Source: Klenkia terrae
GTDB lineage: Bacteria > Actinomycetota > Actinomycetes > Mycobacteriales > Geodermatophilaceae
Assembly: GCF_900491935.1 (NCBI RefSeq)
Contig: NZ_UEXK01000004.1
Coordinates: 2,072,865-2,129,866 of the forward strand
Length of the DNA stretch: 57,002 nucleotides
Direction of reading: 5' to 3'
In this document: in pieces, positions 1-57,002 of the stretch
Layout of the letters: each line of letters begins with the position of its first letter
Numbering within the stretch: the stretch's first letter is position 1
Position numbers and translations under genes: made by a program
Notes under the pieces: model-generated
Database searches by the model: none
What the model saw: only the letters and a program-made list of their open reading frames with translations
Told to the model about the DNA's origin: nothing

Positions 1-12
1 CGGTGGTCAGCG

Positions 13-729
13 GTGACGCGGGGATCGGTCCTCGTCGTCGAGGACGTCGTCGAGACCCGGGAGCTGGTGGCCTGCGCGCTGGGCCGGGCCGGGCTCGGCG
101 TCCGGGCCGTGGGGACCGCGCGGGAGTGCCGGGCGGAGGTGGCCGCGGCGCCGCCCGACGTCGTCGTCCTGGACCTGGAGCTGCCCGACGCCGACGGCAC
201 CGAGCTGTGCCGGGAGCTGCGCACCCGGACGCACGCCTACCTGCTGCTGCTCAGCGCGCAGGCCGACGAGGTCGACGTGCTGGTCGGCCTGGCCGCCGGC
301 GCCGACGGGTACATGGCCAAGCCGTTCTCCACCCGCGAGCTCACCGCCCGGGTGCAGACGTTCCTTCGCCGCCCGGCCACGCTGCCGGCCGGCCCCGCGG
401 CCGGCCAGGTCACGGTGCGGGTGCCGGCGACGCGGACCACGGTGGGCGACCTCGAGGTCGACGAGGCCACCCGCGAGGTCCGGGTGCGCGGGGCCCTCGT
501 GCCGTTGACCCGCACCGAGTTCGACCTGCTGCACGCGCTGGCCCGCCGGCCCGGCCGGGTGCTGCCGCGGGAGGTGCTGCTGCACGAGGTCTGGCACAGC
601 GACTGGGAGGGCAACCTGCGGCTGGTCGAGGCGCACATGTCCAACCTGCGCCGCAAGCTCGCCGTCGGCGGGCTCGGCCGCCCCGAGCTCCGCACCGTCC
701 GCGGGGTGGGCTACCGGCTGGTCGCCTGA
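13..729 (+). CDS. OmpR/PhoB-type response regulator
   Basis: DNA-binding response regulator of about 238 residues. The N-terminal receiver shows the acidic pocket (E10, D11), the phospho-acceptor D54 in VVLDLELP, S81 at the usual Ser/Thr position and K103 in the MAKPF motif. The C-terminal half is an OmpR-type winged helix that begins near VGDLEVDEATREV and ends in the characteristic TVRGVGYRL wing. The GTG at 13 is a plausible start, but the frame is open to base 1, so the true start may lie outside the window. No histidine kinase is adjacent on the visible side. It converges with the SipW/TasA-like operon. The family is certain; the regulon is unknown. Confidence 0.9.
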   Translation: MTRGSVLVVEDVVETRELVACALGRAGLGVRAVGTARECRAEVAAAPPDVVVLDLELPDADGTELCRELRTRTHAYLLLLSAQADEVDVLVGLAAGADGYMAKPFSTRELTARVQTFLRRPATLPAGPAAGQVTVRVPATRTTVGDLEVDEATREVRVRGALVPLTRTEFDLLHALARRPGRVLPREVLLHEVWHSDWEGNLRLVEAHMSNLRRKLAVGGLGRPELRTVRGVGYRLVA

Positions 730-734
730 GCCGG

Positions 735-1163
735 TCAGCACGTGTAGGTCACCGTCCCGGGCACGGACAGCCAGCCGTAGTCGGTGACCGCCACGACCGA
801 GAAGCTGTGGGTCGCGGTGCTCAGCACCGCCTTCGTGGCCGCCCTCGAGGTGCTCGTGCCGCCGACCGTGACGACGGGGCGGGCGCTGCCGTTGACCGTC
901 TCGGTGACCCGGTAGCCGGTGACCCGGGCGGTGGTGCTGGCCGTCCAGCCCACCCGCACCGTGTAGCCGGTGGTCAGCAGGCTGCAGCTGGTCGACCCGG
1001 CGGTCGAGGTGCCGGTCGGCGGCGCGACCGTCGCGGTGCCGACCGAGACCGGGGCCACGACGGACGCGGTGAACCGGGCCGACGCCGTCCCGGGGGCACC
1101 CGTCACCACCGTGGCCACCACGCCGAGGACCAGCGTCCACCGGCGCACCCCGGCGGTGCTCAC
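735..1163 (-). CDS. small secreted FN3-like protein in SipW operon
   Basis: Predicted exported protein of 142 residues with no functional assignment. An N-terminal hydrophobic stretch (about residues 10-28) is followed by ARFTASVV, which resembles the region after the cleavage site in proteins processed by SipW-type signal peptidases. The rest is Thr/Ser/Val-rich beta-sandwich-like sequence with an FN3-like pattern (YTVRVGWTAS, GYRVTETVNG, SFSVVAVTDYG) and ends in a cysteine. The GTG start at 1163 overlaps the stop of the upstream signal peptidase gene as GTGA, so the two are probably translationally coupled. The coupling suggests it is a substrate or partner of that peptidase (inference). 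Confidence 0.7.
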   Translation of the reverse strand: MSTAGVRRWTLVLGVVATVVTGAPGTASARFTASVVAPVSVGTATVAPPTGTSTAGSTSCSLLTTGYTVRVGWTASTTARVTGYRVTETVNGSARPVVTVGGTSTSRAATKAVLSTATHSFSVVAVTDYGWLSVPGTVTYTC

Positions 1164-1696
1164 GCGGTGCGCCCGGGCCGGGCCGGTCGCCACACCGCGG
1201 CCAGCGCCCACCCGGCCAGCAGGACGGGCGCACCCCAGACCAGGGCGTAGGACACCGGCGGGGTGCGCAGCAGCTGGATCGCGCGGCCCACCGCCGGGAC
1301 CACGGCGCGCACCCGCCAGGCGGTGTCCCCCGCCGCGAAGGTCGCCGTCCACGGGTCGGCGGCGTCGTTCGCGTCGCCCCGGGTGGTGATCGTGACGGAC
1401 CCGTCCGGCCGGACGTCGGCGGACACCACCCGGTGGCTGACCACGCGCCGGTCACCGACCGGGATGTGGAAGGTGAGCACCATCCCCGGCTCGATCTCGG
1501 CCACCGGCAGCGCGGTGTCCACGACCACGTCGCCGGGCTCGATCCCCGGCGCCATGCTCGGGGTGAGCATGGTCGCCGTCCGGTAGCCCAGGACGTGCGG
1601 GCCGACGGCCAGCGCGGCGAAGGCGAGCACCGCCAGCACCAGCACCAGGTCGGCCAGGCGGCGCAGCACCGCTCGGGCGCGCAGGACGGCGGTCAC
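1160..1696 (-). CDS. sipW: signal peptidase I, SipW/ER type (S26B)
   Basis: Membrane-bound signal peptidase of 178 residues that removes signal peptides outside the membrane. Ser47 lies in the TPSMAPGI box right after an N-terminal membrane segment (about 17-36). The general base is His88 (VVSHRVV) rather than the Lys of classical bacterial LepB, which marks the archaeal/ER-like SipW class. A TRGDAND box follows at 105-111, and a second membrane segment lies near the C terminus (about 147-168). Start is GTG at 1696. It sits between a TasA-like gene (48 bp upstream) and a small secreted protein (4-bp overlap), which is the expected arrangement of a dedicated peptidase with its substrates. Confidence 0.88.
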   Translation of the reverse strand: MTAVLRARAVLRRLADLVLVLAVLAFAALAVGPHVLGYRTATMLTPSMAPGIEPGDVVVDTALPVAEIEPGMVLTFHIPVGDRRVVSHRVVSADVRPDGSVTITTRGDANDAADPWTATFAAGDTAWRVRAVVPAVGRAIQLLRTPPVSYALVWGAPVLLAGWALAAVWRPARPGRTA

Positions 1697-1744
1697 GGGG
1701 CTCCTCTCCCGGTCGACGGCGGGGTGCGGGCGGGCGCGCCCGGG

Positions 1745-2386
1745 TCAGCGGGCGGTGCCGGCGCGCTGGGTGCCGACGAACTCCAGGGCGACGACCGCGG
1801 TCTTGGCCTGGAACGTGTTGTCGGCCGCCTGCGGCAGCGCGAGGGACACGACCAGGTTGGCGGTGCCGGCGGCCGGCAGCGCTGCGGGCACAGCCAGCGC
1901 GGTGGCGGTGCCGAGGACCGGCCGGGAGGCGAGCACCGGGGTCGTGGTGCCGGTGCAGGTGTAGGTGTACGCGGGCGCCGTCCCGGCCTCGGTCCACGGC
2001 ACGGAGCAGGCGTCGATCGTCATCTGCAGGCCGTTGGTGGCGTCGCTGGTGAGCAGGCTCGCGGTGGTCGCGGTCGTGTTCAGCACGATCGTGGCCAGCG
2101 CCTGGTCGCCGGTGTTGGACAGCGTCACCGCCCGGCTGATGGTGTCGCCGGGCACGATGTTCGCCGCGGTCACCGACAGCCGGTTGGCCGCCGTGCCGGT
2201 CGCACCGAGGGCGATCGAGACGGTGCCGGTGTTCACCGTCTCGGTGGCGCTCGTGCTGCTGGTGAAGGTGCCGAACGTACCCAGCCCGGCGACGGCGGCC
2301 GCCGCCCCGACCACGCACAGGGAGACGGCGATCTTGCCCCCGGTCGAGCGGGCGGTCCGGCGGGCGAGGGGCGTGGTGGCGCTCAT
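1745..2386 (-). CDS. TasA/camelysin-like SipW-dependent exported protein
   Basis: Exported protein of 213 residues. A basic N terminus precedes a long hydrophobic core (about 20-38) and the stretch GTFGTFTSSTSATETVNTGTV, typical of TasA/CalY-type proteins cleaved by SipW peptidases. The mature part is Thr/Ala/Val-rich, predicted beta, with two cysteines (ACSVPW and YTCTG) that could form a disulphide. I chose the ATG at 2386 because GGAGCAG lies at ribosome-binding distance upstream and the signal sequence starts correctly there. In Bacillus, TasA forms matrix fibres; whether this protein polymerises is unknown. First gene of the three-gene operon with sipW. Confidence 0.75.
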   Translation of the reverse strand: MSATTPLARRTARSTGGKIAVSLCVVGAAAAVAGLGTFGTFTSSTSATETVNTGTVSIALGATGTAANRLSVTAANIVPGDTISRAVTLSNTGDQALATIVLNTTATTASLLTSDATNGLQMTIDACSVPWTEAGTAPAYTYTCTGTTTPVLASRPVLGTATALAVPAALPAAGTANLVVSLALPQAADNTFQAKTAVVALEFVGTQRAGTAR

Positions 2387-2506
2387 GGGGGCTGCTCCAG
2401 GTCGGTTCCGTCGACCGGCGTCCACCGGCGTCGGGACCGACCCTGACCGGCCACCCTCGTTGCGGCCTGCAGCGTTCCGCAATGTTTCCGCAGGGTCGGC
2501 GCGGCG

Positions 2507-5500
2507 TCAGCCGCGGGCGCGCAACCCCCGCAGCGTGCGGACGGCGACCACGAGCTCGGCCAGCTCGTGCGCCTCGCCGGCGGCCAGCTCGGCCAGCTGC
2601 GCGGCGGCGCGGCGCTGGCCGGTGTCCCAGCGCTCCGCCCAGCGGGCGACCAGGGCGCCCGGGTCCTCGTCGTCGGCGCGGCGCCCGCGGAGCACCTCGG
2701 CGGTGAGCGCGGCCTGCTCGGCCGTGAGGTCGTCGCGCAGGGAGGCGCGGGCCATCGCCGGCCAGCGGCGGTCCCGGGGGAGCCCGATCACCAGCTCGCG
2801 CAGCGGCACCAGGTCGAGCCTGGCCCCGACGTGCTCCCAGACCCGTCCGGTCAGCTGGATCGGCGCGCCGGTGTCCTCGCAGACCCGGGTGAGGTCCAGG
2901 GCACCGGGCAGCAGCGGGGCGACCGCGGCGGTGGCGGCCAGGTCGGCCGGCACCCCGGCGGAGCGGAACCCGGCGGCCCGCTCGGCGTAGGCGTCGGCAT
3001 CGGCCCCGAGCAGCCACTGCGGCAGCTGCTGGGCCACGGTGGCCACCGCACCGGCGAAGCGGGCGGTCACCGTCGCGATCGGCGCCCCGGGCTCGGCGGA
3101 CAGCTCGGGCAGGTGCAGCAGCCAGCGGGCGGCCCGCTCGGCCAGCCGGGTGGCCTCGGTGCGCAGCTGCACCTGGACGGCGGCCGGCACCCGGTTGTCC
3201 AGCGGCCGGGCGGCGTCCCAGAACCGGTCGACGTCGAACACCGCCCGGGCCACCGCGTGCGCCCGGACGACGGCGACCAGCGGCGCGCCGGTCTCCTCGG
3301 CCAGCCGGAACAGCCCGGTGACCCCGGCGACGTTGACCGCCCGGTTGACCAGCGCGGTGGTGATGATCTCCCGGCGCAGCGGGTGCTGGGCGACCGCGTC
3401 GGGGAACCGCTCGCGCAGCGGGCCCGGGGCGTACTCGGTGAGCAGGCGGTCCAGCGCCGGGTCGTCGGGCAGCGTGGAGTGCAGCACCGCGGCGTCCGCC
3501 TCGAGCTTGGCGTAGGCCAGCAGCACCGAGAGCTCGGGCGAGGTCAGCGCCTGGCCGTCGCGGCGCCGCTCGGACAGCGCCCGGCCGTCGGGCAGCGCCT
3601 CCACCGCCCGGTCCAGCCGGCCCGAGCGCTCCAGGGCCCGCATGAACCGGGTGTGCGCGTCGAGCAGGCTGCGGGCCGAGGCGGACTCGGCGGCCAGCGT
3701 GGCGTTCTGCGCGTAGTTGTCGGTGAGCACCTGGGCGGCGACCTCGTCGGTCATCGAGGCCAGCAGCTCGGCCCGGCCCTCGGCGCCCAGCTGGACGGCG
3801 CCCAGCGCGATCTTCAGGTTGACCTCGTGGTCGGAGGTGTCCACCCCGGCGGAGTTGTCGATCGCGTCGGTGTTCACCCGCCCGCCGGCCCGGGCGTACT
3901 CCACGCGCCCGCGCTGGGTCAGCCCCAGGTTGCCGCCCTCGCCGACCACCCGGACGCGCAGCTGCTCGCCGTCCACCCGCACCGCGTCGTTGGCCTTGTC
4001 GCCGACGTCCAGGGCGCTCTCGGTCGTGGCCTTGACGTAGGTGCCGATGCCGCCGTTGAACAGCAGGTCCACCGGGGCCAGCAGCACGGCGCGGATCAGC
4101 TCGGCGGGGGTCAGGTGCTCGACGTCCTCGGCCAGCCCCAGCGCCTCGCGCATCGGCCCGCTGACCGGCACCGACTTCGCCGTCCGCGGCCACACGCCGC
4201 CGCCGGCGCTGATCAGCATCGGGTCGTAGTCGGCCCAGCTGGACCGGGGGAGGGCGAACAGCCGCTGCCGCTCGGCGAAGGACGTCGCAGCGTCGGGGGT
4301 GGGGTCGACGAACACGTGCCGGTGGTCGAAGGCGGCCACCAGGCGCAGGTGCTCGCTCAGCAGCATCCCGTTGCCGAACACGTCGCCGCTCATGTCGCCG
4401 ACGCCGACGACGGTGATCTCCTGGGTCTGGGTGTCGATGCCCAGCTCGCGGAAGTGCCGGGTGACCGACTCCCAGGCGCCGCGGGCGGTGATCCCCATGG
4501 CCTTGTGGTCGTAGCCGACCGACCCGCCCGAGGCGAAGGCGTCGCCCAGCCAGAAGCCGCGCCGGATCGCGACGGCGTTGGCCAGGTCGGAGAAGGTCGC
4601 CGTCCCCTTGTCGGCGGCGACGACCAGGTAGGTGTCGTCGCCGTCGTGCCGGACCACGCCCTCGGCCGGGACGACGGCGCCGTCGACCAGGTTGTCGGTC
4701 AGCGACAGCAGCGCGCCGATGAACAGCTCGTAGCAGGCCTTGCCCTCGGCCAGCCACGCCTCCCGGTCGGCCGGCGGGCGCAGCAGCACGAAGCCGCCCT
4801 TGGCGCCGGTGGGCACGATGACGGTGTTCTTCACCGTCTGCGCCTTGACCAGGCCGAGGATCTCGGTGCGCAGGTCCTCCCGGCGGTCGGACCACCGCAG
4901 TCCGCCGCGGGCGACCGCGCCGAACCGCAGGTGGACGCCGGTCACCCGGGGCGAGGACACCCAGACCTCGCGGGCCGGGCGCGGCTCGGGCAGGTCGGGC
5001 ACCGCGTGCGGGTCGAGTTTGATCGCCAGCGGGGTGCCGTCGGTGAACGCACCGGCGACGTAGGCGGTGGTCCGCTGGGTCGCCCGGACGGCGGCCAGCA
5101 ACGCGGTGAGCACCCGGTCGGCGTCCAGCGACGAGACCGCCCCGATCCGGTCGGTCAGCCGGTCGACGATCGCGCGCTCGGCGCCGGCCCGGTCGCCGGT
5201 CTGCCGCGGGTCGAAGCGGACCGCGAACAGGTCGACGACGCCGGAGACGATCTCCGGGTGCCCGGCCAGCACGGACTCCACGTAGCCGGCGGAGAACGGC
5301 AGCCCGCCCTGGCGCAGCCACTGCACGTAGGCCCGCACCACGGCCACCTGCTGCCAGGTCAGCCCGGCGACCAGCACCAGCGCGCCCAGGCCGTCGTCCT
5401 CGGCGTCCCCGCGCCAGACGGCGGCGACGGCGTCGGTGAACCGGCGGGGGAGGGAGTCCAGCGCCGGGACGTCGGTCGTGGGCGTGGCCAGGCCGAAGTC

Positions 5501-7444
5501 GTACACCCAGGCCAGCGGGGCGCCGATCCGGTCGATCTCGTAGGGACGCTCGTCGACGACGTCCACCCCGAGGTGCTGCAGCACCGGCAGCACGGCCGAC
5601 AGCAGCAGCCGCTCGCCGACCCGGAAGACGGTCAGCCGGCGCTCGCCGGGGGCGGCGTCGCGGGGGGTCCACAGCCGCAGCGAGAGCTCGCCGGGCTGCA
5701 GGGACTCCAGCCGGTCCAGGTCGCCGACGGCGGTGGAGGCGGGGAAGTCGGCCTGGTAGGCGGGCGGGAAGGCGTCGGCCACCTGGGCCAGCCGACGCTC
5801 GGCGTCCACTCCGTACTCGGCGGTGAGGACGTCGGACAGGTCGTCGGTCCAGCTGCGGGCCGCGGCGGCCAGCTGCCGCTCCAGCTCGGGGACGTCGACC
5901 TCGGGCAGCGCGGCGACGCCGCGGCGGGCCTGCACCCGGACGACGAAGTGCAGCCGGGTCAGCACCGACTCGGTGGAGCGGGCGGTGTACTCGATCGAGG
6001 AGCCGCCGAGGGTGGACAGCAGCAGCTGCTGCATCGCCAGCCGGACCTCGGTGGTGTACCGGTCGCGGGGCAGGTAGACCAGCGCGGAGAAGAACCGGCC
6101 GAAGGGGTCCCGGCGGAGGAACAGCCGGGTCTGCCGGCGCTCGCGCAGGTGCAGCACGGCCAGCGCGACCGGCAGCAGCTCCTCCACGTCGACCTGCAGC
6201 AGCTCGTCGCGCGGGTAGGTCTCCAGGACGTCGAGCAGCTCCTTGCCGGTGTGGCTGCCGGCGTCCACCCCGGAGCGGGCCAGCACGGCCGCGGCGGTGC
6301 GGCGGACCAGCGGCACCTCGGTGACGCTGGCGGTGTAGGCCCCGGTCGGGAACAGCCCGACGATCCGGTGCTGGCGGATCCGCGAGCCCTGCGGCCCGGG
6401 CAGCGCGATCGCCACGACGTCCAGCCAGGCCGGGCGGTGCACGGTGGAGCGGACGTCGGCCTTGGTGACCAGGACCCGCCGTCCCAGCGCACCGCGCGCC
6501 GCGGCGCTGACCGGCACCACCGGGGTGCTCATGTCGGTGTCGGCGCGCAGCACACCCAGCCCGCTGGCCGGCACGGCGGTGGTGGCCGCCTCGCCGCCGG
6601 CGTCGACCAGGGCGACGTCGCGGGCGCCGAGGAAGACGAAGTTGCCGTCGACCATCCAGCGCAGCAGGGCCGCGGCCTCGTGCGGGTCGTCGACGGGGTC
6701 CTCGGTGGTCGAGGCCGGCTCGGCGTCCAGGAAGTGCCCGTTCTCCTGTTCCAGGAAGTGGGCGAGGTCCAGGGCGCGGGCCTTGAGCTTCTCGGCGTCC
6801 TCGTGCACCCCGCGGACGTCGGCCAGCACGGTGCGCAGGCCGGCGACCAGGTCGTCGGCTGCCTCGTCGTCGATCGCGCCGGCCAGCACGACCGCGATCC
6901 AGGACTCGTGGATCGCGTCGGCGGGGTCGGCGCCGTCGCAGAACTGCAGCAGGTTGCCGGCGATGTCCCGGCGGACGGACACGACCGGGTGGACGACGTG
7001 GTCCAGCACGACCTTCTGCCGGACGACCTCGGCGGCCACCGAGTCGACCAGGAACGGCATGTCGTCGGTGACCACCCGCAGCACCGAGGCACCGCCGACG
7101 GTGCGGTCCACGGCCACCAGCGCAGCGCCCTGCGGGCGGACCGCGGCGAGGGCCAGGTGGTCCAGCGCCAGGCGGGCCAGCGAGCCCGGGTCGTGCCCGA
7201 CCACCTCGGCGGCCGGCTCCCCGCGGAAGTAGGAGTGCACGACCGCGGGGACGTCGTCGTCGGTCAGCCCGGCCGGGAGCTCGGGCACCTCCTCGGTGGC
7301 CAGCGCCTCGCCGGCGAGGTCGAGCAGGTGCGCCTTCTCGGTGCGCGCGGCCTCCAGGGCGGCCATGTCGGCGGGCCGGATGATGTCCGGGGCGGGCTCC
7401 GGGGTCGTCGAGATCGGCTGGTGGACGGTCCCGGGACGAGCCAT
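2507..7444 (-). CDS. gdh: NAD-specific glutamate dehydrogenase, large (GDH-180 type)
   Basis: A 1645-residue cytosolic enzyme of the ~180-kDa bacterial NAD-glutamate dehydrogenase family, converting glutamate and NAD+ to 2-oxoglutarate, ammonium and NADH. The length is close to that of mycobacterial homologues. The N-terminal ~700 residues form the family's regulatory region (for example DDMPFLVDSVAAEV). The catalytic block is visible around residues 845-1100: GAVARGGLRWSDRREDLRTE, KNTVIVPTGAKGGF, then VVGVGDMSGDVFGNGML and VNTDAIDNSAGVD. The start is an ATG at 7444. It ends about 120 bp upstream of the TasA-like gene and appears to be monocistronic. Probable role is catabolic glutamate use and nitrogen balance. 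Confidence 0.95.
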   Translation of the reverse strand: MARPGTVHQPISTTPEPAPDIIRPADMAALEAARTEKAHLLDLAGEALATEEVPELPAGLTDDDVPAVVHSYFRGEPAAEVVGHDPGSLARLALDHLALAAVRPQGAALVAVDRTVGGASVLRVVTDDMPFLVDSVAAEVVRQKVVLDHVVHPVVSVRRDIAGNLLQFCDGADPADAIHESWIAVVLAGAIDDEAADDLVAGLRTVLADVRGVHEDAEKLKARALDLAHFLEQENGHFLDAEPASTTEDPVDDPHEAAALLRWMVDGNFVFLGARDVALVDAGGEAATTAVPASGLGVLRADTDMSTPVVPVSAAARGALGRRVLVTKADVRSTVHRPAWLDVVAIALPGPQGSRIRQHRIVGLFPTGAYTASVTEVPLVRRTAAAVLARSGVDAGSHTGKELLDVLETYPRDELLQVDVEELLPVALAVLHLRERRQTRLFLRRDPFGRFFSALVYLPRDRYTTEVRLAMQQLLLSTLGGSSIEYTARSTESVLTRLHFVVRVQARRGVAALPEVDVPELERQLAAAARSWTDDLSDVLTAEYGVDAERRLAQVADAFPPAYQADFPASTAVGDLDRLESLQPGELSLRLWTPRDAAPGERRLTVFRVGERLLLSAVLPVLQHLGVDVVDERPYEIDRIGAPLAWVYDFGLATPTTDVPALDSLPRRFTDAVAAVWRGDAEDDGLGALVLVAGLTWQQVAVVRAYVQWLRQGGLPFSAGYVESVLAGHPEIVSGVVDLFAVRFDPRQTGDRAGAERAIVDRLTDRIGAVSSLDADRVLTALLAAVRATQRTTAYVAGAFTDGTPLAIKLDPHAVPDLPEPRPAREVWVSSPRVTGVHLRFGAVARGGLRWSDRREDLRTEILGLVKAQTVKNTVIVPTGAKGGFVLLRPPADREAWLAEGKACYELFIGALLSLTDNLVDGAVVPAEGVVRHDGDDTYLVVAADKGTATFSDLANAVAIRRGFWLGDAFASGGSVGYDHKAMGITARGAWESVTRHFRELGIDTQTQEITVVGVGDMSGDVFGNGMLLSEHLRLVAAFDHRHVFVDPTPDAATSFAERQRLFALPRSSWADYDPMLISAGGGVWPRTAKSVPVSGPMREALGLAEDVEHLTPAELIRAVLLAPVDLLFNGGIGTYVKATTESALDVGDKANDAVRVDGEQLRVRVVGEGGNLGLTQRGRVEYARAGGRVNTDAIDNSAGVDTSDHEVNLKIALGAVQLGAEGRAELLASMTDEVAAQVLTDNYAQNATLAAESASARSLLDAHTRFMRALERSGRLDRAVEALPDGRALSERRRDGQALTSPELSVLLAYAKLEADAAVLHSTLPDDPALDRLLTEYAPGPLRERFPDAVAQHPLRREIITTALVNRAVNVAGVTGLFRLAEETGAPLVAVVRAHAVARAVFDVDRFWDAARPLDNRVPAAVQVQLRTEATRLAERAARWLLHLPELSAEPGAPIATVTARFAGAVATVAQQLPQWLLGADADAYAERAAGFRSAGVPADLAATAAVAPLLPGALDLTRVCEDTGAPIQLTGRVWEHVGARLDLVPLRELVIGLPRDRRWPAMARASLRDDLTAEQAALTAEVLRGRRADDEDPGALVARWAERWDTGQRRAAAQLAELAAGEAHELAELVVAVRTLRGLRARG

Positions 7445-7493
7445 GACCCGACGCTAGTGCGCTGCGCTGCCGCGCGTCACCAACACGCCACGG

Positions 7494-7880
7494 TCAGCGC
7501 TTGACCTCCAGCGGCAGGACCAGCTCGGCGATCCAGCTGAACAGGGCGATGAGGAAGCCGCCGACGACCGCCGTCCAGAAGCCGTCGACCTCCAGGCGGT
7601 CGCTGATCGCCGCGGTGATGCCCAGCAGCGCCGCGTTGATGACCAGCAGGAACAGCCCCAGGGTGAGGACGACGAACGGCAGCGACAGCAGCCGTACGAC
7701 CGGGCCGACCAAGGTGTTGACCACGGCGAACAGCAGCGCGACCCAGAGGTAGGTGCCGACCTCCCCGAAGGTCCCCTCGGTGTTGCCGATGACGGTGATG
7801 CCGGAGACCAGCTGGGTGACCACGTAGATGATCACGGCCAGGACGACGACACGGAGCGCGAACTTCACGATCGTGGACAC
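7494..7880 (-). CDS. phage-holin-4 family (DUF360-like) membrane protein
   Basis: Integral membrane protein of 128 residues with four hydrophobic segments (about 5-25, 42-62, 68-90 and 100-122). The pattern, including LFAVVNTLVGPVVRLLSLPFVVLTLGLF, is that of the actinobacterial Phage_holin_4_2/YvlD-type family. Despite the family name, members are chromosomal housekeeping membrane proteins of unknown function, and there is no phage context here. GTG start at 7880. The gene lies 49 bp downstream of gdh on the same strand and diverges from the hydrolase at 7933. Confidence 0.82.
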   Translation of the reverse strand: MSTIVKFALRVVVLAVIIYVVTQLVSGITVIGNTEGTFGEVGTYLWVALLFAVVNTLVGPVVRLLSLPFVVLTLGLFLLVINAALLGITAAISDRLEVDGFWTAVVGGFLIALFSWIAELVLPLEVKR

Positions 7881-7932
7881 GGGGAGAAGGTAGCGGCGAC
7901 CACCCCCGCCTGCGCGGACCTACGCTGCGGCC

Positions 7933-8757
7933 GTGACCACGCACACGGACGGGCACCTCTCCACCGGGCAGTACTGGCAGGGGTGGGTGCCCGACGAGGT
8001 GACCGGGGTCGTCGTCCTGGTGCACGGGCTGCACGAGCACGGCGGCCGGTACGCCCACGTCGCGGAGCGGCTGACCGCGGCCGGCTACGCCTCGTACGCC
8101 GCCGACCACCCGGGGCACGGCCGGTCCCCGGGCAGCCGCGGCAACATCGGCTCGATGGCCGCGACGGTGGCCGGCGTCGACGAGTTGGCCGGGCTCGCCC
8201 TAGGCCGGCACGCCGGCGTCCCGCTGTTCGTCTACGGGCACAGCATGGGCGGGCTGGTCGCCGCCCAGCACCTCACCGGGTCGCCGTCGGTGCCCGTCCG
8301 CGGTGCCGTGCTGTCGGCCGCGGCGCTGGACCTCAGCTCGGCCAGCCCGCTGCAGCAGAAGGTCGCCCCGGTGCTGGGCCGGCTGCTGCCCGACCTCGGC
8401 GTCCTCACCCTGGACGCCGACGCGGTCAGCCGGGACCCCGCCGTCGTGGCCGCCTACCGGGCCGACCCGCTGAACCGGATGGGCAAGGTCCGGGCCCGCA
8501 CCGGCGCCGAGATGATCACCACGGTGGCCGCGATGCCCGAGCGGCTGCGCCGGCTGACCATGCCGGTGCTGGTGATCCACGGCGGTGCCGACCGGCTGGT
8601 CCCGCCGGCGGCGAGCGAGTTCGTGGCCTCGACGGTCTCCTCGGCCGACGTCACGCACACCGTCTACGACGGGCTGTTCCACGAGCCGCACAACGAGCCC
8701 GAGCGGGACCGGGTCCTGGACGACGTCGTCGGCTGGCTCGACGCGCACCGGGTCTGA
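7933..8757 (+). CDS. alpha/beta hydrolase, monoacylglycerol lipase-like
   Basis: Serine hydrolase of 274 residues resembling the monoglyceride lipase family (mycobacterial Rv0183-type). Visible are the oxyanion segment VLVHGLHEHGGRY, the nucleophile elbow GHSMGG with Ser104, the acid Asp221 in IHGGADRLVP, and the catalytic His251 in GLFHEPHNE. Full-length alpha/beta fold with the Hydrolase_4 layout. No signal peptide is visible, so it is probably cytosolic or membrane-associated. The GTG at 7933 gives a canonical N terminus. Likely substrate is monoacylglycerol (family inference). Monocistronic; it converges with the AEC transporter across a small hairpin. Confidence 0.88.
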   Translation: MTTHTDGHLSTGQYWQGWVPDEVTGVVVLVHGLHEHGGRYAHVAERLTAAGYASYAADHPGHGRSPGSRGNIGSMAATVAGVDELAGLALGRHAGVPLFVYGHSMGGLVAAQHLTGSPSVPVRGAVLSAAALDLSSASPLQQKVAPVLGRLLPDLGVLTLDADAVSRDPAVVAAYRADPLNRMGKVRARTGAEMITTVAAMPERLRRLTMPVLVIHGGADRLVPPAASEFVASTVSSADVTHTVYDGLFHEPHNEPERDRVLDDVVGWLDAHRV

Positions 8758-8760
8758 CCA

Positions 8761-8792
8761 TCTCTACGGCTGTCTAAGTTCGAGCGTAGAGA
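8761..8792. terminator. hairpin between convergent genes
   Basis: TCTCTACG (8761-8768) pairs perfectly with CGTAGAGA (8785-8792) around a 16-nt loop. It lies 3 bp after the hydrolase stop and 14 bp before the end of the convergent AEC gene. It could act in both directions. There is no U-run, as is common in high-GC actinobacteria. Confidence 0.45.
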
Positions 8793-8805
8793 GCCCGAGA
8801 CCGGT

Positions 8806-9726
8806 CTAGGGACCGAGCAGGGCCGCGACCAGCAGCAGCACCGGGATCGAGCCGGCGGTCGTCACGGTGACGGTCTGCTGCGCCATCCGCTCGCCCACGC
8901 CGTAGGCGACCGCGTAGGTGTAGACGTTCTGCGCGGTCGGCAACGCGGCCAGGACCACGATGACGAACAGCTCGGCGCCGCCGATGCCCACCGCGGCCGC
9001 CAGCGCCCAGGCCACCCCGGGCATGACCAGCAGCTTGAGCGCCGAGGCCAGCAGCACCGCGCGCCGCTCGGGTCCGCGGCCGGGCACCGGGGCGCCGTGC
9101 AGGGAGACCCCGTAGGCGAGCAGCACCGCGGGGACGGCGAAGGAGGCCAGCAGCTCCAGCGGGTCCAGCACCAGGTCGGGCACGGTCCAGCCCAGACCGC
9201 TGACCACGAGGCCCAGCACCGAGGCGATCAGCACCGGGTTGCGGAACGGGGTGGTCAGCCGGACCCAGCGGGCGGTGCCGTCGTCGGGTCCGGTGAGGTC
9301 GAGCAGCACCACCGCGACCGGCACGAGCACCACGAGCTGGAACAGCAGCAGCGGCGCGACCAGGGTGGCGTCGCCGAGCACGTGGACGGCGATCGGGATG
9401 CCCAGGTTGGCGGAGTTGACCATGCCGGCGCCCAGCGCCCCGATCGTCGTCCGACCGGCGCCCCAGCGGCGGACGACGCCCACGACCCCCATCGCCCCGG
9501 CGCACACCAGGGCGGCCGCGGAGGTGACCCAGAGGGTGCCGGAGAAGATCTGCCCCAGGTCGGCCGCGACCAGCGTGGTGAACAGCAGCGCGGGCGTGGC
9601 GACCCGGAACGAGGTCTGCGCCAGGACCAGCTGCGCGCCCGGCGGCAGCACCCCGCGCCGGGCGGCCAGGTACCCCACGGCGATGACCACCCCGATCACC
9701 ACGAACCCGGTGAGCACCCCCGTCAC
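8806..9726 (-). CDS. AEC family transporter
   Basis: Membrane transporter of 306 residues in the auxin efflux carrier (AEC) family, built of about ten hydrophobic segments in two halves. Family-like motifs are GMVNSANLGIPIAVHVLGD in the first half and VLAALPTAQNVYTYAVAYG in the second, both near the helix breaks. Members export or exchange small organic anions such as malate; the substrate here is unknown. The start is placed at GTG 9726 (VTGVLTGFVVIGV) because family proteins begin with this first helix. A GTG at 9768 would add 14 charged residues. The upstream intergenic region carries the duplicated 130-bp repeat. Confidence 0.85.
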   Translation of the reverse strand: MTGVLTGFVVIGVVIAVGYLAARRGVLPPGAQLVLAQTSFRVATPALLFTTLVAADLGQIFSGTLWVTSAAALVCAGAMGVVGVVRRWGAGRTTIGALGAGMVNSANLGIPIAVHVLGDATLVAPLLLFQLVVLVPVAVVLLDLTGPDDGTARWVRLTTPFRNPVLIASVLGLVVSGLGWTVPDLVLDPLELLASFAVPAVLLAYGVSLHGAPVPGRGPERRAVLLASALKLLVMPGVAWALAAAVGIGGAELFVIVVLAALPTAQNVYTYAVAYGVGERMAQQTVTVTTAGSIPVLLLVAALLGP

Positions 9727-9842
9727 GCGCAGGAGTCTGCCCCGACCGGGGTTCCGGCCCTCATCCACGCCCCGCAGCGGGCGGGAACCGTGCTCCCGGT
9801 GCCATCAGGTGCCCGGAGGGTCCCCGTGCACCGGGCGCGGCC

Positions 9843-9972
9843 GTCGAGTGTGCGCTGAGCGCTGTTCCCAGCACCCGCAGACCGCGCTGAGTGCTCACTC
9901 GACGCCGCCGGCCGTCGATCGACGCTCACCGATCACTCCGGCTCAGGGGTGATCGATACCCGTCGATCGACG
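9843..9972. repeat. structured intergenic repeat, unit 1
   Basis: First copy of a 130-bp module in the 414-bp gap between divergent AEC and VTT genes; I see no gene in this gap. It contains two stem-loops. Hairpin A has 19-nt arms at 9843-9861 and 9885-9903. Hairpin B is the pair CGATCACTCC / GGGGTGATCG (9930-9939, 9946-9955) nested between two copies of the palindrome CGTCGATCGACG (9913-9924, 9961-9972). Unit 2 begins 151 bp further on. By hand alignment the two units differ at about 17 of 130 positions. Confidence 0.8.
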
Positions 9973-9993
9973 ACTGGCGCGGGGGAAGTGGGC

Positions 9994-10123
9994 GCCGAGT
10001 GCGCGCTGAGCGCTGTTCCCAGCCCCCGCAGACAGCACTGAGCGCGCACCCGACGCCGCAGGCCGTCGATCGACGTTCACCGATCACTCCGGCCCAGGAG
10101 TGATCAGCAGCCGTCGACCGACG
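9994..10123. repeat. structured intergenic repeat, unit 2
   Basis: Second copy of the 130-bp module, ending 17 bp before the VTT start codon. Hairpin A arms are 9994-10012 and 10036-10054. Hairpin B arms GATCACTCC / GGAGTGATC (10082-10090, 10097-10105) are a perfect match here. The outer palindromes are at 10064-10075 and 10112-10123, the second with one change. Several differences from unit 1 restore pairing in the stems: a T-T mismatch becomes C-G and a G-T becomes G-C. That suggests the structure is maintained. Confidence 0.8.
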
Positions 10124-10140
10124 GCGGGGAGGATGGGGGC

Positions 10141-10812
10141 GTGGGGGAGCGGATCAGCGCGGCGCAGGCGGTGCGGGCCGGGTTGCTGGTGGCGATCCTG
10201 CTCGCCGGCGCCGTCGTCGCGCTGACCACCGACCTGCCCACGGTCGACCAGCTGCGCGGCCGGGTCGCCGACGCCGGATTGCTGGGCTGGGCAGCCGTCG
10301 CCGGGGGCACCGCGGTCGCCGTCCTGGCGCCGATCCCGCGGACGGCGCTGGCCCTGCTGACCGGGATCCTGCTGGGGTTCTGGCCGGGGCTGCTGGTCAC
10401 CGTGGTCGGCGCCCTGCTGGGCGCGCTGATGGGGTTCGGGCTGGGTCGGGCGCTGGGCCGGGACACCCTGCTGCGGCTGGCCGGCCCCCGGCTGCGCAGG
10501 GCCGACCAGCTGGCGATGGAGCGCGGGTTCACCGCCGTCCTGCTCGCCCGGCTGACGCCGGTGCTGCCGTTCTTCCTGGTCAACTACGCCGGCGGGCTGT
10601 CCGGCGTCCGGCTGCCGGTCTACCTGGCGGCGACGTTCGTCGGGCTGCTGCCGGGGGCGGTGTTCAACGTGGCGGTCGGCTCGGTGGCCGGGTCGCTGGG
10701 AGAGTGGGGGCTGGCCATCGCGGTCGGGCCGGTGGTCGTGGTCGGCGTGGTCCTCGGCGTCCGGTGGTGGCGGCGTCGAGGTCGGTCTGCGGCCGTCTCG
10801 GTCGAGGGCTAG
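10141..10812 (+). CDS. TVP38/TMEM64 (VTT/DedA-like) membrane protein
   Basis: Integral membrane protein of 223 residues with the VTT (SNARE-associated) domain shared by the TVP38/TMEM64 family. Characteristic segments are the first long helix (about 12-30), the re-entrant stretch LLTGILLGFWPGLLVTVVGALLGA and the motif ARLTPVLPFFLVNYAGGLSGV, followed by a helix around LPGAVFNVAVGS. Family members are implicated in lipid scrambling or undecaprenyl-phosphate recycling; the role here is not established. The GTG start lies immediately after the 130-bp repeat unit. The stop overlaps the end of the convergent gene by 4 bp. Confidence 0.85.
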   Translation: MGERISAAQAVRAGLLVAILLAGAVVALTTDLPTVDQLRGRVADAGLLGWAAVAGGTAVAVLAPIPRTALALLTGILLGFWPGLLVTVVGALLGALMGFGLGRALGRDTLLRLAGPRLRRADQLAMERGFTAVLLARLTPVLPFFLVNYAGGLSGVRLPVYLAATFVGLLPGAVFNVAVGSVAGSLGEWGLAIAVGPVVVVGVVLGVRWWRRRGRSAAVSVEG

Positions 10813-11420
10813 ACAGCCGTAGAGAGCGCGATCGTCGTCGTCACCCGGACGACGGACGGCGTCGGCGGCACCGACCCGAACCCGAACCGCACCGGCGGCC
10901 GGACGTCGGCGAGCCCGCCCAGGTCGGCGCCGTCCCAGGTCGCGGACGCCGAGCGGAGCGCGTGCAGGTCCTGCACGCCGTACCACTCGGTGCGCCCGTT
11001 CCCGGCAGATCCGCGGGTCCGCACGCCCATCGCCAGCCGGGCGACCGGGTCCAGCAGCCCCACCCACGCCGGCGTGCGGGCCAGGGGTGACGGAACGGTC
11101 CGGAGCAACCACCCCAGCGCCGGACGACGGCCCACCCGCACCCGCAGCGCCAGCGGCTCGGCGTCGACCACCCAGTGCCCGGCCACCCGGCCGACCTGCA
11201 CGTCGACCACCCGGACCTCGTCGAAGGAGTAGGTGTCGGCCACGAACTCGGCCAGCTCGGGCGTCGCCGCCAGCAGCACCCGGTGCCCGTCGGGGCGCTC
11301 GACCATCACGTCGGAGACGGCGCCCAGCGGCGACCGCGGCCAGTGCCCGACCACCAGGCGGGTGCCCGACGTCGTCCCCAGCCCGAGGATCCAGCCGTCG
11401 AACCGCACGCGATCTGCCAC
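10809..11420 (-). CDS. hypothetical protein, unrecognised
   Basis: A 203-residue soluble protein that I do not recognise. It opens with FDGWILGLGTTSGTRLVVGHWPRSPLG and has a central stretch with VDVQVGRVAGHWVVDAEPLALRVRVGRR, both predicted beta-rich, then a segment with TEWYGVQDLHALRSASATWDG. There is no signal peptide, membrane segment or cysteine-based motif. Codon use matches its neighbours. GTG start at 11420, divergent from the ATPase gene. The 68-bp gap between them contains CCGTTCT and AGAACGG as an inverted repeat around the likely promoters. Confidence 0.7.
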   Translation of the reverse strand: MADRVRFDGWILGLGTTSGTRLVVGHWPRSPLGAVSDVMVERPDGHRVLLAATPELAEFVADTYSFDEVRVVDVQVGRVAGHWVVDAEPLALRVRVGRRPALGWLLRTVPSPLARTPAWVGLLDPVARLAMGVRTRGSAGNGRTEWYGVQDLHALRSASATWDGADLGGLADVRPPVRFGFGSVPPTPSVVRVTTTIALSTAV

Positions 11421-11488
11421 ACGACACGCGCTACCCCGTTCTACGCGGTTCTACGTCCCGGGCTAGAGAACGGAATACGGTGCCCGAC

Positions 11489-12679
11489 ATGGATCCCGTG
11501 CGGAACCCCTACGCCCCCGGCGCCGGCCAGCGCCCGCCCGAGCTCGCCGGCCGGGACACCGAGCTGAGCGCGTTCGACGTCGTCCTGGAGCGGATCGCGC
11601 ACGGCCGGCCCGAGCGGTCGCTGGTGCTCACCGGGCTGCGCGGGGTGGGCAAGACCGTGCTGCTCAACCACCTGCGCTCGGCCGCGATCGCCCGCGGGTG
11701 GGGGACCGGCAAGATCGAGGCCCGCCCCGACCAGTCGCTGCGCCGGCCGGTGTCCAGCGCGCTGCACATGGCGCTGCGCGAGCTGGGTCCGCGGCACGGC
11801 AACGCCGAGGCCGTCGCCGACGTGCTGGGCGTGGTGAAGGCGTTCGCGCAGTACCAGCCGGCCGACGCCAAGCTCCGCGACCGCTGGCAGCCCGGCATCG
11901 ACGCCCCCGCCGCCACCGGCCGGGCCGACACCGGCGACATGGAGATCGACCTGGTCGAGCTGCTCAGCGACGCCGCCGGGGTCGCCGCGGACACCGGCAG
12001 CGGGATCGCCCTGTTCATCGACGAGATGCAGGACGTGCAGCCCGACGACGTCAGCGCCATCTGCGCCGCCTGCCACGAGCTCTCCCAGCAGGGCGCCCCG
12101 CTGATCGTCGTCGGCGCCGGGCTGCCGCACCTGCCGGCCGTGCTGTCGGCGTCCAAGTCCTACTCCGAGCGGCTGTTCCGGTACCTGCGGATCGACCGGC
12201 TGGACCGGCCGGCCGCCGACCGCGCGCTGGTCGGGCCCGCCGGCCGGGAGGACGTCGAGTTCACCCCGGGCGCGCTGGACGCCCTCTACGCCGCCGCCGA
12301 CGGCTATCCCTACTTCGTGCAGGCCTACGGCAAGGTCACCTGGGACGTCGCCGCCACCTCGCCGATCACCGAGGACGACGTCGCCGTGGCCGCGCCGGCC
12401 GCCGAGGCCGAGCTGGCGGTGGGCTTCTTCGGCTCCCGCTACGACCGGGCGACCCCGGCCGAGCGCGAGTACATGCACGCCATGGCCGACCTGGGCGGGC
12501 CGGCCGGCAGCGCGGTGAGCACCTCGGACGTCGCGGTCAGCCTGGGCCGCAAGCCCGCCTCGCTGTCCCCGGCCCGGGACTCCCTGATCAAGAAGGGGCT
12601 GGTCTACAGCGCCGAGCGCGGCCAGATCGCCTTCACCGTCCCGCACTTCGGCCGCTACCTGCTCCGCCAGCCGGACTGA
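11489..12679 (+). CDS. AAA/archaeal-ATPase-type protein with C-terminal winged helix
   Basis: ATP-binding protein of 396 residues. It opens with the NPYAPGAGQRPPELAGRD signature of this ATPase group. The Walker A is GLRGVGKT (49-56), Walker B is ALFIDEMQD (D178, E179) and a sensor-like VVGAGLPHL follows. The last ~80 residues form a winged helix (ADLGG...TSDVAVSLGRKPASLSPARDSLIKKGLVYS). This layout is shared by many ORC/STAND-like ATPases of unknown role. The ATG at 11489 is chosen; an in-frame GTG at 11480 with GAGAACGG upstream is an alternative. The sigma-factor gene starts 32 bp downstream. Confidence 0.85.
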   Translation: MDPVRNPYAPGAGQRPPELAGRDTELSAFDVVLERIAHGRPERSLVLTGLRGVGKTVLLNHLRSAAIARGWGTGKIEARPDQSLRRPVSSALHMALRELGPRHGNAEAVADVLGVVKAFAQYQPADAKLRDRWQPGIDAPAATGRADTGDMEIDLVELLSDAAGVAADTGSGIALFIDEMQDVQPDDVSAICAACHELSQQGAPLIVVGAGLPHLPAVLSASKSYSERLFRYLRIDRLDRPAADRALVGPAGREDVEFTPGALDALYAAADGYPYFVQAYGKVTWDVAATSPITEDDVAVAAPAAEAELAVGFFGSRYDRATPAEREYMHAMADLGGPAGSAVSTSDVAVSLGRKPASLSPARDSLIKKGLVYSAERGQIAFTVPHFGRYLLRQPD

Positions 12680-12711
12680 AAGACCTGCCGCGGATCCGGA
12701 CAGAGCACCCC

Positions 12712-13263
12712 GTGAGGACCGCACCGGACCAGCGGCGGGCCGACCTCGAGCGCGTCGTGCGCACGGTGGTCGAGCCCGTGCGCCGCTACCTGCACCGCCG
12801 CACCGACGCGGCCACGGCCGACGACGTCCTCGGCGAGACGTTGGTCGTGCTCTGGCGGCGGCTGGATTACGTCCCGGCCGACCCGGTGCCGTGGGCGATC
12901 GGGATCGCCCGGCTGCAGCTGGCCAACGCCGAGCGCGGCCGGCACCGGCGTGGCCGGCTGGCGCTGCGGTTCGGCCGCACCGAGGCGACCGCGGTGCCCG
13001 ACCCGACCGAGCCGGTCGCCGGCCGACTGGACGACGTCGCCGTGGTGCGCGCCGCCCTCGGCCGGCTGCGCCCCGCCGACGCCGAGCTGCTCCGGCTGGT
13101 CACCTGGGACGAGCTGACCACCGGGCAGGTGGCCGAGCTGCTGGGCATCACCACCAACGCGGTGGCGATCCGGCTGCACCGGGCCCGCGGCCGGCTGCGC
13201 GAGGAGCTGGGAAGACCGGGGGCCCGTCCGGACACAGGACAGCGAGGAGAGGGGACGCCATGA
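12712..13263 (+). CDS. ECF-like RNA polymerase sigma factor
   Basis: Sigma-70 family factor of 183 residues with regions 2 and 4 only. Region 2 spans about residues 12-80 (RRYLHRRTDAATADDVLGETLVVLWRRL, then PWAIGIARLQLANAERGR). Region 4 is about 105-165 with the helix-turn-helix TGQVAELLGITTNAVAIRLHRARGRLREEL. GTG start at 12712. The stop overlaps the ATG of the next gene (ATGA), so the two are translationally coupled, as usual for a sigma factor and its membrane regulator. No extra C-terminal domain is visible. Target promoters are unknown. Confidence 0.88.
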   Translation: MRTAPDQRRADLERVVRTVVEPVRRYLHRRTDAATADDVLGETLVVLWRRLDYVPADPVPWAIGIARLQLANAERGRHRRGRLALRFGRTEATAVPDPTEPVAGRLDDVAVVRAALGRLRPADAELLRLVTWDELTTGQVAELLGITTNAVAIRLHRARGRLREELGRPGARPDTGQRGEGTP

Positions 13264-13826
13264 CCGACGACGACCTGGACCGACGGCTGCGCGCCGCCGA
13301 CCCCCTCCCCGACCTGCCCGCCCTCCGGCCCGACCGGCTGGACCAGCTCCTGGAGGACACCGTGACCAGCACCGCCCCGCAGACCCACCGCCGTCCCCGC
13401 GCCCTGCTGCTCGCCGGCGCCGCCGCGGCCGTCGTCGCCGTCGGCGGGGGAGCGCTCTGGCTGACCACCGGCGACGGTGACCCGACCGTGCTCACCGCCC
13501 AACCCGTCGGCGGCCCGGCGGCCAGCTGCGCCGCGATCACCCCGGAGACGCTGGCCGGGAGCGACGTCGCCTTCGCCGCCCGGGTCACCGGGGTCGAGGG
13601 CGGCACGGTGACGCTGGAGACCACCGAGCGCTTCGCCGGCGACGTCGCCGACACCGTCGAGGTGGTGCAGGGCGACGCCGGCGACGTCGTGGACGGCGCC
13701 CCGCTGGAGCTGCAGCCGGGCACGACCTACCTGCTCACCGCCGACGGCGGCACGATCGGCTCCTGCAGCGGCAGCGGGGCCGACAGCCCGGAGCTGCGCG
13801 CGCTGTTCGAGGCCGCCTTCGGCTGA
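13260..13826 (+). CDS. single-pass membrane protein, candidate anti-sigma partner
   Basis: Protein of 188 residues with a short cytosolic N-terminal part (1-46), one membrane helix (about 48-69) and an extracytoplasmic domain rich in Thr, Gly and Asp that contains two cysteines (SCAAITPET and GSCSGSG). It overlaps the sigma-factor stop by 4 bp and has a strong site (GAGGAGAGGGG) upstream. Topology and coupling fit an anti-sigma factor, but the zinc-binding HxxxCxxC motif of the common anti-sigma domain is absent, so the role is inferred from context only. The beta-rich outer domain could be a sensor. Confidence 0.7.
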   Translation: MTDDDLDRRLRAADPLPDLPALRPDRLDQLLEDTVTSTAPQTHRRPRALLLAGAAAAVVAVGGGALWLTTGDGDPTVLTAQPVGGPAASCAAITPETLAGSDVAFAARVTGVEGGTVTLETTERFAGDVADTVEVVQGDAGDVVDGAPLELQPGTTYLLTADGGTIGSCSGSGADSPELRALFEAAFG

Positions 13827-13893
13827 GTCCCAGCGCCCGGTTGCCGACCCTCCTTCCGGGGCAGGGGGGACGGCGACGACGGAGGTGGTGCCG

Positions 13894-14643
13894 GTGCCCA
13901 CGTGGCTGGAGGCCGGGCTGTGGGGCCTGCTGGGCGGGGGCGCCCTGGTCCTGGGTGCGCTGGTGGCCTGGTTCGCCCGGGTGCCGCAGGTGGTCGTCGC
14001 CTCGGTGATGGCGTTCGGCTCCGGGGTGCTGATCTCCGCGGTCGCCTTCGACCTGATGGCCGAGGCGGCCGAGACCGGCGGGCTGCTGCCCACCGCGCTG
14101 GGGTTCCTCGGCGGGGCGGTGGTCTACCTGGCGGCCAACGCCGCCCTGGCTGCGCGCGGCGCCCGGCACCGCAAGCGGTCGGGGGGCCAGCAGCCGTCGG
14201 AGGGCGAGCAGCAGGGCAGCGGTGCGGCCATCGCGGTGGGCGCTCTGCTCGACGGCGTCCCGGAGTCGGTGGTGCTGGGCGTCGGCCTGCTGGGCGGCGG
14301 CGCGGTGAGCCTGCCGGTGCTGGCCGCGGTGTTCATCTCCAACGTCCCCGAGGGCCTGTCCAGCGCGGCCGGGATGAAGCGCAGCGGCCGCTCGGCCCGC
14401 TACGTCTTCGGCGTCTGGATCGGGATCGCCGTGCTCTCCGGGATCTCGGCCCTGGTCGGCTACGTCGCGCTGGGCAGCGCCCCGCCGGAGGCGATCGCGG
14501 TCATCACCGCGGTGGCGGCCGGCGCGATCCTGACGATGATCGCGGACACGATGATCCCGGAGGCCTTCGCCGAGACCCGGACCTGGACCGGGCTGATCAC
14601 CGCGCTCGGGTTCCTGGTCGCCTTCGCGATCGAGGTGGCCTGA
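13894..14643 (+). CDS. ZIP family metal transporter
   Basis: Divalent-metal transporter of 249 residues with about eight membrane segments. The two ZIP metal-site helices are recognisable as LLDGVPESVVLGVGLL and FISNVPEGLSSAAGMKRSG, where the usual His/Asn-x-x-Pro-Glu-Gly motif is partly changed (DGVPES in the first). A charged, Gln-rich cytosolic loop (RHRKRSGGQQPSEGEQQG) separates the halves. GTG 13894 is chosen because GGAGG lies 8 bp upstream; the GTGs at 13885 and 13888 would overlap that site. Substrate is probably zinc or another divalent cation. Ends at a bidirectional hairpin. Confidence 0.85.
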   Translation: MPTWLEAGLWGLLGGGALVLGALVAWFARVPQVVVASVMAFGSGVLISAVAFDLMAEAAETGGLLPTALGFLGGAVVYLAANAALAARGARHRKRSGGQQPSEGEQQGSGAAIAVGALLDGVPESVVLGVGLLGGGAVSLPVLAAVFISNVPEGLSSAAGMKRSGRSARYVFGVWIGIAVLSGISALVGYVALGSAPPEAIAVITAVAAGAILTMIADTMIPEAFAETRTWTGLITALGFLVAFAIEVA

Positions 14644-14651
14644 GGCCACGG

Positions 14652-14693
14652 CAGACGCACCCCGCCGCACGGGGGGACGGCGAGGTGCGTCTG
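14652..14693. terminator. bidirectional hairpin terminator
   Basis: CAGACGCACC (14652-14661) pairs perfectly with GGTGCGTCTG (14684-14693). The intervening GC-rich sequence can extend the stem with GCCG/CGGC. It lies between the convergent ZIP gene and the binding-protein gene. Confidence 0.7.
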
Positions 14694-14706
14694 GTCCGGG
14701 GGAGGG

Positions 14707-16047
14707 TCAGCGCTGCGGGCCGATGCCCTGCGCGTTCAGGCCCTCGATGATCCGGCTGGTCTCCTCGAAGCCGATCACCAGGATCGCGTCGGGGTTGAAC
14801 TCGACCATCTGGGAGACCTCGCTGTCGAAGTTCGCCGCCGTGGGGTCGTAGACCAGCGAGCGGATCGAGTCCTCGTCCAGCCCGTCGGAGATCAGGTCCG
14901 CGGCGGTGTTGTCGGCCAGGCCGGTGCCGTAGGGGTCGTTGAGAGCGAGGATGCCGACGGTGTTGTTGCCGTCCCCGCCGATCAGGTCGGCCAACGCGCG
15001 GGCCTGCAGCGTGTCCGGCGGCACCGTGCGGAAGAACAGCCCGTTGTCCGCGTAGTCGGTGAGGCGGTCCGAGGTGCTGGCCGGGCTGATCATCGCGACA
15101 CCGGCCTGGGTGACCGCGTCGATGACGGTCAGCGTGACGCCGGAGGACGACGCCCCGACGATCACGTTCGCCCCCTGCTGGAGCAGCCGGTCGGCGGTCT
15201 GGGTGGCGGTGTCGGTGCTGGCGTCCCCCGAGTCGCCGGTGTTCAGCTGGACCGGGTTGCCCAGCACCCCGCCGGCGGCGTTCACGTCGGTGACGGCCAG
15301 GGTGAGCGCGGCGATCTGCTGCGGCCCCTGGTAGGCCAGGCTGCCGGTCTGCGGGGTGAGGCTGCCGATGACCAGCGGCGCCCCGGTGGTGCCGGGCGCG
15401 GCCGGGGCCGGGCCCTCGTCGGTGGCGGCGTCGTCGATGTCGCCGGCCTGGACGAACTCCCGGGCGTCCTCGTCGATCGTCCCGTCCTCGGTGAAGCTCT
15501 CGATCGCGAAGCTGGCCACCGAGGGCTCACCGGGGTCGGTGAAGGCCAGCGGGCCGTTGACGCCGTCGTAGTCCGGGTTGCCGCCGCCGGCGACCACCTC
15601 GCTGCACTCGGCGAACGTCGTGCAGGCCTCGCCGCCGAAGGTCACCCCGTTGACGTAGGGACCCCAGACGGTGGCCTCGTTGCTGCCGGCCAGCTGGGCG
15701 GCCAGCGAGGCGATCACGACCGCGTCGTAGGTCTCGGCGGCGGTGTTGAAGTTGGTCAGCGAGGGGTCGACGCCGAGCAGCCGCTCCCGGAACTCCGGGC
15801 CGATGTCGGTGAGGAGCACGGTGCCGCGCATGCCGGCCAGCGCGCCGGGGGAGTCCGCGAAGTCCTCGCCCAGCCCGTTGTTCATGTTGCCGTCGGCGCC
15901 GTAGACGTTGACCTGCTTGGTGCCGTCGTCCGCGGTCGAGGCACCGGCGCTGTCGGTGTCCGAGGACCCGCTGCCGCACGCCGAGGCGGCCAGCAGGACG
16001 ACGGCGCCGAGGACGAGCGTCCGTCCGAGGGTGGGGTGTGTCCGCAT
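14707..16047 (-). CDS. branched-chain-amino-acid-type binding lipoprotein, circularly permuted
   Basis: Lipoprotein of 446 residues from the LIV-type (periplasmic-binding type I) substrate-binding family, but with the two halves in reversed order. After the signal peptide and lipobox Cys24 (AASAC), residues 45-205 match what is normally the C-terminal half (QVNVYGADGN, NTAAETYDAVV, GGEACTTFAEC, NPDYDGVNGPLAF, GEPSVASF). A Pro/Ala/Gly linker (about 206-223) follows. Residues 224-445 match the usual N-terminal half (PLVIGSLTPQTGSLAYQGP, DTATQTADRLL, AILVIGFEETSRII) and end at GIGPQR. The reading frame is intact, and AGGAG precedes the ATG. It lies 90 bp downstream of the SDR gene on the same strand. 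No permease or ATPase gene is nearby. Confidence 0.85.
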   Translation of the reverse strand: MRTHPTLGRTLVLGAVVLLAASACGSGSSDTDSAGASTADDGTKQVNVYGADGNMNNGLGEDFADSPGALAGMRGTVLLTDIGPEFRERLLGVDPSLTNFNTAAETYDAVVIASLAAQLAGSNEATVWGPYVNGVTFGGEACTTFAECSEVVAGGGNPDYDGVNGPLAFTDPGEPSVASFAIESFTEDGTIDEDAREFVQAGDIDDAATDEGPAPAAPGTTGAPLVIGSLTPQTGSLAYQGPQQIAALTLAVTDVNAAGGVLGNPVQLNTGDSGDASTDTATQTADRLLQQGANVIVGASSSGVTLTVIDAVTQAGVAMISPASTSDRLTDYADNGLFFRTVPPDTLQARALADLIGGDGNNTVGILALNDPYGTGLADNTAADLISDGLDEDSIRSLVYDPTAANFDSEVSQMVEFNPDAILVIGFEETSRIIEGLNAQGIGPQR

Positions 16048-16137
16048 CGCGGTCTCCTGGTGGAGGGTGGGGCCGGCCGCGAGCTGTCGCGCCGGTGGTG
16101 CGGGTCGAGGCACCGTCGCCTCGGGATCGGGGAGTGC

Positions 16138-16830
16138 TCAGCGCATCGCGGCGCCGCCGGCGATGACGACCGTCTCTCCGGTGACGTAGCCCGGCTCCAC
16201 CAGGCGCTGCACCCAGACGGCGATCTCGTCGGGCTGGGCGACCCGGCCCAGCGGGATGCCCGCGGCCGCGGCCGCCATCCGGCCGGTGGCCGCGTTGCCC
16301 GGGGTGTCGACCCACCCCGGCGCCACCGCGTTGACGACGATCTGGTCGGGTGCCAGCTCGATGGCCAGGGACTTGGTGATCGACAGGACGGCGGCCTTGG
16401 AGGCGCTGTAGAGCAGTTGCCCGGGGGAGACGGCGAACGCGTCGACCGAGGCGAAGTTGACCACCGCGCCGCCTCCCGCGGCCCGCAGGTGCGGGACGGC
16501 CGCGGCGGTTACGTTCAGGGTGCCGAGCACGTTGACGTCGAAGACCCGCCGGTAGAGGTCGTCGGTGTAGTCGTCGAGCCGGGTGGGCGGGTAGATCCCG
16601 GCGGCGTTGACCACGGCGGTGAGGCGGTGGCCGTCCAGCGCCCCGTCGACCGCCGCCGTGACCAGCGCGCGGTCCACCACGTCGGCGACCACCGGCACGA
16701 CGGCCGGCCCGGTCGCCTGCACCGCAGCGCGGTCCAGCGCCAGCACCCGCCAGCCGGCCCCGGCCAGCCGCTCCACGACGGTGGCGCCCATCCCGCTGGC
16801 GGCGCCGGTCACCAGCACGGTGTCGGTCAT
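16138..16830 (-). CDS. SDR family NAD(P)-dependent oxidoreductase
   Basis: Classical short-chain dehydrogenase of 230 residues. The nucleotide-binding TGAASGMGA motif is at 8-16, NAAG follows at the end of the fourth strand, and the catalytic Ser and YxxxK are visible in NFASVDAFAVSPGQLLYSASKAA. The PGWVDTPGN segment follows the active site. ATG at 16830 with AGGAGG upstream. The start overlaps the stop of the FMO gene (ATGA), so the two enzymes are probably made together and may act in one oxidation pathway. The substrate is not evident. Alternative role: redox of a ketone or alcohol produced by the neighbouring monooxygenase (inference). Confidence 0.88.
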   Translation of the reverse strand: MTDTVLVTGAASGMGATVVERLAGAGWRVLALDRAAVQATGPAVVPVVADVVDRALVTAAVDGALDGHRLTAVVNAAGIYPPTRLDDYTDDLYRRVFDVNVLGTLNVTAAAVPHLRAAGGGAVVNFASVDAFAVSPGQLLYSASKAAVLSITKSLAIELAPDQIVVNAVAPGWVDTPGNAATGRMAAAAAGIPLGRVAQPDEIAVWVQRLVEPGYVTGETVVIAGGAAMR

Positions 16831-18122
16831 CGGAGGGCCTCCTGCAGGGGTGCGGTGCGGTCGGTGGTCGGGAGGGCATCCAGCACCCGGTGGGCACGGG
16901 CGGTCGCCGCGGTCCACAGCGGTCGCAGCACGTCGACCCGGTCGTCGGGGGCCCCGGCGGCCAGCAGCTCGGTGTGCAGCGGGCGGGCCGTCCGGCCCTC
17001 GAGCCCGAGCAGCCGGGCGACGAGGGCCGCCTGTGCGCTGAAGACCGGGAACTGCGCGCCGCGCGGGCTCGCCAGCCCGACCGTGTAGAGCCGGGAGGTC
17101 CCGACCGGCACGACCATGCCGCCGACCCGCAGCGGCACCCCGCCGGACCAGGTGAGCTGCTCCGGGGCCAGGAACGGCAGGCTGACCCGGAAGCCGGTCG
17201 CCCACAGCACGGTGTCGAACTCCGCCGAGGTGTCGTCGGCGAAGAAGACCTCCCGGCCGGAGACGTCCACGACGCCGGGCCGGGCGGTGATCCGGCCGTG
17301 CTGCAGCCAGTACAGCAACAGGTCGTTGACCACCGGCAGCTGCTGGTTCAGGTTCCGGGTGACCGGCTCCTGCAGGCCCGGGTAGTCCGACGGGCTGCCC
17401 ACCGAGATCCGCACCAGGGCCCGCTGCACACGCTCGGCCGCCCAGCCGGGCAGCTTGGCCAGGAACGGGAGCTGGTTGCGGCCGCGGCCGAAGAAGGTCT
17501 TGGGCTGGAACACCTGGCCGTGCCGCATCGCGATCGAGACGTCCAGCCGGGCGTTGGCGGCGTCCACGGCCAGGTCGCAGCCGCTGTTGCCGGCCCCGAC
17601 GACCAGCACGCGGGTGCCCTCGACGTCGGCGACCGACCGGTACTGCGAGGAGTGCAGCGACCGGCCGGTGAAGTCCGCGGCCATCGCGGGCAGCCTGGCG
17701 TCCCAGTGGTGGCCGTTGGCGACGACGACGGCGTCGAAGTGCTCGGTCCCCGACCCCGTGGTGACGTCCCAGCCGGAGACGCCGTCGTCCGGGCTGGTGA
17801 CGGCGGTGACCTCGGTGCCGAACCGGACGTGTGCGAGCAGGTCGTGCTCGGCGGCGAAGGCGTCCAGGTAGTCGATCACCTGCTCACGGCTGGGGAAGAG
17901 CGGGTAGTGCGCGGGCATCGGGACGCCGTCGAAGCAGGAGACGTCCCGCGGGGTGATCAGGTGCAGCGCCTCGTAGTCGGTGTGCCAGTGCCCACCAGCC
18001 CGGTCGCTGCGGTCGTGGGCCACCACGTCGTGCCCGGCGTCGCGGAGGACGCGGACGGCCTCCAGGCCGGCGGCCCCGGCGCCGATCACGCAGATGCGCT
18101 GCGCGGTGGTGCTGCTGGGCAT
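16827..18122 (-). CDS. flavin-containing monooxygenase
   Basis: Class B flavoprotein monooxygenase of 431 residues. It has an N-terminal FAD fold (VIGAGAAGLEAV), the FMO-type fingerprint FTGRSLHSSQY and a second Rossmann motif for NADPH (VVGAGNSGCDLA). The later LWATGFRVSLPFL is the ATGF segment typical of this family. It would hydroxylate, N-oxidise or Baeyer-Villiger oxidise an unknown substrate with O2 and NADPH. The ATG at 18122 is preferred over an upstream start that would add 31 residues before the FAD motif. First gene of the FMO-SDR pair, downstream of the LysR regulator on the same strand. Confidence 0.88.
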   Translation of the reverse strand: MPSSTTAQRICVIGAGAAGLEAVRVLRDAGHDVVAHDRSDRAGGHWHTDYEALHLITPRDVSCFDGVPMPAHYPLFPSREQVIDYLDAFAAEHDLLAHVRFGTEVTAVTSPDDGVSGWDVTTGSGTEHFDAVVVANGHHWDARLPAMAADFTGRSLHSSQYRSVADVEGTRVLVVGAGNSGCDLAVDAANARLDVSIAMRHGQVFQPKTFFGRGRNQLPFLAKLPGWAAERVQRALVRISVGSPSDYPGLQEPVTRNLNQQLPVVNDLLLYWLQHGRITARPGVVDVSGREVFFADDTSAEFDTVLWATGFRVSLPFLAPEQLTWSGGVPLRVGGMVVPVGTSRLYTVGLASPRGAQFPVFSAQAALVARLLGLEGRTARPLHTELLAAGAPDDRVDVLRPLWTAATARAHRVLDALPTTDRTAPLQEALR

Positions 18123-18218
18123 CGGGTCCTCCCCGCCGGCCACGGTGGTCGGTCGGGAGCAGTCTCCCGGGGGCCGGGCCGCGGTGTGAAGATCCACTTC
18201 CCGACGCCAGCTCAAGGC

Positions 18219-19160
18219 TCAGCCTCTGGCCGGACCGCCGTCCGCTGCCTGCTGCAGCGCCTGGGTGTGGGTGTGCGCCAGGTCCATGAACACCCTGGTG
18301 GCGGGGCTGAGCACGCCCCCGGTGCGGGTGATGAAGGCGAACCGCTCGACCACGGGTGGGTCCAGCGGCACCCAGTGCAACCGGCCGGGGTACCCGGGCC
18401 AGCGGGTGACCAGGTAGGACACCAGCGAGTCGCCGAGACCGTGCGAGGCCAGCTCCACGGCGGCGGTCTGGAACTCGACCTCGATCTGCGGCCGGAGCGT
18501 CACCCTGGCCTCCCGCGCCCGGTCGGTGAGCACCCGGCGCAGCGGGTCCTCGGCACCCCAGCGGGCCTCGGACAGGATGAGCGGGGCGTCCGCGAGCTGC
18601 TCGATGGTGACCGGCCCCCGGGTCCGGTCGCCGTCGGTGCTCACGTAGACGACCGAGTCGACGAGCACCGGGGGACCGACGTCCAGACCGCGGTCGTCGA
18701 CCGGCAGCTGGACCAACCCGGCCTCGAGTTCGCCCGCGCGCACCTGTGCGGCCACCTCGGAGCTGTTCAGCCCCACGACCCGGGTGACGACACCGGGGTA
18801 CCGCGACCGGAAGTCGCTGATCAGTGCACTGAGCAGGTAGAGGTGCGCGCTGGAGAAGGTGCCGAAGCTGACCGTGCCGCCCGACATCTCGCGGACGTGC
18901 CGGGCGCTCTCGGTGAGCGCGGTGGCGTCGGCCAGCGTGCGCCGGGCCGCGGGCAGCAGGGCCCGGCCGGCCTCGGTGAGCTGCAGCCGTCGGTTGGTGC
19001 GGACGAACAAGGTCACGCCGAGGGTGTGCTCGAGCCGCCGGACCTGCTCGGACAGGCTGGGCTGGGCGACGTGCGTGGCCTCGGCAGCGGCCACGAAGGA
19101 ACCGTGCTCGACCGCGGCGACGAAGTAGGCGAGCTGCTGGAGGGTCGGCAGCTGGGCCAC
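18219..19160 (-). CDS. LysR family transcriptional regulator
   Basis: LTTR of 313 residues. The N-terminal winged helix is canonical (LQQLAYFVAAVEHGSFVAAAEATHVAQPSLSEQVRRLEHTLGVTLFVR), followed by a linker helix and a PBP-type effector domain from about residue 92 (GTVSFGTFSSAHLYLLSALISDFRSRYPGV). GTG start at 19160. It lies 96 bp upstream of the FMO-SDR genes on the same strand, so those are its most likely targets. The arrangement is tandem rather than the usual divergent one. The effector is unknown. The upstream gap contains a parS-like palindrome. Confidence 0.9.
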   Translation of the reverse strand: MAQLPTLQQLAYFVAAVEHGSFVAAAEATHVAQPSLSEQVRRLEHTLGVTLFVRTNRRLQLTEAGRALLPAARRTLADATALTESARHVREMSGGTVSFGTFSSAHLYLLSALISDFRSRYPGVVTRVVGLNSSEVAAQVRAGELEAGLVQLPVDDRGLDVGPPVLVDSVVYVSTDGDRTRGPVTIEQLADAPLILSEARWGAEDPLRRVLTDRAREARVTLRPQIEVEFQTAAVELASHGLGDSLVSYLVTRWPGYPGRLHWVPLDPPVVERFAFITRTGGVLSPATRVFMDLAHTHTQALQQAADGGPARG

Positions 19161-19181
19161 CCGCGCAGGCTACCGGCGCCG

Positions 19182-19195
19182 GTTCCACGTGGAAC
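19182..19195. other. parS-like palindrome (copy 1)
   Basis: Perfect 14-bp palindrome GTTCCACGTGGAAC, located between the lysR start and the dctA terminator. It resembles the ParB-binding parS consensus GTTTCACGTGAAAC with symmetric changes. The same 14-mer recurs at 47994 and 56506, and with one mismatch at 33419. Confidence 0.6.
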
Positions 19196-19234
19196 GACAC
19201 CGGCCCACCCCGCGGACGGGGTGGGCCGGTGTCG
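19195..19234 (-). terminator. strong hairpin downstream of dctA
   Basis: A perfect 17-bp stem (19195-19211 with 19218-19234, arms starting CGACACCGG) closes a 6-nt loop, 15 bp after the dctA stop. It is a convincing intrinsic-type terminator for dctA. Confidence 0.75.
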
Positions 19235-19248
19235 TCGGTGAGCGGAGG

Positions 19249-20631
19249 TCAGCTGGACGCGCGCTGCGCCAGCTCGGGCTCGGCGTCGGCGGACGGGCCG
19301 TGGCCGTCGTCGAGCATCGTGGTCTCGTCGAAGGGCCGGTCGCCGGCCAGCACGGCCTTCATCTGCTCGCGGTCCAGCTCGTGGGTCCAGGTGGCCACCA
19401 GCATGCAGGCGATCGCGTTGCCGGAGAAGTTGGTGACCGCGCGGGCCTCGGACATGAAGCGGTCGATGCCGACGATGAGGCCGACGCCGTCCAGCAGCTC
19501 GGGGCGGTGGGACTGCAGGCCGCCGGCCAGCGTGGCCAGCCCGGCGCCGGAGACGCCCGCCGCACCCTTCGAGGCGATGATCATGAACACCAGCAGGCTG
19601 ATCTGCTCGGGCAGGCTCAGCGGGTCGCCGAGCGCCTCGCCGATGAACAGCGACGCCATCGTCAGGTAGATCGCGGTGCCGTCGAGGTTGAACGAGTACC
19701 CGGTCGGGACGACGATGCCGGCGACGGGCTTGCTCACGCCGACGTGCTCCATCTTGGCGATCAGCCGGGGCAGCGCGGTCTCCGAGGACGAGGAGGAGAC
19801 GATCAGCAGGTACTCCCGCGCCAGGTACTTGAGGAACGTGAAGACGTTGATCCCCACGACCATCCGCAGGATGGTGCCGAGGAAGACGAAGACGAAGACC
19901 GCGCAGGTCAGGTAGAAGCCCAGCATCAGGATGCCCAGGCTCTTGAGGGCGTCGACGCCGGTGGCGCCGACGACCGCGGCGATGGCGCCGAAGGCACCGA
20001 TCGGGGCGACCCACATGATCATCGCCAGGATGCGGAAGACCAGCTTCTGCAGGTGGCCGATCCCGGTGAGGATCGGGGCGCCGGCCCGGCCCATGGCCTG
20101 CAGCGCGAAGCCCACCAGCAGCGCGATCAGCAGCGCCTGCAGCACCGACCCGCTGGTCAGCGAGGAGAGCAGGGTGGTCGGGATCAGCGACAGGATGAAC
20201 CCGGTCGTGCCCTCCGGGGCCTCCTCGGCCGACTCGGCGAGCAGGTCGGCACCGGCGCCGCGCACCTCGTCGGTCAGCTGCAGCCCGTCACCCGGGTGCA
20301 GGATGTTGCCCACGACCAGGCCGATGGCCAGCGCCACCGTCGACATCGCGATGAAGTAGCCCAGCGCCAGGCCGCCGATCCGGCCGACCTGCGCCGCCTG
20401 CCGGATGGCCCCGATGCCCAGCACGATCGTGCAGAAGATGACCGGCGCGATGATCATCTTGATCAGGCCGACGAACGCGGTGCCCAGCCACTTGAGGCTG
20501 ACGCCGAACTCGGGGAAGACCAGCCCGACGACGATGCCGGCGACGACCGCGGCGATCACCGCGATGTAGAGCCAGTGCGTCTTGTCCCGCTTCTGGCGGG
20601 GTGCGCCGTCGAGGGGTGTCTGCTGTGCCAT
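19249..20631 (-). CDS. dctA: dicarboxylate/cation symporter, DctA type
   Basis: Secondary transporter of 460 residues of the dicarboxylate/amino acid:cation symporter family (DAACS). The Ser-rich re-entrant loop VSSSSSETALPRL, the PTGYSFNLDGTAIYLTMA segment and the SKGAAGVSGAG stretch are all present, as is the later RFMSEARAVTNFSGNAIA. These match DctA-type C4-dicarboxylate (succinate, fumarate, malate) uptake more than glutamate carriers; specificity remains an inference. Divergent from a DcuS/DcuR-type two-component system across a 180-bp gap with palindromes, so it is probably the main target of that system. A strong hairpin follows the stop. Confidence 0.88.
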   Translation of the reverse strand: MAQQTPLDGAPRQKRDKTHWLYIAVIAAVVAGIVVGLVFPEFGVSLKWLGTAFVGLIKMIIAPVIFCTIVLGIGAIRQAAQVGRIGGLALGYFIAMSTVALAIGLVVGNILHPGDGLQLTDEVRGAGADLLAESAEEAPEGTTGFILSLIPTTLLSSLTSGSVLQALLIALLVGFALQAMGRAGAPILTGIGHLQKLVFRILAMIMWVAPIGAFGAIAAVVGATGVDALKSLGILMLGFYLTCAVFVFVFLGTILRMVVGINVFTFLKYLAREYLLIVSSSSSETALPRLIAKMEHVGVSKPVAGIVVPTGYSFNLDGTAIYLTMASLFIGEALGDPLSLPEQISLLVFMIIASKGAAGVSGAGLATLAGGLQSHRPELLDGVGLIVGIDRFMSEARAVTNFSGNAIACMLVATWTHELDREQMKAVLAGDRPFDETTMLDDGHGPSADAEPELAQRASS

Positions 20632-20711
20632 GGACTGCTCCTGTGGAGTCGGTGGCGGGCGATCGGTGGACCGGTCCGTCGGTGGGGCTGGGGTCGCCTC
20701 TCACCGGCGAC

Positions 20712-20746
20712 GGTCACAGACTCCCCGATTCCGTGACCCGGGTCAC
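20712..20746. promoter_or_regulatory. candidate DcuR-type operator between dctA and sensor kinase
   Basis: The 180-bp divergent gap contains a perfect 14-bp palindrome GTGACCCGGGTCAC at 20733-20746. A further half site GGTCAC at 20712-20717 pairs with GTGACC 16 bp away. Three related half sites in a shared promoter region suit a regulator acting on both dctA and the dcuSR-like genes. Confidence 0.45.
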
Positions 20747-20811
20747 CCTTGCGTTCATTGCGTGCACGGTGCCCGCACCGCGTGGACCGCGTGACGCGGC
20801 ACACTCACCCC

Positions 20812-22464
20812 GTGCGCAGCCCCGTCCTCCCCACCCGGCGACCGCCCGGCGGCACCGCCCGGGGCCGCCGGCGGGAGGGCGGCAGCCTGGCCCGCCAGCT
20901 GCTGGCCCTGCAGGCGCTGGTCCTGCTGGTCGTGGTGGCGGCGCTGGGCTGGGTGGCCGTCGACCGGGCCCGGGCCGCCGTCGAGGACCGCGCCGGCAAC
21001 CAGTCCCGGAGCATCGCCGAGACGATCGCGGACTCACCGCTGGTCCGGGAGGCGGTCGTCGGCACCGACCCGACGGCGGTGCTGCAGCCCTACGTCGAGC
21101 AGGTGCGGGCCGACACCGACACCTCCTTCATCACCGTGATGGCCCTGGACCGCACCCGGTTCACCCACCCCGACCCCGACCAGATCGGCCAGCCGTTCGT
21201 CGGCACCATCGCCCCCGCCCTCGCGGGTCGGGCCTTCACCGAGACCTACACCGGCACGCTGGGCCCCTCGGTCCGCACGGTCGCCCCGATCTTCGCCACC
21301 GGGAGCAGCACCCAGGTCGTCGCCCTGGTCAGCGTGGGCATCACGGTGGCGGCCATCGGGGACGACGTCGCCGCCGCCCTGCCCGGGGTCCTCGGCGTCG
21401 CGGCCGCGGTGCTGGGGGTCGGGGCGCTGGGCAGCTGGCTGATCAGCCGTCGGCTGCGCCGGCAGACCCACGGCCTGGGCGCGGCCCCGCTGGCCCGGAT
21501 GCTCGAGTACTACGACGCGGTGCTGCACGCCGTCCGGGAGGGCCTGCTCCTGCTGGACGGCGACCGGACCGTCCAGCTGGTCAACGACGAGGCCCGCCGG
21601 CTGCTGGACCTGCACGGCGACGTCACCGGCAAGCGGGTCGACGAGCTGGGGCTCTCGCCCGAGCTGGTCGCCACCCTGTCCCAGCAGCGGCTGGCCGTCG
21701 ACGAGGTGCACGTGACCGGCTCCCGGGTGCTGGTGGTCAACCAGGCACCCGCGACGCCGGCCGGGGGATCGGTCGGCGCCGTCGTCACGCTGCGGGACCA
21801 CACCGACCTGCAGGCGCTGACCGGCGAGCTGGACAGCGTGCGGGCCTTCGCCGAGTCGCTGCGCGCCCAGGCGCACGAGGCGGCCAACCGGCTGCACACC
21901 ACCGTCTCCCTCGTCGAGCTGGGCCGCAGCGCCGACGCCGTCGAGTTCGCCACCGCCGAGCTCGCGCTGGCCCAGCAGCTCACCGACCGGGTGGTCGGCG
22001 CCGTCGAGGAACCCGTGCTGGCGGCGCTGCTGCTGGGCAAGGCGGCCACCGCCCACGAGCGCGGGGTCACCCTGGAGGTCGACCCGTCCTCGTCGGTGGG
22101 CAGCACCGGGATCCCGGGCGGGGACCTGGTGACCATCGTGGGCAACCTGCTGGACAACGCCATCGACGCCGCGCTGGCCGGGGACCCGCCGCGCGAGGTG
22201 CAGCTGGCGCTGTGGGAGGCCGACGGGCGGCTGGAGCTGCGGGTCGAGGACACCGGCCCCGGCGTCCCGGACCCCGACGCGGTGTTCCGGCGCGGCTGGA
22301 GCACCAAGGCCGACGGACCGCGCGGGAACGGCCGCGGGCTGGGCCTGGCGCTGGTCGCGCAGGCGGTCAAGCGCAACGGCGGCACCGTGTCGGTGCGCCC
22401 GGGCCCGGGCGCGGAGTTCCGGGTCTCCCTGCCGCTGCGCAGCCCGGCCGGGGCGACCCGGTGA
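20812..22464 (+). CDS. sensor histidine kinase, DcuS/CitA family
   Basis: Membrane histidine kinase of about 550 residues. TM1 is near 30-50, an extracytoplasmic sensor domain of ~135 residues follows, TM2 is near 190-215, and a PAS domain (MLEYYDAVLHAVREGLLLLD) leads into the kinase. The phospho-acceptor is His355 in RAQAHEAANRLHT, the sequence typical of DcuS/CitA/DctS kinases. The ATPase has NLLDNAIDAAL and DTGPGVPD. It should sense a carboxylate such as C4-dicarboxylate or citrate (family inference supported by the adjacent dctA). GTG 20812 is chosen; GTG 20791 is also possible. No clear SD is seen. The stop overlaps the regulator start. Confidence 0.87.
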   Translation: MRSPVLPTRRPPGGTARGRRREGGSLARQLLALQALVLLVVVAALGWVAVDRARAAVEDRAGNQSRSIAETIADSPLVREAVVGTDPTAVLQPYVEQVRADTDTSFITVMALDRTRFTHPDPDQIGQPFVGTIAPALAGRAFTETYTGTLGPSVRTVAPIFATGSSTQVVALVSVGITVAAIGDDVAAALPGVLGVAAAVLGVGALGSWLISRRLRRQTHGLGAAPLARMLEYYDAVLHAVREGLLLLDGDRTVQLVNDEARRLLDLHGDVTGKRVDELGLSPELVATLSQQRLAVDEVHVTGSRVLVVNQAPATPAGGSVGAVVTLRDHTDLQALTGELDSVRAFAESLRAQAHEAANRLHTTVSLVELGRSADAVEFATAELALAQQLTDRVVGAVEEPVLAALLLGKAATAHERGVTLEVDPSSSVGSTGIPGGDLVTIVGNLLDNAIDAALAGDPPREVQLALWEADGRLELRVEDTGPGVPDPDAVFRRGWSTKADGPRGNGRGLGLALVAQAVKRNGGTVSVRPGPGAEFRVSLPLRSPAGATR

Positions 22465-23144
22465 ACGACCTGCGGGTGCTCGTCGTCGAGGACGAACCGG
22501 TCGCCGCGCAGGCGCACCGGGCCTACGTCGACCGGACGCCGGGGTTCACCGCCGTCGCCGTCGCCGGCACCGGCGCCGCGGCCTGGGACGCGCTGGGCCG
22601 GCTGCCGGTGGACCTGGTGATGCTGGACATGAACCTGCCCGACACCCACGGCGTCGAGCTGGTCCGCCGGTTGCGGGCCGCCGGCCGGGACGTCGACGTC
22701 CTCGCGGTCACCTCGGCCCGGGAGCTGTCCACGGTGCGCGCGGCCGTGGCCCAGGGCGTCGTGGGCTACCTGCTCAAGCCCTTCACCTACGCCGCGCTGC
22801 GCGACCGGCTGGCCGCCTACGCCGACTACCGGGCCCAGCTGCGCGCCGAGGGCGACATCGCCGGACAGGACGCCGTCGACCGGGTGCTGGAGGCCGCCCG
22901 CCCGAGCCGGCCGGCCCCGCTGCCCAAGGGCATGGGTCGGGAGACCCTGGACGCGGTGGTCGCCGCCGTCCGGGCCGGGGACGGGCTGTCCGCCGCCGAG
23001 ACCGCCGCCCTGATCGGCGCCTCGCGGATCACCGCCCGGCGCTACCTCGAGCACCTGGCCGAGTCCGGCCTGGTCGCCCGCACCCCCCGCTACGGCGGCA
23101 CCGGCCGCCCGGAGCTGGAGTACCGCTGGCGGTCGGAGGGCTGA
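22461..23144 (+). CDS. response regulator, DcuR/CitB family
   Basis: Response regulator of 227 residues paired with the preceding kinase; its GTG overlaps the kinase stop (GTGA). The receiver shows E10/D11, phospho-acceptor D56 (VMLDMNLPD), T84/S85 and K106 (LLKPF). The output domain has the family's PLPKGMGRETLDAV linker and a helix-turn-helix SAAETAALIGASRITARRYLEHL, typical of CitB/DcuR/MalR rather than OmpR or NarL. Expected to activate dctA when carboxylate is present. A 10-bp-stem hairpin overlaps its stop codon. Confidence 0.88.
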   Translation: MNDLRVLVVEDEPVAAQAHRAYVDRTPGFTAVAVAGTGAAAWDALGRLPVDLVMLDMNLPDTHGVELVRRLRAAGRDVDVLAVTSARELSTVRAAVAQGVVGYLLKPFTYAALRDRLAAYADYRAQLRAEGDIAGQDAVDRVLEAARPSRPAPLPKGMGRETLDAVVAAVRAGDGLSAAETAALIGASRITARRYLEHLAESGLVARTPRYGGTGRPELEYRWRSEG

Positions 23145-23166
23145 CGTACGCCGCCGGGCGTACGTC
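23143..23166 (+). terminator. hairpin at end of response regulator gene
   Basis: GACGTACGCC (23143-23152) and GGCGTACGTC (23157-23166) form a perfect 10-bp stem with a 4-nt loop. The stem begins within the TGA stop codon of the DcuR-type gene. Confidence 0.65.
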
Positions 23167-23229
23167 GCCGGCGGGGGCTGCACCCGGGGGGTGATGCGCC
23201 CGGGTACCCCCGTGCGGTGAGGTGGAGGG

Positions 23230-23901
23230 GTGAGCGAGCTGCTGTCCGAGGACCGACCGACCACCCTGGCCGAGGCCGCCCGGCTGATCCGCGGCCCCGG
23301 CAGCGAGCTGCGCCGGTTCCTCTCGGTCTACTACTTCGGCCTGCAGGAGATGCTGACCAAGGTCGAGATCCTCCGCGAGGAGCTGCGGCTGGAGGACGAC
23401 GACTGCCCCATCGAGCACGTCGGGTCCCGGCTGAAGTCCTTCGAGAGCCTGACCGCCAAGGTCGCCCGCAAGGGCCTGCCGCTGGAGCTGGACGCCGTCC
23501 GGGAGTCCGTGCTCGACGTCGCCGGCATCCGGGTGGTCTGCAGCTTCGTCTCCGACGTCTACCTCGTCGCCGACATGCTCACCCGGCAGCCCGACGTGGA
23601 GGTGCTGGAGACCAAGGACTACATCGCCGTCCCCAAGGCCAACGGCTACAAGAGCCTGCACCTGATCGTGCGGACGCCGGTGCACCTGTCGACCGGCCCG
23701 GTGTGGGTGCCGGTCGAGCTGCAGCTGCGCACCGTGGCGATGGACTCCTGGGCCAGCCTGGAGCACAAGGTGTTCTACAAGTGGGATCGCGACGTGCCGG
23801 CCGAGCTCCGCGCGGAGCTGCTGGAGGCCGCGCACATCGCCGACCGCCTGGACGCCACGATGCAGCGCCTGCACCGCGAGGTCCGGGCCACCGCCCCCTG
23901 A
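23230..23901 (+). CDS. small alarmone synthetase (RelA/SpoT synthetase domain)
   Basis: Single-domain (p)ppGpp synthetase of 223 residues, similar in size to RelQ/YjbM-type small alarmone synthetases. The RelA_SpoT synthetase core is visible: LDVAGIRVVCSFVSDVYLVADML, DYIAVPKANGYKSLHLIV and VELQLRTVAMDSWASLEHKVFYK. No HD hydrolase domain and no TGS/ACT domains are present, so hydrolysis must come from the long Rel protein elsewhere. Start GTG 23230. Its TGA and the convergent MMPL stop directly abut as TGATCA. Likely role is stress-dependent pppGpp/ppGpp/pGpp synthesis. Confidence 0.87.
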   Translation: MSELLSEDRPTTLAEAARLIRGPGSELRRFLSVYYFGLQEMLTKVEILREELRLEDDDCPIEHVGSRLKSFESLTAKVARKGLPLELDAVRESVLDVAGIRVVCSFVSDVYLVADMLTRQPDVEVLETKDYIAVPKANGYKSLHLIVRTPVHLSTGPVWVPVELQLRTVAMDSWASLEHKVFYKWDRDVPAELRAELLEAAHIADRLDATMQRLHREVRATAP

Positions 23902-26112
23902 TCAGCGGGGGAGCAGCACGTCGCCCTCGGCCGGGGCCGGCTCCTCGTCCCGGGACATCCGGTGCGGCCACCAGACCTTCTTGCCGGTCAGGTAGACCAG
24001 GGCGGGCACCAGCAGCGACCGGACGACGAAGGTGTCCAGCAGCACGCCGAAGGCCACCAGGAACGCGATCTGCAGCAGGAAGAGGATCGGCAGCACGCCC
24101 AGCGCGGCGAAGGTCGCGGCCAGCACGATGCCGGCGCTGGTGATCACCCCGCCGGTCACGGCCAGGCCGTGCAGCACGCCGGGCCGGGTGCCCTGCAGCA
24201 GCGACTCCTCGCGCACCCGGGTCATCAGGAAGATCGAGTAGTCGATCCCCAGCGCGACCAGGAAGACGAACGCGTAGAGCGGCACCGTCGGGTCCCCGCC
24301 GGGCAGGTCCAGCACGTGGTCGAAGACCAGCGCGGCGGCGCCCAGGGTGGCCGCGAAGCTCAGCACGTTGGCCAGCACCAGGAGCAGCGGGGCAAGCAGC
24401 GACCGCAGCAGCACGGCCAGGACGACGAAGACCACCAGCAGGATCACCGGGATGATCCGGTCCCGGTCGGCCGTCGAGTACTCCCGGACGTCGAGGGCCT
24501 GCGCCGTCGTCCCGCCGACCAGCACGTCGCCGTCGACGGCGTCCAGGTCGGTGCGCAGCGCGGCGACGGCGTCCTCGGCGGCGGGGGAGTCCGCGGCGTC
24601 GTCCAGGGTGACCTGCAGCTGCACCCGGCCGTCGGAGACCCGCGGCTGCCCGCCGTCGTCGAGCGTCGGGACGACCGAGGAGACGCCGTCGGCGGCCTCG
24701 ACCGCGCTGGTGACGGCGGCCAGCTCGGACTCCGGGGCGACCACCAGCGTCGGGGACCCCGAGCCCGCCGGGAAGTGCCGGGCCAGGGCCTCGCCGCCCA
24801 CCACGGACTCGACCCGGTCCAGGAACGTGTCGGTCTGGGAGACCCCGCCGGTGTCCAGGGTCGGTGCGAAGGCGGCCAGCACGACCAGGACCAGCGTGCT
24901 GAGCACGCCGACCGCGACCGGACGACGGCCGACCAGGCGGGCCACCCGGGCCCAGACGCCGGTGACCTCGGGGCCGCGCGAGCCCACCCGCGGGATGCCC
25001 GGCCAGAAGACCCAGCGGCCGTGCTCGCCGGGCGAGGTGCGGCCGGGCAGGACCAGCAGGGCCGGCAGGAAGGTCAGCGCGGCCAGCACCGCGGACACGA
25101 TGCCGACGGCGGTGACCGGGCCCAGCCCGCGGGTCGGGCCGATGTCGGCCAGCAGCAGGCAGAGCAGGCCGAGGACGACGGTGGCCGCGCTGGCCGCGAC
25201 CGGCTCCAGGGTCTGCCGCCAGGCCCGGCGCATCGCGTCGTAGCGGTCGTCGTGCCGGCGCAGCTCCTCCCGGTAGCGGGCGACCAGCAGCAGCGAGTAG
25301 TCCGTCGCCGCGCCCACGACCAGGATCGACAGGATGCCCTGGCCCTGGCCGTCGAGGGTGACGACGTCGGCGTCGGCCAGCAGGTACACGACCAGGCTGG
25401 CGGTGGTCAGCGCGAAGCCCGCCGTCAGCAGCACGAAGAACGGCAGCACGGGGGAGCGGTAGACCACCAGCAGGATCAGCAGCACGGCCACGCCGGCGAC
25501 CAGCAGCAGCGTGCCGTCGATGCCGCCGAAGGCGCTGACCAGGTCGGCGGTGGTGGCGGCCGGACCGGCCGTGTAGACCTGCACGCCGTCGCCGGACAGT
25601 CCCGCCGCGGCCTCCCGGATCTGCTCCACGGCCACGGTCACCGGGCTCTCGCCGTCGGGCAGCGAGGCCGACAGCTGGCCGGCGTCGAAGGACACCAGCG
25701 CCAGGGCGGCCAGACCGTCGTCGCTGGGCACGACCGGGATCGGGCCGGGCACCAGGAAGTCCCCGACCCGCTGGGCGGTCCCCCCGGTCACCGGCACCTC
25801 GACCTCGGGCACGGACGCGGCGAAGGCGCCGAAGTCGGCCAGCTGGGCCTGGGTGAGCGGGGTGCCGGACTCCAGCAGCAGGTAGGCCGGGAAGGCGTCG
25901 GAGTCGCTGAACCCGCCCGACAGCTCGGCCACCCGCTGGGACTCGGCGTCCGCCGGGAGGAACTCGCTCTGGGTGTTGGACTGGACCTCCGACAGCTTGC
26001 CGCTGTACGGCCCGGCGACCGACGACAGCGCCAGCCAGGCGAGCAGCAGCACCGCCGGCAGCAGCCAGCGGAGCCGGCGACGGGACGGCGTGAGGGTGGT
26101 CGAGCTGGCCAC
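23902..26112 (-). CDS. MMPL/RND family transporter
   Basis: Export protein of 736 residues in the MMPL subfamily of RND transporters. Two repeats are seen, each with one membrane helix, a large outer loop and a cluster of five helices. First block: VAGVAVLLILLVVYRSPVLPFFVLLTAGFALTT. Second block: VILLVVFVVLAVLLRSLLAPLLLVLANVL. The segment GAATDYSLLLVARYREELRR and its counterpart LGIDYSIFLMTRVREESL are the diagnostic MMPL motifs carrying the proton-relay Asp. Substrates are probably lipids or amphiphilic drugs. GTG start at 26112. It diverges from a MarR regulator over a symmetric operator, which indicates inducible efflux. Confidence 0.9.
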   Translation of the reverse strand: MASSTTLTPSRRRLRWLLPAVLLLAWLALSSVAGPYSGKLSEVQSNTQSEFLPADAESQRVAELSGGFSDSDAFPAYLLLESGTPLTQAQLADFGAFAASVPEVEVPVTGGTAQRVGDFLVPGPIPVVPSDDGLAALALVSFDAGQLSASLPDGESPVTVAVEQIREAAAGLSGDGVQVYTAGPAATTADLVSAFGGIDGTLLLVAGVAVLLILLVVYRSPVLPFFVLLTAGFALTTASLVVYLLADADVVTLDGQGQGILSILVVGAATDYSLLLVARYREELRRHDDRYDAMRRAWRQTLEPVAASAATVVLGLLCLLLADIGPTRGLGPVTAVGIVSAVLAALTFLPALLVLPGRTSPGEHGRWVFWPGIPRVGSRGPEVTGVWARVARLVGRRPVAVGVLSTLVLVVLAAFAPTLDTGGVSQTDTFLDRVESVVGGEALARHFPAGSGSPTLVVAPESELAAVTSAVEAADGVSSVVPTLDDGGQPRVSDGRVQLQVTLDDAADSPAAEDAVAALRTDLDAVDGDVLVGGTTAQALDVREYSTADRDRIIPVILLVVFVVLAVLLRSLLAPLLLVLANVLSFAATLGAAALVFDHVLDLPGGDPTVPLYAFVFLVALGIDYSIFLMTRVREESLLQGTRPGVLHGLAVTGGVITSAGIVLAATFAALGVLPILFLLQIAFLVAFGVLLDTFVVRSLLVPALVYLTGKKVWWPHRMSRDEEPAPAEGDVLLPR

Positions 26113-26153
26113 GGAGGGACTCCAGGGAGACGCGGGCGGGGCGGGGGAGCAGG

Positions 26154-26205
26154 ATGGTCAGCCTGCTGAGGATGCACGCTAGACGATGCTCAGCAGGCTG
26201 ACCAT
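26154..26205. promoter_or_regulatory. paired MarR-type operators
   Basis: Two perfect 17-nt arms, ATGGTCAGCCTGCTGAG (26154-26170) and its complement (26189-26205), separated by 18 bp in the MMPL/marR divergent gap. Each arm is itself near-palindromic (TCAGC-CT-GCTGA). The layout suggests one MarR dimer site per promoter, giving both autoregulation and control of the exporter. Confidence 0.75.
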
Positions 26206-26226
26206 TCGACGGGGGAGGGACTTCGC

Positions 26227-26670
26227 GTGTCGTCGCCACCGGACCCGTCGAGCTGGGCCACCGGGCGGCTGCTGTCCACCGCGGCCCGGCTGGTCGAGCA
26301 CGAGTGGGACGCCCACCTGGACCGGTGGGGGCTCAACCACTCGGGCTTCGCCGTCCTCCGGATGGTGTCGGGCGGCCCGCGGTCCCAACGCGAGCTGGCC
26401 CAGGCCATGCAGGTGGAGGACCAGACCATGAGCCGGGTGCTCGACCGGCTGGAGCGGCACGGGCACGTGACCCGCGAGCGCTCGACCACCGACCGGCGCC
26501 GGGTCGAGGTCACCCTCAGCGACACCGGCCGGGTGGCCGTGGCCGAGGCGGGGTCCGACGACGCCGCCGAGCGCCTCTTCGCCGGGGCGGTCGAGGACCT
26601 GCCTGCGCTGCGTGCCCAGCTGGCCCGGGTGGTGGACGTGCTGTCGGCCCGGCGCTGGTCGGCCGGCTGA
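26227..26670 (+). CDS. MarR family transcriptional regulator
   Basis: Winged-helix repressor of 147 residues. The MarR core is clear: GLNHSGFAVLRMVSGGPRSQRELAQAMQVEDQTMSRVLDRLERHGHVTRERSTTDRRRVEVTLSD, including the recognition helix and the DRR wing, with N- and C-terminal dimerisation helices. GTG start at 26227, 21 bp after a perfect inverted repeat shared with the divergent MMPL gene. Most likely a ligand-released repressor of that exporter and of itself. The amylosucrase gene starts 23 bp downstream on the same strand and may be co-transcribed. Confidence 0.9.
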   Translation: MSSPPDPSSWATGRLLSTAARLVEHEWDAHLDRWGLNHSGFAVLRMVSGGPRSQRELAQAMQVEDQTMSRVLDRLERHGHVTRERSTTDRRRVEVTLSDTGRVAVAEAGSDDAAERLFAGAVEDLPALRAQLARVVDVLSARRWSAG

Positions 26671-26693
26671 GCCCCGGCTGCGATGCTGCCGGG

Positions 26694-28553
26694 GTGGACG
26701 CCGAGCTGAGCACCCTGCCCGCCCACCGCCAGGAGCTGTTCCGGGCCCGGGTGCAGCGCTGGCTGCCCGACCTGCTCGACGGACTGGCCCCGCTGTACCC
26801 CGACCCGCAGGCCGTCGCCGACCGGCTGCTGACCGCCGCGGCGCGCGCCTTCGCCGCCCGCGACGACGAGCTGCACGCCCTGGACCTGCGCCGGAGCCTG
26901 GCCCCGGACTGGTTCCAGCGTCCCGACGTGGTCGGCTACGCCGCCTACGCCGAGCGGTTCGCCGGGGGCGACCTGGCCGCCGTGGCGCAGCGTGCGGGGT
27001 ACCTGCAGGACCTGGGCGTGAGCTACCTGCACCTGATGCCGGTGCTGACCCCCGGCCCACCGCCCAACGACGGCGGCTACGCCGTCGCCGACTACAGCTC
27101 GATCCGCCCGGACCTGGGCACCATGGCCGACCTGACCGCCCTCACCCGCGAGCTGCGCGGCCGCGGCATCAGCCTGTGCCTGGACCTGGTCCTCAACCAC
27201 GTGGCCCGCGAGCACACCTGGGCCCGGGAGGCCCGCGCCGGCGACCCGGTGAAGCGCGCGTACTTCCACGTCTACCCCGACCGGACGGGGCCCGACGCCT
27301 GGGAGGCCACCCTGCCCGAGGTCTTCCCTGACCTCGCACCGGGCAACTTCACCTGGGACGACGACCTCGACGGCTGGGTCTGGACGACGTTCAACGACTA
27401 CCAGTGGGACGTCGACTGGGCCAACCCCGACGTGTTCTGCGAGTACGCCGACGTGGTGCTGGACCTGGCCAACCACGGCGTCGAGGTGCTGCGGCTGGAC
27501 GCCATCGCGTTCACCTGGAAGCGCCTGGGCACGAACTGCCAGAACCAGCCCGAGGTGCACGCCCTCACCCAGGCCCTGCGCACGGTGGCCCGGATCGCCT
27601 GCCCGGCGCTGCTGTTCAAGGCCGAGGCGATCGTCGGGCCGCGGGACCTCGTCGGGTACCTGGGCACCGGTGAGCACTGGGGCAAGGTCAGCGACCTGGC
27701 CTACCACAACGGCCTCATGGTGCAGGTCTGGTCGATGCTGGCCGCGCGGGACGCCGTCCTCGCCTCCCGGGCGCTGCAGACCCTGCCCGTCCCGCCGGCC
27801 TCGACGGCCTGGATCACCTACGTGCGCTGCCACGACGACATCGGCTGGGCCATCGACGACGGCGACGCCGCGGCCGTGGGCATCTCCGGGTACGAGCACC
27901 GCCGGTTCCTCACCGACTGGTACGCCGGCACCTTCCCCGGTTCGTGGGCCCGCGGCCTGGTGTTCGGGGAGAACGCGGCGACCGGTGACCGGCGGATCTC
28001 GGGCACCGCGGCCTCCCTGGCCGGCCTCGGCGCCTGGGACCCGCAGGCCGCCGCCCGGGTGCTGCTCGCGCACGCCGTGGTGTTCGGGTTCGGCGGCATC
28101 CCGGTGCTGTGGTCCGGCGACGAGCTGGGGCTGCTCGACGACCCGCACTGGGCCGAGGAGCCCGGCCACGAGGGCGACAACCGGTGGGCGCACCGCCCCC
28201 GGCTGACCTGGGACCGGGACGGCCGCCCGGTGCCGGGCTCCCCGGCGATCGCGGCGGGCATCGCGGCTCTGGCCCGGGCCCGGGTGACCCTGCCGCAGCT
28301 GCACGCCTCGGTGGCCGCCCGGGTGCTCGACCCGCGCGACCCCGCCGTCCTGCTGGTCGCCCGGCCGCACCCGCTGGGCACCGTGCTGGGCGCCTACAAC
28401 GTCGCGCCCGGGCCCCGGCACGTGCCGCTGGACGTGCTGCGGGAGGTGGGCCTGGACCCGGCGGCCGTGGTCGACCACCTCACCGGGGCGGCGCCGCGGA
28501 TCGCCGAGGACGCCGTCCAGCTGGCCCCGTACCAGGCGGTCTGGCTGCGCTGA
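26694..28553 (+). CDS. amylosucrase (GH13_4)
   Basis: Glycoside hydrolase family 13 enzyme of 619 residues matching amylosucrase, which builds alpha-1,4-glucan from sucrose with release of fructose. Family-specific segments are RPDVVGYAAYAERFAGG, VSYLHLMPVLTP and NDGGYAVADYSSI. Catalytic Asp269 lies in VEVLRLDAIAFTWKRLG, Glu311 in LLFKAEAIVG, and His380-Asp381 in RCHDDIGWAI; the spacing agrees closely with Neisseria amylosucrase (Asp286, Glu328, His392). No signal peptide is visible, so it should be intracellular. GTG start at 26694. Its stop and that of the convergent FN3 gene share the palindrome TGACCCGGGTCA. Confidence 0.88.
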   Translation: MDAELSTLPAHRQELFRARVQRWLPDLLDGLAPLYPDPQAVADRLLTAAARAFAARDDELHALDLRRSLAPDWFQRPDVVGYAAYAERFAGGDLAAVAQRAGYLQDLGVSYLHLMPVLTPGPPPNDGGYAVADYSSIRPDLGTMADLTALTRELRGRGISLCLDLVLNHVAREHTWAREARAGDPVKRAYFHVYPDRTGPDAWEATLPEVFPDLAPGNFTWDDDLDGWVWTTFNDYQWDVDWANPDVFCEYADVVLDLANHGVEVLRLDAIAFTWKRLGTNCQNQPEVHALTQALRTVARIACPALLFKAEAIVGPRDLVGYLGTGEHWGKVSDLAYHNGLMVQVWSMLAARDAVLASRALQTLPVPPASTAWITYVRCHDDIGWAIDDGDAAAVGISGYEHRRFLTDWYAGTFPGSWARGLVFGENAATGDRRISGTAASLAGLGAWDPQAAARVLLAHAVVFGFGGIPVLWSGDELGLLDDPHWAEEPGHEGDNRWAHRPRLTWDRDGRPVPGSPAIAAGIAALARARVTLPQLHASVAARVLDPRDPAVLLVARPHPLGTVLGAYNVAPGPRHVPLDVLREVGLDPAAVVDHLTGAAPRIAEDAVQLAPYQAVWLR

Positions 28554-28559
28554 CCCGGG

Positions 28560-31500
28560 TCAGGGGACGGGGGACAGCACGGCCCCGGTGGTGAGGTCCT
28601 TGACGTAGAGGTCCCGCAGGCGGTTGGCGTCGGCGGTGACGAGTGCCTGGGACGTCGCCAGCACCACCAGGTCGCCGCGCACCGCCAGCACCCGGCCGTA
28701 CTCGGCCGGCGCCACCGACCCGGTCGGGCCGGTGACCGGCCGGCCGTCGCCGTCGGCGGTGACCAGGGTCAGCGTGCCGGTGTCCAGGTCCCGGCGGACG
28801 ACGTCGGTGTGCCCGTTGGTGTCGCCGGCGACCACCGCGGCGACGGTGGAGAAGAAGCCGTACCGGCCGGTGGGGTCCAGGGCGACCTGGTGCTCCCAGG
28901 CCGAGGTCTGGCCGGTGCCCAGCGGCGCCACGGCGCCGGTCACGGTGTCCTTGCGGTAGGCCAACCCGGTCGACCAGCTGGACGTCGGTGCGCTCGGCTT
29001 GGCCGCGGTCACGAAAGCCACGTACCGGCCGTCGTCGGACAGGTCGACGTCCCCGAGGTCCCGGAAGACCCCGACCGTCGTCGTGCCCATCGTGCTCACC
29101 ACCGTGGCGTCGCCGGCCCCGGCGCCGGACAGCGTCCGCCGGTAGAGCACGACCGGGCCGTTGGGGCCGGACGCCGGGAACAGCGCGAACCGGCCGTCCG
29201 GCGTCAGGGCCAGCGCCGGCCCGGTGGCCGCCCGCGGCAGGTCGGCGCCGGTGCCGGTCGCCGAGACCCGGGTGACCGCGCCGGTGGACAGCCGCTTGGC
29301 GTAGACGTCGACGACCCCGTTGGTGTCGACCGGACCCAGGTCGTCGCGGGCGGAGTAGAAGAGCACCAGGTCGCCGTCGCCGCTGATCACGACGGTCGGG
29401 CTGGTGGCGTAGACCGACGACCCGCCCTGCAGCTCGGTGCCGGGCACCGAGGCGCTGACCCGGCCGGTGGTCGGCGCGCTGACCAGGGCCCACGTGCCGG
29501 TGGCGGTGTCCAGGCGGTAGACGTCGGCCAGGGTGTTGGTGTCGGCGGCCACCAACCGGGCCGTGGTGGCCAGCGCGACGTACCGGCCGTCGTCGCTGAT
29601 CGCCGGCGCCGCGAGGTTGGTGGCGTCGGCGGCCGAGGCCCCGGCGGCCATCGGCGCGAGCCGGCTCGCGGTGCCCGTCGTCCGGTCCAGCCGGTACAGC
29701 TCGTAGGCGGTGTTGGTGTCGGCGGCCTCGAGCCGGGCCCGGGTGCCGACCACCACGAAGCGGCCGTCGGAGCTGACCGCCAGACCGCCCGTCTCGCCGG
29801 AGCCCTGCGCGGGCACCGTGGCCCCGACCGGGACGACGGCGACCGCTGCGGACACGACCGAGGCGTTGCCGCTGGGGTCCACCGCGACCACGGTGATCGA
29901 GTAGGAGGTGCCGTTGGTCAGCCCGGTGAGGACGACGGGGGACGCGGTCGGCGAGGCGACGAGGACGCCGTCCCGGTACACCCGGTAGACCAGCGGATCG
30001 GGGTCGGCCGGCGCGGTCCAGGAGACGGTGGCCGACCCGCTGGCCGCGCGGGCGGTGACCGCGGTCGGGGCGGCCGGGGCCGTGCTGTCGTAGGGCGTGG
30101 CGGTGACCGCGGCCGACGCGGCGGAGACGTTGCCGTGCCCGTCCACGGCGACCACGGTGAACGTCGCCGCGGCACCCGGCGCCAGGCCGGTCACCGTGGC
30201 CGAGGTCCCGGTGGTCGTGGCCACCACGACGCCGTCGCGCAGCACCCGGTAGCCGACCACGTCGGCGTCGGCCGGCGCGGTCCAGGTCAGCCCGACCTGC
30301 CGCTCGCCCGCGGTCGCCGCCGGGCCCGCCGGGGCGCCCGGCGCGGTCGTGTCGGTCGGGGTGGCCGACGTCGAGGGACCGGTGGCCGACCGGTTGCCGT
30401 GGGTGTCCACCGCGACCAGGGCGTAGGAGTAGGCGCGGTCGGCGACCAGGGCGGTGTCGGTGAACGAGGTCCCGGTGACGGTGGCGATCTCGACGCCGTC
30501 CCGCAGCACCCGGTAGGTGGCCAGGTCGGGCTCGGTGTTGGCCGGCCAGGTCAGGTCGACCCGGCCGTCGCCCGGGGTGGCGGTGACCGCACCGGGGGTG
30601 GCCGGGGCCGTCAGGTCGGTCGGGGTCGCGGTGGTCGCCGCGGAGGCGGGGGACCGGTTGCCGTGGCCGTCGACGGCCACCACGCGGTAGGCGTAGGCGG
30701 TGTCGTTCGTCAGCCCGGGGTCGGTGTAGGACGTGCCGGTGACCGTTGCGACCTCGACGCCGTCCCGCAGCACGCGGTAGGAGGCCACGTCGGGGTCGGC
30801 GTTCGCGGGCCAGCTCAGCGCGACCTGGCCGTCGCCGGGCACGGCGGTCGGCGCGGCCGGGGCGGCCGGGGCGGTCAGGTCGGTCGGGGTGGCCGGCACC
30901 GCGGTCGAGGTGGCCGACCGGTTGCCGTGGGTGTCCACGGCCACCAGGGACCACGCGGAGGTCTGGTCGTTGGTCAACCCGGTCGCGGTGTACGACGTCC
31001 CGGTGACGGTGGCGACCTCGACGCCGTCCCGCAGCACCCGGTAGGTGGCCAGGTCGGGCTCGGTGTTCGCCGTCCAGGTCAGCACGACCTGGCCGTCCCC
31101 GCGGGCGACGGCCAGGCCGGTCGGCGGCGCCGGCGGCGTGAGGTCGGTGGGGGTGGCCGGCACGACGGCGGTGGCGACCGAGTCGTTGCCGTGGGTGTCC
31201 ACGGCGGCCAGCCGGTAGGCGTAGGTGCGGTCGTTGGTCAGGCCGGTGTCGGCGTAGGAGGTGCCGGTGACCGTGGCCAGCAGCAGGCCGTCGCGGTACA
31301 GCCGGTAGGAGGCCAGGTCGGGCTCGCCGTTCGCCGTCCAGGCCAGGTCGACCCGGGCGTCGCCGCGGACCGCGGTGAACCCGGTCGGGGTGGCCGGGGC
31401 CGTCAGGTCGGTGGGCGTGCCGCTGACCGCGGCGGAGGCGGCGGAGCGGTTGCCGTGGGTGTCCACCGCGACCAGCCGGTAGGCGTACGCGGTGTCGTCG

Positions 31501-33434
31501 GTCAGCCCGGTGTCGACGTAGGAGGTGCCGGTGACCGTGGCGACCTCGACGCCGTCCCGCAGCACCCGGTAGGTGGCCAGGTCGGGCTCGGTGTTCGCCG
31601 TCCAGGAGAGGGTGACCCGCTGCTCGCCGCGGGCCACGGCCAGGCCGACCGGGACGGCCGGCGGGGTCAGGTCGGTGGGGGTGGCGCTGACCGCGGCCGA
31701 CGCGGCGGACCGGTTGCCGTGGGTGTCCACCGCGACCAGCCGGTAGGCGTAGGACCGGTCGTTGGTCAGGCCGGTGTCGGTGTACGACGTCCCGGTGACC
31801 GTGGCCACCTCGACGCCGTCCCGCAGCACCCGGTAGGTGGCCACGTCGGTCTCGGGGTTCGCCGTCCAGCCGAGCTGGACCCGGCCGTCGCCGCGCACGG
31901 CGGTCAGCCCGGTGGGCGCGGACGGGGGCGTGAGGTCCGTCGGGGTGGCCGACACGGCCGCCGAGGCCGCCGACCGGTTGCCGTGGGTGTCCACGGCGAC
32001 CAGCCGGTAGGCGTACGCGGTGTCGTTGGCCAGCCCGGTGTCGGCGTAGGAGGTGCCGGTGACCGTGGCGATCTCAACGCCGTCGCGCAGCACCCGGTAG
32101 GTGGCCAGGTCGGCCTCGGCGTTCGCCGTCCAGGTCAGGTCCACCCGGCCGTCGCCGCGCACCGCGGCCAGCCCGGTCGGGACGGCGGGCGGGGTCAGGT
32201 CGGTGGGCGTGGCGTTCACCGACGCGGAGGGGGCCGACCGGTTGGTGTGGGTGTCCACGGCCACCAGCCGGTAGCCGTAGGTGCGGTCGTTGGTCAGCCC
32301 GGTGTCGGTGTACGACGTCCCGGTGACCGTGGCGATCTCCACGCCGTCCCGCAGCACGCGGTAGGAGGCCAGATCCGGCTCGGTGTTCGCCGTCCACGAC
32401 AGCGCGACGCTCTGCTCGCCGCGGACCGCGGTCAACCCGGTCGGCACCGCCGGCGGGGTCAGGTCGGTGGGGGTGGCGTTGATCTGGGCGGTCGGGACCG
32501 ACCGGTTGTCGTGCCCGTCGACCGCGACGAGCGAGTAGCGGTAGGTGCGGTCGTTGACCAGGCCGGTGTCGGTGTAGCCGCGGGTGCCGGCCGGGATGGT
32601 GGCCACCTCGACCCCGTCGCGCAGCAGCCGGTAGGAGGTCACGTCGGTCTCGGGGTTGGCCGCCCACGACACCGTCACCTGGCCGTCGCCGCGCTCGGTG
32701 AGCAGCATCGTCGGGGTGCCGGGCGGGGTCAGGTCGGTGGGCGTCGCCGCCACCGGCGGTGCCGACGAGTTGGACCACTGCCGGGAGACGTCGATCGCCT
32801 GGACGCGGTAGCGGTAGGTGGTGTCGTTGACCAGGCCGGTGTCGGTGAACGTGCGCCCGGTGAGCGTCCCGCTGACCGGGGTGCCGTCGCGCAGCACCTG
32901 GTACCCGGCCAGGTCGGGCTCGGTGTTCGCCGCCCAGGTCACGGTGACCTGGCCGTCCCCGCGGACCGCGGCGACCCCGGTCGGCGCAGCCGGGGCGACG
33001 CCGTCCCGCGGGTAGCTCGACGCCGTCGCCGGGACCGTGCCGGTGGCCGTCTGCAGGCCCAGCAGGTTGTAGCTGGTCCTGGTGAAGACCTGGACCGTGT
33101 AGTCGGTGCCGTTGGTCAGCCCGGTGATGGGCGTCGTCGTCGTCGTGCCGGTGACGGTGGTCTGGTAGGAGCCCACCTTGACCACGTACCCGCTGCGGTT
33201 GGGCTCCGTCGAGGCCGTCCAGGTCACCGTCGTGAACTGGCCGTTGCCTGGGGTGATGACCACGTTGGTCGGGGGCAGCGGGTTGCTGTCGCTCGCCTCG
33301 ACCAGCGCAGGGGTGTCGACCGGTGGCGTCGCGACGGCGAGCAGCACCCCGCCCAGCAGGGCGGCGCCGAGCGCGGCCCGGACGAGGGCCCACCTCAGGC
33401 GTCGACCGCCCGGTCGCTGATCCACGTGGAACAT
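28560..33434 (-). CDS. giant secreted protein: 13 FN3 domains plus beta-propeller
   Basis: Predicted exported protein of 1624 residues. A hydrophobic N-terminal signal (about 16-37, ALVRAALGAALLGGVLLAVA) precedes 13 fibronectin type III domains of about 88 residues. Most have the pattern DLTPPxxPTGL...TWTANTEPDLxxYRVLRDG...VTGTSYTDTGLTND...YRLVAVDTHGNRS. The last ~430 residues are a TolB/PD40-like beta-propeller with repeats such as AVSSDGRFVVVGT, AISDDGRYVALAT and DLSDDGRYVAFVT. No LPXTG, membrane anchor or SLH domain ends the protein, so it is probably free or loosely wall-associated. Function may be adhesion or ligand display. ATG 33434 is chosen because the signal follows it directly. Confidence 0.85.
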   Translation of the reverse strand: MFHVDQRPGGRRLRWALVRAALGAALLGGVLLAVATPPVDTPALVEASDSNPLPPTNVVITPGNGQFTTVTWTASTEPNRSGYVVKVGSYQTTVTGTTTTTPITGLTNGTDYTVQVFTRTSYNLLGLQTATGTVPATASSYPRDGVAPAAPTGVAAVRGDGQVTVTWAANTEPDLAGYQVLRDGTPVSGTLTGRTFTDTGLVNDTTYRYRVQAIDVSRQWSNSSAPPVAATPTDLTPPGTPTMLLTERGDGQVTVSWAANPETDVTSYRLLRDGVEVATIPAGTRGYTDTGLVNDRTYRYSLVAVDGHDNRSVPTAQINATPTDLTPPAVPTGLTAVRGEQSVALSWTANTEPDLASYRVLRDGVEIATVTGTSYTDTGLTNDRTYGYRLVAVDTHTNRSAPSASVNATPTDLTPPAVPTGLAAVRGDGRVDLTWTANAEADLATYRVLRDGVEIATVTGTSYADTGLANDTAYAYRLVAVDTHGNRSAASAAVSATPTDLTPPSAPTGLTAVRGDGRVQLGWTANPETDVATYRVLRDGVEVATVTGTSYTDTGLTNDRSYAYRLVAVDTHGNRSAASAAVSATPTDLTPPAVPVGLAVARGEQRVTLSWTANTEPDLATYRVLRDGVEVATVTGTSYVDTGLTDDTAYAYRLVAVDTHGNRSAASAAVSGTPTDLTAPATPTGFTAVRGDARVDLAWTANGEPDLASYRLYRDGLLLATVTGTSYADTGLTNDRTYAYRLAAVDTHGNDSVATAVVPATPTDLTPPAPPTGLAVARGDGQVVLTWTANTEPDLATYRVLRDGVEVATVTGTSYTATGLTNDQTSAWSLVAVDTHGNRSATSTAVPATPTDLTAPAAPAAPTAVPGDGQVALSWPANADPDVASYRVLRDGVEVATVTGTSYTDPGLTNDTAYAYRVVAVDGHGNRSPASAATTATPTDLTAPATPGAVTATPGDGRVDLTWPANTEPDLATYRVLRDGVEIATVTGTSFTDTALVADRAYSYALVAVDTHGNRSATGPSTSATPTDTTAPGAPAGPAATAGERQVGLTWTAPADADVVGYRVLRDGVVVATTTGTSATVTGLAPGAAATFTVVAVDGHGNVSAASAAVTATPYDSTAPAAPTAVTARAASGSATVSWTAPADPDPLVYRVYRDGVLVASPTASPVVLTGLTNGTSYSITVVAVDPSGNASVVSAAVAVVPVGATVPAQGSGETGGLAVSSDGRFVVVGTRARLEAADTNTAYELYRLDRTTGTASRLAPMAAGASAADATNLAAPAISDDGRYVALATTARLVAADTNTLADVYRLDTATGTWALVSAPTTGRVSASVPGTELQGGSSVYATSPTVVISGDGDLVLFYSARDDLGPVDTNGVVDVYAKRLSTGAVTRVSATGTGADLPRAATGPALALTPDGRFALFPASGPNGPVVLYRRTLSGAGAGDATVVSTMGTTTVGVFRDLGDVDLSDDGRYVAFVTAAKPSAPTSSWSTGLAYRKDTVTGAVAPLGTGQTSAWEHQVALDPTGRYGFFSTVAAVVAGDTNGHTDVVRRDLDTGTLTLVTADGDGRPVTGPTGSVAPAEYGRVLAVRGDLVVLATSQALVTADANRLRDLYVKDLTTGAVLSPVP
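30354..32735. repeat. tandem ~264-bp repeats (FN3 domains 3-11)
   Basis: Nine consecutive FN3-coding units of about 264 bp (88 codons), with boundaries at 32735, 32465, 32201 and so on down to 30354. They are highly similar at DNA level, for example recurring GTGCCGGTGACCGTGGC blocks. This suggests expansion by unequal recombination, and copy number may vary between strains. Confidence 0.8.
33419..33432. other. parS-like palindrome variant at gene start
   Basis: GATCCACGTGGAAC differs from the 14-bp palindrome at 19182, 47994 and 56506 by one base. It overlaps the start of the FN3-protein gene, where it encodes the residues MFHVD. In actinobacteria, FHV-containing N termini are a frequent by-product of parS sites embedded in gene starts. 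Confidence 0.5.
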
Positions 33435-33540
33435 CCCCTGTCCGCCGCCCGCACGAGCGCTCCTCCTCGTGTCGGCAGGTCCGCCCCGCGACAGCAGCCG
33501 ATGCCGTTCCGGATCACCCCATCGGGGGTCGGGGGCAGAT

Positions 33541-33571
33541 ACTTGATTTCTCAAGTACTTGGGCCTACGGT
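33541..33571 (+). promoter_or_regulatory. promoter and operator of dioxygenase gene
   Basis: ACTTGA-tttc-TCAAGT (33541-33556) is a perfect AT-rich inverted repeat with a further half site ACTTG at 33557. It overlaps a -35-like TTGATT (33543-33548). A -10-like TACGGT follows at 33566-33571 with 17-bp spacing. The ATG at 33578 would then lie at or near +1, suggesting a leaderless mRNA. No SD is present. Confidence 0.55.
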
Positions 33572-33577
33572 CGGGCC

Positions 33578-34456
33578 ATGACCTCGATCTTCGACCCGCG
33601 CGTCCCGGCCGCCGCCTTCGACGAGTTCCTCGTCGACGCCCTCCCCGCCGCCCGTGAGCAGCGGAGCTGGACCGAGGCCGACGGCGCGCTGCCGAGCCTG
33701 TACCTCAGCCACGGCGCACCGCCGCTGTTCGACGACGGCCCGTGGATGCGCGACCTGCACACCTGGGCGTTGTCCATGCCCAAGCCCAAGGACGTGCTGA
33801 TCGTCAGCGCCCACTGGGAGTCCGCCCCCCTCTCGATCTCGTCGTCGGCTGCGCAGACCCCGCTGGTCTACGACTTCGGCGGCTTCGCCCGCCGCTACTA
33901 CGAGATGACCTACGCGACGCCGGACGCGTCGGCGCTGGCCCGCCGGGTGGCCGGCGCGATGCCGGACTCCGAGCCGCTGCACGAGCACCGCGACCGCGGC
34001 CTGGACCACGGCGCCTGGGTGCCGCTGAAGGTGATGTACCCCCTCGGCGACGTCCCGGTGCTGCAGCTGTCGCTCCCGACGCACGACCCGCACCGGCTGC
34101 TCGACCTCGGCCGGCGGATCCGGGAGCTGCGCGAGGAGGGCACCCTGGTGATCGGCTCGGGGTTCATGACCCACGGGCTGCCCTTCCTCACCCGTGAGTC
34201 GATCGCCTCGGGCCAGGTGCCCTCCTGGTCCCGGGACTTCGACGACTGGGCCGCCGAGCTGCTGGCCGCCGGCGACGTCGAGGGCCTGGCCCGCTACGCC
34301 GCCGACGCCCCCGGCCTGCCCTATGCCCACCCCACGGTGGAGCACCTGAGCCCGCTGTTCGTCACGCTCGGTGCCGCCGACGAGCCGGAGCGTCCGGTCA
34401 CCACCACGATCGACGGCTACATGATGGGGCTGTCCCGGAGGTCCTTCCAGCTCTGA
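33578..34456 (+). CDS. class III extradiol ring-cleavage dioxygenase (DODA/YgiD type)
   Basis: Metal-dependent dioxygenase of 292 residues of the LigB/DODA family (YgiD, 4,5-DOPA extradiol dioxygenase). Probable metal and active-site histidines are H45 (LYLSHGAPPLF), H79 (IVSAHWES), H144 (GLDHGAWVPL) and one in TVEHLSPLF, with GSGFMTHGL between. About 30 N-terminal residues precede the usual family start. It should open a catecholic ring, or act as a repair dioxygenase for quinone-like compounds; the natural substrate is unknown. The gene is preceded by an AT-rich palindromic operator, so expression is probably induced by its substrate. Monocistronic; convergent with the chemoreceptor genes. 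Confidence 0.87.
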   Translation: MTSIFDPRVPAAAFDEFLVDALPAAREQRSWTEADGALPSLYLSHGAPPLFDDGPWMRDLHTWALSMPKPKDVLIVSAHWESAPLSISSSAAQTPLVYDFGGFARRYYEMTYATPDASALARRVAGAMPDSEPLHEHRDRGLDHGAWVPLKVMYPLGDVPVLQLSLPTHDPHRLLDLGRRIRELREEGTLVIGSGFMTHGLPFLTRESIASGQVPSWSRDFDDWAAELLAAGDVEGLARYAADAPGLPYAHPTVEHLSPLFVTLGAADEPERPVTTTIDGYMMGLSRRSFQL

Positions 34457-34468
34457 GCCCCTCCCGGG

Positions 34469-36079
34469 CTAGGTGCGGAAGGTGCTCACCGTGGCCCGCA
34501 GATCACCTGCCATCCGGGCGAGCTCGTCCACCGCGGACCGGCTCTGGCCCAGGGCCTCGGTGGTCGCCCGCGCGGCCCCCGAGACGCCGGTGATGTTCTG
34601 CTCGATCTCGGTCGTGCCCGCTGCGGCCTCGGCCACCGACCGGGACATCTCCTGGGTGGTCGCGGTCTGCTCCTCGACCGCGGAGGCGATGGTGAGCTGG
34701 TAGTCGTTGATCTGCGCGATGACCGTGCCGATCCGCCCGATCGCGTCGACCGCGCCGCCGGTGTCGGTCTGGATCGCCGTCCCCCGCCGGATGATCTCCT
34801 CGGTGGCCAGGGCCGTGGCCTGCGCCAGCTGCTTGCCCTCGTCGGCCACGACCGCGAAGCCCCGGCCCGCCTCGCCGGCCCGGGCCGCCTCGATGGTGGC
34901 GTTGAGCGCCAGCAGCTTGGTCTGGCCCGCGATGGCCGAGATCAGCTTGACCACGTCGCCGATCTCCTGGGACGACTCGCCCAGCCGGCCGATCGTCGCG
35001 TTGGTGTCCGCGGCCTCCTCGACCGCACCGGCGGCGACCCGGGCGGCCTCGCCGGCGTTCTGGGCGATCTCCCGGATGGAGGCGCTCATCTGCTCGGCAC
35101 CGGCCGCCACGGTCGCGACCGACCGGGACACCTCGCCGGCCGCCGCGGTCGCGGCACCGGACTGCCCGGAGGTCTGCTCCGCCGAGACCGAGATCTGCGC
35201 GGAGGACTCGGCCAGGCCGGCCGCAGCGCCCGCCACGGCGTCGGCCGAGCGGACCACCGAGCCGATCAGCTCGCGCAGCGAGGCCTGCGCGGCCTGCAGC
35301 GCGCGGCCCATCTGGCCGATCTCGTCGTTGCCGCGGACGCCGAACTGCACGGTCAAGTCGCCCTCGGCCAGGGCCTCGAGACCCAGCTTGAGGCGCCCCA
35401 CGGGTCGGACGACGGACAGGTAGGTGTCCCGACCGACCTTCGCCACGCCGGCCAGGCCGAGCAGCGCGATCAGCGGTCCGGCCCAGGTGGTGATCTGCAC
35501 CGTGCGGGCCAGCTCGGCGCGGGCGTCGGCCAGGTCGGCGTCCAGGGCCTCGGTGGCGGCCGCCACGGCCGCGCCGGTCGTGTCCTCCGCCGCCTGCACC
35601 TCGGTCCAGCGCCGCCGGGCCGCACCCTGGTCGGCGACCGCGTCGGCCACGAAGGCCGAGACGGTGCCGGCGTAGTCGGTGGCCGACGTGCCCAGGGCCT
35701 GCACCGCCTGCGCGGCGTCCCCGTCCAGCGCTGCCCCGCCGACCTGGTCCACCAGCTCCTGCACCCGCTCGCCGAGCCCGGCCACCTGGCCCTGCTGGCT
35801 CTGCGGGTCGGCGCGGATGAGCGCCTCGTAGGCCTCGACCTGCAGCTCGCTGGTGCGCTGGCCCAGGGCCAGGACGTCCGAGCGGGCGGCCGACAGCTCG
35901 TCGACCCGCCCCGACGACGCGACGACGGTCGCGTTGCCGAGGACGAGGGCCGTCACCAGCGCGCCCACGGCGGCCAGGACGACGAGCCCCAGCACCGTGC
36001 CCTTGAAGCGGAGGGAGCGGTAGGCCAGCCCGCGACGACGTCGCACCGGCGCCCCACCCTGCGCGGCGGCCCTGGTCAC
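34469..36079 (-). CDS. methyl-accepting chemotaxis protein with atypical signalling tip
   Basis: Chemoreceptor of 536 residues. TM1 is about 25-48, a helical outer sensor domain runs to about 195, TM2 is about 196-218, then HAMP ([24 protein letters not shown]) and a long coiled-coil signalling domain. At the conserved hairpin tip the sequence reads [24 protein letters not shown], then [15 protein letters not shown]. Family consensus and the paralogue downstream have QTN and EVKELA, so N-to-K, V-to-G and E-to-Q changes affect the CheA/CheW contact region. The GTG start overlaps the stop of the upstream receptor gene. It probably arose by tandem duplication. Confidence 0.9.
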
Positions 36080-37653
36080 CAGGTGAACGTCCCCACCGTG
36101 GTGCGGAGCTCGCCGGCCATGCGGGCCAGCTCGTCCACGGCGACCCGGGTCTGCCCCAGCGCCTGCGTGGTCGCCCCCGCCGCGCCCGACACCCCGGTGA
36201 TCGTCGACGCGATCTCCGTCGTCCCGCCCGCGGCCTCGGCCACGCTGCGCGACATCTCGTTGGTCGTCGCCGTCTGCTCCTCGACCGCACTGGCGATCGT
36301 GAGCTGGTAGTCGTTGATCTGCCCGATGACCGTGCCGATCCGGCCGATCGCCGCCACCGCACCACCGGTGTCGGCCTGGATCGCCTCCACCCGCCGGGCG
36401 ATGTCCTCGGTCGCCCGAGCGGTCTCCTGCGCCAGCTCCTTCACCTCGTTCGCCACCACCGCGAAGCCCTTGCCCGCCTCGCCGGCCCGCGCGGCCTCGA
36501 TGGTCGCGTTCAGCGCCAGCAGGTTCGTCTGCTCCGCGATGCTCGTGATCACCTTGATCACGTCACCGATCTCCTTCGACGACACACCCAGCTTGGTGAT
36601 CGTGGCGTTGGTCCGCTCGGCCTCGGAGACCGCGTCCGCGGCCACCCGGGCCGCCTCGTTGGCGTTCTGCGCGATCTCCCGGATCGACGCCGACATCTCC
36701 TCGGCACCGGCGGCGACCGTCGCCACGCTGCGCGACACCTCGTCGGCCGCCGACGACACCGACCCCGACTGCACGCTGGTCTGCTCCGCCGACGCCGCGA
36801 TCTGCGCCGCCGAGGCCGACAGCTCCTCGCTGGAGGCCGCCACCGCGTCCGCCGACCCGACCACCGAGGCCATCAGCGAGCGGAGCTGGCCCTGCGCGGT
36901 GCCCAGCGCCTCGGCCATCCGGCCGAGCTCGTCCCGGGAGTGCACGGTCGGGGTGACCGTGAGGTCGCCGTGCTCCAGCGCCTCCAGGGACACCTGCACC
37001 GAGGACACCGAGCGCTTGATGCCGCGGATGACGTACCAGGCGACCAGCGAGCCGAGCAGCACCATGGCGACCAGCCCGCCGACCATGGTCCAGATCGCCT
37101 GGGCGGCCTTGGCGTCGGTCGAGACGATCTGCGTGGCGGCCTCCTCGCTGGACCGGTCGGACTCCGCGGAGAAGTCGTCCATCACCGAGTCCACCGCCGA
37201 CTGCAGCGAGCCGGTCAGCACCGTCGCGACGCCGGCCTGGTTGCCCGCGTCGGCCGCCGGGACCAGCTGCTGGTCGGCGATCGTGTAGTAGGTGTTCAGG
37301 TCCGACCGGAACTGGGCCCAGGCCGCGGCGTCGATGGCGTGGTCGGCGTAGTCCTCGACCTTCTGGTCGAACTCCGTGCGGCGCTCGGCCAGCTCGGCGG
37401 CCATCTCCTCGCGGCCGTCGTCGTCCAGCAGGGCGTAGCCGGCGTACCGGGCCCGGTCGCCCTGGTAGGCGCGCTGCAGCTCGCCGAGCGCGACCAGCTG
37501 GACGATGTGGCCGTCGTAGAGGTCGTTGGCCTCCGCGCGCAGGAAGGACAGGCGGGACAGCGCCAGCCCGGTGAGGGCTGCGGCGAGCAGGCAGACGACC
37601 GCGACCACGGCGCCGATCTTGATCGAGACAGATCTGTCGGTGAACCAACGCAC
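36076..37653 (-). CDS. methyl-accepting chemotaxis protein
   Basis: Chemoreceptor of 525 residues. TM1 is about 10-32, a four-helix-bundle-like periplasmic domain (4HB_MCP type; [31 protein letters not shown]) follows, TM2 is about 178-200, then HAMP and a signalling domain with the canonical tip [42 protein letters not shown] at 37653 with GGGAG upstream. It is the first gene of the receptor pair and overlaps the second by 4 bp. The ligand is unknown. A FliA-like promoter candidate lies about 50-75 bp upstream, consistent with expression together with flagellar genes. Confidence 0.92.
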
Positions 37654-37703
37654 GGTGTACTCCCAGGCGACGAGCCGGCTGAGCTGCCGGTCACACCCGT
37701 CCC

Positions 37704-37730
37704 TACGGTCCCACCCGCCCCAGGGTTGAG
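37704..37730 (-). promoter_or_regulatory. candidate FliA-type promoter of chemoreceptor operon
   Basis: On the minus strand CTCA (37730-37727) is followed after 17 bp by ACCGTA (37709-37704). This resembles the CTCA-spacer-GCCGAA flagellar sigma promoters described for motile actinobacteria. It lies 50 bp upstream of the receptor start. The match is partial. Confidence 0.3.
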
Positions 37731-37810
37731 CCGCCCTGGTCCATCGTCACCGAACCGCACCCTGACCTGCGGGTCGTCGTCCTGCGGCGGTCGACTTCTC
37801 GACCGCCCGG

Positions 37811-38218
37811 TCAGCTCTCCCGGGGGGAGCTCTTGACGCCGAGGATCGGGCAGTCGACGTCCAGCAGGATCCGCTGGGCGGCCGAGCCCATCAGCAGCTT
37901 GCCCACCGCCGAGCGCTTCCGCAGGCCGATGACCAGCAGTTCTGCCCCGGTCTCGGTGCAGGCCGCGGCGAGCTCCTCGGCCACGTCGCGGCCGCGGACG
38001 GGCTGGCGGATCTCGGTCTGCAGGCCGGAGGCGGCCAGCTCGTCGTGCAGCGCGCGGAGCTGGTCACCGCGGAGGAACTCCTCGTCGACCAGGGCGTCGC
38101 CGCGGGAGGAGTTGACCACCACGAGCAGGGCCTCGCGGCGGTGCGCCTCGAGGACGGCGTGGTCCAGCGCGGCCCGGCCACGGGGGTGGGGGACGTAGCC
38201 CACGACGACGGCGCTCAC
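37811..38218 (-). CDS. universal stress protein (UspA family)
   Basis: Single-domain USP of 135 residues. It begins [22 protein letters not shown] and ends with the nucleotide-binding region [36 protein letters not shown], close to the G-2x-G-9x-G(S/T) ATP motif. The GTG start overlaps the tctA stop as GTGA, making it the last gene of a tctC-tctB-tctA-usp operon. USP genes attached to Tct transporters are unusual enough to suggest that it modulates the transporter or responds to its substrate (inference). Confidence 0.88.
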
Positions 38219-39777
38219 GGGGTGCCTCCCTCTCGGTTCGCTGCGGTCTGCACCTCTCGATCCTCCTCCTGCTCCTGGGCCACCTCGGCCGGGGTCGCCC
38301 GCCGCCCGCGCACCGCGCGGAGCACGACCGGCCCGACCAGGGCGAGCAGGGCCAGCAGCAGCACGACCCGGCTGAACCAGCTGTCCACCAGCACCGAGAG
38401 GTCGCCGTCGCTGATCGCCAGCGCCCGGCGCAGGTTGGTCTCCGCGATCGGCCCCAGGATCAGCCCGATCACCGCCGGGGCCACCGGCCAGCCGAACCGG
38501 CGCATCGCGAACCCGAGCAGGCCCAGGCCGAGCAGGATCACCAGGTCCAGCGGGTCGGCGTTCACCGCGAACGAGCCCAGCGAGGCGAAGGTGAGGATGC
38601 CCGCGTACAGGTAGGGGCGCGGGATCTTCAGCAGCTTCACCCACAGGCCGACCAGCGGCAGGTTCAGCACGACGAGCATGACGTTGCCGATGAACAGCGA
38701 CGCGATCAGCGCCCAGACCAGCGGGCCCTCGGTGGTCAGCAGCGTCGGGCCGGGCTGGATCCCGTAGCCCTGGAACGCGGCCAGGATGATCGCCGCGGTC
38801 GCCGAGGTCGGGATGCCCAGCGTCAGCAGCGGCACCAGCACACCGGCGGCGGAGGCGTTGTTGGCCGCCTCCGGCCCGGCGACGCCCTCGATGGCGCCGT
38901 GGCCGAACTCCTCGGGGTGCTTGGTGAGCTTCTTCTCGGTGGCGTAGGAGAGGAACGTCGGGATCTCCGCACCGCCGGCGGGCATGACGCCGAACGGGAA
39001 ACCCAGCGCGGTGCCGCGCAGCCACGGCTTCCACGACCGGCGCCAGTCCTCCTTGGTCAGCCACCCGCCCTTGTGGTCGATGACCTGCACCGACCCCTTG
39101 CGCAACCGGCTGGCCACGTACAGCGCCTCGCCGACGGCGAACAGCGCCACCGCGACCACGACGACGTCGATGCCGTCGGAGAGCTGCGGGATGCCGAGGG
39201 TGAACCGCTCCTGCCCGGACAGGACGTCGGTGCCGACCAGGCCCAGGTACAGCCCCAGGCACAGCGCCGCCAGCCCGCGCAGCGGGGAGGACCCCAGCAC
39301 GCTGGCCACCGCGACGAACGCCAGGACGGCGAGGGCGAAGTAGTCCGCCGTCGTCACGTTGATCGCGACCTGCACCAGGGTCGGCGCGACCAGGGCGAGC
39401 AGCAGGGTGGCGATGGTGCCGGCGACGAACGAGCCGATCGCCGCGGTGGCCAGGGCCGCGGACCCGCGGCCGGCCTTGGCCATCTTGTTGCCCTCGAGCG
39501 CGGTCATGATCGACGCGGACTCACCGGGGGTGTTCAGCAGGATCGACGTGGTCGACCCGCCGTACATGCCGCCGTAGTAGATGCCGGCGAACATGATCAG
39601 CGCGCTGGTCGGCTCCAGCACGTAGGTGGCCGGCAGCAGCAGGGCCACCGTCATGGCCGGGCCGATGCCCGGCAGCACGCCGACGGCGGTGCCCAGCAGC
39701 ACGCCGAGCAGCGCGAAGAGCAGGTTGACCGGGGTGATCGCGTCGGCGAACCCGCCGAGCAGGTCGGAGATGGCCAT
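38215..39777 (-). CDS. tctA: tripartite tricarboxylate transporter, large permease TctA
   Basis: Large membrane subunit of 520 residues with about 11-12 helices. Family motifs are [28 protein letters not shown] near the N terminus, [43 protein letters not shown], and in the second half [27 protein letters not shown]. It forms the transport channel with TctB and receives substrate from TctC, probably citrate or another carboxylate, driven by the ion gradient. ATG at 39777 directly abuts the tctB stop. The C-terminal tail is charged and Glu/Gln-rich. Confidence 0.93.
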
Positions 39778-40344
39778 CTAGAACCAGCTCGTCAGGAACT
39801 CGAGGACGATCCCGCCGGGCAGCGCCACGTTCAGCGCCTTGACGAAGATGATCCAGACGACGCAGCCGACGGTCAGCCCGACGAGGAACGGCCGCACCGC
39901 CGCCACCGGGGTCAGCCGGCCCTGCAGCGTGGTGGCCACCGCGGCGAACATCAGCGCGACCGCCAGCGGCCAGCCGACCACGTTGATCAGCAGCGCGTGC
40001 GCCACGAAGGCCACCGCGATGACCGCGACGGCCCGCCAGTCGGTCGGGGCGTCGGGGTCGACGTCCTCGCCGTCGTCGGCCGGGCCGCGGTCCCCGCGCA
40101 GCACCCGCAGGGCCAGCAGGGCACCGGTGAGCACCGACAGCCCGCCGACCGCGTAGGGGAAGAACCGCGGGCCGACCGTGTTGCTCGACCCCGGGATCGC
40201 GATCGCGCCGGCGTCCACCAGGAGGTAGACGCCCAGGGCGGCCAGCAGCACCGCAGCGACCAGCTCGCCGTTGAACGACCCCGGCCGCTGGGCCACCGGG
40301 GTCGCCGGGGTCTCCGCGGCGACCGACTCCTCCGCCTCGTTCAC
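39778..40344 (-). CDS. tctB: tripartite tricarboxylate transporter, small permease TctB
   Basis: Small membrane subunit of 188 residues with four predicted helices (about 27-46, 58-80, 107-140 and 150-175). The segment VGPRFFPYAVGGLSVLTGALLAL is typical of TctB. An acidic cytosolic loop (DRGPADDGEDVDPDAPTDW) lies between helices 2 and 3. The GTG start overlaps the tctC stop (GTGA), and its stop abuts tctA, so the three subunits are co-translated. It is recognised mainly by position and topology, since TctB sequences are poorly conserved. Confidence 0.87.
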   Translation of the reverse strand: MNEAEESVAAETPATPVAQRPGSFNGELVAAVLLAALGVYLLVDAGAIAIPGSSNTVGPRFFPYAVGGLSVLTGALLALRVLRGDRGPADDGEDVDPDAPTDWRAVAVIAVAFVAHALLINVVGWPLAVALMFAAVATTLQGRLTPVAAVRPFLVGLTVGCVVWIIFVKALNVALPGGIVLEFLTSWF

Positions 40345-41333
40345 TGGATCAACCCGATCTCGGTGAGGACCTGGCGCACGCGGGTCTCCTCCTCGGCGAG
40401 GAACTCGCCGTACTCGTCGCCGGTCTGGAAGGTGTCCAGCCAGCCGTTGGCGTCCAGTGCCTCGGCCCACTCATCGGTGTCGTGCGCCTCGGTGACCAGG
40501 GCGATCAGGTCCTCGCGGGCGCCGTCGGACATCCCCGGCCGGGCCATCAGGCCGCGCCAGTTGGTGACCTCGACGTCGAAGCCGCTCTCGACGATCGTCG
40601 GGACGTCGGGGACCTGGTTGGACCGCTCGGCGGTGGAGACCGCGATGCCCTTGAGGTCACCGGCCTGCACCTGCGGGCCGTAGTCCGCGGTGCCGGAGAT
40701 GCCGGCGGCGACCTGGTTGCCCAGCAGCGCGGCCAGGGACTCCCCGCCGCCGGAGTAGGCGATGTAGTTGACCTCGACCGGGTCGATGCCGGCGGCCTGG
40801 GCGAGGAGCCCGGCCAGGATCTGGTCGGTGCCGCCGGCCGAGCCGCCGGCGATGGGGGTGCCGCGGGGGTCCGCCGCCCAGCCCGCCACGAAGTCCTCGA
40901 GGGTGTCGTACGGCGAGTCCGCCGGCACGACGATCAGCTCGGTCTCGGCGATCAGCTGGGCGATCGGGGTGACGTCGTCCAGCCGGGTGGTCGAGTCGTT
41001 GGTGTCGATGGCGCCCACCATGACCAGGCCCATCATCATCAGCAGCGCGTCGTCGTCCTCGCGGGCGAGCTGGCCGATGCCGATCGTGCCGCCGGCGCCC
41101 TCGACGTTGAACACCTGCACGTTGCGGGCGACCCCGGCCTGCTGGATCACCCGCTGCAGGGTCCGGGCGGTGGTGTCCCACCCGCCGCCCGGGCTGGCCG
41201 GGACCATCATCCGCAGCCGGGAGAGGTCCCCGGGCTGGACGACGGTGCCCGCGCAGGCGGCCACGGTGGACAGCGCCGGCAGCGCGAGCGCCCCGGCCAG
41301 GAACCCACGTCGGGTCAGCGCCACGGGCTGCAC
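40341..41333 (-). CDS. tctC: tripartite tricarboxylate transporter binding protein TctC
   Basis: Extracytoplasmic solute receptor of 330 residues. The N terminus LTRRGFLAGALALPALSTVAAC combines a twin-arginine motif with a lipobox at Cys27, so it is probably a Tat-exported lipoprotein. The mature part shows the Bug/TctC fold with LRMMVPASPGGGWDTTAR and the ligand loop GGSAGGTDQILAGLLAQAAG. The family binds carboxylates such as citrate, and the specificity is unknown. GTG at 41333 starts the operon. Upstream (41334-41412) was probably the ancestral otsB-tctC intergenic region before the islet at 41.4-43.4 kb was inserted. Confidence 0.92.
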   Translation of the reverse strand: MQPVALTRRGFLAGALALPALSTVAACAGTVVQPGDLSRLRMMVPASPGGGWDTTARTLQRVIQQAGVARNVQVFNVEGAGGTIGIGQLAREDDDALLMMMGLVMVGAIDTNDSTTRLDDVTPIAQLIAETELIVVPADSPYDTLEDFVAGWAADPRGTPIAGGSAGGTDQILAGLLAQAAGIDPVEVNYIAYSGGGESLAALLGNQVAAGISGTADYGPQVQAGDLKGIAVSTAERSNQVPDVPTIVESGFDVEVTNWRGLMARPGMSDGAREDLIALVTEAHDTDEWAEALDANGWLDTFQTGDEYGEFLAEEETRVRQVLTEIGLIQ

Positions 41334-41412
41334 CCGGGCTGGTCGGCGATCACCTGGCCACCGTAGGTGAGAGCGCGCTGTGCGTCACATGTCCGTTGTG
41401 ACCACAAGGGGG

Positions 41413-41460
41413 TCAGACGGCGAGCGCGACCGCCAGGGCCTCGAGCAGGTCGCGCACGCC
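41413..41460. repeat. direct repeat of otsB 3' end, distal copy
   Basis: A 48-bp copy of the last codons of otsB, matching 43362-43409 at 46 of 48 positions with an uninterrupted 32-bp identical core. Read on the minus strand it still encodes [15 protein letters not shown] and a TGA stop. It lies on the far side of the AlbA_2-domain gene, so together with the copy at otsB it brackets a 1.9-kb insertion. Confidence 0.85.
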
Positions 41461-41526
41461 CGAGGTCGCCACTCGCCAGGGGCGGTAAAGGCGTACAGCG
41501 TGCACATCTTGGTAGACCAGTGTTGC

Positions 41527-41543
41527 TTTAGCATCTAGCTAAA
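41527..41543 (+). promoter_or_regulatory. palindrome upstream of AlbA_2-domain gene
   Basis: TTTAGC-ATCTA-GCTAAA, an AT-rich inverted repeat 29 bp before the GTG start, in otherwise GC-rich DNA. It is a candidate operator or promoter element for the islet gene, which carries a winged-helix-like C terminus that could bind it. Confidence 0.4.
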
Positions 41544-41571
41544 CCCACACTTGGATGGGAGAGTTGAATCC

Positions 41572-43347
41572 GTGCTGCCTTTCAGCCCGCAATCGGACCT
41601 CCTCGAAGCTAGAGCCAGCCTCCGTGCCGAGGTGGATGAGTGCCTGGACAAGCTGGCAGCCGGAGCTCTACCCGAACTGGTGGAGCGCCAGAGGGTCGAC
41701 CTGAAGGAAGAGGCCGGACGGCGGGGCAGCGGTGGAGTCCTCCTCCCGGGCGACCCGCACAACTTGGCTGCAGCGGACCATCTGGCGCGAGAGGTCGCAT
41801 GCCTCGCCAACACTCCAGGTGGCGGGGCCTTGATCGTGGGGGTCGAGGACCGCAGCGGCGCACTGTTCGGCGCAGCGCTCGATGCCGAGTGGCTTCGCCA
41901 GCGCATCTACCAACGGGTCGACGTCGCGCCGGCCGTCGAGGAACGCATCGTCGCCGGAGCCCGGTTGCTGGTGGTGTTCGTCGCCGAGGCCCGCGAACCG
42001 GTCGAGGACCAGGACGGAAACCTCAGATGGCGTACGGGATCGAGCTGCCAACCGGTCGACCGTGCCGAGTGGTGGCTGCACCGACAGGACATCGCCGGAG
42101 CCGACCCCATGGCCGCTGTCACCTCTCGCACCGTCGTCGACGTGCCGGACGGCGCCATCGTCGCTGCACGCGCTTACCTGCAACGCAGTGGTCTCGAAGG
42201 TGTACCCCGTACCCGCAGTTCGAGCGAGCTGCTTGCCTGGCTCGGAGTGCTGCGGCCCGACGGTCACCTCACCCAGGCGGGCGCCTTGGTCTTCTGCGCC
42301 AGCGATCGCACCCTGCTGTCCCTGTCCGTCCTCGACGTCGAGGGCGGTGATGTCCTGGCTGCCCCGCTGGACCTGAGTGGACTCAGCCTCATCGAGCAGG
42401 TCGCCGTCGTGGAGCAGCGTCTGGACAGCGTGAACACGTCCATCACGCTCACGGGATCATTCGCAGAGGAGCCAGTTCGCCGGTTGCCTCCCCGGGCCAT
42501 CCGCGAAGCAGTCCTCAACGGCGTGATCCATCGTGACTGGATGCCACGTGACCCTGTGGAGATCACGTGGATCGAAGCGGACTCAGCCCTCCAGGTCGTC
42601 AGCCCCGGCGGCTTCGTCGGGGGCATCACCGCGGCCAACGTCCTCACGCAACGCTTCGCCAGGTACCCCGCGCTCGCTGATCTCTTCCGCGGCATGAACC
42701 TCGTGGACAAGCGAGGCCTCGGGGTGGATCGCATGGTCCGCGAGATGGTGACCTTGGGTCATCGCCGTCCCATCGTCGACGAGCAGTCGAACATCCGGGT
42801 CCGGGCGCGGCTCACCGGCGGTGCACCTGTGCTGCCGGTCATGGCGCTCGTCTCGGCCATCCAGCCGGCGGTACGGCGCCGCGACGTCCGCATCGCCCTC
42901 ATCGTCCACACGCTGCTGCACGAGCCGTTCATCACCGCCGATGGTTTGGTGGACGTCCTGCAGCGGGACGGCGCCGAATGCGCAGAAGCGATCGACACGG
43001 CCCTGGAGTGCCGGGTGGGTGACCAGCCGTTGCTGGCGCGCGTCAAAGACGTGTGGACCTTGTCCGCCGCGGCGCTCGGCCTCCTCGAGACCAAGGAGGC
43101 ACGCCTGGCCTTGCGATCCCGGGGAGTCCTGCCCTACCGACGTCCAGAAGATCCTCGTCGGGTCATCCGCGCCTGGCTGATGGCGCACGACCGCATGACA
43201 TCCGGAGACCACGCCGCACTCACCGGGCTGTCTGTGGGTGGGGCTCTACGGCAGCTCGAGCGCCAGGCCGCGGAAGGCTTCTTGGCGCGAGGAGACGAGA
43301 TCGGCAGGAACGCCCACTTCACCCGCGGGCCGTCGTTCGCCGCCTGA
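41572..43347 (+). CDS. Schlafen AlbA_2 plus HATPase_c_4 domain protein
   Basis: ATP-binding protein of 591 residues. The AlbA_2 (Schlafen-type nucleic-acid) domain is about 38-160: RQRVDLKEEAG, VACLANTPGGGALIVGVED and NLRWRTGSSCQPVDRAEW. A RecG-C-like HATPase_c_4 domain is about 305-405: RAIREAVLNGVIHRDW and KRGLGVDRMVREM. The C-terminal part looks like two winged helices (for example ITADGLVDVLQRDGAECAEAID and MTSGDHAALTGLSVGGALRQLERQ). This architecture occurs in regulators and in some phage-defence proteins; no partner gene is present. GTG 41572 with GGGAGAG upstream is chosen; TTG 41551 is an alternative. Its codon use and the flanking repeats point to horizontal acquisition. Confidence 0.85.
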   Translation: MLPFSPQSDLLEARASLRAEVDECLDKLAAGALPELVERQRVDLKEEAGRRGSGGVLLPGDPHNLAAADHLAREVACLANTPGGGALIVGVEDRSGALFGAALDAEWLRQRIYQRVDVAPAVEERIVAGARLLVVFVAEAREPVEDQDGNLRWRTGSSCQPVDRAEWWLHRQDIAGADPMAAVTSRTVVDVPDGAIVAARAYLQRSGLEGVPRTRSSSELLAWLGVLRPDGHLTQAGALVFCASDRTLLSLSVLDVEGGDVLAAPLDLSGLSLIEQVAVVEQRLDSVNTSITLTGSFAEEPVRRLPPRAIREAVLNGVIHRDWMPRDPVEITWIEADSALQVVSPGGFVGGITAANVLTQRFARYPALADLFRGMNLVDKRGLGVDRMVREMVTLGHRRPIVDEQSNIRVRARLTGGAPVLPVMALVSAIQPAVRRRDVRIALIVHTLLHEPFITADGLVDVLQRDGAECAEAIDTALECRVGDQPLLARVKDVWTLSAAALGLLETKEARLALRSRGVLPYRRPEDPRRVIRAWLMAHDRMTSGDHAALTGLSVGGALRQLERQAAEGFLARGDEIGRNAHFTRGPSFAA

Positions 43348-43361
43348 AGAGACGCACGACC

Positions 43362-43409
43362 TCAGACCGCGAGCGCGACCGCCAGGGCCTCGAGCAGGTC
43401 CCGCACGCC
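43362..43409. repeat. direct repeat of otsB 3' end, proximal copy
   Basis: Last 48 bp of the intact otsB gene, starting exactly at its stop codon (TCA on the plus strand) and repeated at 41413-41460. The two differences are at the sixth position after the stop codon and near the inner end. This is the probable attachment-site copy still attached to the full gene. Confidence 0.85.
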
Positions 43410-44098
43410 GTCCAGGTCGGGCACCCGGAGCTGGGCGGCGGTGTCGCCGTCGCCCACCTTGACCGTCACGGCGCCGACCCGGGGGGCCAACGCGGTGAAC
43501 GCGTCCTCGTCGGTGCGGTCGTCGCCCAGGTAGAGCACGCCGTCGGCGCCGAGGGAGTCGGCCAGGCGGAGCACCGCCGTCCCCTTGTCGGCGTCGGTGA
43601 CCGCGAGCTCCAGCACGTCCTTGCCCGGCTTGGCGGTGTGGTGCGGCCCGGCGGCCGCGGCGGCCCGCTCCAGCAGGGCCGCGGCGGCGGGACGGTCGGC
43701 CACGGTGCGCACGTGCACGGCGACCGCGGCGGGCTTGACCTCCAGGCGGGCGCCGGGGACGGCGTCGACCAGCGGCTGCACCGCACCGACCAGCAGGTCC
43801 CGCTCGGCGGCGACCCCGGCGTCCAGGCCGTCGTCGAACTCCGCGCCGTGGCTGCCGACGAACCGGATCGGCGCGCCCAGCCCGGACGTCGTCCGCAGGT
43901 CGTCCAGGCCGCGGCCGCTGACCATCACGACCGTGACGCCGTCGGCGCCGGCCAGGCGGCGCAGCAGGTCCGGCGCCCACTCCTCGGGCACGGCCTCCCC
44001 GGGGACGTCCCGCAGCCGGGCGAGGACGCCGTCGTAGTCGCTGGCCACCAGCAGCGGCCGGCGGTCGGTCAGCCGGGTCACGACCTCGGCGACGGTGC

Positions 44099-44102
<4 letters not shown>
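43362..44102 (-). CDS. otsB: trehalose-6-phosphate phosphatase
   Basis: HAD-superfamily phosphatase of 246 residues that converts trehalose 6-phosphate to trehalose. Motif I is SDYDGVLA (nucleophile D22, acid D24), motif II is VVMVSGRG, motif III Lys lies in the [10 protein letters not shown] region, and motif IV is [12 protein letters not shown]. The GTG start overlaps the otsA stop by 4 bp, so the biosynthetic pair is co-translated. Trehalose supports osmotic and desiccation tolerance. The last 15 codons are duplicated beyond the islet at 41.4-43.4 kb, and the gene itself appears intact. Confidence 0.93.
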
Positions 44103-45505
<1,403 letters not shown>

Positions 45506-45544
45506 ACCGGGTCGACCCTACTGAGCGCCGGCCCCCACCGCAGG

Positions 45545-45898
45545 TCAGCGGACGATCCCGTACCCGATCGAGGCCGCGGCGACGCCCAGCAGCACCGAGC
45601 CGGTCAGGTACGCCAGCGCCCGGCCGACCCGCCGCTCCTCCACCAGCCGGACGACGTCGAACCCGAAGGTGGAGAAGGTGGTCAGCGTGCCGCAGAAGCC
45701 GGTGCCCACCAGCGCCACGACGGCGGGGGAGAGGTCGCGCGCGCCCACGACGAGGCCGAGCAGCAGGCTGCCCGCGACGTTGACCACGAGGACCCCGACG
45801 ACGCTGCCCGCGCCCCGCCACCGCACCGCCAGCCGGTCGGCGGCGTACCGGACCGGTGCCCCGACCAGCGCGCCGAGCACCACCCACAGCGCCGTCAC
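45545..45898 (-). CDS. crcB: fluoride efflux channel CrcB/Fluc, subunit 2
   Basis: Membrane protein of 117 residues with four helices. The Fluc signature GTGFCGTLTTFSTFGFDV is present at about 67-84, and the N-terminal GALVGAPVRYAADR motif resembles the GGxxGAxxRY pattern. Second of two crcB genes; the GTG start overlaps the upstream crcB stop. Actinobacteria often encode two Fluc subunits that form a heterodimeric fluoride channel. Function is removal of cytoplasmic fluoride. Confidence 0.92.
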   Translation of the reverse strand: MTALWVVLGALVGAPVRYAADRLAVRWRGAGSVVGVLVVNVAGSLLLGLVVGARDLSPAVVALVGTGFCGTLTTFSTFGFDVVRLVEERRVGRALAYLTGSVLLGVAAASIGYGIVR

Positions 45899-46272
45899 CG
45901 GGCCACCCGCCGTCCCACCAGCAGCCCGAGGACGACGGCGGCGAGCCCGCCCACCACGCTGACCAGCAGGTACCCCACCGCGACCGGCCACCGACCGGCG
46001 TCGGCGAGCTGGACGGCGTCGACGGCGAACGCGGAGAAGGTGGTGTAGCCGCCGAGCACCCCGGTGGCCAGGAACGGCCGCAGCCACGGGTGCCCCGGGG
46101 CGCGGGCCAGCAGCACGGCCAGCAGGACGCCGATGGCCAGGCAGCCGGTCAGGTTGACGGTGACCGTCGCCCACGGCCAGGTACCGGCGGTGTGCGGCAG
46201 CCCGAGGCCGACCCCCCACCGCGCCAGCGCCCCGGCGGCCCCGCCGAGGGCCACGACGCCGGAGGTCCGCAC
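45895..46272 (-). CDS. crcB: fluoride efflux channel CrcB/Fluc, subunit 1
   Basis: Membrane protein of 125 residues with four predicted helices. Family features are VALGGAAGALARWGVG, WATVTVNLTGCLAIGVL (the Asn-containing pore helix) and LATGVLGGYTTFSAFAVDAVQL. GTG at 46272 is chosen because it precedes the first helix directly; further upstream the frame has non-CrcB composition. It forms a translationally coupled pair with the second crcB. I looked for a fluoride riboswitch upstream and did not see one. Confidence 0.9.
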   Translation of the reverse strand: MRTSGVVALGGAAGALARWGVGLGLPHTAGTWPWATVTVNLTGCLAIGVLLAVLLARAPGHPWLRPFLATGVLGGYTTFSAFAVDAVQLADAGRWPVAVGYLLVSVVGGLAAVVLGLLVGRRVAR

Positions 46273-46345
46273 GGTGCGGCAGCATGCCACCGAGGCCCGC
46301 GCCCGGTGCGGGGGCGGCTCATCCGACGAGCGGGAGGACGGCGAC

Positions 46346-47446
46346 GTGGCCGGACCGTTGCAGGGCGTACGGGTCGTGGAGTTCGCCGGGCTGGGCCCCG
46401 GCCCCTTCTGCGGGATGCTGCTGGCCGACCTGGGCGCCGACGTCGTCCGGATCGACCGGCGCTCCCGGGGCGGCGGGCTGGTCGGGTCGCTGGGCGCGAC
46501 GTCGCTGCTGGACCGCGGCAAGCGCTCGATCGCCCTGGACCTCAAGGACGACGCCGACCTGGCCGTCGTCCGCGCCCTGGTCGCCCGGGCCGACGTGCTG
46601 CTGGAGGGCTTCCGGCCCGGGGTGATGGAGCGGCTGGGCCTGGGCCCGGAGCAGGCGCACGCGCTGAACCCGGCGCTGGTCTACGGCCGGATGACCGGCT
46701 GGGGGCAGACCGGACCGCTCGCGCACAGCGCCGGCCACGACATCGGCTACATCGCGCTCACCGGCGCGCTGGGCGCCACCGGCCGGCCCGGCGAGCGGCC
46801 CGCGCCGCCGATCAACCTGCTGGGCGACTTCGGCGGCGGCGGGGTGTTCCTGGCCCTGGGGGCGGTGGCGGCGCTGCTGCACGCCCGGGCCACCGGCGAG
46901 GGCCAGGTGGTCGACGCCGCCATCGTCGACGGCACCGCGGTGCTCACCACGATGATCCACGGGATGCTCGACACCGGGGCCTGGACCGACGCCCGGGGCG
47001 CGAACCTGCTCGACACCGGGGCGCCGTTCTACGACGTCTACGCCTGCGCCGACGGCACGTTCCTGGCCGTCGGCGCCCTGGAGGAGCAGTTCTACGCCGC
47101 GCTGCTCGAGGGCCTGGGCCTGGCCGGGGACCCGACGCTGCCCGACCGGTCCGACCTCGCGGCCTGGCCGGCGCTGCGGGCGCGCTTCGCCGAGGTCATC
47201 GGGTCACGCACCCGGGCGGAGTGGTGGGCGGTCTTCGCCGGCACCGACGCCTGCGTGGCGCCGGCCTGGTCGCTGCTGGAGGCCACCTCCGACGAGCACA
47301 ACCGCGAGCGCGGCGTGTTCGTCGAGGTGGACGGGGTGGTGCAGCCCGGGGTGGCGCCGCGGTTCTCGGCCACCCCGGGTGCGGTCGGCGCGGTGCCGAC
47401 CGCCGGCCAGCACGACGCGGAGATCCGGGCCGAGCTGGGGATGTGA
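46346..47446 (+). CDS. alpha-methylacyl-CoA racemase (CaiB/BaiF CoA-transferase family)
   Basis: Protein of 366 residues in the family III CoA-transferase fold, closest in pattern to alpha-methylacyl-CoA racemase (Mcr/AMACR). The N terminus PLQGVRVVEFAGLGPGPFCGMLLADLGADVVRIDR is diagnostic. Catalytic residues corresponding to His126/Asp127 and Asp156 of the mycobacterial enzyme are H131/D132 (GHDIGY) and D161 (LLGDFGGGG). It would epimerise 2-methylacyl-CoA esters during branched-chain fatty acid or sterol side-chain breakdown. GTG 46346 has GGGAGG at good distance. Monocistronic, divergent from crcB, ending at a hairpin shared with bcp. Confidence 0.88.
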   Translation: MAGPLQGVRVVEFAGLGPGPFCGMLLADLGADVVRIDRRSRGGGLVGSLGATSLLDRGKRSIALDLKDDADLAVVRALVARADVLLEGFRPGVMERLGLGPEQAHALNPALVYGRMTGWGQTGPLAHSAGHDIGYIALTGALGATGRPGERPAPPINLLGDFGGGGVFLALGAVAALLHARATGEGQVVDAAIVDGTAVLTTMIHGMLDTGAWTDARGANLLDTGAPFYDVYACADGTFLAVGALEEQFYAALLEGLGLAGDPTLPDRSDLAAWPALRARFAEVIGSRTRAEWWAVFAGTDACVAPAWSLLEATSDEHNRERGVFVEVDGVVQPGVAPRFSATPGAVGAVPTAGQHDAEIRAELGM

Positions 47447-47451
47447 GGTTC

Positions 47452-47486
47452 CCGGCCGGGCGGGGGAGTGGCCACCGCCCGGCCGG
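47452..47486. terminator. bidirectional hairpin terminator
   Basis: CCGGCCGGGCGG (47452-47463) pairs perfectly with CCGCCCGGCCGG (47475-47486), 12 bp with an 11-nt loop. It sits between the convergent racemase and peroxiredoxin genes. Confidence 0.7.
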
Positions 47487-47504
47487 AGCTTCAGGAGGGC
47501 GCCA

Positions 47505-47954
47505 TCACTTGGGGGCGAGCGCCGACAGCGCCTTGCCGGCGTGCTTGGCGAAGGAGAACTCGCTCTTGATGACGTCCCGGACGACGCCGTCGGTGCCGAT
47601 CACCACGGTGTGCCGCTTGGTCGGCGCGGCCTTCCAGCCGCGGTTGGTGCCGTAGGCGGTGCAGATCGAGCCGTCGGCGTCGGACAGCAGGGGGTAGTCG
47701 AAGCCGTTGCCGTCGGCGAACGCCTTCTGCTTGGCGATCGAGTCCTGGCTGATGCCGACCCGCTGGGCGCCCACCGCGGCGAACTGCGACGCCTCGTCGC
47801 GGACGGTGCACATCTCGGTGGTGCAGCCGCCGGAGCTGGCGAGCGGGTAGAAGAAGAGCACCACCGGCCCGCTCTGCAGCATCGTGGACAGCCGGCGGGG
47901 CGTGCCGTCCTGGTCGGGCAGCTCGAAATCGGGGGCGACGTCACCGGTCTTCAT
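47505..47954 (-). CDS. bcp: thioredoxin-dependent peroxiredoxin, Bcp/PrxQ family
   Basis: Peroxiredoxin of 149 residues that reduces hydroperoxides with thioredoxin. The AhpC/TSA fold is clear (MKTGDVAPDFELPDQDG, VVLFFYPLAS). The peroxidatic Cys44 and the resolving Cys49 lie in SGGCTTEMCTVRD, where the usual TPGCT is SGGCT. VGISQDSIAKQKAFADGNGFDYPLLSDADG follows. ATG at 47954. Monocistronic; its upstream gap (47955-48158) contains a parS-like palindrome and the promoter region of a divergent membrane-protein gene. Cytosolic antioxidant role. Confidence 0.93.
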   Translation of the reverse strand: MKTGDVAPDFELPDQDGTPRRLSTMLQSGPVVLFFYPLASSGGCTTEMCTVRDEASQFAAVGAQRVGISQDSIAKQKAFADGNGFDYPLLSDADGSICTAYGTNRGWKAAPTKRHTVVIGTDGVVRDVIKSEFSFAKHAGKALSALAPK

Positions 47955-47993
47955 GACTGTCCTTCGTGCCGAGCGGGCGAGGTGGTTCGGCCG

Positions 47994-48007
47994 GTTCCAC
48001 GTGGAAC
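47994..48007. other. parS-like palindrome (copy 3)
   Basis: GTTCCACGTGGAAC, here extended to an 18-bp perfect palindrome (47992-48009), in the 204-bp gap between bcp and the divergent membrane-protein gene. The rest of that gap shows no gene. Confidence 0.6.
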
Positions 48008-48158
48008 CGCCCGCAGGTGATCACGGACCCGGGACCGGCGCCACTCGGCGCAGCGGTTGTGGGTGTCCTGTGCCGTGGGTGAGCGGCCCGGCGGGTCGGC
48101 GCGACCCGATCGCCGCCGCCGTCCCGTCGCGCTGGGAGGATGGGCCGGTGACCGCCCG

Positions 48159-48524
48159 GTGAACACCCCCCTCGTGGCCCTGGCCACCGTGGCAGCCCTG
48201 GTGGTCGCGGCGCTGGGCGGGCTGTCCACCGTGCTGCGCCGCCGCACCGGCCTGGCCCACCTGGTCGCCGCCGGCGTCCTGGAGGCCGTGCTCCTGGTCC
48301 AGTCGGCCGTGGTCGTCGTCGCGCTGGCCGGCGGGGAGCGACCGCCGGAGACCGCGACGTTCCTGGCCTACCTGGTCAGCGTGGTGCTGGTGCCGGTCGC
48401 CGGCGTGCTGTGGTCGCGCACCGAGCCCACCCGTTGGGCCGGCACCGTGCTGGCCGTCGCGGCGCTCGTGGTGGCCGTCATGGTCTGGCGCCTGCTGCAG
48501 CTGTGGGAGGCCACCGGTGGCTGA
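48159..48524 (+). CDS. small integral membrane protein, unknown function
   Basis: Protein of 121 residues that I do not recognise, made almost entirely of four hydrophobic helices (about 5-22, 30-55, 63-83 and 90-113) with an Arg-rich loop (VLRRRTG) and a short outer loop (GGERPPET). Start is placed at GTG 48159, just before the first helix; no strong SD precedes it. The stop region overlaps the next gene by 8 bp, and both genes encode small membrane proteins, so they may work together. Actinobacterial integral membrane proteins of this type are generally uncharacterised. Confidence 0.65.
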   Translation: MNTPLVALATVAALVVAALGGLSTVLRRRTGLAHLVAAGVLEAVLLVQSAVVVVALAGGERPPETATFLAYLVSVVLVPVAGVLWSRTEPTRWAGTVLAVAALVVAVMVWRLLQLWEATGG

Positions 48525-48972
48525 CCGCCTGGGTGCACCCGCCGCCGGCGGGGACGACGCCGGCAGCACCTCGCGCGGGCCCGGCCGGGTGCTGGTCGCC
48601 CTCTACGGCGTGTTCGCCCTGGCCGCGGGCGCGCGGGCCGCCGTCCAGCTGGCCACCCAGTTCGACGAGGCCCCGGTGGCCTACCTGCTGTCCGCCTTCA
48701 GCGCCGTCGTCTACCTGGTCGCGACCGTCGGGCTGGCCCGCGGCGGCCGGTCGGGCCGACGCACGGCCGTGGTGGCCTGCGGCGTCGAGCTGGTCGGCGT
48801 CCTCGTGGTCGGCACGCTGTCGCTGGTCGACCCCGCCGCGTTCCCGGACGCGACCGTCTGGTCGGGCTTCGGGCAGGGCTACGGGTTCATCCCGCTCGCG
48901 CTGCCGGTGCTCGGCCTGCTGTGGCTGCGCCACCTCGGCGAGCTGGAGCGCGACCGACCCGCCTCCCCCTGA
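48517..48972 (+). CDS. integral membrane protein, unknown function
   Basis: Protein of 151 residues that I do not recognise. A Gly/Ala-rich N-terminal tail (1-22) precedes four hydrophobic segments (about 25-46, 53-74, 84-104 and 118-137), with the pattern VLVALYGVFALAAGARAAVQLATQFDEAPVAYLLSAFSAVVYL. The C terminus is charged. GTG start at 48517 overlaps the preceding gene by 8 bp, indicating an operon. The LOV-phosphatase gene begins 61 bp downstream on the same strand, so co-transcription with it is possible. Confidence 0.7.
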   Translation: MADRLGAPAAGGDDAGSTSRGPGRVLVALYGVFALAAGARAAVQLATQFDEAPVAYLLSAFSAVVYLVATVGLARGGRSGRRTAVVACGVELVGVLVVGTLSLVDPAAFPDATVWSGFGQGYGFIPLALPVLGLLWLRHLGELERDRPASP

Positions 48973-49033
48973 CGCGGGGGGCGGTCCGGTCTCCCGGGCA
49001 GATCCGTCGTGCGCCACCGGTATCGTCCACCCC

Positions 49034-51343
49034 GTGCAGCAGGTCCCCGACCCCTCCGGGTCCGACGTGCCCGCCGAGGCCGCCGCCCTCGTGTCCGGAG
49101 CAGTCGCGAACCCCGACGACAGCCAGGACCGCGCCCACCAGGCAGGTGCCGTGGGCGCGGCGACCGCGCTGGTCTCGGCCACCGACTCCGCCGCCAGCGC
49201 CCGGTCGGCGCTGCCCGGGGTGCTGGTCGACGTCCCGGTGGGCGTCCTGGTCATCGACCAGCGGGCCGGCACCGTGGTCTACGCGAACACCGCCGCCGTC
49301 GAGCTGGCCGGCAACGTCTCGCTGCCGGTCGCCATCGACGAGTGGGGCACCTCCGCCGGGCTCACCGACCTGTCGGGCCAGCCGCTGGAGAGCACCGGCA
49401 GCCCACTGTCGGTGGTGGCCGAGGGCACCCCGGTGGCCGGGGAGGCGGTGCGGCTGGGGCCGCGCGGCCAGCGGGAGGAGCTGACCCTCTGGGTCACCGG
49501 CTTCCCGCTGTCCCAGGACGCCGAGGACGAGCAGCTGGCCCTGGTCGTCTTCCTGCAGATCGACGGCGCCCGCGGCGACGCCGACCCCGACGCCCGGATG
49601 CAGGCGCTGCGGGACCGGGCCGTGCTGGCCACCGACATCTGCTTCACCATCACCGACCCCCGCCGCGAGGACGACCCCCTGGTGTGGGTGAACCCCTCCT
49701 TCACGCGGGTCACCGGCTACACCGCCGAGGAGTCGGTCGGCCGCAACTGCCGGTTCCTGCAGGGCCCGGCCACCGACCGGGCGAAGGTCGCCGAGATCGG
49801 CCGGGCGCTGGACCAGCGGCAGGTGGTCACCGAGACGCTCCTGAACTACCGCAAGGACGGCACCGCGTTCTGGAACCAGCTGTCGATCAGCCCCGTCTTC
49901 GACGGGTCCGGCGAGCTGGTCAGCTTCGTCGGCGTGCAGACCGACGTCACCGAGCGGGTCCGGGTCGAGGGCGAGCGCGCGGCCGCCTTCGCTGCCGAGC
50001 AGACCGCCCGGCGCGAGGCCGAGGTCGCCCAGGCCGTGGCCGAGCAGGCCAGGGCCGACGCCGAGACCGCCCGCGAGGACGCCGAGGTGGCGCAGAACCG
50101 GCTGGCGCTGATGGCCGAGGCCACCAGCTCGCTGACCGCCACCCTCGACCGGACCGAGCTGCTGGACCGGCTGGCCGACCTGTGCGTGCCGCTGCTGGCC
50201 GACTGGATCTTCGTGACCGTCGTCGACGCGTACGGCACCGTCGAGGAGACCGCCGGCCGGCACCGGGACGGGCTGGCCGACGAGCTGCGGGCGATCAGCG
50301 CCCAGCACGCCATGCACCTGACCCCGGGCTCGCCGAGCCGGCAGGCCATGGAGCGGCGGCAGCCGGTGCTCATCGAGCAGATGACCTCCGACCGGCTCGA
50401 CGACGTGTTCGCCCACTCCGTGACCCGCGCGGCCTACGACCGGCTCGGCGGGCACGCGGTGCTCGCCGTCCCGATGATCGCCCGGCGGCGCGTGCTGGGG
50501 TCGCTGGCCCTGGTGCTGACCGACGACGAGCGCGGCTTCACCACCGAGGACACCGAGCTGGTGCAGGACCTCGCCCGGCGGGCGGCGATGGCCCTGGACA
50601 ACGTGCGGCTCTACCAGGCCGAGCACGAGGTGGCCGAGACGCTGCAGCGCTCCCTGCTGCCCGAGCTGCCCGAGATCGCCGGGGTGCAGGCCGCGGCGCA
50701 CTACGTCAGCGCCTCGACGGCGGCCGACGTGGGCGGCGACTTCTACGACCTGCTCGAGCTGCCCGACGGCGCGATCGGCGTGGCCATCGGCGACGTGGTG
50801 GGCCACGACGTCGCCGCCGCGGCCGCGATGGGCCACCTGCGCGGGTTGCTCCGCGCCTGCATGTGGGGCGCCACCGACCCCGACCCGGGCTCGGTGCTCG
50901 GCCGGGTGGACCGCCTGGTGCAGGGCCTGCACGTGGCGTCGATGGCGACCATGGCCTACGTCCGCGCCGTCCCGCCGGCCGGGGAGGGCCAGCCGTGGCA
51001 GCTGGTCGTGGCCGACGCCGGGCACCCGCCGCTGCTGCTGCGCTACCCCGACGGCCGGGTCGAGGTGCTCTCCCAGGCCCACGGCCTGCTGGTGGGCGTG
51101 GACGGCGCGACCCGGCGCACGAGCGTGCACCTGGAGGTCCCGGCCGGCACCACGCTGGTCGGCTACACCGACGGCCTGATCGAGCAGCCCGGGGCCGACC
51201 TGGACGAGGGCATCGCCGCGCTCGTGCAGCGGCTGGTCGACGCCCCGGCCGACGCGCTGCCCGTGGACGTCTGCGCCCGCGCGGTGGACACCGCCCTGGA
51301 CCGCCGGGACGACATCGCCCTCATCGCCGTCCGCTTCGGGTAA
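49034..51343 (+). CDS. blue-light sensor phosphatase: PAS-LOV-GAF-SpoIIE
   Basis: Protein of 769 residues. A PAS-like domain lies at about 55-175. A LOV domain follows at about 190-308 with the flavin-adduct motif GRNCRFLQGP (photoactive Cys239), WVNPSFTRVTGY, LNYRKDGTAFWNQLSISPV and the terminal FVGVQTDVTER. A coiled coil (about 308-365) leads to a GAF domain (about 370-510). The C-terminal PP2C/SpoIIE phosphatase (about 525-769) has metal-site motifs VGGDFYDLLEL (D569), GDVVGHDVAA, VVADAGHPPLLL and YTDGLIE, plus RDDIALIAV. No kinase domain is present. It probably dephosphorylates an anti-anti-sigma (STAS) protein in response to blue light, feeding the general stress response. GTG start at 49034, TAA stop. 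Confidence 0.9.
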   Translation: MQQVPDPSGSDVPAEAAALVSGAVANPDDSQDRAHQAGAVGAATALVSATDSAASARSALPGVLVDVPVGVLVIDQRAGTVVYANTAAVELAGNVSLPVAIDEWGTSAGLTDLSGQPLESTGSPLSVVAEGTPVAGEAVRLGPRGQREELTLWVTGFPLSQDAEDEQLALVVFLQIDGARGDADPDARMQALRDRAVLATDICFTITDPRREDDPLVWVNPSFTRVTGYTAEESVGRNCRFLQGPATDRAKVAEIGRALDQRQVVTETLLNYRKDGTAFWNQLSISPVFDGSGELVSFVGVQTDVTERVRVEGERAAAFAAEQTARREAEVAQAVAEQARADAETAREDAEVAQNRLALMAEATSSLTATLDRTELLDRLADLCVPLLADWIFVTVVDAYGTVEETAGRHRDGLADELRAISAQHAMHLTPGSPSRQAMERRQPVLIEQMTSDRLDDVFAHSVTRAAYDRLGGHAVLAVPMIARRRVLGSLALVLTDDERGFTTEDTELVQDLARRAAMALDNVRLYQAEHEVAETLQRSLLPELPEIAGVQAAAHYVSASTAADVGGDFYDLLELPDGAIGVAIGDVVGHDVAAAAAMGHLRGLLRACMWGATDPDPGSVLGRVDRLVQGLHVASMATMAYVRAVPPAGEGQPWQLVVADAGHPPLLLRYPDGRVEVLSQAHGLLVGVDGATRRTSVHLEVPAGTTLVGYTDGLIEQPGADLDEGIAALVQRLVDAPADALPVDVCARAVDTALDRRDDIALIAVRFG

Positions 51344-51351
51344 GGCAACGC

Positions 51352-51443
51352 GGCGTGGATCAGCTCAGCTGATCACCGTGCGTCCTGGCTCACCGACGCC
51401 GGTGAGCCAGGACGGAGTCCGATCAGCTGAGCTGATCCACGCC
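51352..51443. terminator. nested palindromes between convergent genes
   Basis: Outer arms of 23 bp (51352-51374 and 51421-51443) are perfectly complementary, and each is itself a near-palindrome around GATCAGCT/AGCTGATC. Inside lies a second perfect 15-bp stem with a 4-nt loop (51381-51395 with 51400-51414, arm CGTCCTGGCTCACCG). It sits between the LOV-phosphatase stop and the convergent flavin reductase stop, so bidirectional termination is likely. Confidence 0.7.
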
Positions 51444-51451
51444 CGAGGAGG

Positions 51452-51967
51452 TCAGGCACCCGGCGGCGGGACGACGGCGGCCTGCAGGCCGTAGGCGCCG
51501 CGGTGGAAGACCAGCGGGGTCTTCTGCGCCGTGGCGCCCAGGTCCAGCACCCGGCCGACGACGATCGTGTGGTCGCCGCCGTCGTGCTCGGCGTACAGCT
51601 CGCAGTCGATCCAGGCCACCACGCCGTCGAGCACCGGCGACCCGTGCGCGGACGGCGACCAGGTCACCCCGGCGTACTTGTCGGTGCCCGAGCGGGCGAA
51701 CTGGGAGCTCAGCCCGTCCTGGTCGTCGGCCAGCACGTTCACGCAGAACCGGGCGATCGCGCGCAGCCGGGGCCAGGTGGTCGAGGTGCGGGCGGGGGCG
51801 AAGGCGACCAGCGGCGGGTCCAGCGACAGCGAGCTGAAGGACTGGCAGGTGAACCCGATCGGCCCGTCCGGCTCGGTGGCGGTGACCACGGTGATGCCGG
51901 AGGCGAAGTGGCCCAGCACGTCCCGCATCACCCGGGGGTCGACGATCTCCTGCGGCTGCTCGCTCAT
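51452..51967 (-). CDS. flavin reductase family protein
   Basis: FMN/FAD reductase-like protein of 171 residues with the split beta-barrel fold. Typical segments are VMRDVLGHFASGITVVTA, GFTCQSFSSLSLDPPLVAF, FCVNVLADDQDGLSSQFA and the cofactor-region DHTIVVGRVLDL. Members supply reduced flavin to two-component monooxygenases or are flavoproteins themselves. The ATG overlaps the stop of the HMG-CoA lyase-like gene (ATGA), so the two are co-translated, though no metabolic link is obvious. No partner monooxygenase is adjacent. Ends at the nested palindromes. Confidence 0.88.
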   Translation of the reverse strand: MSEQPQEIVDPRVMRDVLGHFASGITVVTATEPDGPIGFTCQSFSSLSLDPPLVAFAPARTSTTWPRLRAIARFCVNVLADDQDGLSSQFARSGTDKYAGVTWSPSAHGSPVLDGVVAWIDCELYAEHDGGDHTIVVGRVLDLGATAQKTPLVFHRGAYGLQAAVVPPPGA

Positions 51968-52902
51968 GCCGGTGCGAACGTCCCGCGCGGCGCGTTCTTC
52001 CCACCCGCCCGGTGCAACGAGGACGGCAGCTCTCGGCCGACGGACCGCTCCGTCACCGCCGCGGCGACCAGGACGGCGTCCAGGTCCATGCCGGTGGCCA
52101 CCCCCGAGTCCTCCAGCCAGTAGACGAGCTCCTCGGTGGCGATGTTGCCGCTGGCGCCCGGGGCGAACGGGCAGCCGCCCAGCCCGCCGACCGAGGCGTC
52201 GAGCTGGGTGACCCCGGCCTGGACGGCGGCCAGCGCGTTGGCCTGGCCGGTGCCGCGGGTGTCGTGGAAGTGCACGCCCAGCGGGACGCCGGGGGAGACC
52301 CGGCGCACCTCGTCGACCAGCCGGACCACCCGCAGCGGGGTGGTGGTGCCGATGGTGTCGCCCAGGCACATCGCGTCGGCGCCGGCGGTGACCGCGGCCC
52401 GGGTGACGTCGACGGTGCGGTCGACCGGGGTGCGGCCGTCGAACGGGCAGTCCCACGCCGTCGCCACGATCACCTCCAGCGAGCCGCCGGCGCCGTGGGC
52501 CAGCGCGGCGATGTCCCCGACCGCGGCCACCGCCTCCGACGTCGAGCGGCCGGCGTTGGCCCGGGAGTGCGAGTCGGCCGCGCTCACCACGTACTCCAGG
52601 TCGGCGATCCCGGCGTCCACCGCCCGCTGGGCACCGCGCAGGTTGGCCACCAGCGCGGAGAACCGCACGTCGGTGAACCGGTGCAGCTCGGCGGCGACCT
52701 GGTCGGCGTCGGCGAGGGCCGGCACCGCCTTCGGGGAGACGAACGAGGTCACCTCGATCCGCTGCACCCCGGTGGCGACCAGCGCCTCGAGCATCGCGAG
52801 CTTTCCGGCCAGCGGCACGGGGTCCTCGAGCTGCAGGCCGTCGCGCATGCCCACCTCGCGGACGTCGACGGCGGGGGGCAGGACCAGGTCGAAGTCGTTC
52901 AC
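51964..52902 (-). CDS. hydroxymethylglutaryl-CoA lyase family protein
   Basis: TIM-barrel enzyme of 312 residues of the HMGL-like family. The N-terminal [20 protein letters not shown] motif, the metal-binding [16 protein letters not shown] and the cysteine loop [16 protein letters not shown] match HMG-CoA lyase (MvaB) rather than isopropylmalate synthase. Expected to split 3-hydroxy-3-methylglutaryl-CoA into acetyl-CoA and acetoacetate in leucine breakdown, or to act on a related acyl-CoA. GTG start at 52902. First gene of a pair with the flavin reductase. The leucine-degradation genes usually nearby are not in the window. Confidence 0.9.
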
Positions 52903-52924
52903 ACCCCGATCCTGCCCCGCGCCG

Positions 52925-53338
52925 TCAATCCCGGGGCGCCGCGGTGATGTTGACCATCCACGGCGTGCCGAACCGGTCGACCATCGCGCCGTACTCGTCG
53001 CCCCACATCTGCACGGCCAGCGGCATCTGCACCTGGGCGCCCTCGGCCAGCGCGGCCCACCACCCGCGGAGCTTCTCGGTGTCGGTGCCGCTGATGCACA
53101 CCGTCGTCCCGGCGGCCTTCTCGAACCCCATGCCCGGTCCGGTGTCCGAGCCCATGAGCAGGATGCCGTCGGGGGTGTCCACCTGGCCGTGCATGATCCG
53201 CTCGGCGTCCGGGCCGTCCATGCCGAACTCGGCGAAGGTGTTCAGCGTGAGGGTGCCGCCGAGCACGCGCTGGTAGGTCTCCATCGCCTCGCGGGCGGTG
53301 CCGTCGAAGCTCAGGTAGGGGCACAGGTTCGCAGTCAT
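52925..53338 (-). CDS. VOC family protein, PhnB-like
   Basis: Glyoxalase/VOC-fold protein of 137 residues of the PhnB-like (3-dmu-9_3-mt) subgroup. It has MTANLCPYLSFDGTAREAMETYQRVLGG at the N terminus, the GPDAERIMHGQV and GILLMGSDTGPGMGF segments, and the closing QMWGDEYGAMVDRFGTPWMVNI, which is a hallmark of the group. The biochemical role of such proteins is unknown, and metal ligands are not fully conserved. ATG 53338 is chosen. It is 29 bp downstream of the AIM24 gene on the same strand and 22 bp upstream of the HMGL gene, so it may belong to a longer transcript. Confidence 0.88.
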   Translation of the reverse strand: MTANLCPYLSFDGTAREAMETYQRVLGGTLTLNTFAEFGMDGPDAERIMHGQVDTPDGILLMGSDTGPGMGFEKAAGTTVCISGTDTEKLRGWWAALAEGAQVQMPLAVQMWGDEYGAMVDRFGTPWMVNITAAPRD

Positions 53339-53367
53339 GCCCTCAGGACGCCCGGGCGGCGGAGAAC

Positions 53368-54114
53368 TCATCGGCCGCCCAGCAACCCGCCGAGCGCACC
53401 CCCGAACCCGCCCTCGCCGGACTGCTGGCCGGAGCCCGAGCCGCCGATCGCGCTGACCGGCGGCTCCTCGGACGCCTGGACGACGACGAAGCCCTGGCCG
53501 GCGAAGGACAGCGTGAACCGCTCGCCGGTGGTGCGGCCGATCAGCGTGCCCAGCCCGAAGGAGTCGTTGACCTGCACCCCGGTCTGCAGGGACGACGACC
53601 ACGCCACGGCCGCCTGCGGGTCGGCGTAGGTCGGCTGGTCGACCACCAGCACCACCGGCTGGCCCTTGGTGGTGATCGCGATCCGGCCCACGCCGGTGAA
53701 CACGCAGTTGAACAGGCCGGCGCTGCTGCTCATCCCGGCCCCGGAGACCCGCCGGATGTCGTAGGACAGCGAGGAGTCGAAGGCCAGCACGTTGGCCCCG
53801 TTGATGGTCAGGCCGTCGGAGCCGTCCAGATCGATGACGTGCACGTCCTGCGCGGCGTCGGCGAGGAAGAGGTCGCCCCGGCCGCGCACCTTCATCAGCG
53901 GTACGCCCTCGCCGGTGAGCTTCTGCTTGATGAACCCGCCGATGCCGCCGGAGCCGAGGGCGTCGAAGGACAGCTGGCCCTGATAGGCCACCATCGACCC
54001 GGCCCGGGCGAAGACCTCGCCGTCCAGGCCGACCCGGCACATCTTGCTGCCCTGCTTCTGGATGCCGGTCGCCTGGCTCTCCGCGAACTCGGGGGCGAAC
54101 AACTCGCTGCGCAT
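53368..54114 (-). CDS. AIM24 family protein
   Basis: Protein of 248 residues of the AIM24/TRAP-like beta-rich family. Segments such as CRVGLDGEVFARAGSMVAYQG, GGFIKQKLTGEGVPLMKVRGRGDLFLAD, DVHVIDLDGSDGLTINGANVLAFDSSLSYDI and VAWSSSLQTGVQVNDSFGLGTLIGRTTGE follow the family order. The last ~25 residues are a Gly/Ser-rich tail (GSGSGQQSGEGGFGG) ending in LGGLLGGR. ATG 54114 with GAGGAG upstream; an ATG-like start 12 codons earlier lacks a site. Function of bacterial members is unknown. Divergent from the AGE epimerase gene. Confidence 0.87.
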   Translation of the reverse strand: MRSELFAPEFAESQATGIQKQGSKMCRVGLDGEVFARAGSMVAYQGQLSFDALGSGGIGGFIKQKLTGEGVPLMKVRGRGDLFLADAAQDVHVIDLDGSDGLTINGANVLAFDSSLSYDIRRVSGAGMSSSAGLFNCVFTGVGRIAITTKGQPVVLVVDQPTYADPQAAVAWSSSLQTGVQVNDSFGLGTLIGRTTGERFTLSFAGQGFVVVQASEEPPVSAIGGSGSGQQSGEGGFGGALGGLLGGR

Positions 54115-54188
54115 GCGTCTCTCCTCGATCGGTGGTCGTGGCGCGGCCATCCTGCCGGGGTCGGGGGGCGGCTGGCTACGGTCGGGCG

Positions 54189-55421
54189 GTGACCGCGCGC
54201 GAGCACCTGGAGACCCCCGAGCTGGACCGGCTGCTGACCACCGCCGCGGCCGCGGCTGACCCGGCCGGCGGGTTCGGCTGGCTGGACGAGCACGGGCAGC
54301 GCACGCCGGGGAAGGTGCCCGAGACCTGGATCGTCGCGCGGATGACCCACGTGTTCGCCCTCGCCGCGGCGTGGGGCCGGCCCGGCGCGGCCGAGCTCGC
54401 CGAGCACGGCCGGCAGGCGCTGGTCGGGGTGCTGCGGGACGCCGAGCACGGCGGCTGGTGGTCCACCGCCGACGGGGCGGTCGAGGAGTACCCGAAGCAG
54501 GCCTACGTGCACGCCTTCGTGCTGCTGGCCGGCGCGACGCTCACCCGGGTCGGCCTGCCCGGCGGCCCCGAGCTGCTGGCCGACGCGCTGCAGGTCTGGG
54601 ACGACCACTTCTGGGACGACGAGGCGGGCGCCGCCGTCGAGGAGTGGGACGCCGGGTGGACGGCGTGCTCGGCCTACCGCGGCGCCAACGCCAACATGCA
54701 CGCCGTCGAGGCCCAGCTCGCCGCCGCGGACGCCCTGGCCTCGACCGGGGACGACGCCCGGGCCGCGCAGCTGCGGGACCGCAGCACCCGGATCGCGCAG
54801 CGGGTGGTGGGGGAAGCCCGGGCCCGGGACTGGCGGCTCCCGGAGCACCACGACGCGGACTGGACGGCGCTCCCGGAGTTCAACCGGGACCGGCCCGCCG
54901 ACCCGTTCCGGCCCTACGGGGTGACCGTCGGGCACCAGTTCGAGTGGGCCCGGCTGGTCGCCCACCTGGGCACCGTGGTCGAGCTGCCGCCGGAGCTGGC
55001 CGCGGCGTCGGGGGAGCTGTACCGGGTGGCGGTGCAGCGCGGCGGGTCACCCGACGGGCACCCAGGCTTCGTCTACACCCTGGACTGGGCCGACCGGCCG
55101 GTCGTCGACGCCCGGATGCACTGGGTGATGGCCGAGGCGCTGGCCGCGGCGGCCGTGCTGGGCGCGGTCACCGGCGAGGCGGGGTACCGGGCCGACCACG
55201 AGCACTGGTCGAACCTGGTCGAGCTGCTGGTGCTGGACACCCGGACCGGCAACTGGCACCACGAGCTGACCCCCGAGGGCCAGGTCGGGCACACCACCTG
55301 GACCGGCCAGCCCGACGCGTACCACGTGGCGCAGACCCTGCTGCTGCCCCGGCTGCCGGTCACCGGCAGCCTGGCGGAGTCGGTCGCCCGGGTCGTGGAC
55401 GGCGTCACCGCCAGCGGCTGA
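54189..55421 (+). CDS. N-acylglucosamine 2-epimerase family sugar isomerase
   Basis: AGE-family (alpha/alpha)6-barrel enzyme of 410 residues. Sequence resembles mannose isomerase/YihS-type aldose-ketose isomerases more than true renin-binding-protein epimerases. Family histidines and aromatics are visible in ARMTHVFALAA, YVHAFVLLAGA, GANANMHAVEAQLAAADAL, GHQFEWARLV and MHWVMAEALAAA. Cytosolic. GTG 54189 follows a short gap after the divergent AIM24 start. The 3' end overlaps the convergent M20 peptidase gene by 17 bp. Probable substrates are mannose/fructose or a related hexose (inference). Confidence 0.88.
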   Translation: MTAREHLETPELDRLLTTAAAAADPAGGFGWLDEHGQRTPGKVPETWIVARMTHVFALAAAWGRPGAAELAEHGRQALVGVLRDAEHGGWWSTADGAVEEYPKQAYVHAFVLLAGATLTRVGLPGGPELLADALQVWDDHFWDDEAGAAVEEWDAGWTACSAYRGANANMHAVEAQLAAADALASTGDDARAAQLRDRSTRIAQRVVGEARARDWRLPEHHDADWTALPEFNRDRPADPFRPYGVTVGHQFEWARLVAHLGTVVELPPELAAASGELYRVAVQRGGSPDGHPGFVYTLDWADRPVVDARMHWVMAEALAAAAVLGAVTGEAGYRADHEHWSNLVELLVLDTRTGNWHHELTPEGQVGHTTWTGQPDAYHVAQTLLLPRLPVTGSLAESVARVVDGVTASG

Positions 55422-56490
55422 CGACCTCGCCGAACACCCGGGCAGCCTGCTCCAGCTCGGCCACCTCGACGTACTCGTCCCGGGCGTGCATGACGGCAGG
55501 GGTGCCCGGGCCCCAGACCACGATCGGGGCGCCGCCCGCGACCGGTCCGAGCACCGAGCCGTCGGTGAAGTAGGTGGCCGGCTCCGGCCGCACCACGGCG
55601 GGCAGGCCGCGCACCCACGGGTCGTCGGCCGGGGTCAGCAGCGGCGGCAGGTCCACCCGGACGTCGACCTCGGCCACCTCCGGCTGCGCCCGCCACCAGG
55701 CCTGCAGCGCGGCGGCGTCGCCGACCGTGCGCATGTCCACCACGACCTCGGCGGCATCGGGCACCACGTTGGGCACGGTGCCGCCGCTGATCACGCCGGG
55801 GTTCCAGGTCTCGGTGCCCAGGAAGTCGTCGTGCGCCAGCGGCAGCTCCGCCCCGGCCCGGGCCAGCACCGCGACCAGGTCCAGCACGGCGTTGTGCCCC
55901 AGGTGCGGCGTGCTGCCGTGCGCGGCCCTCCCCGCCGCCCGGACGGCGAGCCACAGCGCGCCCCGGTGGCCCAGCACCACCTCGTTGCCGGTCGCCTCCG
56001 GGACGACCACGGCCCCGGTGCGGGTCCCGGCCAGCGCCCGGGCCGCCACCTGGGCGCCCTTGGAGCCGATCTCCTCGTCGCTGGTGAGCAGCAGCGCCAC
56101 GGGGATCTCCGGGTCGGCGCCGGCCAGCGCGGCGACGGCGGCCACCAGACCGGCCTTCATGTCCGAACCGCCGCGGCCCCAGACCCGGCCGCCCTCGTGG
56201 TCGGCGCCGAAGGGGTCGCGCTGCCAGTGCCCGGCATCCGCGGCCGGCACGGTGTCCACGTGGCAGGCGAAGACCAGCCGGGGCCGCCCCGGGTCGGTCG
56301 GCGTGCTCAGCAGCGTCCAGGGCCGGTCGGCGTCCTCGCCGTCGCGCCGCTGCAGGTGCGGTGCGTGCGCGGTGAGGACGTCGGTGACCACGCCCATGAC
56401 GTCGCGCTGCGGGCGCGGGTCACCGGAGACGGTGGGTCGGCGGACCAGCTCGCGCACGAGCTCCACGGGGTCGAGGGCGTCGGTTGCCAT
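55405..56490 (-). CDS. M20 family metallopeptidase (ArgE/DapE-like)
   Basis: Zinc-dependent amidohydrolase of 361 residues. Metal and catalytic motifs are FACHVDTVPA, GRGGSDMKAGLVAA, LTSDEEIGSKGA (catalytic Glu and zinc Glu) and VVPEATGNEVVLGHRG, with the dimerisation-domain segment GRAAHGSTPHLGHNAV and the C-terminal MHARDEYVEV. The pattern fits succinyl-diaminopimelate desuccinylase/acetylornithine deacetylase relatives without deciding the substrate. Because biosynthetic argE/dapE neighbours are absent, a general peptide or N-acyl-amino-acid deacylase is as likely. ATG at 56490; a 24-bp palindrome lies just upstream. Confidence 0.88.
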   Translation of the reverse strand: MATDALDPVELVRELVRRPTVSGDPRPQRDVMGVVTDVLTAHAPHLQRRDGEDADRPWTLLSTPTDPGRPRLVFACHVDTVPAADAGHWQRDPFGADHEGGRVWGRGGSDMKAGLVAAVAALAGADPEIPVALLLTSDEEIGSKGAQVAARALAGTRTGAVVVPEATGNEVVLGHRGALWLAVRAAGRAAHGSTPHLGHNAVLDLVAVLARAGAELPLAHDDFLGTETWNPGVISGGTVPNVVPDAAEVVVDMRTVGDAAALQAWWRAQPEVAEVDVRVDLPPLLTPADDPWVRGLPAVVRPEPATYFTDGSVLGPVAGGAPIVVWGPGTPAVMHARDEYVEVAELEQAARVFGEVVSRWR

Positions 56491-56505
56491 CACCCCACCC
56501 TGCCG

Positions 56506-56519
56506 GTTCCACGTGGAAC
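56506..56519. other. parS-like palindrome (copy 4), extended
   Basis: GTTCCACGTGGAAC within a perfect 24-bp palindrome (56501-56524), filling most of the 37-bp gap between the M20 peptidase start and the end of the upstream membrane-protein gene. Confidence 0.6.
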
Positions 56520-56527
56520 CGGCAGCG

Positions 56528-57002
56528 TCACCAGGTCGGCGGGGCCGGCGGCGTCGGCTGGGCCAGCCGGGCGCCGGTCGTGCCGCGGACGTGCTCGACC
56601 CACCCGCCGACGACCGGCAGCCCGGCCAGGACGGCGGCCACGACCGGGGGCGGGAGCAGGAAGACGACCAGCAGGGCCTGGCCGAAGGCCGACCCGTAGG
56701 AGTTCGCGGCGCTGACGACGGCCTGCAGCAGGACCGCCAGCCCCAGCGCCGCACCGGCGCCGACGACGAACCAGCGGTCGGCCCCGGCCAGCAGCCGGAC
56801 GCCGCCGACCACCGCGGCCACCCCGGCCGGCAGCCCGACCACCACGCCGAGCCAGGTGCCCGTCCCGCCGTCGGACCCGGCCAGCAGCACGATGCCGACC
56901 AGGCCCCAGAGCATCCCGATGCCGCCGGCGATGAAGGCCAGGACCGCGGCGGCGCCGGCCTGCTGCGGTCGACCCGGCCCCTTGGGCCAGGCCGCCGGCG
57001 GC
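56528..57002 (-). CDS. integral membrane protein, 5'-truncated by window edge
   Basis: Membrane protein with the reading frame open to the window end; at least 157 residues are visible. It begins in a Pro-rich segment (PPAAWPKGPGRPQQAG), then has hydrophobic helices near AAAVLAFIAGGIGMLWGLVGIVLLAG, WLGVVVGLPAGVAAVVGGVRLL, FVVGAGAALGLAVLLQAVV and FGQALLVVFLLPPPVVAAVLAGL, with a soluble tail VEHVRGTTGARLAQPTPPAPPTW. I do not recognise a specific family. Pro-rich leaders followed by four helices are common among uncharacterised actinobacterial membrane proteins. It precedes the M20 gene on the same strand. Confidence 0.7.
   Translation of the reverse strand, partial: PPAAWPKGPGRPQQAGAAAVLAFIAGGIGMLWGLVGIVLLAGSDGGTGTWLGVVVGLPAGVAAVVGGVRLLAGADRWFVVGAGAALGLAVLLQAVVSAANSYGSAFGQALLVVFLLPPPVVAAVLAGLPVVGGWVEHVRGTTGARLAQPTPPAPPTW

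Follow-up and report, generated by a model that had tools for sequence, protein, structure and literature searches.

Results

The locus and its genes

The window, i.e. the whole stretch of 57,002 nucleotides from Klenkia terrae that was analysed, carries a gene for a LIV-type substrate-binding lipoprotein in which the two halves of the polypeptide chain are in swapped order. The gene occupies positions 14707-16047 of the minus strand (no strand had been given in the initial annotation, made from sequence alone), has an ATG start codon with AGGAG upstream, and its reading frame is open throughout. The features of this gene, and of the genes upstream of it, are as follows:

14707-16047, minus strand: permuted LIV-type substrate-binding lipoprotein gene, 446 aa (ORF, HMM and structure model)
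15979-16047, minus strand: lipoprotein signal peptide, residues 1-23, with the lipobox ending before Cys24 (script pattern search)
15916-15978, minus strand: Cys24 and a Ser/Gly/Asp-rich tether, residues 24-44 (pLDDT <50 to residue 41; fast-evolving)
15442-15915, minus strand: old C-terminal half, residues 45-202, model ~251 to 403 (HMM and AlphaFold)
15892-15894, minus strand: Asp52, near the new N-terminus, aligned with Asp226 of Atu2422 (3ipc) (alignment; D in 87/87 permuted rows, 85 of them distinct)
15373-15441, minus strand: linker from the old C-terminus to the old N-terminus, residues 203-225 (flanked by strands E197-202 and E226-231, block pLDDT 89-97)
14710-15372, minus strand: old N-terminal half (model to 253), residues 226-446, with GIGPQR at its end (Pfam, HMM and AlphaFold)
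16138-16830, minus strand: short-chain dehydrogenase (SDR), the upstream gene (Pfam; start codon by eye)
16827-18122, minus strand: FMO-like flavin monooxygenase, overlapping the SDR start (Pfam; start codon by eye)
18219-19160, minus strand: LysR-type regulator, head of the probable unit (Pfam; conserved in L150)

The SDR gene also adjoins the receptor gene at loci L003, L004, L005 and L150, while the FMO gene is conserved in L150, with partial coverage in L003-L005. The arrangement of LysR, FMO and SDR genes ahead of the receptor is conserved in Klenkia taihuensis. A sodium:dicarboxylate symporter gene (19249-20631, minus strand) lies upstream of the LysR-FMO-SDR-receptor unit and is also conserved in the latter species.

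Evidence for the swapped order of the halves

Membership of the LIV family is met by profile, as the Peripla_BP_6 model (PF13458) matches with 108.9 bits against a cut-off of 31.7. Its positions 2-217 of 343 align with residues 225-444, i.e. the C-terminal end of the protein. When searched alone, the front half gave no relevant Pfam model, only a single irrelevant match (E 0.1); the swap is therefore not provable by Pfam alone, and normal-order relatives were needed first. Using an HMM built from 33 such relatives, residues 19-173 of the mature window protein were matched to model positions 251-403 (E 4e-46) and residues 186-422 to positions 19-253 (E 3e-94). The normal order of halves in one chain is thus not met, and the protein was classed as a permuted derivative of the LIV-type proteins rather than an ordinary member. 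In a normal-order relative from genome G085, the segment matching query residues 207-444 is followed directly by that matching residues 46-191. Three Geodermatophilaceae genomes also carry a normal-order relative at approximately 40% identity.

These results show that the chain is a circularly permuted LIV-type (Peripla_BP_6) lipoprotein, the order being established by HMM and the fold predicted by model. The initial annotation had claimed a circular permutation (signal peptide, C-terminal half, linker, N-terminal half), and this claim held by HMM, relatives and predicted structure. The swapped HMM coordinates that it foresaw for the two halves were obtained, coordinates in normal order, which would have refuted it, were not seen, and the same permuted order was found in related genomes. 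The annotation had also named a misassembly at 15.4 kb as a possible refutation; this is ruled out, since a permuted paralogue in the same genome and orthologues in independent assemblies keep the swapped order, although this exclusion does not rest on read mapping. What was missed was the scale, as the swap is widespread in Geodermatophilaceae and repeated elsewhere in Actinomycetota.

Predicted structure and cut sites

An AlphaFold model of the window protein, based on 58 permuted sequences, reached a pLDDT of 89.2 and a pTM of 0.86, with disorder confined to residues 1-41; the normal-order relative L070, modelled from its own alignment, gave 89.7 and 0.85. Read by eye, the succession of strands and helices in one model is a rotation of that in the other. 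With Foldseek, whose alignments preserve chain order, the permuted model was aligned with its top four matches over 221-226 columns (TMt 0.51-0.57), and the normal-order control over 380-393 columns (TMt 0.78-0.81). The rotated order of LIV-type elements and the behaviour of Foldseek fit a permutation, without an order-independent superposition having been made.

Two cut sites approximately 20 residues apart are used. Of the 76 permuted rows, 70 have the end of the old N-terminal half at model column 250-254 (site 1) and the other six (L063-L068) at column 273-275 (site 2). The named loci L161 and L163 are of the second kind, and in site-2 receptors the DGN pocket motif lies close to the C-terminus. 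Several site-2 sequences derive from metagenome-assembled genomes (MAGs) or draft genomes. The site-2 receptor of L161 (an Acidimicrobiales MAG) has an odd Ser/Arg-rich linker stretch of 52 residues between its HMM matches, possibly reflecting a local frameshift or assembly error. The cut in the window protein maps to about residue 219 of LIV-BP, a region which we take to be in the C lobe. The cut between GIGPQR and QVNVYG proposed in the initial annotation held to within a few residues, while its 18-residue linker held in part: the linker is better defined as residues 203-225, from the last strand of the old C-terminal half to the first strand of the old N-terminal half. It is well ordered in the AlphaFold model, and its residues 206-223 show a dN of 0 against L003 and L004 and of 0.027 against L005.

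Conservation of the binding pocket and selective constraint

The positions aligned with S79, T102, Y150 and D226 of Atu2422 (3ipc) were examined as pocket positions. These four residues we take to be ligand contacts of Atu2422, no paper on them having been found in the open-access literature searched. The corresponding S302, T325, Y373 and D52 are invariant in 87/87 permuted rows (85 distinct), while the 86 normal-order rows have S, T, Y and D in 83, 86, 85 and 86 cases, respectively; among seven distant homologues the four positions vary. By alignment, the window protein has these four positions equivalent to those of Atu2422, in the absence of binding data. A lipobox-like pattern was found by script search in the window protein and in relatives of both orders.

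Against three orthologues from the same genus, dN/dS (NG86) was 0.15-0.25 for the N-terminal half and 0.33-0.50 for the C-terminal half, showing that the sequence is under constraint. The corresponding values against the operon paralogue L002 were 0.58 and 0.99, from which a fast change of the window gene after the split of the paralogues is inferred; dS was probably underestimated in so biased a genome. The initial view of a working rather than a broken gene is thus upheld by the open frame, the ribosome-binding site, the constraint and the retained pocket positions, though not by any expression data.

Distribution of both orders and conservation of the liv locus

A second permuted copy (L002), 65% identical to the first, is present in the same genome beside livHMGF. 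All nine genomes of the genus gave a match, eight with a permuted copy and one (G003) with a distant homologue only. By hand tally, and with at most 15 candidates scored per genome, 92 of 112 Geodermatophilaceae genomes carry a collinear permuted match across both halves; of the remainder, three have fragments only, ten have distant or partial matches only and seven have none. Within Nocardioidaceae, such a match was found in 10/149 genomes, and close normal-order sisters in this family are 72-74% identical in the N-terminal half. Normal-order relatives reach 55% identity over the N-terminal half among the limited number of candidates scored (no more than 4-5 per genome).

When loci L001-L149 were sorted by HMM, 76 proved permuted and 70 normal-order, with three partial ORFs (three duplicate loci omitted). 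Among named genomes, the best 80 of 441 relatives' loci comprise 29 permuted and 51 normal-order receptors, the closest match being that of K. taihuensis (90%). The arrangement of a receptor gene convergent to livFGMH is found repeatedly across the phylum, whichever order the receptor has, often with genes for an ANTAR regulator, pyruvate kinase and a GltD-like protein. At this conserved locus the normal order is found in Rhodococcus, Gordonia, Arthrobacter and Nonomuraea, and the permuted order in Geodermatophilaceae, part of Nocardioidaceae and deep actinobacterial MAGs. The conserved context of the orthologous locus is thereby shown.

Paralogue L002 itself faces livH-livM-livG-livF in convergent orientation and has an ANTAR response regulator gene behind it, and livHMGF is present beside the permuted paralogue in L050. 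At the Arthrobacter loci liv genes are present, with no ANTAR gene within 6 kb. In L050, a pyridoxal-dependent decarboxylase gene (8311-10230) adjoins the ANTAR response regulator gene, as it does in most Geodermatophilaceae loci with enough flank. In the operon LivH of L050 (728-2257), the permease is preceded by a CarboxypepD_reg domain (PF13620) at the N-terminus. A link between this extracytoplasmic domain and the permutation was considered and is not claimed, as BLAST found the domain with both receptor orders in many loci.

BLAST identified no liv genes in the window, so that the adjacency of livHMGF seen for L002 is not met by the window copy. Similarly, none were detected by BLAST near eight loci of group f16 (inferred from similarity to be Micromonosporaceae), nor nearby in 14 named permuted Micromonosporaceae loci. 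The permease link of such copies therefore rests on homology only.

Number and direction of origins

Trees were built on rows put into normal order. A quick tree of 108 of the 146 rows (most Geodermatophilaceae rows and the distant L113 and L115 omitted) needs five changes of the order label, four of them forced by starred branches. A careful tree of 67 hand-picked rows, without distant rows and several long branches, also needs five, all forced by starred branches (5-5 in bootstraps). Placing all permuted rows in one clade was 226 log-likelihood units worse (AU p 5.8e-124) and placing the site-1 rows in one clade 198 units worse (p 1.7e-68), while for the site-2 rows the loss was 21 units (p 0.012), a modest separation of the two site-2 groups. 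Two smaller groupings were named after the tree had been seen: Geodermatophilaceae (f1) with f16 was not rejected as one group (p 0.51), and Nocardioidaceae (f41) with f39/f49 was rejected (p 4e-4). Trees of either half alone, built to detect a fusion of different paralogues, need six changes each, with four and two forced; they are poorly resolved, especially that of the C-terminal half (132 columns), and were used solely for the case of L057 and L144 discussed below.

The permuted Nocardioidaceae receptors form a single clade (98/92), which branches from among the family's normal-order receptors; one of these permuted receptors has the same sequence as a named Marmoricola row. The motif YFVDGN is present in 10/10 permuted and 22/23 normal-order Nocardioidaceae rows; Geodermatophilaceae and f16 mostly have YGTDGN. 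As part of the best explanation, it is very likely that this one orthologous actinobacterial gene was permuted on at least four, and probably five, occasions at two loop sites. The likely groups are Geodermatophilaceae with f13 and f16, in which Geodermatophilaceae and f16 may represent one event, Nocardioidaceae, f39/f49, f122/f81, and f68. Change counts cannot separate gains from reversals, and the normal order was taken as ancestral on the grounds that seven more distant rows and the wider family show it. The normal order is the general state of LIV proteins.

Tandem copies and the probable route of permutation

Unfused tandem copies of normal-order receptors were found at 7/80 named loci (five Nonomuraea, an Acidimicrobiaceae MAG and a Nocardioidaceae MAG) and at L084. 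Two or three tandem receptor genes, all in normal order, stand at the liv locus in L193, L195, L196, L198, L202, L191, L229 and L084; L124 and L260 were not counted apart from L195 and L229. A second receptor in L125, at a branch length of 6, was not counted as a tandem duplicate. No fused or half-trimmed intermediate was present among 269 ORFs (some organisms repeated), none of which exceeded about 1.2 copies. The tandem-duplication origin suggested by the initial annotation thus has only the circumstantial support of the unfused copies; duplication and trimming is the likely, if unproven, route.

Discussion

Proposed mechanism

We propose that the gene encodes a functional lipid-anchored receptor of a LIV-type (type I) ABC transporter, in the absence of binding, expression or transport data. 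The permuted form would have arisen when the gene was duplicated in tandem at the locus and the first copy then lost its N-terminal half, the second its signal and C-terminal half. The signal peptide and lipid tether remain at the front and are now followed by the latter half of the C lobe (strand VNVYG, Asp52). A linker of 23 residues, well ordered in the model, connects the old C-terminus with the old N-terminus, and the cut marks the end of the chain. The usual bilobed fold is expected, which would close on an amino-acid-type ligand and deliver it to the LivHMGF permease. The window copy is an extra paralogue off the liv locus, in the LysR-FMO-SDR unit, probably serving the same permease or a related ligand. 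The swapped order, the predicted fold and the conserved pocket positions are shown; the ligand class, its binding, docking to the permease and the lobe that carries the anchor are inferred.

Alternative explanations

Several alternatives were weighed against this reading. An assembly or binning artefact can be all but dismissed: nothing was found in its support, and many assemblies made independently show the same order, among them those of named strains and a genome of the genus in one contig (G004), as does the second locus within this genome. That the window copy is a decaying, functionless extra paralogue is suggested by the lack of liv genes in the window, by the faster change of the C-terminal half and by its dN/dS of 0.99 against the operon paralogue; against this stand the open frame, ribosome-binding site and retained pocket positions, the dN/dS of 0.15-0.50 and near-zero linker dN among same-genus orthologues, and the neighbourhood conserved in K. 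taihuensis, making decay very improbable. A fusion of halves from two different paralogues (fission and fusion) could account for the lack of a fused tandem intermediate, and the nearest normal-order rows of the window protein do differ by half (L073/L070 for the N-terminal, L118/L119 for the C-terminal half), with identities close together. However, in the Nocardioidaceae case a single normal-order row, L144, is the closest to both halves of L057 (72% and 67%), and tandem copies are present at the locus, rendering such a fusion unlikely.

One permutation in the distant past, inherited or transferred horizontally ever since, with the apparent recurrence due to tree error, would explain why the site-1 cuts lie within about five model columns of each other, and Geodermatophilaceae plus f16 are compatible with one event. 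This view is hard to maintain, as one-clade trees are rejected by the 226 and 198 log-likelihood units given above, the permuted Nocardioidaceae nest in normal-order members and share their YFVDGN as opposed to YGTDGN elsewhere, and site 2 is a different cut. It is equally improbable that the permuted state was ancestral to part of the tree and the normal order regained several times. The tree counts changes and not their direction, and normal-order f8/f15 rows stand between permuted groups; yet the seven distant homologues are in normal order, like the known LIV family, and the two cut sites need separate gains in any case. The reading preferred here, a recurrent natural circular permutation of a working receptor with at least four origins, likely via tandem duplication and trimming, is thus held to be very likely, its ligand and selective advantage being untested.

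A bolder reading is that permutation is an easy, repeatedly used switch, favoured because it shifts the lipid anchor off the N lobe and onto the C lobe; this move would change the presentation of the tethered receptor to LivHM, and would explain why both cuts lie on the C lobe. We consider it less likely than not.

Significance and comparison with known systems

As a rule, a natural circular permutation comes to light when distant relatives are compared, long after it took place. A single orthologous gene that occupies a conserved locus in both orders, with close sisters surviving, constitutes a natural experiment on the origin and selection of a permutation, and such a receptor system bears on how receptor tethering affects ABC import. 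Additionally, Pfam annotation overlooks the moved half of permuted receptors, and the natural cut sites offer candidate positions for insertions in biosensor design.

The window protein shares with the LIV-type proteins (LivJ/LivK, Atu2422, 4gnr) the profile, the predicted fold, the pocket positions, the lipobox and, through its paralogue, the liv locus; it differs from them in its swapped halves, its new termini in the C lobe and the linkage of the old termini. No report of a permuted LIV-type receptor was found in the literature searched, subscription journals and preprints being outside its scope.

Circular permutation recurs in DNA methyltransferases. Duplication followed by a new start and stop has been proposed as the permutation route in these enzymes and in saposin/swaposin (PMC3320104); the same route is proposed here, and the LIV-type receptor adds the presence of both orders at one conserved locus together with unfused tandem copies.

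The permuted glucose-binding lipoprotein TpMglB-2 (Tp0684) binds its ligand with a conformational change, and its authors proposed a 'Type Ic / Cluster Bc' class of permuted ligand-binding proteins, of which it is the founding member, and speculated on anchoring (PMC4990184). Of the features of this class, a permuted type I fold is met by the window protein, while the reordering of the N lobe and an MglB-type sugar receptor are not, given its LIV-type profile. Both are lipoproteins and natural circular permutations of a type I binding protein. In TpMglB-2, however, the strands of the N lobe are reordered in an MglB-like glucose receptor, whereas the window protein is a LIV-type receptor cut in the C lobe. 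Furthermore, TpMglB-2 represents one related set with possible horizontal spread (PMC4990184), in contrast to the several origins and two sites of the LIV-type receptor. TpMglB-2 is the closest precedent; the LIV-type case involves the opposite lobe and a different receptor family, and the permutation arose there repeatedly.
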